This document shows positions 1-32,064 of a stretch of 32,064 nt of DNA, piece after piece. Origin of the DNA: Coriobacteriia bacterium (GTDB lineage: Bacteria > Actinomycetota > Coriobacteriia > Anaerosomatales > PHET01); contig JAXMKZ010000007.1 in NCBI GenBank assembly GCA_034370385.1, positions 1-32,064 of the forward strand, given 5' to 3'. The notes under the pieces are model-generated. The model was not told the origin of the DNA. It searched no databases and worked only from the letters and a program-made list of their open reading frames with translations. A program made the translations under genes and the position numbers. Position 1 is the stretch's first letter; the number at the start of each line of letters is the position of its first letter.

Positions 1-1
1 G

Positions 2-109
2 GATGTCCGGGTTCTGACGGAAGAGGGTGAGATGCTAAGGCACCTCACCCTCGATCCGACCAAGAACTATCAGGCCATCGGTCGTGCCGATGTGTCCACG
101 ATGTCGTGA
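2..109 (+). CDS. Transposase, C-terminal fragment (partial, 35 codons)
   Basis: An open frame runs from the first bases to a TGA at 107-109. It contains the segment VRVLTEEGE, then LRHLTLDPTKNYQ, which resembles the extreme C-terminus of IS481-type DDE transposases of actinobacteria. Known: such enzymes carry an rve integrase domain and cut the IS ends. Only the last 35 residues lie here, so no catalytic residues can be checked. The short tail after NYQ is poorly conserved in the family. The frame is cut only by the window edge, so it may be intact outside. Confidence 0.55.
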   Translation, partial: DVRVLTEEGEMLRHLTLDPTKNYQAIGRADVSTMS

Positions 110-138
110 CACATCTGTCCACGATGTCCTGAGACATC
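93..138. repeat. Tandem 23-bp repeat at the IS end
   Basis: Two adjacent 23-bp units, 93-115 and 116-138, begin TGTCCACGATGTC and differ at only two positions. Each is itself an imperfect inverted repeat; in the second, GATGTC and GACATC are separated by four bases. Paired subterminal repeats are typical transposase-binding sites. The hairpin also lies directly downstream of the tRNA-Pro 3' end, where it could act as a processing or termination structure. Confidence 0.65.
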
Positions 139-142
139 ACAC

Positions 143-219
<77 letters not shown>

Positions 220-247
220 AAACGCCGCCCTTAAGCGGCAAGGCGAT

Positions 248-276
248 AGTCTACGACGACCATTGGTTTGCTTCAA
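248..276 (-). promoter_or_regulatory. Sigma70-type promoter of tRNA-Pro
   Basis: On the minus strand a -35 box TTGAAG (271-276) and a -10 box TAGACT (248-253) are separated by 17 bp. The predicted start lies about 20 nt before the mature tRNA 5' end, a normal distance for a tRNA precursor. Confidence 0.6.
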
Positions 277-405
277 GTGGGACGCTATTCCGCGAGGACG
301 AGTCGCCTTGGATACCCCACTCCCCATGCGCGATGACCGCTTGCCCTTTCATGCTGACCTTTCGTCGCGCGAGAGGTCAAGCGCGCCCCTAGTGCGGCCG
401 ATGCA

Positions 406-411
406 TATTAT
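406..411 (+). promoter_or_regulatory. Candidate -10 box for the cytochrome gene pair
   Basis: TATTAT lies in a short AT-rich patch in an otherwise GC-rich intergenic region, 53 bp before the cytochrome start codon. No convincing -35 box is seen at the usual spacing, so this is only a candidate. The rest of the 220-464 intergenic stretch shows nothing beyond the tRNA promoter and this patch. Confidence 0.3.
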
Positions 412-464
412 GTTCGGGCAGCCACCATTTTGTTCGCGCTGCCCCCGTTCAGGGGAGGAAACCT

Positions 465-1313
465 ATGCACGACACAAAACGCGCCACGAGCGGGGTCTCG
501 CGACGCGCCTTCATCACCGGGGCGGGCGTGATGCTCGGAGCTGTTGTCGCTCCTGCGGTGATTCGGACGACTGAAGCATCCGCTGCCGCCCCGAAAGCTC
601 TCCCGTGGGCGTACACGCCGCAGGATCCCGACAAGCTCGCAAGGCGCGCCTACGAAGTCTTCTTCCAGTCCGGATGTTCAGAGGCGACCGCCTGGCCGCT
701 CATCGAAGCACTCGCTGCGGACACCAGCAACCCAGATCGTGAACTATGGGCGAGCATCCCGAAGAACGTGTTCGCCTACGGAGGTGCTGGCCTCAACGCC
801 TGGGGCACGGTATGCGGGACCCTCAACGGGTCGTCAGCCATCTTGAGCATGTGCGGTGGTCCGGCGACCATTATCGACGCGAACATGCGCTACTACGCTG
901 AGACGCCGCTCCCCACGAATCGTATCGACAACGCGTACCGCAGCGGCTGGCGACCGGTGAGTGGTCCCGCCCCCAAAATGAACGCGCCAACGACCACAGG
1001 ACACACTCAGCTCTGCCACGCATCGATCTCGGTGTGGACCACGATGACGGGGACGACCTTCAGCAGCGCGGAGCGCAAGGATCGGTGCGCCAAGGCTTCC
1101 CACGACCTCATGCGCAACACGGTCGTCCTTCTGAACCGGTGGGCCGCGGGCGAAGTGATACCCGCGCTGGTCCTGAGCGACGCCGAGAAGGCCTGCTCCC
1201 CTTGCCACTCCGGCAACGCGAAGGGCCGCATGGACTGCGACTCATGTCACGACGAAACCGCGACATCTGACGGCAGTGCGACCCTTGACGGCCACTCTGT
1301 GACGGCCTGGTGA
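465..1313 (+). CDS. Split-Soret-type cytochrome c, Tat-exported
   Basis: The 282-residue protein starts at an ATG preceded by AGGGGAGGAAAC. Its N-terminus has a twin-arginine signal (SRRAFITGAGVMLG, then a hydrophobic stretch ending near ASA), so it is probably exported folded. Two heme c motifs sit near the C-terminus, CSPCH at about 244-248 and CDSCH at about 258-262. Upstream are spaced cysteines (SGCSEATAW, GTVCGTLNG, SMCGG) of the kind seen in the C_GCAxxG_C_C family, to which split-Soret cytochromes belong. Known: the Desulfovibrio protein binds two stacked hemes per subunit; its physiological partner is unclear. Here the family resemblance is by motif and size. The gene overlaps the next one by a base, suggesting a two-protein extracytoplasmic redox unit. 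Confidence 0.8.
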   Translation: MHDTKRATSGVSRRAFITGAGVMLGAVVAPAVIRTTEASAAAPKALPWAYTPQDPDKLARRAYEVFFQSGCSEATAWPLIEALAADTSNPDRELWASIPKNVFAYGGAGLNAWGTVCGTLNGSSAILSMCGGPATIIDANMRYYAETPLPTNRIDNAYRSGWRPVSGPAPKMNAPTTTGHTQLCHASISVWTTMTGTTFSSAERKDRCAKASHDLMRNTVVLLNRWAAGEVIPALVLSDAEKACSPCHSGNAKGRMDCDSCHDETATSDGSATLDGHSVTAW

Positions 1314-2308
1314 TGACGATGACCTCGAAGAAGGCACTCACCATACTGGTTCTGGTCGCCGTCGCTGCTCTGGTCTCCGGGCTGCTCGCAACCAGTGCCC
1401 ATTCCGCCAGCTCGTACACGTACCGCTGCGATCGGTGTCACAGCGCCACGGGTGCGTTCTGCTTGATTGTCGCCGAATCTGGATCCACCGCTGACACCGT
1501 CACCTATGACGTGAGCGTCGCTCAGGGTCAAGGCGCGTGGGCGGTCTTCGATAACACCCGGCGTGTCGCGGGAGCCAAGAGCGCGTCGGGTTCCTTCACC
1601 GTACGTCGTGGCCGCCCGTACGACGTGATCGCCGTCGGTCCGCTGCTCTCGGTCGGGCACGTCAAGACCCGCGTCAGCCCGCCGGCCACACTCGCGACCG
1701 GCGTGTCAACGGCAACCCCCGATGCGATCGCGCCGACAACCATCTCCGATGTCCGCGCCGTCTACGGGGGACCGGCCACCATCGCGCTCACCGCCGAGGA
1801 CAACGGGGGCGGCTGGGGACTCGGCTACATCTACTACCAGCTGAACGGGCATCCCATCCGCATGACTACGCTTCTGCCCGGCCAGAGGAGCCACCGAGTC
1901 GAGCTACCGACGCTACCGTTGCCTGCAACCGGACGCAAGACGTACGAACTCACCTACTGGTCCCAGGACAACTACGGAAACGTCGAGGCGCAACGTAGTG
2001 CGACGTTCGTCATCGGGCGACCCACCGTGACCATCAAGCCTTCTGCCTCGACGGCTCGTGTGGGTTCTGCGCTGACGCTGAGCGGTGTGTTAGACCCTGG
2101 GGTCGCGGGCACCACGATCCAAGTGCTGGTCAAGAAGCCCGGGGCGACGCGTTTCGTGCCCCTCGCATCGGCGAAGACCTCAGCCGATCCGAGCGTGCCT
2201 TCAAAGTCACGTTGGAGCGTGTCCACGAAGGCCCTGCGGGGAACCACCCAGTACTACGCGATCAGCGGCACCGCAAAGTCCGCGGTGACCAAGGTCGTGG
2301 GACGCTAA
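1313..2308 (+). CDS. Secreted protein with one CxxCH motif and Ig-like domains
   Basis: The ATG start overlaps the cytochrome stop codon (TGATG), so translation is probably coupled; no separate Shine-Dalgarno is visible. The 331-residue product has a basic N-terminus and a hydrophobic signal (about residues 9-30) ending near SAHSA. It has a single heme-type motif CDRCH at about 39-43, directly after the predicted cleavage site. A variable region is followed by an Ig/fibronectin-like domain (about 145-240, with APTTISDV and ALTAEDNGGGW) and a second beta-rich domain (about 245-331, starting VTIKPSAST). There is no LPxTG or transmembrane anchor. I do not recognise a characterised homologue. A surface-exposed heme protein interacting with the split-Soret cytochrome is inference; CxxCH could instead bind metal. 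Confidence 0.6.
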   Translation: MTMTSKKALTILVLVAVAALVSGLLATSAHSASSYTYRCDRCHSATGAFCLIVAESGSTADTVTYDVSVAQGQGAWAVFDNTRRVAGAKSASGSFTVRRGRPYDVIAVGPLLSVGHVKTRVSPPATLATGVSTATPDAIAPTTISDVRAVYGGPATIALTAEDNGGGWGLGYIYYQLNGHPIRMTTLLPGQRSHRVELPTLPLPATGRKTYELTYWSQDNYGNVEAQRSATFVIGRPTVTIKPSASTARVGSALTLSGVLDPGVAGTTIQVLVKKPGATRFVPLASAKTSADPSVPSKSRWSVSTKALRGTTQYYAISGTAKSAVTKVVGR

Positions 2309-2338
2309 CCGACCCGAGACACCACAGTGATCGTCATC

Positions 2339-2366
2339 GGAGGCCCGGGCAATCGCTCGGGCCTCC
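2339..2366. terminator. Hairpin between convergent genes, probably bidirectional
   Basis: GGAGGCCCG and CGGGCCTCC form a perfect 9-bp inverted repeat with a 10-nt loop. It lies 31 bp after the stop of the CxxCH protein gene and 3 bp after the stop of the opposing DUF190 gene. Neither side has a clear T-run, so termination may be weak or factor-assisted. Confidence 0.6.
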
Positions 2367-2369
2367 GCT

Positions 2370-2732
2370 TCATCCCTGCGAGCCGCCTGACTCAGGTTCG
2401 CCCGCATAAAAGACCACGCTCACGTCCTCAAGAGTGATGATGCCGCTGGGAATCATGGCCGACCACACCTCCGCCAGCGCAGCGATGCGCGGCACATCGT
2501 CGATGACGACGACCATGACCGGGCAGTCGGTCGACATGCGAAGACCGTGTTTGGCCACATCGCGACTCGCGGCACCGAAACCCACCATGCCGCGCAAAGC
2601 GGTCGCACCTGCGCAGCCCTGGATTCGCGCCTGCTCGACGAGCGCTTGATAGAGCGGACGGTCCTCGTAGGTCTCGTCTTCTCCGACGTAGGCGGCAAGC
2701 CGCTTGGACGCCCCTGCAAGACTCCTGGTCAT
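2370..2732 (-). CDS. DUF190 family protein
   Basis: The ATG at 2732 is preceded by AAGGAG eight bases upstream and overlaps the coaBC stop as ATGA, which decides this start over a longer in-frame one. The 120-residue product has the DUF190 pattern: an N-terminal RLAAYVGEDE, the segment PLYQALVEQAR, then GCAGATALRGMVGFG, and a central DCPVMVVVIDD. Known: DUF190 proteins are small PII-like ferredoxin-fold proteins, often near crcB fluoride channels, with no settled function. Here the partner is coaBC and no crcB is present. A nucleotide- or ion-sensing role is inference only. Confidence 0.8.
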   Translation of the reverse strand: MTRSLAGASKRLAAYVGEDETYEDRPLYQALVEQARIQGCAGATALRGMVGFGAASRDVAKHGLRMSTDCPVMVVVIDDVPRIAALAEVWSAMIPSGIITLEDVSVVFYAGEPESGGSQG

Positions 2733-3958
2733 TCGCCAACTCCTTTCCGGCGCTCGCTCGCCTCTCGGGCGGACGGCGCGATACGATCCCACAGCGCGCG
2801 CGCAAGCGCCCGCTTCGACATGACAGGCAACTCTTCAGAACCGGATGCGTCTACGAGCCAGACCCGGTTGTGGTCACTGGCAAACCCCATCACCGGGTCG
2901 GACACGTCGTTGGCGACCACGAGATCGAGCGACTTGGCAGCGAGCTTGCCGCGCGCGCTCGCCACGGGGTCTCCCGTCTCAGCCGCAAAGCCCACCAGCA
3001 ATCGCCCTTCCTTGCGAACACCGAGAGCGGCGAGTATGTCCGGATTTCGCTCGAGTTCGACGACGAGGGGCGCTTCATCTTTGTGCTGCTTCACGCTCGA
3101 GCGCACGGCGGGGCGAAAGTCCGAGATCGCGGCACTCGCCACGACCACATCGCACGATTCGAAGGCGTCGTCGACCGCGGCAGCCATCTCGAGCGCCGTG
3201 GTGACCCGGACGGTCGAGACGTTGAAGGGATCGGGCAGCACGGTCGGGCCGCTCACCAGCACGACATCGGCCCCGCGCCGTGCTGCCTCTTCGGCGATGG
3301 CGAAGCCGGTCTTGCCGCTGGATGCGTTGCCGATGAAGCGCACGGGGTCGATGGCCTCGCGAGTGGGGCCGGCGGTCACAAGCACGCGCACGCCTCGAAT
3401 ATCCCGCGCGCGATGCGCCTCGGCCAGAATCGCCTCGGTGATCACCGATAGCGCCGCCAGCCTGCCCTCCCCCACGTCGCCACAGGCAAGCTCGCCGCTC
3501 TCCGGCTCGATCACGACGACGCCGCGCGCGCGGAGCGCCTCGACATTGGCCTGCGTCACCGGGTTGCGCCACATGTGCACGTTCATCGCCGGCGCCACCA
3601 CAAGCGGCGCCTCCGTAGCCAGCGCAACGGTCGTGAGCAGATCGTCGGCGCGCCCCATGGCGAACTTCGCCATCACGTTTGCGGTAGCGGGGACGACGGC
3701 GAACACGTCCGCCTCCTCGGCGAGCGAGGTGTGGTGCACCCGCGCCGCGGGCTCGTCCCACAGCGAGACCCCAACCGGCTCTCCGGTGAGTGCGCGAAAC
3801 GTCGTCGGGCCGACGAAGCGCGTCGCGTTCTCGGTCATGACGACCTTCACCCGACAGCCGGCGCGCATGAGTTCTCGCACCAACTCGCATGCTTTGTACG
3901 CAGCGATGCAGCCGGTGACGCCGACTACAACGGTGGGTGTTGTGGTTCTTTGGGTCAT
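2729..3958 (-). CDS. coaBC: Bifunctional phosphopantothenoylcysteine decarboxylase / phosphopantothenate-cysteine ligase
   Basis: The 409-residue cytoplasmic protein carries out two consecutive steps of coenzyme A synthesis. The CoaC flavoprotein half (about 1-185) has the N-terminal GVTGCIAAYKA, the PAMNVHMW motif and the active-site loop ELACGDVGEGRL with its cysteine. The CoaB half (about 190-400) has VTAGPTREAIDPVRFIGN, SSGKTGFAIA and a KQHKDEAP lysine region, followed by ERNPDIL. The start is the ATG at 3958; a longer frame upstream lacks family similarity. No Shine-Dalgarno precedes it, but a -10-like box ends 6 nt before the ATG, suggesting a leaderless message. In many actinobacteria coaBC follows rpoZ; here it lies about 15 kb away from rpoZ. 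Confidence 0.93.
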   Translation of the reverse strand: MTQRTTTPTVVVGVTGCIAAYKACELVRELMRAGCRVKVVMTENATRFVGPTTFRALTGEPVGVSLWDEPAARVHHTSLAEEADVFAVVPATANVMAKFAMGRADDLLTTVALATEAPLVVAPAMNVHMWRNPVTQANVEALRARGVVVIEPESGELACGDVGEGRLAALSVITEAILAEAHRARDIRGVRVLVTAGPTREAIDPVRFIGNASSGKTGFAIAEEAARRGADVVLVSGPTVLPDPFNVSTVRVTTALEMAAAVDDAFESCDVVVASAAISDFRPAVRSSVKQHKDEAPLVVELERNPDILAALGVRKEGRLLVGFAAETGDPVASARGKLAAKSLDLVVANDVSDPVMGFASDHNRVWLVDASGSEELPVMSKRALARALWDRIAPSAREASERRKGVGE

Positions 3959-3964
3959 AGACCA

Positions 3965-3973
3965 AGTATCGCA
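3965..3973 (-). promoter_or_regulatory. Extended -10 promoter candidate for coaBC (leaderless)
   Basis: On the minus strand TGCGATACT fits an extended -10 (TGn followed by GATACT) and ends 6 nt before the coaBC ATG. Transcription would therefore start at or next to the start codon. The absence of a Shine-Dalgarno sequence supports this. No -35 box is apparent. Confidence 0.4.
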
Positions 3974-4091
3974 TGCTTTCGGCGCGTCTTCGCGGCGCGT
4001 GTCGGGAACAATACCCCTTGTGCCGCGCGCACAACACCACACGCCCGCTTCGACCACTGCGACGACCCGATCGCTCACGAGAGGACCGACC

Positions 4092-5936
4092 ATGTCCCAA
4101 ACAGCGCCCTACGGGCGCGAGGTGCGCATCCGCATCGGAGGACCCGCCGGGTTCGGCATCAAGGCGGCGGGCCAGTCGCTGGCACGTGTGTTCGCACAGG
4201 CCGGCTACCGCACCTTCGATCTCACTGAGTACCCGTCGCTTATCAAGGGCGGGCACAACACCTACCACCTGCGCGTGAGCGCCGACCCCATCACGAGCCA
4301 CGTGATGGCCACCGATATCCTGGTGGCGCTTGACCGCCCCACTGCCCGGCTCCACATCCGCGAACTCACCCCGGGTGGTGCCCTCATCTACGACCCGAAG
4401 GACTTCGAACCGGATGCGGATGCCGACCTAGGCGGTCGCGACGACGTGTGTCTCGTGCCGGTTCCGCTCACCCGAATCGTTGATGACGCCGGCGGCATCA
4501 AGATCATGCGCAACGTCGCCGCGCTAGGTGCGACCCTGGGACACATGGGCATGGCACTCGACGGGCTCGAGTCCTCTATCCGAGCGCAGTTCGCGCACAA
4601 AGCACCCGAGATCGCCGCGCAGAACATCGCCATCGCCCAGGCAGGACTCGAGCACGCCCAGGGTGCCCCCTGTGCTTTCCCGTTCGCCCTTCCCGCTGCC
4701 GAGCAGGCAGGCGACTTGGTGCTCGCCGATGGAAACGAAGCCTTCGGTCTCGGAGCGCTCGCAGCCGGCGTGGGCTTCTACGCCGCGTATCCGATGACTC
4801 CCGCCTCGTCGCTACTCCACTTCATGGCTAAGCACGGCGACGCAGCCGGTGTGGTCGTCAAGCATACCGAGGACGAGATCGCTGCGATGAACATGGTTCT
4901 TGGCAGCGCGTTCGGCGGCACGCGTTCGATGTGCGCTACCGCGGGCGGCGGCTTCTCTCTGATGGTCGAAGCGTTCGGTTTCGCCGGAGTCAGTGAGACC
5001 GCCTGCGTCGTCGGCCTGTTCACCCGACCCGGACCTGCGACCGGTCTGCCCACGTGGACCGAGCAAAGCGACCTGCGCTTCGCCCTGCACGCTTCTCAGG
5101 GCGAGTTCCCGAGGGTCGTGCTGGCTCCGGGCGACCACGCTGAGGCGTTCGAGTACACCTGGCGCGCTTTCAATCTGGCTGACGAACTGCAGACTCCCGT
5201 GATCCTGCTCGGCGACTCATACCTGTCGGATAACCGCGCGACCAGCGAGCGTTTTGACGTGGAGGCCGTCGAGATCCGTCGTGGCAAGCTCGTGGCCGAG
5301 GGCGACGTCCAGGACCACCCCGATGCGCTCGCCGGCGACGGCCGCTACGCGCGCTACAAGGTCACCGAGGATGGTGTGAGCGTGCGTGCGCTCCCGGGCG
5401 TGGAGGGCGCGATCCAGGTCGTCAACTCCTACGAGCACGACGAGTTCGGCTACGGCGCTCAAGCCGAGGAGGCCTCCATCCGCGTCGCCCAGAACGAGAA
5501 GCGCCTGCGCAAGCTGGACCTTGCGGCGTCGATGGTCCCGCCTCCGAATCGATTCGGCCCCGACGACGCCGAGATCTCGCTCGTCTTCTTCGGCTCCACG
5601 AAGATGCCGGCGCTCCAGGCGCTGCAATGGCTTCATGCCGAGGGACACGCGGTGAACGCCATTCAGGTCACCACCCTGTGGCCGTTCCCCGCGATCGAGG
5701 TCTGCCGCTTCCTGTGTGATGCGAAGATCAACCTCATCATCGAGGGCAACGCCACCGGGCAGCTCGAGGGCCTTATCCGTGAGCAGTGTCTCCATGCCGT
5801 GCATCACCGACTACGTCGCTACGACGGCCGCCCGTTCTCGCCGGAGCTCATCTACGCCACCGTGAAGCAGCTGCTTGGCGAACCGGTCGAGCTCAACGCC
5901 GCCGGTGCGCTCGTTGCGAAGGAGGACTTCAACTGA
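4092..5936 (+). CDS. korA: 2-oxoacid:ferredoxin oxidoreductase, fused gamma-alpha subunit
   Basis: The 614-residue protein begins at an ATG preceded by GAGAGGA. A longer open frame to the left is non-coding shadow over coaBC. Residues about 10-190 are the gamma domain (RIGGPAGFGIKAAG, EYPSLIKGGHNTYHLRV). Residues about 205-400 are the alpha pyrimidine-type domain (ADGNEAFGLGALAAGV, AYPMTPASSLLHFM, VVVKHTEDEIAAMNMVLG), followed by transketolase-C-like parts. This order is typical of KorA-type enzymes that oxidatively decarboxylate 2-oxoglutarate or related 2-oxoacids to acyl-CoA while reducing ferredoxin. Substrate cannot be fixed from sequence. korB follows with a 1-base overlap. No delta (ferredoxin) subunit gene is adjacent, so an external ferredoxin is expected. 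Confidence 0.9.
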   Translation: MSQTAPYGREVRIRIGGPAGFGIKAAGQSLARVFAQAGYRTFDLTEYPSLIKGGHNTYHLRVSADPITSHVMATDILVALDRPTARLHIRELTPGGALIYDPKDFEPDADADLGGRDDVCLVPVPLTRIVDDAGGIKIMRNVAALGATLGHMGMALDGLESSIRAQFAHKAPEIAAQNIAIAQAGLEHAQGAPCAFPFALPAAEQAGDLVLADGNEAFGLGALAAGVGFYAAYPMTPASSLLHFMAKHGDAAGVVVKHTEDEIAAMNMVLGSAFGGTRSMCATAGGGFSLMVEAFGFAGVSETACVVGLFTRPGPATGLPTWTEQSDLRFALHASQGEFPRVVLAPGDHAEAFEYTWRAFNLADELQTPVILLGDSYLSDNRATSERFDVEAVEIRRGKLVAEGDVQDHPDALAGDGRYARYKVTEDGVSVRALPGVEGAIQVVNSYEHDEFGYGAQAEEASIRVAQNEKRLRKLDLAASMVPPPNRFGPDDAEISLVFFGSTKMPALQALQWLHAEGHAVNAIQVTTLWPFPAIEVCRFLCDAKINLIIEGNATGQLEGLIREQCLHAVHHRLRRYDGRPFSPELIYATVKQLLGEPVELNAAGALVAKEDFN

Positions 5937-6817
5937 TGCCTGAAGCCAAGGCGTTCACCAACACGAACAAGCCGACCTGGTGCCCGGGCTGCGGCAATCA
6001 CGGGATGTTTCTCGCGCTCCAACGTGCCCTGGCCGAGCTGGGTTGGGAGAAACGGGAGTTCGCGATGTTCTGGGGCATCGGATGCCACGGCAACGGCGCC
6101 GACTTCTACGATGTGCAGGGGTTTCACGCCCTCCACGGCCGCTCACTGCCGCCTGCATCCGCGTACGCCCTCACCCGCCCCGACCAACACGTCGTCGTCG
6201 AGATGGGCGACGGTGACGGTTACGGCTTGGGCCTCGGGCACTTCGTTCACGCGTGTCGGCGCAACGTCGCGCTCACGGTCATCGCGCACAACAACCAGAT
6301 CTACGGGCTCACCACGGGTCAAGCGTCGCCGACGAGCGACCACCTCATGCCGACCGTCTCAACCCCCCAAGGCGTGTTGGAAGAACCGGTGAACCCCATC
6401 GGCATCGCACTGGCAGAAGGTGCGACTTTCATCGCCCGCGGCTTCGCCGGTGACATCGCGCACCTGACATCGCTCTACATCGAAGCCCTGACGCACGACG
6501 GCTTCGCCCTTGTGGACGTGTTCCAGCCCTGTGTGACCTGGAACAAGATCAACACCTTCGCGTGGTTCAGGGAGCGCGTCTACAAGCTCGAGGAGTCGGA
6601 TTGGGACGCGACTGACAGGGTGAAGGCCTTCGACCTGTCGCTGACCGCGTTTCATGAACTCACGTGCGCTCCCGACACCTGCAAAATGCCCATCGGGGTC
6701 TACTTCCGCGAAACGGGAAAACCCACCTACGGCCAGAGCACGCCCGCATCGGCCGAGCCCGGCTGGAGGCGCGCACTGCACCCGCGCGACGTCTCAGGCA
6801 TCATGGCGAAGTTGTAG
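5936..6817 (+). CDS. korB: 2-oxoacid:ferredoxin oxidoreductase, beta (TPP) subunit
   Basis: The start ATG overlaps the korA stop (TGATG) and has AAGGAGG ten bases upstream. The 293-residue subunit has the N-terminal WCPGCGNHG (C16, C19), GIGCHGNG (about 47-54), and the thiamine diphosphate/Mg signature MGDGDGYGLG (about 90-99) with HNNQIYGLTTGQASPTS about 28 residues later. These are the hallmarks of KorB/PorB-type subunits. It should form the active enzyme with the fused gamma-alpha subunit. The canonical N-terminal cysteines and a further cysteine pair near the C-terminus (CAPDTC) could contribute to cluster binding. The 3' end overlaps the convergent HD-GYP gene by 17 bp, leaving no room for a separate terminator. 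Confidence 0.92.
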   Translation: MPEAKAFTNTNKPTWCPGCGNHGMFLALQRALAELGWEKREFAMFWGIGCHGNGADFYDVQGFHALHGRSLPPASAYALTRPDQHVVVEMGDGDGYGLGLGHFVHACRRNVALTVIAHNNQIYGLTTGQASPTSDHLMPTVSTPQGVLEEPVNPIGIALAEGATFIARGFAGDIAHLTSLYIEALTHDGFALVDVFQPCVTWNKINTFAWFRERVYKLEESDWDATDRVKAFDLSLTAFHELTCAPDTCKMPIGVYFRETGKPTYGQSTPASAEPGWRRALHPRDVSGIMAKL

Positions 6818-8969
6818 CGGCCCTCGGGCCCGACAGTCCTCGCACCAACCGGGCGAACACGGCCGTCATCGCGGGGTCGAACTGCGAGCCGGCGCACGCC
6901 TCGATCTCAGCGAGCGCGGCTTCGGTAGAGACCGCCTCGCGGTACGGACGGCCACTGGTAAGCGTCTCGAACGCGTCACAGATGGCCAGTGCACGCGACT
7001 CCACGGGGATGCGCTCGCCTGACAGCCGGTCGGGATAGCCTTCGCCGTCCCATCGCTCGTGATGCCAGCGCACGATGGGGAGAATGTCATCGAGCAGAGC
7101 CGGGGCGAGGATTCGCTCACCCAAGACGGGGTGCTCTTCGATCTCGGCTCGCTCCAGGGAATCCAGAGGCCCGGGCTTCAGCAGGATCTCATCGCGCACG
7201 CCGATCTTGCCGACGTCATGCATCAGGGCGCCGAGGCCCACGATCTGAACCTGGCTGTCGGGCAACCCCAGCACCTGCGCGAGTGCCGTAGCAAGCTCGG
7301 CCACGTTGACGGAATGGTCACGCGTCGCGGGGTCTCGGGCATCCACCGCCTCGGCAAGCGCTCGCACGGTGCTGCGCAGAACCCGCATCCGCTCCCGCAG
7401 TCGACGCTCATCAGCAGGGAGCACCTCCGCGGATGCGTCATAGACGGCGACCGGCTCGCTCTCAGACCCGCGAGCCACCGCCACCGCGACCTCGGCGGCC
7501 GCGAGTAACTTGTCGGCACTCAATGCATGCAGCGGGAAGCAGGCCACGCCCGCGCTCACGGTCATGCCCAGCCGGGCTCCATCCAGTGCCAGTAGCCTGT
7601 CCACGGCAACCCATGCCCGCAGCGCGAGCGTGGCGGCGTCGCCCGGTGTCGCTCCGTCAAGGACGACGGCGATGCGATCCTCACCCAGTCTGAATATCTC
7701 GACCGCCCCTTGCGCCTCACTGCGCACAACGCCGACGAGCTCCCTTCCCGCCGCGCGGCCCTCACCGGGGTCGTAGGTAGCCCCTATCGGATCATTGACC
7801 GCGAAGACCACCACGCAGAAGGACCGGCCTGCCTCTGACGCCCGCTCGACGAGCTCTGCCAAGCGCGGGATCAGAAGCCTCGCGTCGAATGCACCGGTCT
7901 CAGCATCGACGGCATCGGCGGCTCGTGCCCGCGCTCGCTCGATCGCTGCGATGAGGGACCGGAGCGCGAGCAGCCAGGCGACCACCAGGTTCGCGTAGAA
8001 CAGCGGAGCACCCGCAGGGGTGCCTGCGAACGCGACAGCCAACGCCCCGAGCGGCACGAGCATCGCAGCCACGACCACAGGAAAGTACCTGAGCAACGCG
8101 TTGCCTGTAGTTTCAGGCAGCGCCCAGGGGGCGGTAGCCAGACCGCCTCCCTCAGGTGAGGTGAGTCGGTAGATGACGCCCACATCAAGAATCAGCAGCG
8201 CAAGCCCGCTGACAGCCGAGAGCAGGGCGAAACCCTCATCGAGACCCTGCAAGGCCAGGAGATTGAAGTACGGGTTGAGGATCAGACTCACCCCGTACAC
8301 CACGAGTGATCCGGCCACGATGCGTTCCCATCGCGGTCTGGAGGTGCGAGCTGAGAACAAGATGGGCACAGTCGCAGCGACCATGAGCAAGCCAAACAGC
8401 GGGTAGACCGCCGCTATGCCGGCCATCCCGCTGCCGCCGCCGGGCAGACCGTCGAACGCGGGCAGAGTCCATACCAGATACACGACGGGCCATGCCACGG
8501 CGAGCGCCGAAAGGATGTCCAGATGGAAGCGCACCCTCACCAGGGGCGGCAACTGCCCGAAACGAGTCATGCGGACCAGAAGCGCGAGCATGGCCGCCTG
8601 CCCCACGATGTGCAGGGCTCTGACGAACTGCGACTGGATGGGGCCAGCGAGGTCGACCGTCAGCGCGTAGTACGTCCAGTACACCTCAGCGACGAACACC
8701 GGGGCGACCGCGAGCCAGAGCAGACCCCAGAATCTGTGCTCACGACCCGTGCCGAGAGTCTTCATCGCGACGATACCGAGAAGCACCAGCGTCACGCCCA
8801 AGGGCATGACGTACGACACGACGTCGCCGAGGATGATCTGGACGCGCGGTGACCAGTCGAACACGAGGACGGCGATGCGCCATCCCGCCAGCAGCCCTGC
8901 CGTCAGCCAGGCAAGCACCCGAATCATGCGGATGATACGGGGGCTCAAGGCGCTCACGCCGTCCCCCAT
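6801..8969 (-). CDS. Membrane protein with degenerate GGDEF and HD-GYP phosphodiesterase domains
   Basis: The 722-residue protein has about eight to nine hydrophobic segments in residues 15-345, a diverged GGDEF domain (about 355-510) and an HD-GYP domain (about 525-705). The expected GGDEF loop reads GEDRI, so cyclase activity is unlikely. The HD-GYP half keeps HSVNVAELA, MHDVGKIG and HHERWDGEGYPDRL, so cyclic-di-GMP (or related dinucleotide) hydrolysis is likely. The ATG at 8969 overlaps the upstream paralogue by 16 nt. A GTG at 8957 would give a 4-nt GTGA overlap with a GGGGGA upstream and is an equally good start. The membrane half is a probable sensor of unknown ligand. The gene forms a pair with the next entry. 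Confidence 0.85.
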   Translation of the reverse strand: MGDGVSALSPRIIRMIRVLAWLTAGLLAGWRIAVLVFDWSPRVQIILGDVVSYVMPLGVTLVLLGIVAMKTLGTGREHRFWGLLWLAVAPVFVAEVYWTYYALTVDLAGPIQSQFVRALHIVGQAAMLALLVRMTRFGQLPPLVRVRFHLDILSALAVAWPVVYLVWTLPAFDGLPGGGSGMAGIAAVYPLFGLLMVAATVPILFSARTSRPRWERIVAGSLVVYGVSLILNPYFNLLALQGLDEGFALLSAVSGLALLILDVGVIYRLTSPEGGGLATAPWALPETTGNALLRYFPVVVAAMLVPLGALAVAFAGTPAGAPLFYANLVVAWLLALRSLIAAIERARARAADAVDAETGAFDARLLIPRLAELVERASEAGRSFCVVVFAVNDPIGATYDPGEGRAAGRELVGVVRSEAQGAVEIFRLGEDRIAVVLDGATPGDAATLALRAWVAVDRLLALDGARLGMTVSAGVACFPLHALSADKLLAAAEVAVAVARGSESEPVAVYDASAEVLPADERRLRERMRVLRSTVRALAEAVDARDPATRDHSVNVAELATALAQVLGLPDSQVQIVGLGALMHDVGKIGVRDEILLKPGPLDSLERAEIEEHPVLGERILAPALLDDILPIVRWHHERWDGEGYPDRLSGERIPVESRALAICDAFETLTSGRPYREAVSTEAALAEIEACAGSQFDPAMTAVFARLVRGLSGPRAATTSP

Positions 8970-11092
8970 TCATCCGACCAGCCCAGAGCGCCCATCGTGG
9001 CGACCACACGAATGAACCTCTCGGCCAGGTCCGGGTCGAAACGCACACCGATGCCGAGGTCAATCTCTTGCAGGGCGGCTGCATGTGACATCGGTGCCCC
9101 GTAGCGCTTCCCCATGGTCATGCCGTCGAAAGCGTCCGCAAGCGCGATGACTCGTGCCTCGACGGGGATGTCGTCGCCGGACAGTCCATCAGGGTAGCCC
9201 GAGCCGTCCCAGTTCTCGTGGTGGGCGCGCACCCACCGTCCGACACCCTCGACGGCCAGGGAGTCCAGGAGACGTTCGCCTAACTCGGGGTGCTCGCGTG
9301 CCACCGTTCGCTCCTGAAACGTGAGCGTACGCCCGCCCAGCATCACATCCGGCAACGCGATCTTGCCCACGTCGTGAAGAATCGCAGCCATCTCGACGCG
9401 TTTCGTACGCTCGGTGTCCAATCCGAGGTCCTCAGCGAGCAGCCGGGCCAGGGCGGCGACGTTGCGTGAGTGGGTGTGGTTGGCTGGGTCACGCGCATCG
9501 GCCGCAGCGAGCAACGCGCGCGCCATATCCGCCTTCGCTTGCTCACCCGGGAGTGCGAACGGGTCTCGCGCGCTGAGCGCAGAGCCGATGCGCGGCTCGA
9601 AGCGCACGACACGGTTCTTGCCATGCCTCTTCGCCCAGACGGCCGCATGTCTGGCGCTGAGAAGCAGCGCCTCCGAGTCCTGCGCATCCACGGGATAGAC
9701 GGCCAGCCCCACCGATGCGGTAAGCGCGCTGCTCGTCGCTGCGGCTCGTACTGCGGCCAAGAGCGATCGCGCCAGCACCATGCCTTCGTCGGGGTCGCGA
9801 ACCCGCGCCAGAACGGCGAACTCGTTGCCGCGCATGCGGTATACCCCACTCGCCCCTCCCGTTGCATGCTCAAGGGCGCGCGCAACTGCGGTCAGATCGT
9901 GGTCACCGACCGTGTACCCTCGCGAGGCGTTGACACGAGAAAAATCGTCGAGGTCGAGGTCGATCAGGCACGGCATGCGGGATTGCCGCTCGGTAGCCGA
10001 AATGAGCGCATCGGATTGGAGCCAGAACGACCTCGGTCCCCGCGCGCCGGTTATCGGATCCGTCAACGAACGCCTGTCGAGCTCATCGGCCTCGGCATAC
10101 GTCAGGTAGGTTCGTCCAACAACACAAACAGCTGCGACCGATACGGCCACAAGGTAGAACTCCGCCGCAACCGAACCTTGGTCCGCACCCAGAGCCAGCA
10201 CCCCCAGCCACACGATCGAGGCGAACACGAGAGTGGATGCGATGACTCCGGGCCACGCGGACGGCGGCACGAGTGGCGCAGCCGTCGCCACGTTGCGCTC
10301 GTTGAGTCGCGCGACAGCCGCGAGCACCATGACCCCGTACGAAGCCAGCATGAGCGTATTCGACACCCCGACGATCACCTGAGCGCTCGGGCCGACCGCA
10401 AGCTCGGTGCCTGCCCAGAGGGCTATTCCCGACGCCAGCACCGTAAGGGCGTAGGCAAGAAGTCTGTTGTGCATCAGATCACGCGCGCCGCGACGCCCGA
10501 ACGTGGTGATTCCACCGACGAAGATGACCCCGGCGAGCACGCAGTAGGCCGCCAGCCGTGAAGCATCTGCGAGACTCGCCTCGCCCGGGAGCCTCTCTGA
10601 CCAGAATCGGTAGAACACGGCGAACGCAAGCGTGATAAGCGCGAGAGCATCGAGGGTGAGACGCGCGCCACGCCGCCATCCGAACCGACCGATACCCGAG
10701 TCGACCACCAGTGCCGCAACCAGCGAGACGGCCGCACCGAGATTGGCGACATCGAACAAGACCGTCCATGCTTCGGAAGCCTCGTGGCCGGACAACACAG
10801 CAGCACTGAAGACCGACTCGCCGAGGAAGATGAATCCGGCCGACAGCCCCAGCAGCAACCACGATCTGCGGGCACGGCTGCCAGCAGGGCTCCGAAGCGC
10901 GCCCATCGTGAGCAGGACAGCCGCAGCGAGTATCGTTCCCGTATAGACGATCTGCGCCCCGAACAGGGCCGGACCGACGTCGATACCGTAGCGCGTACCG
11001 ATGTAGACGCCGACGAACGCACTGACGGCGATCCACCCGTACCTGATGTCGAATGTCCGCGCGTGCGAGTGCACAGGCAGGCGAGAAGCCAT
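8954..11092 (-). CDS. Membrane protein with degenerate GGDEF and HD-GYP phosphodiesterase domains (paralogue)
   Basis: The 712-residue protein has the same architecture as its downstream neighbour. A hydrophobic N-terminal half (about 15-330, eight or more segments) precedes a GGDEF-like domain (about 345-490) beginning RRSLTDPITGARG, and an HD-GYP domain (about 515-690). The GGDEF loop reads RGNEF, so cyclase activity is doubtful, though the acidic segment DLDLDDFSRVN is kept. HD-GYP motifs HSRNVAALA, LHDVGKIAL and HHENWDGSGYPDGL are intact. The start is an ATG with AGGGA nine bases upstream. It is first of a two-gene unit. The two paralogues are diverged in the membrane part, suggesting different signals feeding the same second messenger. 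Confidence 0.87.
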   Translation of the reverse strand: MASRLPVHSHARTFDIRYGWIAVSAFVGVYIGTRYGIDVGPALFGAQIVYTGTILAAAVLLTMGALRSPAGSRARRSWLLLGLSAGFIFLGESVFSAAVLSGHEASEAWTVLFDVANLGAAVSLVAALVVDSGIGRFGWRRGARLTLDALALITLAFAVFYRFWSERLPGEASLADASRLAAYCVLAGVIFVGGITTFGRRGARDLMHNRLLAYALTVLASGIALWAGTELAVGPSAQVIVGVSNTLMLASYGVMVLAAVARLNERNVATAAPLVPPSAWPGVIASTLVFASIVWLGVLALGADQGSVAAEFYLVAVSVAAVCVVGRTYLTYAEADELDRRSLTDPITGARGPRSFWLQSDALISATERQSRMPCLIDLDLDDFSRVNASRGYTVGDHDLTAVARALEHATGGASGVYRMRGNEFAVLARVRDPDEGMVLARSLLAAVRAAATSSALTASVGLAVYPVDAQDSEALLLSARHAAVWAKRHGKNRVVRFEPRIGSALSARDPFALPGEQAKADMARALLAAADARDPANHTHSRNVAALARLLAEDLGLDTERTKRVEMAAILHDVGKIALPDVMLGGRTLTFQERTVAREHPELGERLLDSLAVEGVGRWVRAHHENWDGSGYPDGLSGDDIPVEARVIALADAFDGMTMGKRYGAPMSHAAALQEIDLGIGVRFDPDLAERFIRVVATMGALGWSDEWGTA

Positions 11093-11163
11093 TGAGTGAT
11101 CCCTGTCCGCGTCCGATGCGCGTCGCGCCCCACGGTGACCGCGCCCACCATCTGACAGGCGAA

Positions 11164-11202
11164 AGCGAGGGTCCCTGGGCGATTCTAGCAGGGACGCTCG
11201 CT
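11164..11202 (-). terminator. Stem-loop downstream of the PLP enzyme gene
   Basis: AGCGAG-G-GTCCCTG pairs with CAGGGAC-G-CTCGCT, a 13-bp stem with one G/G mismatch and an 11-nt loop. It lies 9 bp past the stop of the PLP enzyme gene on the minus strand and is followed by a short TTT. It probably separates that gene from the HD-GYP pair. The remaining bases to 11092 hold no other feature that I see. Confidence 0.6.
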
Positions 11203-11211
11203 GGACAGGTC

Positions 11212-12426
11212 CTAAATGAGGCCGAGCTCCTGTCCGGACTCCAAGAACGCCGCAAGCACGAGTGCGATGTCTTCATCGGTGTGCGTCGCCATCAAGCACG
11301 TGCGCAGGCGTTCCGTGCCCCGTGGAACCGCCGGGTGGACGATGGGACAGACGAACACGCCGCGGTCGAAGAGCATGCGCGTAAGATCCATCGTCTTGGT
11401 CTCCTCGCCCACGAGCACCGGCACCACACACGTGGAGGCGAGCATCGTGTCCCATCCCTGCTCGCGCAGTCCCGCGGCGTACCGGTCTTGGACGCTGTGG
11501 AGGCGCTGCACCCGCCACGGCTCCGCCTCGATGACGTCGAATGCGGCGATAGCGGCTGCCGTCTGCGCTGGAGGCAGCGCCGCTGAGAAGATGAACGGGC
11601 GCGAGTTGTGCCTCAGGAAGTCGACGATCTCAGCCGACGCCGCACAGTAGCCGCCGATGCTCGGAATCGACTTGGATAGCGTGCCCATCTTCAGGTCAAT
11701 GGAGCCGATCATGTCGAAGTGCTCTTCAATCCCGTGTCCGGTTGCCCCAAGCGATCCGATCGAATGCGCCTCGTCAACCATCAGGCGGGCGCCATACTGC
11801 TCGCACAGACGCTTCGTCTGGGGCAGATCCATGATGTCGCCATCCATCGAGAACACCGAGTCTGCAACCACAAGCACGGTTCCGTACTCGCCCGCAGCCG
11901 AGCGCAGCAGCTTCTCGAGATGCTCCATGTCGTTGTGACGATAGGTCCGCCACTTGGCGCCGGACAGCAGGCACCCGTCGACGATAGACGCGTGGTCGAG
12001 CTTGTCCATCAAAATGAGATCGCCGGGGCCCGTGAGCGCGGTGATCATCGCCACGTTGGTCACATAGCCGCTCGAGTAGACACACGAGTCCTCACGGTGG
12101 GAGAAGCGCGCGATCCTCTCCTCAAGTCGCTCGTGAAGGTCGTTCGTGCCCGTGAGTAGACGTACTCCGCCTGCGCCGGTGCCGTACGCGTCGACAGCGG
12201 CCTTGGCGGCCGCATCGATGGCAGGATGTCCGATCAGGCCCAGATAGGAGTAGGAGGCGAGCATCACCATCTCGCGACCATCTTTCATGGTAACGAGATG
12301 GTTCGTCGGCCCGGTGGTCGTCTGAAGATAGAAGTACCGGTTCGCGGCCTGCAGGGCCTCGCGCCGCGCGCCGAACTCACTGATCTGACGGTCGATTCCG
12401 TCGTGAACGGGCGTGACATCAAGCAT
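11212..12426 (-). CDS. Alpha-oxoamine synthase family PLP enzyme (KBL/BioF/SPT-like)
   Basis: The 404-residue protein starts at an ATG with AAGGGGGA six bases upstream; a longer frame is unsupported. It is a fold-type I PLP enzyme of the alpha-oxoamine synthase group, which condenses an amino acid with an acyl-CoA. Visible motifs are NYLG-like SYLGLIGHPAID, GTGAGGVRLLTGT, MDKLDHASIVDG, VDEAHSIGSLG and the PLP lysine in TLSKSIPSIGGY. The family includes glycine C-acetyltransferase, 8-amino-7-oxononanoate synthase and serine palmitoyltransferase. No tdh, bio or sphingolipid gene is adjacent to choose between them. Upstream lie two TGTACACA repeats that may be operator sites. The next gene upstream is the 4Fe-4S membrane protein, 95 bp away. 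Confidence 0.82.
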   Translation of the reverse strand: MLDVTPVHDGIDRQISEFGARREALQAANRYFYLQTTTGPTNHLVTMKDGREMVMLASYSYLGLIGHPAIDAAAKAAVDAYGTGAGGVRLLTGTNDLHERLEERIARFSHREDSCVYSSGYVTNVAMITALTGPGDLILMDKLDHASIVDGCLLSGAKWRTYRHNDMEHLEKLLRSAAGEYGTVLVVADSVFSMDGDIMDLPQTKRLCEQYGARLMVDEAHSIGSLGATGHGIEEHFDMIGSIDLKMGTLSKSIPSIGGYCAASAEIVDFLRHNSRPFIFSAALPPAQTAAAIAAFDVIEAEPWRVQRLHSVQDRYAAGLREQGWDTMLASTCVVPVLVGEETKTMDLTRMLFDRGVFVCPIVHPAVPRGTERLRTCLMATHTDEDIALVLAAFLESGQELGLI

Positions 12427-12471
12427 CGGATCCCCCTTCAAGCACGCGTCGCAGAAGAGCGGTACGACGTC

Positions 12472-12491
12472 TGTACACAACTTTGTACACA
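12472..12491. promoter_or_regulatory. Direct repeat TGTACACA, putative operator
   Basis: Two copies of TGTACACA begin at 12472 and 12484, 12 bp apart, about one helical turn. Each contains the palindrome TGTACA. They lie in the 95-bp gap upstream of the PLP enzyme gene, 46 bp before its start codon. A regulator binding one face of the helix is inferred; no matching regulator gene is in the window. Confidence 0.4.
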
Positions 12492-12521
12492 GCCTACCAC
12501 ACGCACCAAGCCGGGCGAACC

Positions 12522-13535
12522 TTACTCGAAGAAGCCGCGCGTCTCCTGTTCGATGATGCCCATGTCGATCGCCGACTTGAAGGCCTCGGGAGGCAGACCG
12601 CTCTTCCACTGACCCGTCGCTTGCGCGAAGCCGTAGATGATGAGCCACAGACCAACGACCAGGACCGGCCAGACCCACGGCGCGATGCGCGCACGGGAGA
12701 AAGCCTTGGCCTCAAGGCACCCATCCACGGGACATACCTTCACGCAGTCCATGCAGCCATCACACTCGGGTGCCCAGACGCGCCCCAAGCGTTCCGGCTC
12801 GACGAATGCGTGACACACCTCGGCGCACCTGCGGCAGTGGATGCACGCCTCTCGGTCGCGTTCGATGGTGCACGGCGAGGCGATTCCGACCGCCGAGTAG
12901 AGCCCTCCAAGGGGGCACAGATACCGGCACCACACAGGACCGAACGCCACCGAAAGGACCGCTGCCAGCAGCGCGATCCCGATCCATGCCGGATCGGCCA
13001 TGAGGTGGATGATCTTGATGTCAGCGACCCACATGTAGGGCAGCGCGCGGAAGCCGACCGCCTCAGACACCGGGACCACGACGAGCAGCACGAGCATGAA
13101 CGCCGCGGCGAGCAGATAGCGCACGGTGCGCCCGAGCAGGTCCAGCCAACGCCAGACGCGCACGTTCGCGCCGAACAGGAGCCGGCCGAGCGATGCGAAG
13201 GCCTCCCACACCGTGCCCACTGGGCAGATCCAGCCGCAGAAGCCACGCTTGAGGGCCACGGAGAGGACTAGTGCGCCGATGATGATCACGAGTCCCGCGG
13301 GAAGATAGGAGTCCCATCCGCCGCCCCTGACCCATCCGAAGAAGCTCGTGAAGTGGCCGATGGGCAGCAGGCCACCGACGATCTCAGGACGCGACACGAA
13401 CGGGCCGTTGCCTCTCGCCCACTGCTCGAACCTGAGCAGCTGGACCACCGCGTACACGAAGAACAGCAGAAACGCCGTCTTGACCGCCCATCGGCTCGTG
13501 ATGAGGTCTCGCCATGAGCGCCAGTCGCGGGGCAT
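12522..13535 (-). CDS. NapH-like membrane protein with 4Fe-4S ferredoxin motifs
   Basis: The 337-residue protein has an ATG start with AAAGG nine bases upstream. It has about five to six transmembrane segments (about 18-36, 75-95, 130-160, 180-205, 290-315). Two CxxxCP motifs, GFCGWICPVG (about 97-106) and WCRYLCPLGG (about 205-214), are typical of the NapH/NosR/CcoG group. A dicluster ferredoxin region has CIHCRRCAEVCH and CDGCMDCVKVCPVDGC. Known: such proteins pass electrons between a quinone pool and periplasmic or assembly partners. No nap, nos or cco genes are present, so the partner is unknown. The following gene (PLP enzyme) has no evident redox link, so co-transcription may be incidental. 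Confidence 0.85.
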   Translation of the reverse strand: MPRDWRSWRDLITSRWAVKTAFLLFFVYAVVQLLRFEQWARGNGPFVSRPEIVGGLLPIGHFTSFFGWVRGGGWDSYLPAGLVIIIGALVLSVALKRGFCGWICPVGTVWEAFASLGRLLFGANVRVWRWLDLLGRTVRYLLAAAFMLVLLVVVPVSEAVGFRALPYMWVADIKIIHLMADPAWIGIALLAAVLSVAFGPVWCRYLCPLGGLYSAVGIASPCTIERDREACIHCRRCAEVCHAFVEPERLGRVWAPECDGCMDCVKVCPVDGCLEAKAFSRARIAPWVWPVLVVGLWLIIYGFAQATGQWKSGLPPEAFKSAIDMGIIEQETRGFFE

Positions 13536-13562
13536 TCGGTGGCCTTTCGTGATCGTCGGGCG

Positions 13563-13588
13563 TTGGAGGCACTCGGTGAGGGTAGAAT
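13563..13588 (+). promoter_or_regulatory. Candidate promoter of the DJ-1/rubrerythrin pair
   Basis: TAGAAT at 13583-13588 is a good -10 box; TTGGAG at 13563-13568 is the nearest -35-like element but the 14-bp spacing is short. It sits in the 91-bp divergent gap with the 4Fe-4S membrane protein. The start would lie about 30 nt before the DJ-1 ATG. Confidence 0.35.
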
Positions 13589-13626
13589 CGTGGAGTCTGC
13601 AGGTCAACAACGTCAGTGAGGTCTCC

Positions 13627-14142
13627 ATGAAATCCGTGGTGATGGTCGTGGCTCCTTCGGTGTTTCGTGACGAGGAGTACGCAGAACCCAAGGCGGTGCT
13701 CGAGGCGAGCGGTGCCACGGTGGTCACGGCCAGCACGTCCGCAGGCACCGTCACGGGGCGCTTCGGACTCACCGCGGAGGCGACTGTGTCAGTCGCCGAC
13801 GCCGCACTGGGCGTGTGGGACGCGGCAGTGTTCATCGGTGGCGCCGGTGCATCGGTGTTCTTCGACGACCCGGACGCTCATGGGTTGGCACGGCGTACCC
13901 TTGCGGCGGGTGGCGTGATCGGCGCAATCTGCATCGCCCCGGCTACGCTGGCCCGCGCGGGGCTGCTTCAAGGAATCCGTGCGACCGCGTTCACCACACA
14001 GCGCGACGACCTGACCGCGCGCGGCGCCACGTGGAGGGATGACCCGGTCGTCGTCGACGGTCACATCGTCACCGCGAACGGCCCCGAAGCCGCCAGCGCG
14101 TTCGGCCACGCGATCGCCAGCGCCCTGGCACTACAGCCCTGA
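13627..14142 (+). CDS. DJ-1/PfpI family protein
   Basis: The start ATG is preceded by GTGAGG. The 171-residue cytoplasmic protein has the DJ-1/PfpI layout: an N-terminal SVVMVVAPSVFRDEEY, a central DAAVFIGGAGASVFF, and the nucleophile elbow GAICIAPATLARAGLL whose cysteine is the conserved reactive residue, with TANGPEAASAFG near the end. Known family roles include deglycase-like, chaperone and protease-like activities tied to oxidative or carbonyl stress; the exact activity is not deducible. It is followed 48 bp later by a rubrerythrin-like gene, which supports a stress-defence role in an anaerobe. Confidence 0.85.
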   Translation: MKSVVMVVAPSVFRDEEYAEPKAVLEASGATVVTASTSAGTVTGRFGLTAEATVSVADAALGVWDAAVFIGGAGASVFFDDPDAHGLARRTLAAGGVIGAICIAPATLARAGLLQGIRATAFTTQRDDLTARGATWRDDPVVVDGHIVTANGPEAASAFGHAIASALALQP

Positions 14143-14190
14143 CAAACCGGCGGGCACGCCCGCTGGCCCACCGAAACAAGGAGAATCACC

Positions 14191-14730
14191 ATGAAGATGC
14201 TTCGATGCCGGATCTGCGGCGACACCTACCTCGGTACGTCGGCCCCCTCACGGTGCCCGTTCTGCGGCGCGTCGGCAGAGTATTTCGTCGAACCCGGCGG
14301 CTTCGCCGCCTCCGAGAACACGATCCAGCTCACCGAGCTCGAGCGCGACCACCTGACGACCTCGGTTGAGATCGAGCGCTCCAACGCACGGTTCTATCTC
14401 GCGGTGGCCGCTCTGTCCGGCGACGAGGATCTGTCGAGCGCCTACAAGCGACTCGCACGGGTCGAGGCCGAGCATTGCGGCATCTTCTCGAAGCTTCTGG
14501 GCACCCCCAAGCCGGATGACCTCGCGACGCCGGAAGGCGAGCCGGCGGACTGGTGCGCCGCAATCGCCGAGTCCGCCGCCCGTGAGCAGCGTGCAACCGA
14601 GTTCTACGGTGAGGTGGTCGCCGCAGCGACGAACGCGCGGATCATCGAGGTCTTCCTCGCGGTGATGAACGTCGAGCGCGACCACCTCGACCTCGACGAT
14701 GTCGCAAGCCGGTACGCGGGCTGCGAGTAG
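14191..14730 (+). CDS. Rubrerythrin-like protein with N-terminal rubredoxin-type metal site
   Basis: AAGGAG precedes the ATG. The 179-residue protein opens with a rubredoxin/zinc-ribbon-like site, CRICG (5-9) and CPFCG (about 22-26). A four-helix ferritin-like domain (about 45-175) follows with carboxylate/histidine motifs SVEIERSNARFY, VEAEHCGIF, AREQRATEFY and VERDHLDL that could hold a di-iron site. Classical rubrerythrin has the rubredoxin domain at the C-terminus; here it is at the N-terminus, as in reverse rubrerythrins. The probable role is peroxide reduction in the cytoplasm. It forms a likely two-gene unit with the DJ-1 gene and converges on the ABC permease gene with an 11-bp gap. 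Confidence 0.82.
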   Translation: MKMLRCRICGDTYLGTSAPSRCPFCGASAEYFVEPGGFAASENTIQLTELERDHLTTSVEIERSNARFYLAVAALSGDEDLSSAYKRLARVEAEHCGIFSKLLGTPKPDDLATPEGEPADWCAAIAESAAREQRATEFYGEVVAAATNARIIEVFLAVMNVERDHLDLDDVASRYAGCE

Positions 14731-14741
14731 TCGGGGGGACG

Positions 14742-15503
14742 CTACAGCTCCCTGCGGGCGAACAACGCCCCGGCGGCCCACACACAGACGATGATCACGA
14801 GCGCTGTCGTTGCGAGCGGGACGGCAAGGGCAACGGGCTCACGCGCCAGCAGGGCGCTCGGGGCGCTCAGGATTCCAACGGGTGTGTACTGGAGCAGCGG
14901 CGGCCACAGGCCCGCGATACCGAGTAATCCGAATCCGACGAGCGCCACGATCCCGGCGGCTAGCGTCGGCAACACCGCCGATAGGGCCAGCGTCACGGCC
15001 ACGGCGAGCAGGGCGCCCACCAACCATGCACCGGACGCCGCCACGAGCGCAGCCGCCGGTGCTTCACCGAATGCGAGCAACGTACCCAGCCACGTGACGA
15101 GCGTGCCGACCGCGGTGGCCCCGGCGACGAGACCCGCCTGAGCCAAGAACTTCGCAACCGCAAAGGAGCGGCGCGACACCGGCTTGACCACGACCAGCAG
15201 CGCCGTACCGCTCGACCGCTCGCCGGCAATCAGGCCCGCGCTCGCAAAGACGACCAGCAGCAATCCGATCTGCGAAAGGTTCTTGATCCACTGGAGATAG
15301 CTGTCGAGGTACGTGGGATCGGGGACCATGATCACGACTCCGGGCTGGCTTTGCGATACCGAGGCGATGATGGCCGGCGTCGCGAGGGCCGCCAGAGGGC
15401 TCATGACCGCGAAGAACAGCAGCACGCCGCCAACGGTGGGCAGACGCCAGGTGCGCCTGATCTCCACCGTCTCTTTGGCCAGGAAGCGCCCCAGAGCCCT
15501 CAT
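14742..15503 (-). CDS. ABC-2 type transporter permease
   Basis: The ATG overlaps the stop of the upstream ATPase gene (ATGA) and has GGGAGGG seven bases before it. The 253-residue protein has about six hydrophobic segments (about 24-48, 75-98, 120-145, 152-178, 180-205, 222-245). The segment ERSSGTALLVVVKPVSRRSFAVAKF after the second is typical of ABC-2 permeases (linked to NatB/CcmB-like families). It should form the membrane channel for the adjacent ATPase. Substrate is unknown. It is the last gene of the long minus-strand run. Confidence 0.85.
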   Translation of the reverse strand: MRALGRFLAKETVEIRRTWRLPTVGGVLLFFAVMSPLAALATPAIIASVSQSQPGVVIMVPDPTYLDSYLQWIKNLSQIGLLLVVFASAGLIAGERSSGTALLVVVKPVSRRSFAVAKFLAQAGLVAGATAVGTLVTWLGTLLAFGEAPAAALVAASGAWLVGALLAVAVTLALSAVLPTLAAGIVALVGFGLLGIAGLWPPLLQYTPVGILSAPSALLAREPVALAVPLATTALVIIVCVWAAGALFARREL

Positions 15504-16429
15504 CGCTGCCCTCCCGTCGACTGGCCGACCAAGTCGACGAACACCTCTTCAAGATCGATCTCGCCCGGTTCGACGCGCACGAGCGTCAATCCGGCGGCAG
15601 TCAGAAGTGCGGGCAACGCGCGACCGGCCTCACGCGTGTCACTCACACTCACGCGCAGCGTCTGCCCGTCTCGCTGGACTGACGTCGCCCACGCTTGTGC
15701 GCCTACCGATTCAGCAAGGCCCTCGGCACCGTCGGTGACCTCCACCACGATCCGGTGGGCCGCGTAGCGAGCCTTGAGTTCCTCGATGGGCCCGTGAGCG
15801 ACGATAGCGCCATGGTCGAGCACCGCCACGGTGTCGCACACCCGCTCGACATCAGACAGGATGTGCGTCGAGAAGAACACGGTCGTTCGCCCCTTGAGCG
15901 AGGCGATCATGTCGAGTACGTCGCGGCGTCCCAGCGGATCGAGCGCGCTGGTCGGCTCGTCGAGCATCAGCAGGCGTGGGGCGTTCACGAGCGCCTGCGC
16001 CACGCCCAGTCTCTGCTTCATGCCGCGCGAGAACCCGCCTAGGCGCGTGGTGATGCCGGCAAGCCCGGCCATCTGCAGCAGCACCGATACACGCTCCTCG
16101 AGGCCTTCGCCCTGCAGTCCGAACAACCCCCCGGCGAAGCGCAGGTACTCCGCTGCGGTCATCCACTCATAGAAGCCGGGTACATCGGGCAAGAAGCCCA
16201 CCACATCGCGAGCCTCGGGGCTCCCAGCAGCGTGACCGAAGATCCGCGCCGAGCCGGCACTCGGCCGCGCCAGCCCGTTGAGCAGCCGCAGTGCTGTCGT
16301 CTTGCCGGCCCCGTTAGGACCAAGGAAACCGAAGACCGCGCCTTCCTCCACGACCAGATCGACGGAGTCGAGGGCCCTCACCTCGCCGTAGTGCTTGGCC
16401 AGACCGCGCAGTTCGATGGCGGCGGTCAC
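15500..16429 (-). CDS. ABC transporter ATP-binding protein
   Basis: The GTG start overlaps the preceding stop as GTGA. The 309-residue ATPase has Walker A GPNGAGKTT (about 38-46), a signature FSRGMKQRL in place of LSGGQ, Walker B LLMLDEPTSALD and the switch histidine in FFSTHILSD. A C-terminal domain of about 90 residues follows (about 220-309), typical of ABC-2 drug, lipid or NatA-type exporters. It pairs with the downstream permease. The preceding PLDc_N gene is translationally coupled to it and may be a functional part of the exporter, although this is inference. Confidence 0.92.
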   Translation of the reverse strand: MTAAIELRGLAKHYGEVRALDSVDLVVEEGAVFGFLGPNGAGKTTALRLLNGLARPSAGSARIFGHAAGSPEARDVVGFLPDVPGFYEWMTAAEYLRFAGGLFGLQGEGLEERVSVLLQMAGLAGITTRLGGFSRGMKQRLGVAQALVNAPRLLMLDEPTSALDPLGRRDVLDMIASLKGRTTVFFSTHILSDVERVCDTVAVLDHGAIVAHGPIEELKARYAAHRIVVEVTDGAEGLAESVGAQAWATSVQRDGQTLRVSVSDTREAGRALPALLTAAGLTLVRVEPGEIDLEEVFVDLVGQSTGGQR

Positions 16430-16737
16430 GAGATGATCGAACGATCGCTGTCGCCGTACAGAACATCCGTTGCGGCTTGGCTCGCCTCAGGCGACGCAAC
16501 GACCTGAGAGTCGTCGATTGCGGCCGGGAGACGTCCCACCGTCAGATAGATGATCGGCCCCGCGATGTTGACGAGCAGGATGAGAAGCAGCCACAGGATT
16601 CGGTTCCCACGGATCTGTGCCGGGGGTCGTTTGACCCAGTCAACCACTGCCCACAGCATCAGGCCGAACTCGAACAAGCCGAGCACCACGACTCCGACGA
16701 TCATCGGTGTCGTCCACACGAAATCCGCTCCGCTCAC
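16426..16737 (-). CDS. PLDc_N domain small membrane protein
   Basis: The GTG start overlaps the upstream glycosyltransferase stop as GTGA. The 103-residue protein has two transmembrane segments (about 11-34 and 46-67) around the short conserved loop WAVVDWVKRP followed by NRILWLLLILLVNIAGPIIYL. This matches the PLDc_N domain, found alone or at the N-terminus of cardiolipin synthase-like enzymes. A 35-residue polar tail follows. No catalytic HKD motif exists, so it is not an enzyme. Stand-alone copies are frequently encoded beside ABC-2 ATPase and permease genes, as here. Confidence 0.8.
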   Translation of the reverse strand: MSGADFVWTTPMIVGVVVLGLFEFGLMLWAVVDWVKRPPAQIRGNRILWLLLILLVNIAGPIIYLTVGRLPAAIDDSQVVASPEASQAATDVLYGDSDRSIIS

Positions 16738-17882
16738 GCTGCTCCCCCTTCTTTCGCCCGATCCCGCCTGCCCGCTGATTCGGCCACCGCGGCGAACAAA
16801 CCGGCGTAGCGGCCAGCGAGTGCCGCGAACGTGAACCGCTCAGCGAATCCCCGCGCTGAACCGGGTGCCGGCGGCGCGAGAATCAGCGCCCTCAAGCGCG
16901 CCACCAACTCATCGTACCCCTCGTAGCGGTGTTCATCGCCGTAGAGCTCTCGGTAGGCGAGACGGTCGGGCACGAGTGGTGCACACCCCGCGTAGCAGGC
17001 CTCAACCATCGCCAGCCCGAAGAACTCGTTGCGCGCCGTGGATACCGCGATATCAGAGCTGGCGAGCAACGCAGCGTACGCCGCACGCCCCGACGGTTCA
17101 CCGCAATGCACGAGCCGCTCTCCGAGCGCAGATGCCGCCTGTCTGACATCGTCCTCGGTCTCGCGGAACGCCTGGCCGGCCATCGCCACCTCGAAGTCCA
17201 GCCCTTCGTCCGCAAGCTGGGTCACCGCGCGCAGGAACGTCTCCGGGTCTTTGTCGTGCTCCCAGCGGTGCGGCCACACGACCCGGGGACGCGGACCACG
17301 GGTCGGCACCACGTTGTCGAAGTCACTCGGGTCGAACGGCGGCGCCAACACGATGGACTTGGCCCGGATGGCCTCTGCGAGTCCAGCGGGGTGGTGGTCA
17401 GGGAACTGGCGGACGAAACCAGGAATCTCGCTGACGAACCCGTCGAGGTTCCAGGCGGTGTTGAACACGCACCGCTCGGCGGAGAGCGCAGAGGTGATGT
17501 TCGTGAGAGGAAACTGAAGGTCCCACTCCGCGGTGTGGCGCACCGGGTACAGCAGTTGATTCTCATGGAAGTACACGATCGCGGGCACGCTCGCCATTGC
17601 AGAGCCGACCAGTCCTCGCCATTCGGCGAGGTTCAGAAACGTCGATGCGAAGACCAGATCGAACGGTACGCCCTCACCGGCCCGGCGCGCGTCCGCAACG
17701 CTCTCCCGCACCTGGGCCGCCATGGTGATCGCCGCGCCCCGCATCCTCCACTTCCACTTGCGCGCGGGAAGCGTCACGAGGGTCCACTCGGCGTCGACGT
17801 GGGCCACGAGGCCATCAAGGACGCTGCGATGCGAGCCGCCATAGTACGGCTCGAGGGCCAGGATGCGCAGGGTGGCGCTCAC
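16734..17882 (-). CDS. DUF3524 glycosyltransferase, QTMAN (tRNA-queuosine mannosyltransferase)-like
   Basis: A GTG start at 17882 overlaps the thiI stop as GTGA and gives 382 residues; a longer upstream frame lies inside thiI. The N-terminal domain (about 5-170) shows the DUF3524 pattern: EPYYGGSH (11-18), LPARKWKWRMRG (38-49), FASTFLNLAEW and YFHENQLLYPV (about 104-114). The C-terminal part has GT-B features, PHRWEHDKDPETFL and a GT4-like ARNEFFGLAMVEAC. Known: the human member GTDC1/QTMAN mannosylates queuosine at position 34 of tRNA-Asp. Bacterial members are not well characterised as far as I know. Direct coupling to thiI, another tRNA-modifying enzyme, supports a tRNA substrate. The sugar donor and target nucleoside remain inference. 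No queuosine genes are in the window. Confidence 0.82.
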   Translation of the reverse strand: MSATLRILALEPYYGGSHRSVLDGLVAHVDAEWTLVTLPARKWKWRMRGAAITMAAQVRESVADARRAGEGVPFDLVFASTFLNLAEWRGLVGSAMASVPAIVYFHENQLLYPVRHTAEWDLQFPLTNITSALSAERCVFNTAWNLDGFVSEIPGFVRQFPDHHPAGLAEAIRAKSIVLAPPFDPSDFDNVVPTRGPRPRVVWPHRWEHDKDPETFLRAVTQLADEGLDFEVAMAGQAFRETEDDVRQAASALGERLVHCGEPSGRAAYAALLASSDIAVSTARNEFFGLAMVEACYAGCAPLVPDRLAYRELYGDEHRYEGYDELVARLRALILAPPAPGSARGFAERFTFAALAGRYAGLFAAVAESAGRRDRAKEGGAA

Positions 17883-19120
17883 CCGCGCATCGCCGCCACG
17901 CTGAAGCCCGGCGCACCCGCCGGCGTCGGCCAGCGCTTCGGCGGCCGGTAGGTCGGGCAGCGGAAATCGAGCCATTCCAGCGCCTCGAGCGCGTCGGCGA
18001 CCATACGCTCATGCGGTAGGGCATTCCACGCCTCGCGCACCGCGGTCGGGCTGGCATGCGTCTCAGGAGTACGCGGCATGAACAGCGTGCAGCAGTCCGG
18101 CGCGTCCTCGATCGATATCTCGTAGGTGCCTATCCGGCGCGCTTCGGCCATGATCTCGAGCTTGTCGTTTCCGATGAGCGGGCGAAACACCGGCAACTCC
18201 GAGGCCTCGTCGACAGCCGCGATGTTCTCGAGGGTCTGACTGGCCACCTGACCGAGCGACTCGCCGGTGACGATCGCCTTCGCGCGTTCAACGCCGGCGA
18301 TCTCCGCAGCGATGCGCATCATGAGTCGGCGGTACAAGATGATGCGCAGGTCGGGTGGGGCCAGCAGCGATATCTCCTTCTGGATGTCGCCGAACGGCAC
18401 GACATAGACACGTCCCAAGCCGCCGTTTTGCTCAAGAACCGATGCGATACGGGCGACCAGCTCCTCGCTGCCGGAAGACACATGGGGGCGGCCGGAGAAG
18501 TGCAGGCCCACCGCAACGGCGCCTCGACGCATCATGCGCCACGTGGCGACGGGTGAATCGATCCCTGACGACAGTAACGAGACAAGGGTCCCCGACATCC
18601 CGGTAGGAAGGCCCCCCACCCCGGCGTACCGCCGCGTGGACACGTAGGCGTACGCCTGGGCCACGACGACCGTGACCATGAGATCGGGGTTCCCGAGGTC
18701 GACGCCCGCCCCCGTGGCTGCCTGGATCGTGGAGCCGAGGATGCGGTTCATCTCCTGGCTCGAGTGCGGGAACTCGGTGTTGCTGCGCTTGGCGTCAACC
18801 GCAAAGGTGGTAAACGGCCCCGAGGCCGCGACCTCGGCGAGTGCGGCTTGCTCGATGAGCGACAGATCGCGCTCGATGCGCGTAGCCACCATCACGGTGT
18901 TCACACCTGGTACCAGCGCCATGCGCACAGCCACCTCATCGACCCGTGAATGGTCCGTCACGGGCACGACGATACGCGAGGACATCCGCTCCACCCGTGC
19001 TACGGGCAGCCCCTCGAGGATCGCAGTGAGGTTGTCAGCCAGCCGCCGCTCGAAGACCGAGCGGTTGCGACCCTTGAGGCCGATCTCATGGTACGAGCCG
19101 AAACAGACGCGCTCTTCCAC
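17879..19120 (-). CDS. thiI: tRNA 4-thiouridine synthase / sulfurtransferase ThiI
   Basis: The 413-residue protein starts at a GTG (AGG eight bases upstream), 17 bp after rpoZ. It has the ThiI order: an N-terminal ferredoxin-like region starting SYHEIGLKGRN, a THUMP domain to about 170 (with TFAVDAKRSN and ILGSTIQ), then the PP-loop AANH domain. The ATP loop reads SSGIDSP (184-190), one residue off the usual SGGIDSP. A C-terminal CCTLFMPRTPETH provides cysteines. There is no rhodanese domain, so sulfur must come from a cysteine desulfurase directly. It makes s4U at position 8 of tRNA and may also serve thiamine synthesis. The stop overlaps the glycosyltransferase start. Confidence 0.93.
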   Translation of the reverse strand: MEERVCFGSYHEIGLKGRNRSVFERRLADNLTAILEGLPVARVERMSSRIVVPVTDHSRVDEVAVRMALVPGVNTVMVATRIERDLSLIEQAALAEVAASGPFTTFAVDAKRSNTEFPHSSQEMNRILGSTIQAATGAGVDLGNPDLMVTVVVAQAYAYVSTRRYAGVGGLPTGMSGTLVSLLSSGIDSPVATWRMMRRGAVAVGLHFSGRPHVSSGSEELVARIASVLEQNGGLGRVYVVPFGDIQKEISLLAPPDLRIILYRRLMMRIAAEIAGVERAKAIVTGESLGQVASQTLENIAAVDEASELPVFRPLIGNDKLEIMAEARRIGTYEISIEDAPDCCTLFMPRTPETHASPTAVREAWNALPHERMVADALEALEWLDFRCPTYRPPKRWPTPAGAPGFSVAAMRG

Positions 19121-19137
19121 CGGCGCGCCTACTTCCG

Positions 19138-19395
19138 TTACTTGTAGCTGTCTTTGGGGCGCTCGAAGCTCACCGTGCCGCGAGCGACCTCCTCGAGTGC
19201 CAGGGTGAGCGGCTTGGCGTTGCCGCTGCGCATCTCAGCGACCTCGGCCGGCGACATGGCCAGCAGCGCCTGATCCTGCAGCAGGTGGTTCAGGTCGTTG
19301 ACCTGGCGTGCACGGCGAGACGCCATGATGCACAGGGTGTACTTCGAATCGACCTTGGACAGCAGATCGTCGATCTCGGGCTTGATCACGGACAT
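19138..19395 (-). CDS. rpoZ: RNA polymerase omega subunit
   Basis: The 85-residue protein overlaps the end of gmk by 10 bp, a common arrangement. It contains KPEIDDLLSKVDSKYTLCIM followed by ASRRARQVND, matching the conserved core of omega (D..L....SKY.L....ARRARQ), and KPLTLALEEVARG near the C-terminus. Omega aids assembly and stability of RNA polymerase. The ATG start has GGAG eleven bases upstream, which is a weak site, so expression probably depends on coupling to gmk translation. Confidence 0.93.
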   Translation of the reverse strand: MSVIKPEIDDLLSKVDSKYTLCIMASRRARQVNDLNHLLQDQALLAMSPAEVAEMRSGNAKPLTLALEEVARGTVSFERPKDSYK

Positions 19396-20006
19396 AGGTG
19401 CTCAGACTCCTCGATGGACGCGTACGTATCGATGATACGCGCGATCTCGTCGGTTGCGCGCGAAACGTCGTCGTTTATTACCACATGGTCGTACCTACCC
19501 ACAAGCGCCAGTTCGCGCTCCGCGGTCTTCATGCGCACCGCGACCTGCTCATCGGTCTCGGAACCCCGACCCTTCAATCGACGCTCAAGTTCACTGACGG
19601 AGGGAGCAAGGATGAAGATCAGCACGGTGTCAGGGAGCCGGTCGCGAATCTGAAACGCTCCTTGGGGATCGATCTCCAAAATGACCTGCTTGCCTGCTGC
19701 GATTCGGGTCTCGACCTCCGCGCGAGGCGTCCCGTAGCGGTTCCCGTGCACTTCCGCCCACTCAAGCAAGCCATCGGTTCGGATCAGCTCATCGAAGTGT
19801 TCGCCTGAGACGAACCGGTACGCAACGCCGTCTGTCTCTCCCGGGCGGGGTGCGCGCGTGGTCGCCGAGACCGACACCCACAAGTCAGGTACACGCGTCA
19901 GCAACTCCTTGACGAGCGTGCCTTTGCCCGCCCCCGAAGGGCCAGAGACGATGAAGAGATTTCCGCGCCGCACCGCAGCGCGGTCGGACTCAGGAGCGCA
20001 TCGCAC
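19386..20006 (-). CDS. gmk: Guanylate kinase
   Basis: The 206-residue enzyme phosphorylates GMP to GDP. It has the P-loop GPSGAGKGT (22-30), the GMP-binding segments SVSATTRAPRPGE and YGTP, and the LID-type RLKGRGSETDEQV. A GTG start one base after the mihF stop is used; a GTG at 19973 is a possible internal start, since the first 11 residues are not conserved. The gene lies between mihF and rpoZ, an order well known in actinobacteria. Confidence 0.95.
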   Translation of the reverse strand: MRCAPESDRAAVRRGNLFIVSGPSGAGKGTLVKELLTRVPDLWVSVSATTRAPRPGETDGVAYRFVSGEHFDELIRTDGLLEWAEVHGNRYGTPRAEVETRIAAGKQVILEIDPQGAFQIRDRLPDTVLIFILAPSVSELERRLKGRGSETDEQVAVRMKTAERELALVGRYDHVVINDDVSRATDEIARIIDTYASIEESEHLCP

Positions 20007-20007
20007 C

Positions 20008-20316
20008 TCAGCCCAAGCGCTCCATGAGCTGCTCGCGCTGGCGGGCTCCGAGTCCCTGCACGCGACGGCTCGGCGAGATTTCGAGGTCAGCCATCAGCTT
20101 GGCTGCCTTGGCCTTGCCGTATCCGGGAAGCGACTCCAGCAGCGTCGTCACCTTCATACGCGCGATGACCGGGTCGTCCGACTTCTTCATGACGTCGACG
20201 AACGTCATCTCGCCGGACTTGATCTTCGCGCGGACCACCGCTCGCTTCTGGCGCGCCTCAGCGGCCTTTGCGAGCGCCTTGGCGCGGTCTTCCGGCGACA
20301 GGTTGGGCAGTGCCAT
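20008..20316 (-). CDS. mihF: Integration host factor, actinobacterial type (mIHF)
   Basis: The ATG at 20316 has GAGGAGG five bases upstream and gives 102 residues; an upstream in-frame ATG is not conserved. The protein starts MALPNLSPEDRAKALAKA, has a long basic helix with RQKRAVVRAKIKSGEM, and ends with a helix-turn-helix/HhH-like region LLESLPGYGKAKAAKLM followed by RRVQGLGARQREQL. This is the actinobacterial IHF, a nucleoid protein unrelated to the proteobacterial HU-like IHF. It supports assignment of the organism to Actinobacteria. It leads the mihF-gmk-rpoZ unit and has its own promoter candidate. Confidence 0.93.
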   Translation of the reverse strand: MALPNLSPEDRAKALAKAAEARQKRAVVRAKIKSGEMTFVDVMKKSDDPVIARMKVTTLLESLPGYGKAKAAKLMADLEISPSRRVQGLGARQREQLMERLG

Positions 20317-20356
20317 GGTTCCTCCTCGTCGTACCAGGCGGGGCATCTCGAGTGTC

Positions 20357-20384
20357 TCGCCTCCCCCTCACGGGAGCGCGAACA
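20357..20384 (-). promoter_or_regulatory. Leader hairpin of mihF with PyrR-like loop core
   Basis: The mihF 5' leader contains TCCCGTGAGG (20366-20375), the same 10 nt found in the PyrR site of the pyr leader. It can fold with CUC/GGG and an outer UCGC/GCGA stem around a CCGUGA hexaloop. An alternative fold uses CUCCC/GGGGG with a GUGA loop. No terminator follows. Function is uncertain. Confidence 0.3.
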
Positions 20385-20401
20385 ATCGCGAAACTCCGTT
20401 C

Positions 20402-20430
20402 ATGCTACGCCTGACCTGCGATGATGTGAA
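20402..20430 (-). promoter_or_regulatory. Promoter candidate for mihF-gmk-rpoZ-thiI run
   Basis: On the minus strand TTCACA (20425-20430) and TAGCAT (20402-20407) are spaced by 17 bp, in the 118-bp gap between pyrE and mihF. The predicted leader is about 80 nt. No terminator is seen after pyrE, so pyr transcripts may also read through. Confidence 0.5.
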
Positions 20431-20434
20431 GAGT

Positions 20435-21013
20435 CTACGTCGCGAGACGCCGACTGCCTGGCGAGTACACCTCGACTCCGGAAGCGCACAGCGCACACGA
20501 CGCGGGGTCCCAGGACTCCACCTCAAGACGAAGTAGAGGCCACGCAGGGCTTGAGAACGCTTTGTCTCCACCCCGGTCGATGAGCGAGACCACACCGACC
20601 ACCCGGGCACCAGCCGCCTCTACCAAGGCGATGACCTCGGCGACGCTGCCACCCGTTGTGACCACGTCTTCAACGACAAGAACACGGGCGCCCTCAGGGA
20701 CCTTGAACGCGCGACGAAAGACCATGCGTCCGTTCTCGCGCTCGGTGAAGATGAACTTGACCCCGAGGGCCTGCGCCACCGCAAAGCCGATGACAAGCCC
20801 TCCAACCGCCGGGGCTGCGACAAGGTCGATATCGAGATCCTCCGGCAGGCCCGCGACCGCCGCCTGCGCGAGGCGCGTGGTCAGTGCAGGGTCCTCCAGG
20901 ATTCGGGCGCACTGGACGTAGGTGTCGCTGTGACGGCCGCTCGTGAGCACGAAGTGACCGTCCAACACCGCGTCAGCGGCCTTGAGCGCATCGACGATCT
21001 CAGCCTGAGTCAT
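20435..21013 (-). CDS. pyrE: Orotate phosphoribosyltransferase
   Basis: The 192-residue enzyme converts orotate and PRPP to OMP. The ATG at 21013 fits the family start (TQAEIVDALKAADAVLDGHF); a longer frame overlapping pyrF is not conserved. Motifs are LTSGRHSDTYVQC, AAPAVGGLVIGFAVAQ and the PRPP loop VLVVEDVVTTGGSV. A C-terminal CALCASGVEVYSPGSR contains a cysteine pair. Starts 7 bp after the pyrF stop and is the last pyr gene before the mihF promoter. Confidence 0.94.
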   Translation of the reverse strand: MTQAEIVDALKAADAVLDGHFVLTSGRHSDTYVQCARILEDPALTTRLAQAAVAGLPEDLDIDLVAAPAVGGLVIGFAVAQALGVKFIFTERENGRMVFRRAFKVPEGARVLVVEDVVTTGGSVAEVIALVEAAGARVVGVVSLIDRGGDKAFSSPAWPLLRLEVESWDPASCALCASGVEVYSPGSRRLAT

Positions 21014-21020
21014 CGTGGTG

Positions 21021-21758
21021 TCAGGCACCTTCGAACACCCCTTCCATCTCTTGCAGGATCTGTGCGGCGGCGTACGCGGGCGACGCGGCATCTGTCACGG
21101 GCCGGCCGATCACCAGATGGCTCGCACCGGCATTGAGCGCTGAGGTCGGCGTGGCGATGCGCGACTGATCGCCTGCGTCCGCCCAGAGAGGGCGTACGCC
21201 CGGTGTGACGACGAGCGCGGATTCGCCCACGACCGTTCTGACGATGGCCGCCTCCTTGGGCGAGCACACGACGCCGGCGACACCGGCACCCTTCGCCAGG
21301 TTCGCAAGCCTCTCGACCTGTTCGACCGCACCAGTGCCTACGCCGATATCGGGCAGCTCCGCATCGGACATGCTCGTGAGAACTGTGACGGCGATGACCG
21401 CCGGGGCGGACACTCCCGCGTCCCGAGCACCCGCCTCGGCACCGCGCACCGCAGCCTCGATCATCGCCCGACCCCCGGCAGCGTGAACCGTCAACATGCG
21501 CGCACCGAGCGCGGCGACCTGTCGTGCGGCTCCTTCGACCTGATGCGGGATGTCGTGGAGCTTCAGGTCCAGGAATATCTCGAAACCGAGAGCGCGGAGC
21601 CGCTCGACGATCTCGGGGCCCTGCTCGTAGAAGAGCGTCATGCCGACCTTGAGCCATCGGACCTCGTCGACGAGTGTGCGTGCGAGTGCCATGGCCTGGT
21701 GACCGTCGCAATCGAGTGCGATGATGAGCCTGTCTGAAGCGTCGGTCGTCGCGTCCAT
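21021..21758 (-). CDS. pyrF: Orotidine 5'-phosphate decarboxylase
   Basis: The 245-residue enzyme decarboxylates OMP to UMP. The ATG at 21758 is chosen because GGGGAG sits eight bases before it; another ATG at 21776 overlaps the pyrD stop but has no such site. Motifs are RLIIALDCDG, WLKVGMTLFYEQG and the catalytic LDLKLHDIPHQVEG. Later segments are LTVHAAGG, VTPGVRPLWADAGDQSR and HLVIGRPVTDA, all typical of the short (type I) PyrF. It acts directly after PyrE, encoded next. Confidence 0.95.
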   Translation of the reverse strand: MDATTDASDRLIIALDCDGHQAMALARTLVDEVRWLKVGMTLFYEQGPEIVERLRALGFEIFLDLKLHDIPHQVEGAARQVAALGARMLTVHAAGGRAMIEAAVRGAEAGARDAGVSAPAVIAVTVLTSMSDAELPDIGVGTGAVEQVERLANLAKGAGVAGVVCSPKEAAIVRTVVGESALVVTPGVRPLWADAGDQSRIATPTSALNAGASHLVIGRPVTDAASPAYAAAQILQEMEGVFEGA

Positions 21759-21775
21759 TTCTTCGTCTCCCCGCA

Positions 21776-22702
21776 TCACGCCTCCACAGCGCCTATCAGG
21801 TCGCGGACGCGACTGATTCCCTGCTCGCGGCAGTACTCTTCGATTCCATCGATGACTCGCATCGTCGCGGTCGGGTCGACGAAGTTCGCCGTACCAACTG
21901 CAGTCGCGCTGGCCCCGGCCAGCAGGAACTCGATCGCATCGCGACCGGTCATGATGCCCCCCATACCGAGTACCGGCACGGTTACCGCGCGCGCCACTTG
22001 CCACACCATCCGCACGGCGACGGGCCGAATCGCAGGTCCCGACAACCCCCCGAACCCGCGGGCAAGGTGGGGTCGCTTCGTGTCCACATCGATGGACATC
22101 CCGAGCAAGGTGTTGATGAGGGACACCGCGTCGGCCCCGGCCGCCTCGACAGCACGGGCGATCTCCGTGATATCGGTGACGTTGGGACTGAGCTTCACGA
22201 TGAGCGGCCGCCGGGTGGCCGCGCGACAGGCGCCGACGACCTGATCCGCGGCGACACACGACGTCCCGAACGCCAAACCGCCCTCGTCCACGTTCGGGCA
22301 CGATATGTTCACCTCGTAGGCGCTGACGACCGACTCTCTCTCCAGCCGCTCTACGACCGCGACGTAGTCCTCCACCGAATGGCCACTCACGTTGACGATG
22401 ACGGGAAGCCCCGCAGCATGTTGGGCCAGCCAGACGAGGTCACGCTCGCAGAACGCATCGACTCCGGGGTTCTGAAGGCCGATGGAGTTGAGCATGCCCG
22501 ACGGCGTCTCGGCGATGCGCGGACTGGCGTTGCCCTGCCACGGCTGCGCGGATACACCTTTTGTCACCAATGCGCCCAGACGGGTCAAGTCGACGAAATC
22601 AGCGAACTCCCGGCCGGACGCGAAGGTCCCCGACGCCGTGACCACGGGGTTCTTCAGTTCGAGGTCACCAAGTCTCACCGTCAAGTCGAGGTCTATACTC
22701 AT
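21776..22702 (-). CDS. pyrD: Dihydroorotate dehydrogenase, class 1B catalytic subunit
   Basis: The ATG at 22702 follows GGGGGAGG seven bases upstream and gives 308 residues. FMN-binding and substrate motifs are visible: [23 protein letters not shown] and [11 protein letters not shown] (with the catalytic cysteine used by class 1 enzymes). They are followed by [32 protein letters not shown] and [11 protein letters not shown]. The cysteine plus the adjacent pyrK make this a class 1B, NAD-linked enzyme. An 87-bp gap separates it from pyrK, in which I see no feature. Confidence 0.95.
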
Positions 22703-22789
22703 GGTCGACCTCCCCCGTGTCGGCGAGCCGACGCCCGTGGGTCGACCGGGGTGCATCCCCGGGGAGCAGCGGTCTGCGACACCGGCGGC

Positions 22790-23602
22790 CTAGTGCTTCG
22801 GCGGAATCTCCGACGCATTCCAGACCACCTCCTCTGCATCGAACACCGGACCGTCCACGCATGCCCTCTTCTGCCCCGTGACCGTCGTGACCACACACGA
22901 CAGACAGGCGCCGATCCCGCAGGCCATCAAACGCTCAAGCGACACCTGACACGCCACGCTAGCGGCACGCGCCTGGTCGGCGACAATACGCTGCATGGCC
23001 TCAGGACCGCACACGTAGACCACATCGAATCGCTCTTCGCGCAAGAGTCGATCCGACACCGCTGTCACGAAACCACGAGTACCTGAGCTACCATCATCGG
23101 TGGCGACCTCGACGCGACGCGTAACGTCTTCGAAGAGCGACCGCGCCACCAAGCGCGTTGCGGTAGGTGCACCCATCGCGACCACCGCCGCGACGCCTCG
23201 GCCAGCGAGCGCTTCAGCGAGCATCCCCATGGGCGCCGCACCGAGACCGCCGGTCACGAGCAAAGCGTGCGTAGCGTCGACCGGAATATCCCACCCACGC
23301 CCAAGGGGACCGACGACGTCAAGGGACCTATCTCCCGGTTCCACGAGTGCCAGGCGTGCGGTTCCCGCGCCGAGCACCTGGTAGAGGATCTCGATGCGCG
23401 TGCCGGATGCCCGGTGGACCGAGAACGGGCGCCGCAGCAACTCAGAGGTGTCGCGGCCGATGCGCAGATGGACGAACTGACCCGGCGCAGTACGCCTGGC
23501 GGTCACGGGCGCCTCGAGTATCAGCAGCCCGACGCCTGTGGTGACGCGCTCGTTCGCAACGACGGTGACGGCCTCGAGGGTGGGATGGATCGCAGTGGTC
23601 AC
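22790..23602 (-). CDS. pyrK: Dihydroorotate dehydrogenase electron transfer subunit
   Basis: The GTG at 23602 overlaps the carB stop as GTGA and gives 270 residues. The FAD domain has [10 protein letters not shown] and RRPFSVH. The NAD domain has [12 protein letters not shown] and VYVCGPEAM. The C-terminal [2Fe-2S] site has [13 protein letters not shown] and a fourth cysteine in RACVDGPVF. It passes electrons from PyrD flavin to NAD. Its order before pyrD, as in Bacillus, supports the 1B complex. Confidence 0.94.
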
Positions 23603-26600
23603 GCCGAGATCCTGTCGCCGCACTCATGCTGCTCGAAGTCCTGCAGCGCGCACACACCCAGACGCCCTTCCTTGACCGCCTCGATCGCCTGTACGACCGC
23701 CTGGGCCGCAGGGATCGTGGTGATGTTGGTGATGCCGTGGTGAATCGCGGCAGAGCGGATATGGTAACCGTCGCTGCGAGTCTCTTGGCCGAACGGTGTG
23801 TTGATCACGAGCTGAACCTTGCCGTTGGCGATCTCGTCGAGCACGTTGGGGCGCCCTTCGTGCTTCTTCATGACCTCCGTGACGGGGATTCCGGCCGCGC
23901 GCAAGGTGCGGGCCGTGCCCTTCGTCGACATGATCGAGAAGCCGAGCAGTTGCAGGTGCTTCGCAACGCCCACCACCTGACGCTTGTCCCGGTCGCTGAC
24001 TGAGACGAACGCCGTCCCACCGGTCGGAAGCGAGTAGTCGATGGCGAGTTGGCTCTTGGCGTACGCGGCCGGGAAGTCCGCCGCGACGCCCATGACCTCA
24101 CCGGTCGACTTCATCTCGGGACCAAGCACGCTATCGGCGCCGGGGAAGCGTCCGAACGGCATGACCGCCTCCTTGACGCAGAACCTCGTGAGCTCGCGGT
24201 CGTCGGCCGGCAGATTCATAGCAGCAAGCCTCTCGCCCGCCATGACGCGCGCCGCGACCTTGGCGAGCGGAACACCCGTCGCCTTGCTCACAAACGGCAC
24301 CGTTCTGCTCGCCCGTGGATTGACCTCGAGCACGTATACCTGGTCGTCCTTGACCGCAAACTGCACGTTCATGAGGCCAACCACCCCGAGGCGCAGCGCG
24401 AGTGCGCGCGCATGGTCGCGGATGCGCTCGATGACCTCGCCACCCAGTGAGTAAGGCGGGATGCAGCACGCCGAGTCGCCTGAGTGGATTCCTGCCTCCT
24501 CGATATGCTCCATGATGCCGCCGACGTAGACCGACTCTCCGTCGCACACCGCGTCGACATCGACCTCGATCGCGCCTTCCAGGAACCGATCGAGCAACAC
24601 CGGGTGATCCGGCGAGATGCGCGTGGCCTCGGCCATGTACTTCTCCAGGTACTGCTCGTCGTAGGCGATCACCATGCCACGACCGCCCAGCACGTAGCTC
24701 GGGCGCACGAGCAGCGGAAAGCCGATTCGGCGGGCGACCGCGAGAGCCTCATCGAAGCTCGATGCTGTACCTGCGTCCGGGTAGTCGATACCGAGCTCAT
24801 CGAGGATCGGAGCGAATCTACTGCGGTCCTCCGCCAGATCGATCGCCTCGGGCTTGGTCCCCATGATGGGGACGCCTGCCGCCTCGAGCGCCCGGGCGAG
24901 CTTGAGCGGGGTCTGACCCCCGAATGTCACGACGACACCGATGGGCTCTTCGACGTCAGCGATGTCCATGACGTCCTCAAACGTGAGTGGCTCGAAGTAG
25001 AGCCGGTCTGAGGTGTCGTAGTCGGTCGAGACGGTCTCGGGGTTGCAGTTCACCATCACCGTCTCGTAGCCGGCGTCATGGAGCGCGTAGGAGGCGTGCA
25101 CGCAGCAGTAATCAAACTCGATGCCCTGGCCGATGCGGTTCGGCCCGGCCCCCAGTATCATCACCCGGGGCCTCGTGGCGGGAGCAACCTCGTCCTCATC
25201 CTCGTAGGTCTTGTAGTAGTACGGCGTGAACGCCGCGAACTCAGCGGCACACGTGTCAACGGACTTGAATGTCGGTCGGCATCCTACCGCCTTGCGTACC
25301 GCGCGAACGCTCGCCTCGGTCGACCCCGTCAGGTGCGCTATCTGCACATCCGAAAGACCGTGCTGTTTGGCGCGCCGCAGCTCATCGACGGTGAGTCCGT
25401 CCAGCGAGCGACCCGACAGGGACCGCTCTACGTCGATGGTCGCGGCAAGCCGCCTCAGAAACCACCTGTCGATGTGGGTGATCTCATTGAGTTCGTCGAC
25501 CGAACGACCACGGCGAAGCGCCTCCGCCACGTAGAACGCCCGGTGCTCGTTCGGTACAGCGAGGAACTCGTCGAACTTATGCTCTTCGAACACGTCCTTG
25601 CCATCAGAACCCAGACCGCCGCGCCCGTTCTCAAGCGAGCGCATCGCCTTGCCAAGGGCCTCTTCGAACGTGCGACCGATGGCCATGACCTCGCCGACGC
25701 TCTTCATGCGCGTCGTGAGCGTCTCGTCGGTTCCTCGAAACTTCTCAAACGCCCACCGCGGCACCTTGACCACGGTGTAGTCGATGGAGGGCTCGAAGCA
25801 GGCGGGCGTCTCCCGGGTGATGTCATTGTCGATCTCATCGAGCGTGTACCCGACGGCAAGCTTCGCAGCGATCTTCGCGATGGGGAAGCCGGTTGCCTTG
25901 GAGGCCAGCGCGCTCGAGCGGGAGACCCGCGGGTTCATCTCGATGACGACCATGCGCCCGTCATCGGGATTGATTGCGAACTGGACGTTGGAGCCGCCGG
26001 TCTCGACGCCGATCTCGCGCAGAATCGCAATGGATGCGTCGCGCATCTCCTGGTACTCGCGGTCAGTGAGCGTCTGCGCCGGCGCTACGGTGATAGAGTC
26101 GCCGGTGTGCACCCCCATGGCATCGAAGTTCTCGATGGAGCACACGATCACCGCGTTGTCGTTGATGTCGCGCATGACCTCCATCTCGAACTCTTTCCAG
26201 CCGATGACACTCTCCTCCACCAGGATCTGGGTCACCGGCGACAGCGCGAGTCCGTGCATGACGATCTCGCGAAACTCCTCGGCGTTATAGGCGATTCCGC
26301 CGCCCGCGCCGCCCATCGTGAAAGCAGGCCGAATGACCACGGGGAAGCCAAGCGTATCGGCGATGGCCGCCGCCTGCTCCAGAGTCTCGGCGTAGTCGCT
26401 CTTGGGCACCTCAAGGCCGATGGCCCCCATCGCCTTTGAGAAGAGCTGGCGGTCCTCGCCCTTCTTGATGGCCTCAAGCTTCGCCCCGATGAGTTCGACT
26501 CCATACGACTCCAGGATGCCCGCCTCAGCGCACGCCACCGCACAGTTCAGCCCGGTCTGCCCGCCGAGCGTGGGTAGCAACGCGTCGGGCCGCTCGGCGG

Positions 26601-26835
26601 CGAGTATCTTCTCGACGAACTGGGGCGTGATGGGCTCGACGTAGGTACGCGAGGCGAGTCCCGGGTCGGTCATGATCGTGGCCGGGTTACTGTTTATGAG
26701 CACGACCTCATAACCGTCGTCCATGAGGACCTTACAGGCCTGGGCGCCCGAGTAGTCGAACTCGCACGCCTGCCCGATGACGATCGGACCCGAACCGATC
26801 ACGAGGATCTTCTTGATATCGTCCCTGCGCGGCAT
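23599..26835 (-). CDS. carB: Carbamoyl-phosphate synthase, large subunit
   Basis: The 1078-residue protein is full length for the family (about 1070). It starts at an ATG with AAGGAG five to six bases upstream. Two homologous ATP-grasp halves are visible: the first starts [23 protein letters not shown] and has [18 protein letters not shown]. The second has [19 protein letters not shown] and [21 protein letters not shown]-terminal MGS-like allosteric domain (about 940-1078) includes [16 protein letters not shown]. With CarA it makes carbamoyl phosphate for UMP and arginine. It is separated from carA by the stress-protein gene, which is unusual. Confidence 0.97.
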
Positions 26836-26850
26836 ATCGCTCCTTGTCGC

Positions 26851-27675
26851 CTACGGTTGGATTACAACGGGGCACGGTGCTTCTTGCATGAGTCGCATCG
26901 ACACACTTCCGAGGAACCCCTTTGTGAGGGTGCCGCGACCGCGCCGCCCGGTGATGAGGCCTGTCGCCTCCACTTCGTCGACGTAGGCGAGCACCGCCTC
27001 TGCGGGATCGCCTTCGACGAGCGCGGTGACCACCTCGACCCCGTGCTCCGCCGTCGCCATAGCCGCAAGTCCGGCAAGCTGCGCCTCGGCATCGCCGATC
27101 TCGTCGCCGAGGGCGTGCACAAGGTGTATCCGACCCATCGCCTGACGAGGACGCTCGAACGCAGAAAGGAAGGCCCGCATCGCGGAGGCCGACAGGTCGG
27201 TCGGCACGACAAGCCGCTTGCCGAAGTCGCAGGCGACCTGCTTGGCATGCTCCGGCGACTCCAGCAGGTCGAACCGGACGGTCATGGTGCGCTCGTCTCC
27301 GCGCAACGCCAGGTCTTCAGAGACCGAGCCCGAGAAGAGATAGTCGACGAGCGACTTTCCCTCGGTGCCACAGCACACGACGTCCACATGGGCCTGATGC
27401 GCCAGCGCAGAGATCTCCTCATACACCGAGCCCATAGCAACGCGAACCTCGACCGACATGCCGCAGCTTCGGTATCCCTCGACCATGCCGAGTAGCTTGG
27501 TGCGGGCCCGCTCGACCTCCGCGATTATGACGGGGGCCTCCTGGCCTGAACTGTCGACGACATGCGCCACCAGGAGTTCCTTAATGCCCTGAGCGGACAG
27601 GCCGCAGGCGAAGGCGAGCATCTTGTCGTCGCGCGAACCGAACGACACAGGCATGAGCATCTTGCGGATGGCCAT
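26851..27675 (-). CDS. Tandem universal stress protein
   Basis: The 274-residue protein has two Usp domains, about 1-140 and 160-274. The first starts RKMLMPVSFGSRDDKM and has a diverged nucleotide loop (CCGTEGKSLVDYLFSGSVSE). The second has GRRGRGTLTKGFLGSVS and ends CPVVIQP, matching the ATP-binding G-2x-G-9x-G pattern. The ATG is 4 bp past the carA stop, with a GAGGAGAG site. It sits between carA and carB in the pyr operon, so it should be made together with pyrimidine enzymes. Known Usp proteins respond to starvation or energy stress; a link to nucleotide level is inference. Confidence 0.88.
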   Translation of the reverse strand: MAIRKMLMPVSFGSRDDKMLAFACGLSAQGIKELLVAHVVDSSGQEAPVIIAEVERARTKLLGMVEGYRSCGMSVEVRVAMGSVYEEISALAHQAHVDVVCCGTEGKSLVDYLFSGSVSEDLALRGDERTMTVRFDLLESPEHAKQVACDFGKRLVVPTDLSASAMRAFLSAFERPRQAMGRIHLVHALGDEIGDAEAQLAGLAAMATAEHGVEVVTALVEGDPAEAVLAYVDEVEATGLITGRRGRGTLTKGFLGSVSMRLMQEAPCPVVIQP

Positions 27676-27678
27676 CGT

Positions 27679-28956
27679 CTATCTCTCCTCTTCGATCTCG
27701 GGCGCCGTGACCTGGCGTGCACCATTCGAATCCATGAGCTGGGTGAACTCGCCGAACAAGTAGTGTGCGTCGTGAGGCCCGGGAGCCGCCTCGGGGTGGT
27801 ACTGGACCGAGAACGCGGGCACGTCGAGCAGCCGGATGCCCTCGACGGTCATGTCATTCAGGTTGACGTGGGTGAGCTGGACCCGTCCGAACCTCTCACT
27901 CAGAACGACGGGTGCGACATCGGCCTGAACCCAGGCGCTCAGATCCCCCGCGTCATGGGCAAGCCCGCCACTCGCGGACACATCGAGCTCACCGACGCTC
28001 GCGAAGTCGACGCAGAATCCGTGGTTCTGGCTCGTGATCTCGACGCGCCCGTTAAGCAGATTCATGACCGGCTGGTTGCCGCCGCGATGCCCGTACTTGA
28101 GTTTGTACGTGGATGCGCCCACAGCCAGAGACAGCATCTGATGCCCGAGACAGATCCCGAACACGGGCACCGTGCCAAGCAGTTCGCCAAGCGTCGCGTA
28201 CAGGTACCCGACCGCGGATGGATCCCCGGGCCCGTTGGCTAGGAACACGCCGTCAGGATTGAGAGCCAGCACCTCGGCGGCCGACGTCGTCGGAGGGACG
28301 ATGCGCACCGAGCACCCCGCCTCGGCGAGATTGCGGGCGATGTTGTACTTGATGCCGGAGTCGAAGGCCACCACACGGTAGTCAGGGCGCACGGGCAAGA
28401 CGCCGGTGTCGACCGGTCGACCGCAGCCGGGGACGACCTCGCCCCACTCGTAGGCTTCGGTGACCGCAACCTCGGCGACCAGATCGCGTCCCACCAGCCC
28501 GGGAGCCGCCTTAGCCTTGGCAACGAGCGACGCGGCGTCCAGATCGATCGTCGAGATCACGACGTTCATCGCTCCTCGCTCGCGGATGTGACGCACTATC
28601 CTGCGCGTATCTACCCCCTCTACCGCGACGACTCCGTGACGGGTCAGGAACTCAGGGAGGCTCTCCTCGCTACGCCAGCTTGAGGGTTCGTGGCACATCT
28701 CGCGCACGATGACTCCGGTCGCGAAGCACCCCCGTGATTCCATGTCCACGCCGTTGACGCCGTAGTTGCCGATGTGCGGCGAGGTCATCGTTATGACCTG
28801 CCCCGCGTAGCTCGGATCGGTGAAGACTTCCTGGTAGCCCGACATCGACGTGTTGAAGCACGCCTCGCCCACGGCTTCTCCGGGGGCGCCGCACGACCAT
28901 CCGGTGAGCACGAGGCCATCCTCGAACGCGATTGCGGCGGGTGTCCGTTCAGTCAC
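27679..28956 (-). CDS. carA: Carbamoyl-phosphate synthase, small (glutaminase) subunit
   Basis: The GTG start directly follows the pyrC stop (TAG GTG), with AAAGGTGG upstream. The 425-residue protein has the CarA N-terminal domain (about 1-190; CFNTSMSGYQEVFTDPSYAGQ, SPHIGNYG) and a class I glutamine amidotransferase domain (about 215-405). The nucleophile is in GICLGHQM, and the His/Glu pair in QYHPEAAPGPHD. It supplies ammonia to CarB. At 425 residues it is longer than the usual 360-390, mostly by a loop near 185-205 and a polar tail of about 20 residues. Confidence 0.96.
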   Translation of the reverse strand: MTERTPAAIAFEDGLVLTGWSCGAPGEAVGEACFNTSMSGYQEVFTDPSYAGQVITMTSPHIGNYGVNGVDMESRGCFATGVIVREMCHEPSSWRSEESLPEFLTRHGVVAVEGVDTRRIVRHIRERGAMNVVISTIDLDAASLVAKAKAAPGLVGRDLVAEVAVTEAYEWGEVVPGCGRPVDTGVLPVRPDYRVVAFDSGIKYNIARNLAEAGCSVRIVPPTTSAAEVLALNPDGVFLANGPGDPSAVGYLYATLGELLGTVPVFGICLGHQMLSLAVGASTYKLKYGHRGGNQPVMNLLNGRVEITSQNHGFCVDFASVGELDVSASGGLAHDAGDLSAWVQADVAPVVLSERFGRVQLTHVNLNDMTVEGIRLLDVPAFSVQYHPEAAPGPHDAHYLFGEFTQLMDSNGARQVTAPEIEEER

Positions 28957-30249
28957 CTAGTCGACCACCTTTCCGTTACGTAGGGCGAAACGCCCACCGA
29001 CCAGCACCTCAGACGCCTTCCCCAGTAGTGAGCTACCCAGAAACGCCGAGTTTGACGAGCGACTCTCGAAGAGCGCCGGAGTCACCTCCACCCGGGCCTC
29101 GGGATCGATGATCGTGATGTCGGCGGGCATGCCCGCCTCAAGACGAAGTTCAGGCAATCCGAGCGCTGCGCGCGGACCCTGCGCCATCAACCGCACGAGA
29201 TCCTTCCATTCCAGCCGCTCTGAGGCCACCAGATGCGTGATGACCAGCGCAAGCGCCGTCTCCAGACCGGTGGTGCCGAACGGAGCGATCTCGAACTCCA
29301 GCGCCTTCTCGTGGCTGGCATGCGGAGCATGGTCGGTGGCTATCGCGTCGATCGTACCGTCGAGCAGTGCGACGATGAGCGCCTCCCGGTCCCCGGCCGT
29401 GCGCAGGGGCGGGTTCATCTTGAGATTCGTGTCGTAGCCTGTGTCCAGCACATCCTCGTCAAGGAACAGGTGGTGCGGAGTGACTTCGCACGTCACTGCT
29501 ATGCCGCGCGCCTTTGCCTCACGAACCAGCTCGATGGAGCGCCCGGTCGAAAGGTGAGCGAGGTGTACCCGGCAGCCGGTGAGTTCAGCCAAGGCGATAT
29601 CGCGTGCGACCATCGTCTCCTCGCCTGCGGCCGGCCAGCCCGGCAGTCCCAGCCGAGTCGAGACCGCCCCCTCGTTGACCACCCCTTTGCCGACCAGCGC
29701 AAGATCCTCGCAGTGGCTGATCACGGTGGTTCCGAACTGCTTCGCGTAGTCCATGACGAGCCGGGCCATGCCGGCGTCGGCGACACCGTGCCCGTCATCG
29801 GAGAACGCCACGGCGCCCTCCGCGACCATGTCACCGATCTCGGCGAGTGCCGTACCCTTCTGACCGGCCGTGCACGCGCCGATGACGTGAACGCGCACCG
29901 CACCTGCGCTCTCGGCCCGCTCGGCAAGGAAGCGGACGGTGCTGCCGGTGTCACACACGGGCCGGGTGTTGGGCATCGCGCACACCGCGGTATACCCGCC
30001 ATGAGCTGCTGCGCGCGTCCCGCTGCGCACATCTTCCTTGTACTCGAAGCCCGGCTCACGCAGGTGCGTGTGGACATCCACCAGGCCGGGCACGATCACC
30101 TTCTCGGCACACTCGACCGTGACTCCTTTGGGAATCGTGAGGTCGGGGCCGATCTCGACGATCACGCCATCACGCACGATCACGTCGGCGACTTCGTCCA
30201 ACCCCACCTGGGGGTCGACCACCCGACCGCCTCTAAGCAGCACCGCCAC
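28957..30249 (-). CDS. pyrC: Dihydroorotase
   Basis: The 430-residue amidohydrolase closes carbamoyl aspartate to dihydroorotate. Zinc and substrate motifs are PGLVDVHTHLREPG, ISHCED, HLAHLSTG and IATDHAPH; AFSDDGHGV and NPPLR are also present. This is the class I bacterial type. The GTG at 30249 is chosen because GGGAGG lies eight bases upstream; GTGs at 30258 and 30243 are alternatives. It overlaps the end of pyrB by 17 bp, implying coupling in the pyr operon. Confidence 0.95.
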   Translation of the reverse strand: MAVLLRGGRVVDPQVGLDEVADVIVRDGVIVEIGPDLTIPKGVTVECAEKVIVPGLVDVHTHLREPGFEYKEDVRSGTRAAAHGGYTAVCAMPNTRPVCDTGSTVRFLAERAESAGAVRVHVIGACTAGQKGTALAEIGDMVAEGAVAFSDDGHGVADAGMARLVMDYAKQFGTTVISHCEDLALVGKGVVNEGAVSTRLGLPGWPAAGEETMVARDIALAELTGCRVHLAHLSTGRSIELVREAKARGIAVTCEVTPHHLFLDEDVLDTGYDTNLKMNPPLRTAGDREALIVALLDGTIDAIATDHAPHASHEKALEFEIAPFGTTGLETALALVITHLVASERLEWKDLVRLMAQGPRAALGLPELRLEAGMPADITIIDPEARVEVTPALFESRSSNSAFLGSSLLGKASEVLVGGRFALRNGKVVD

Positions 30250-31174
30250 CGCCCTCACCTCCCAAAAGCAGATACATCGCAGCCATGCGGACCGCGACTC
30301 CGGAGTTGACCTGGTTAAGAACGACCGAGCGATCCGAATCCGCTACGGCGGCGCTGATCTCGACGCCCCGGTTCATGGGGCCCGGGTGCATGATGAACGC
30401 GGAGCTCCTCATCTTCGCCAGGCGCGTCTCATTCATGCCGAACAGTCGCGAGTACTCGCGCACACTGGGAAACGGCATCCCCTCGGCACGCTCCATCTGG
30501 ATACGCAGCATGTAGGCGACGTCCAGGTCTCCGATCACCTCGTCGAGCGAGGTCACCGCCTCAGCCCCTAAGACATCGGGGCGCGCAGGCATCAGTGTCG
30601 GCGGTGCGATGATGATCGGCGTCGCCCCGACAGCGCGCAGCGCCGGTACCAGTGAACCGGCCACGCGGGAATGTGCGATGTCTCCGACGATACCCACGGT
30701 GAGGCCTTCGAGCCGTCCGGCCCGTTCGCGCATGGTGAACAGATCGAGGAGCGCCTGCGACGGGTGCTCGTGCATCCCATCACCGCCGTTGATGATGTGG
30801 GCGTCCATATGCTTGGCAAGAATCCGGGGGGCACCGGCGTACTTGTGGCGCACGACCACGAGGTCGCACGCCATGGCCGACAAGGTGGCAGCGGTGTCGG
30901 CGAGCGACTCGCCCTTGACCGTGGCCGACGTGCTGGCCGAGAAGTTCACTCCGTCGGCCGAAAGACGCTTCGCGGCGATCTCGAAACTGGTGCGCGTCCG
31001 CGTGGACGGCTCGAGGAAGAGGTTGATGACCGTCCGGCCGCGCAGAGTCGGCAGCTTCTTGATGCGCCGCTCGTTGACTTCCTTGAACGATTCGGCCGTG
31101 TCCAGAATCGACATGATGTCGTCGGTGGTGAGGTCCCGTATGTCGATGATGTGACGAGACGAGAGCATGGGCAT
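30233..31174 (-). CDS. pyrB: Aspartate carbamoyltransferase, catalytic chain
   Basis: The 313-residue enzyme joins carbamoyl phosphate and aspartate. It shows the carbamoyl-phosphate loop [11 protein letters not shown], the HPSQALLDL segment, [12 protein letters not shown] and the C-terminal [10 protein letters not shown]. No regulatory PyrI gene is present, as usual outside enteric bacteria. The ATG at 31174 directly follows the pyrR stop; the ATG at 31168 is better spaced from the GGGGGGAG site and may be the true start. Confidence 0.95.
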
Positions 31175-31882
<708 letters not shown>

Positions 31883-31891
31883 TCACACCAG

Positions 31892-31920
31892 AGGGTAGCG
31901 GAAGCGTGTCGGGTAAGCAA
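31892..31920 (-). promoter_or_regulatory. Promoter of the pyr operon
   Basis: On the minus strand the -35 box TTGCTT (31915-31920) and the -10 box TACCCT (31892-31897) are 17 bp apart. The predicted start near 31885 is only a few bases before the PyrR hairpin. IS-like sequence begins within about 10 bp upstream of the -35 box. Confidence 0.6.
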
Positions 31921-31929
31921 CGGGCCGAG

Positions 31930-31986
31930 TTGCCTCACCTAAAATGTCGTCCAAATTGATTCGTTGCCTCACATAAGAATGTCGTC
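31930..31986. repeat. Paired direct repeat of 22-23 bp, 34 bp apart
   Basis: TTGCCTCAC followed by an A-rich spacer and AATGTCGTC occurs at 31930-31951 and again at 31964-31986. They differ by three changes (C to A and A to G substitutions and a 1-nt length change). Such pairs near an IS terminus are probable transposase-binding sites. Confidence 0.6.
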
Positions 31987-32040
31987 GAAGCGTAGCGTCG
32001 GTCTCGTCGGGTCATTCGACGACGAGGAGGCGCGACAAAG

Positions 32041-32064
32041 GTGCCTTTGACGATGGCTGAGAAG
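32041..32064 (+). CDS. Transposase-like gene, first eight codons (partial)
   Basis: A GTG ten bases after AGGAGG opens a frame reading VPLTMAEK up to the window end. This start is similar to that of some actinobacterial integrase-type transposases (recalled, not checked). An ATG at 32053 is an alternative start. The fragment is too short to test the family. Confidence 0.4.

What the first reader, a model, noticed from the sequence alone, without database searches (positions are those of the whole stretch)
465..2308. Split-Soret cytochrome coupled to a single-CxxCH Ig-domain secreted protein
A Tat-exported cytochrome of the split-Soret type overlaps the start codon of a Sec-type secreted protein with CDRCH right after the signal peptide and beta-sandwich domains behind. 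I know no characterised system with this pair. It could be an extracellular electron-transfer or redox-sensing unit on the cell surface. One protein appears to go through Tat and the other through Sec.
Basis: partly seen in the sequence, partly recalled or inferred. Interest (0 to 1): 0.55.

Follow-up and report, generated by a model that had tools for sequence, protein, structure and literature searches.

The report
Surface cytochrome pair with selenium cousins
Two neighbouring bacterial genes encode an exported iron-and-haem protein and a surface protein that probably holds it and may pass on its electrons, and relatives of the first protein appear to use the rare amino acid selenocysteine at one key spot, which hints that this poorly understood cytochrome is an enzyme rather than a simple wire.

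Summary
Window 465-1313 encodes a Tat-type split-Soret cytochrome: Foldseek's only match under E 0.001 is 1H21 (E 1.9e-7; VIA Z 21.4). It overlaps the start of a secreted protein (1310-2308) with one CDRCH and beta-sandwich domains.

The pairing is conserved; the partner's haem is not. In the window's clade 4 of 4 loci have a downstream OmpL47-type beta-sandwich protein, but only 2 of these 4 partners have CxxCH. The sister clade lies beside proteins with several haem motifs (8 of 8, two of them cut by contig ends).

The unexpected result is in relatives. Eight homologues in the same order have an in-frame TGA exactly where the window has Cys71. Cys71 is one of four non-haem cysteines that, with one His, are kept in 23 of 23 sequences; one haem site is missing in 5 of 23. 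A SECIS-like hairpin follows the TGA in 7 of the 8. Two of the eight genomes show no SelB.

Best reading: a surface redox pair in which the four-Cys/His centre does the work, the haems are wires, and the partner is anchor and, here, relay. Substrate, direction and haem loading are untested.

The parts
465..1313 (+). Split-Soret-type di-haem cytochrome, Tat-type signal, 282 aa (stop TGA 1311-1313)
675..677 (+). Codon of Cys71 (TGT), the position that is TGA in 8 relatives of the same order
813..815 (+). Codon of Cys117, second invariant non-haem Cys
1014..1019 (+). Codons of Cys184-His185, invariant non-haem CH
1086..1088 (+). Codon of Cys208, fourth invariant non-haem Cys
1194..1208 (+). CSPCH haem site (residues 244-248); the site missing in 5 of 23 sequences
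1236..1250 (+). CDSCH haem site (residues 258-262); C258, C261 and H262 kept in 23 of 23 sequences
1310..2308 (+). Secreted surface protein: signal sequence, CxxCH-beta domain, OmpL47-type beta-sandwich, C-terminal beta domain
1427..1441 (+). CDRCH mono-haem site of the partner (residues 40-44)
1769..2014 (+). OmpL47-type beta-sandwich region (residues 154-235), the part shared by all four partners
143..219 (-). tRNA-Pro(GGG), upstream neighbour of the two-gene unit
2370..2792 (-). DUF190 gene on the opposite strand, downstream neighbour (convergent)

Best explanation
A two-gene unit for a cell-surface redox pair in an actinobacterium. Protein 1 is a split-Soret-type protein whose working site is an invariant non-haem centre (Cys71, Cys117, Cys184-His185, Cys208), probably binding iron; its two c-type haems carry electrons to or from that site. 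Needing a metal centre assembled in the cytoplasm would explain Tat export. Protein 2, exported by Sec, is a beta-sandwich surface protein that docks protein 1 at the wall. In this species it also carries an N-terminal mono-haem beta domain as an extra relay towards the surface electron-transfer network.

Shown here: homology and fold, gene overlap, conserved pairing, the conservation pattern, haem-maturation genes in the genome. Inferred: metal binding, haem loading, contact of the two proteins, direction of electrons, and a reductase-like role towards an acceptor outside the membrane.
For: Fold of 1H21, whose title reports a 'novel iron centre'. The four Cys and the His are kept in 23 of 23 sequences, while one haem site is missing in 5 of 23. 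TGA replaces exactly Cys71 in 8 of the 22 genes among these 23. The window clade (4 rows, support 95/98) has a downstream beta-sandwich partner in 4 of 4 loci (window, L020, L021, L057); L020's partner carries three CW_binding_2 stretches. In the sister clade 8 of 8 loci lie beside a protein with several CxxCH: 12-16 in six, two each in L026 and L029, which are cut by contig ends. In L029 that protein has CxxCH-beta and beta-sandwich stretches like the window partner's plus a further CxxCH in one frame. The partner's CxxCH-beta domain keeps CxxCH in 28 of 30 matches read, out of 33 listed; of the other two, one match starts after that region and one looks unrelated. The own genome has two ResB loci in clusters with multihaem genes.
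Against: 2 of 4 partners have no CxxCH, so a relay in the partner is not general. In seven more distant loci of the phylum no beta-sandwich or CxxCH neighbour was seen within about 3.5 kb (L124 has a 153-aa secreted-looking protein downstream that I did not scan), so the fold can work alone. The three other genomes of the window's family have no split-Soret hit: the gene is patchy. The partner model is poor, no complex was predicted, and there is no biochemistry. D. alaskensis mutants in split-Soret genes showed no fitness phenotype (PMC4215793, passage).
Confidence: 0.6

Rival explanations
1. The partner is only an anchor or scaffold. Its CxxCH is a side function and carries no electrons for the cytochrome.
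For: The beta-sandwich is the part shared by all four partners; two of the four have no CxxCH; L020's partner has cell-wall-binding repeats. Of the 33 listed places of the CxxCH-beta domain in the order, only 3 lie beside one of the 12 split-Soret places (searches compared).
Against: CxxCH is kept in 28 of the 30 matches read, and the two exceptions do not cover the site or look unrelated. In L029 the same modules share a frame with a further CxxCH, beside a split-Soret gene.
Confidence: 0.35
2. Protein 1 is a dedicated thiol/selenol enzyme, for example a reductase or detoxification enzyme for an oxyanion or metalloid, rather than part of a respiratory electron path. The haems only feed its active site.
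For: Invariant four-Cys/His set with TGA at one residue. PF09719 matches 7 of 10 members of A3 (window included; best E 1.8e-7), and TIGR01909, named '(seleno)protein', matches 5 of 10. One haem can be lost while the centre stays. In L057, of the window's clade, an ACR3 arsenite efflux gene, two ArsR/SmtB regulators, an ArsE-type thioredoxin and an ArsP-type permease lie upstream, the second regulator about 110 bases before the cytochrome. In L026 and L029 a PhnD-like binding protein, kinase and regulator lie directly upstream, an arrangement like the arsenic-oxyanion sensors AioX/ArrX (PMC5908839, start of abstract in listing).
Against: All 12 places in the window's order lie beside a surface beta-sandwich or a protein with several CxxCH, which points to an electron path. 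Metalloid-type or oxyanion-sensor-type neighbours were seen in 3 loci only and not in the window.
Confidence: 0.45
3. A redox-sensing unit on the cell surface.
For: Two sister-clade loci have a two-component system directly upstream of the cytochrome.
Against: No signalling domain in the window pair; a binding protein upstream suggests that the kinase senses a ligand and controls the cytochrome, not the reverse (inference).
Confidence: 0.07
4. The two genes are neighbours by chance and work separately.
For: Each family also occurs without the other.
Against: Stop-start overlap in the window and the same order in 4 of 4 loci of the clade, three of them in different families of the order.
Confidence: 0.03

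Closest known systems
Split-Soret cytochrome c of Desulfovibrio desulfuricans (PDB 1H21, NF047622)
   Same: Same fold (Z 21.4), two C-terminal CxxCH, the same four non-haem Cys and the CH motif
   Different: 22-26% identity depending on the alignment, below the NF047622 equivalog cut-off; coupled here to a surface beta-sandwich partner; relatives in the same order carry TGA at one of the four Cys
C_GCAxxG_C_C putative redox-active proteins (PF09719, TIGR01909), known to include selenoproteins
   Same: Four-Cys pattern; weak but recurrent profile matches (7 of 10 and 5 of 10 members of A3)
   Different: The window protein is below the Pfam gathering score and adds C-terminal haems; the two selenoprotein reviews list C-GCAxxG-C-C forms and, in the passages I read, no split-Soret cytochrome
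Known selenoprotein c-type cytochromes (multihaem ExtKL, octahaem tetrathionate-reductase type)
   Same: A c-type cytochrome with Sec is not new as such: both are listed in PMC13188914 (passages)
   Different: Other families; in those passages Sec is not reported at a conserved non-haem metal site of a di-haem protein
OmpL47-type domain surface proteins (NF047446)
   Same: Profile match in the window partner and in the other three partners
   Different: Window partner below cut-off (27 against 40 bits); it carries an N-terminal CxxCH domain with no library match there (Pfam at E up to 1; NCBIfam)
Cell-wall-bound multihaem cytochromes of Gram-positive bacteria
   Same: Sister-clade neighbours join CW_binding_2 or S-layer-like repeats and 12-16 CxxCH in four loci; in two others DUF5648 takes that place
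   Different: The window unit has three haem sites in two proteins, not a multihaem wire

Membership tests
Split-Soret cytochrome fold | Fold of PDB 1H21 | tested here: met
   Foldseek E 1.9e-7, prob 1.00; VIA Z 21.4, rmsd 3.2, 207 aligned; the haem end of the model is of low confidence
Split-Soret cytochrome fold | Two C-terminal c-haem motifs per monomer | tested here: met
   CSPCH 244-248, CDSCH 258-262
Split-Soret cytochrome fold | Non-haem cysteines available for the iron centre | tested here: met
   C71, C117, C184, C208 and H185 shared with 1H21, 23 of 23 sequences; that they are the ligands is inferred
Split-Soret cytochrome fold | Split Soret band from stacked haems in a dimer | not testable with these tools
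   Needs a spectrum or structure of the protein
NF047622 equivalog (Desulfovibrio split-Soret cytochrome c) | Curated score of 400 bits | tested here: not met
   86.3 bits: same fold family, not this equivalog
PF09719 C_GCAxxG_C_C | Pfam gathering score of 27 bits | tested here: not met
   18.9 bits in the window protein; filed as a relative only
Selenoprotein (window protein) | In-frame TGA at the redox Cys | tested here: not met
   TGT at 675-677: the window has the Cys form
Selenoprotein (relatives) | In-frame TGA aligned with a conserved Cys, conserved sequence on both sides | tested here: met
   8 genes: 7 of 11 in alignment A1 plus L054
Selenoprotein (relatives) | SECIS-like hairpin after the TGA | tested here: met
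   Apical stem 5-6 of 6 pairs in 7 TGA genes against 1-4 of 6 in 5 Cys genes; outer stem hardly differs (4-5 against 3-4 of 5); the structure was taken from L022 and is not the best fold in L029. L054 does not share it (3 of 6) and shows another short hairpin by eye
Selenoprotein (relatives) | SelB and tRNA-Sec in the genome | tested here: inconclusive
   SelB over cut-off in 6 of 8 such genomes, not in G061 and G045, whose two RF01852 places looked up each were tRNA-Ser; tRNA-Sec confirmed in G044 and G058 and not looked up in the other four
OmpL47-type domain (NF047446) | Curated score of 40 bits | tested here: not met
   27.0 bits in the window partner; 77.9 in L057's partner
c-type cytochrome (partner) | CxxCH in an exported protein, with haem ligation genes in the genome | tested here: met
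   CDRCH after an apparent signal sequence; two ResB loci
c-type cytochrome (partner) | Covalent haem actually bound | not testable with these tools
   Needs haem stain or mass spectrometry

The most novel reading that the evidence does not exclude
Split-Soret cytochromes are not wires but a family of thiol/selenol metal-centre oxidoreductases. Their four-Cys/His centre, more conserved than one of their haems, is the active site, and in the window's order one of its four cysteines is selenocysteine in eight genes: a selenoprotein family that the reviews and searches used here did not show, in which Sec would ligate an iron centre wired by haems to the cell surface, perhaps to reduce a metalloid oxyanion. 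The window pair is the Cys-type branch, in which the multihaem wire is exchanged for a beta-sandwich surface partner with a single haem.
Probability: 0.45. Interest if true: 0.72.

Novelty: new variant of a known kind. Interest (0 to 1): 0.55.

Why it matters
The split-Soret cytochrome has had a structure with a 'novel iron centre' since 2003 and, in what I could find, no known function. Natural Cys/Sec exchange at one residue of the conserved non-haem set marks where the chemistry probably happens and gives a direct mutational test. Conserved pairing with surface proteins gives an assayable setting: electron exchange at the surface of Gram-positive anaerobes. Arsenic-type and oxyanion-sensor-type neighbours in three relatives give candidate substrates. 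The partner's N-terminal CxxCH-beta domain, matched in 20 of 69 genomes of the order (one of them, G059, looks unrelated), had no Pfam match in the window protein at E up to 1 and looks like an undescribed mono-haem family.

Tried and rejected
Promoter and terminator scan of 1-2800: 0 promoter-like sites; 1 terminator-like site inside the partner gene (mean 1.3 in shuffles), not used. Rfam on the whole window: only the tRNA. Sequence searches of the PDB with the partner gave nothing convincing (best E 0.17; profile of A2 best 0.005, glycosidase beta-domains). Cytochrome f as an analogue of 'CxxCH then beta-sandwich' is recalled only; no claim is made. A second ligand for the partner's haem: no His, Met or Cys outside CxxCH is shared by 30% or more of the 30 matches, so it is open. 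VIA matches to 2-methylcitrate dehydratase (Z 6.1-6.3) were set aside as middling. The RF01852 model also rings for tRNA-Ser, so I trusted only places that ARAGORN called tRNA-Sec. The Sec/Cys difference needs at least 2 changes on the tree of 15 sequences; L054 and the phylum loci are not in that tree, and I draw no direction. 'Haem in both proteins' as the rule of the pair fails, since two of four partners lack CxxCH.

Odds: after a late check I raised the enzyme rival from 0.40 to 0.45 and sensing from 0.05 to 0.07, because of the neighbours found there; the rest is unchanged.

Literature: searches. No paper of the held library had both 'split-Soret' and 'selenoprotein'. Seen as passages: PMC8840924, PMC5701242, PMC4215793, PMC8105010, PMC13188914, PMC9312934, PMC9686372. 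PMC5908839: start of the abstract in a listing only. The 2003 paper on the iron centre was not read; ligand details are not used. Subscription papers were mostly out of reach.
Full report
WHAT IS THERE. The two-gene unit lies between a tRNA-Pro on the minus strand (143-219) and a convergent DUF190 gene (2370-2792). The contig begins at base 1, so nothing further upstream is known. Gene 1 (465-1313) encodes 282 aa with a twin-arginine motif and two C-terminal CxxCH. It matches NF047622, split-Soret cytochrome c, at E 2.3e-24, far below that model's equivalog cut-off, and PDB 1H21 by phmmer at 1.1e-14 and by profile at 9.2e-37. A model (pLDDT 73, weak in the signal region and haem tail) finds 1H21 as the only Foldseek match under E 0.001 (E 1.9e-7; next 0.88) and Z 21.4 over 207 residues. 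Gene 2 (1310-2308, or ATG 1313) overlaps the stop codon of gene 1. It has a signal sequence by eye, CDRCH, and beta-strands throughout (low-confidence model, pLDDT 58.5; Foldseek matches to tandem FnIII/Ig chains). NF047446 (OmpL47-type) matches residues 154-235 at 27 bits, below cut-off.

IS THE PAIR CONSERVED? In the window's order, 10 of 69 genomes carry a split-Soret gene by single-sequence search, in 11 places; the three other genomes of the window's family have none. A profile search of 396 genomes of the class finds 11 genomes and 12 places, all in this order. A scan of named genomes gives 8 loci, among them a permafrost palsa MAG (L057) and Thermincola ferriacetica (L061). On a tree of 15 sequences the window groups with G046:C62, G064 and L057 at 95/98. 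All four have, directly downstream on the same strand, a secreted beta-sandwich protein: overlapping in the window, then gaps of about 80, 76 and 49 bases. NF047446 matches all four partners, only L057's above cut-off. CxxCH is present in two of four (window CDRCH, L021 CQGCH). L020's partner instead carries three CW_binding_2 stretches; L021's also carries an InlB-type repeat, PF18998. The pairing is real; the partner's haem is optional.

THE SISTER CLADE (8 rows, 85/97). Six loci have an upstream protein with 12-16 CxxCH (L022 and L028 cut at the edge), with CW_binding_2 in L022, L027 and L028, a weak S-layer model match in L024 (54 bits against 650), and DUF5648 in L023 and L025. ResB/CcsA-like genes follow downstream in these six, by my reading. 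The other two (L026, L029) have a downstream protein with two CxxCH seen before the contig ends; in L029 it shows CxxCH-beta and beta-sandwich stretches like the window partner's and a further CxxCH in one frame. Directly upstream, both L026 and L029 have a PhnD-like binding protein (PF12974), a HAMP/HisKA/HATPase kinase and a LytTR response regulator. A more distant gene in the order, L054, has an upstream gene with five CxxCH, and Thermincola has a tandem pair behind a seven-CxxCH gene. So 12 of 12 places in the order have a surface or haem-protein neighbour. In seven further loci of the phylum (7 of 396 genomes matched, the window's included; one more place was a fragment, not examined) no such neighbour was seen within about 3.5 kb (gene calls by a simple script; L124 has a 153-aa secreted-looking neighbour, not scanned). 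G046 holds both a Cys gene with a beta-sandwich partner and a TGA gene with a multihaem neighbour.

SELENOCYSTEINE IN RELATIVES. Seven of the 11 genes in alignment A1 have one in-frame TGA, at the column of window Cys71; L054 has one too: 8 genes. The window has TGT (675-677). After the TGA a hairpin, taken from L022, with 20 nt between TGA and loop, forms 5-6 of 6 apical pairs in 7 of 7 TGA genes of the sister clade against 1-4 of 6 in the 5 Cys genes compared; the outer stem hardly differs (4-5 against 3-4 of 5), and in L029 another fold is clearly better. These bases also encode conserved residues, so part of the conservation is protein-driven; but the Cys gene of the same clade (L026) has 3 of 6. 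L054 does not share this stem (3 of 6). SelB is over cut-off in 51 of 69 genomes of the order, the window's included, and in 6 of the 8 with TGA genes; G061 and G045 (98% and 96% complete) lack it, and the tRNA-Sec candidates looked up there are tRNA-Ser. That counts against Sec in these two, unless the genes fall in assembly gaps. The window's genome has SelB beside a tRNA-Sec. Sec in c-type cytochromes is not new as such: PMC13188914 lists a multihaem ExtKL and an octahaem family.

WHICH PART DOES THE WORK? In an alignment of 23 sequences (the window, 10 others from A1, L054, L057, two from L061, seven from the phylum, and the 1H21 chain, residues 15-237), the four non-haem cysteines and His185 are kept in 23 of 23, the second haem motif in 23 of 23, and the first haem's Cys-His in 18 of 23 (the 5 losses are L122-L126). 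1H21 is titled 'a novel iron centre'. I infer that the four-Cys/His set is that centre or its active site. This would also explain Tat: a metal centre put in before export. PF09719, putative redox-active proteins that include selenoproteins, matches 7 of the 10 members of A3.

A LEAD ON SUBSTRATE. In L057, of the window's clade, an ACR3 arsenite efflux gene (451 bits, cut-off 283), two ArsR/SmtB regulators, an ArsE-type thioredoxin and an ArsP-type permease lie upstream; the second regulator ends about 110 bases before the cytochrome. The PhnD-like sensor sets of L026 and L029 resemble the AioX/ArrX arsenic-oxyanion sensors (PMC5908839, start of abstract only). These are three loci of those examined; the window shows nothing of the kind. 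It is a lead, not a finding.

THE PARTNER'S HAEM DOMAIN. A search with its first part matches 20 of 69 genomes of the order (G059's match looks unrelated). Of 33 places listed I read the 30 with loci: 28 have CxxCH in the matched part; of the other two, one match starts downstream of it and one looks unrelated. No other His, Met or Cys is shared by 30% or more. Three of the 33 places lie beside a split-Soret gene: the window, G064:C151 and G045:C44. The window protein has no Pfam match at E up to 1, and five relatives scanned had no match over a gathering score.

SETTING. The genome encodes two ResB loci, each among CcsA-like and multihaem genes; one frame there has 42 CxxCH in 2,903 residues and is cut at the edge of the stretch. 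Two cultivated Anaerosomatales, a Coriobacteriia order to which I think this genome is close (inference; a locus of the order is titled Coriobacteriia), have 18 and 17 multihaem cytochromes, and one depends on Fe(III) (PMC9686372, passages). Elsewhere the split-Soret gene of D. desulfuricans was lower with NO (listed change -1.74; PMC5701242), those of D. alaskensis lacked a phenotype (PMC4215793), and in Pyrodictium one goes with a formate-dehydrogenase cytochrome b (PMC8105010): passages only.

CONCLUSION. Best reading: a surface redox pair; a split-Soret-type protein with a catalytic or electron-entry metal centre, and a beta-sandwich anchor that in this species bears a haem site. Direction and substrate are open. 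The most novel element lies outside the window: probable selenocysteine at the window's Cys71 position in relatives, not seen in the passages read of two selenoproteome reviews nor in one search.

Noticed in passing
L022, L023, L024, L025, L027, L028, L029, L054: Split-Soret cytochrome genes with an in-frame TGA at the conserved Cys, a probable selenoprotein family
   Followed up: yes
L026:5348-8611 and L029:2279-5707 (minus strand): PhnD-like binding protein, histidine kinase and LytTR response regulator directly upstream of a split-Soret gene in two genomes
   Followed up: partly
L057:20-4876: Arsenic-type genes (ArsP-type permease, ACR3, two ArsR/SmtB, ArsE-type thioredoxin) upstream of the palsa split-Soret pair; Hdr-like genes downstream by reading only
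   Followed up: partly
L032:7454-7813 and other places: Small secreted proteins (about 120 aa) made of a signal sequence, one CxxCH and a beta domain, without a Pfam match in the one scanned: a likely undescribed mono-haem family
   Followed up: partly
L103:1-8712 (G000:C19): Very large multihaem protein in the window's genome, 42 CxxCH in the 2,903 residues seen, cut at the edge of the stretch
   Followed up: no
L122-L126: Split-Soret relatives that keep the four Cys and His but lack the first haem motif
   Followed up: partly
window 20435-31825, minus strand: Genes that look like a pyrimidine biosynthesis cluster (pyrR, pyrB, pyrC, carA, carB, pyrK, pyrD, pyrF, pyrE), by reading only
   Followed up: no
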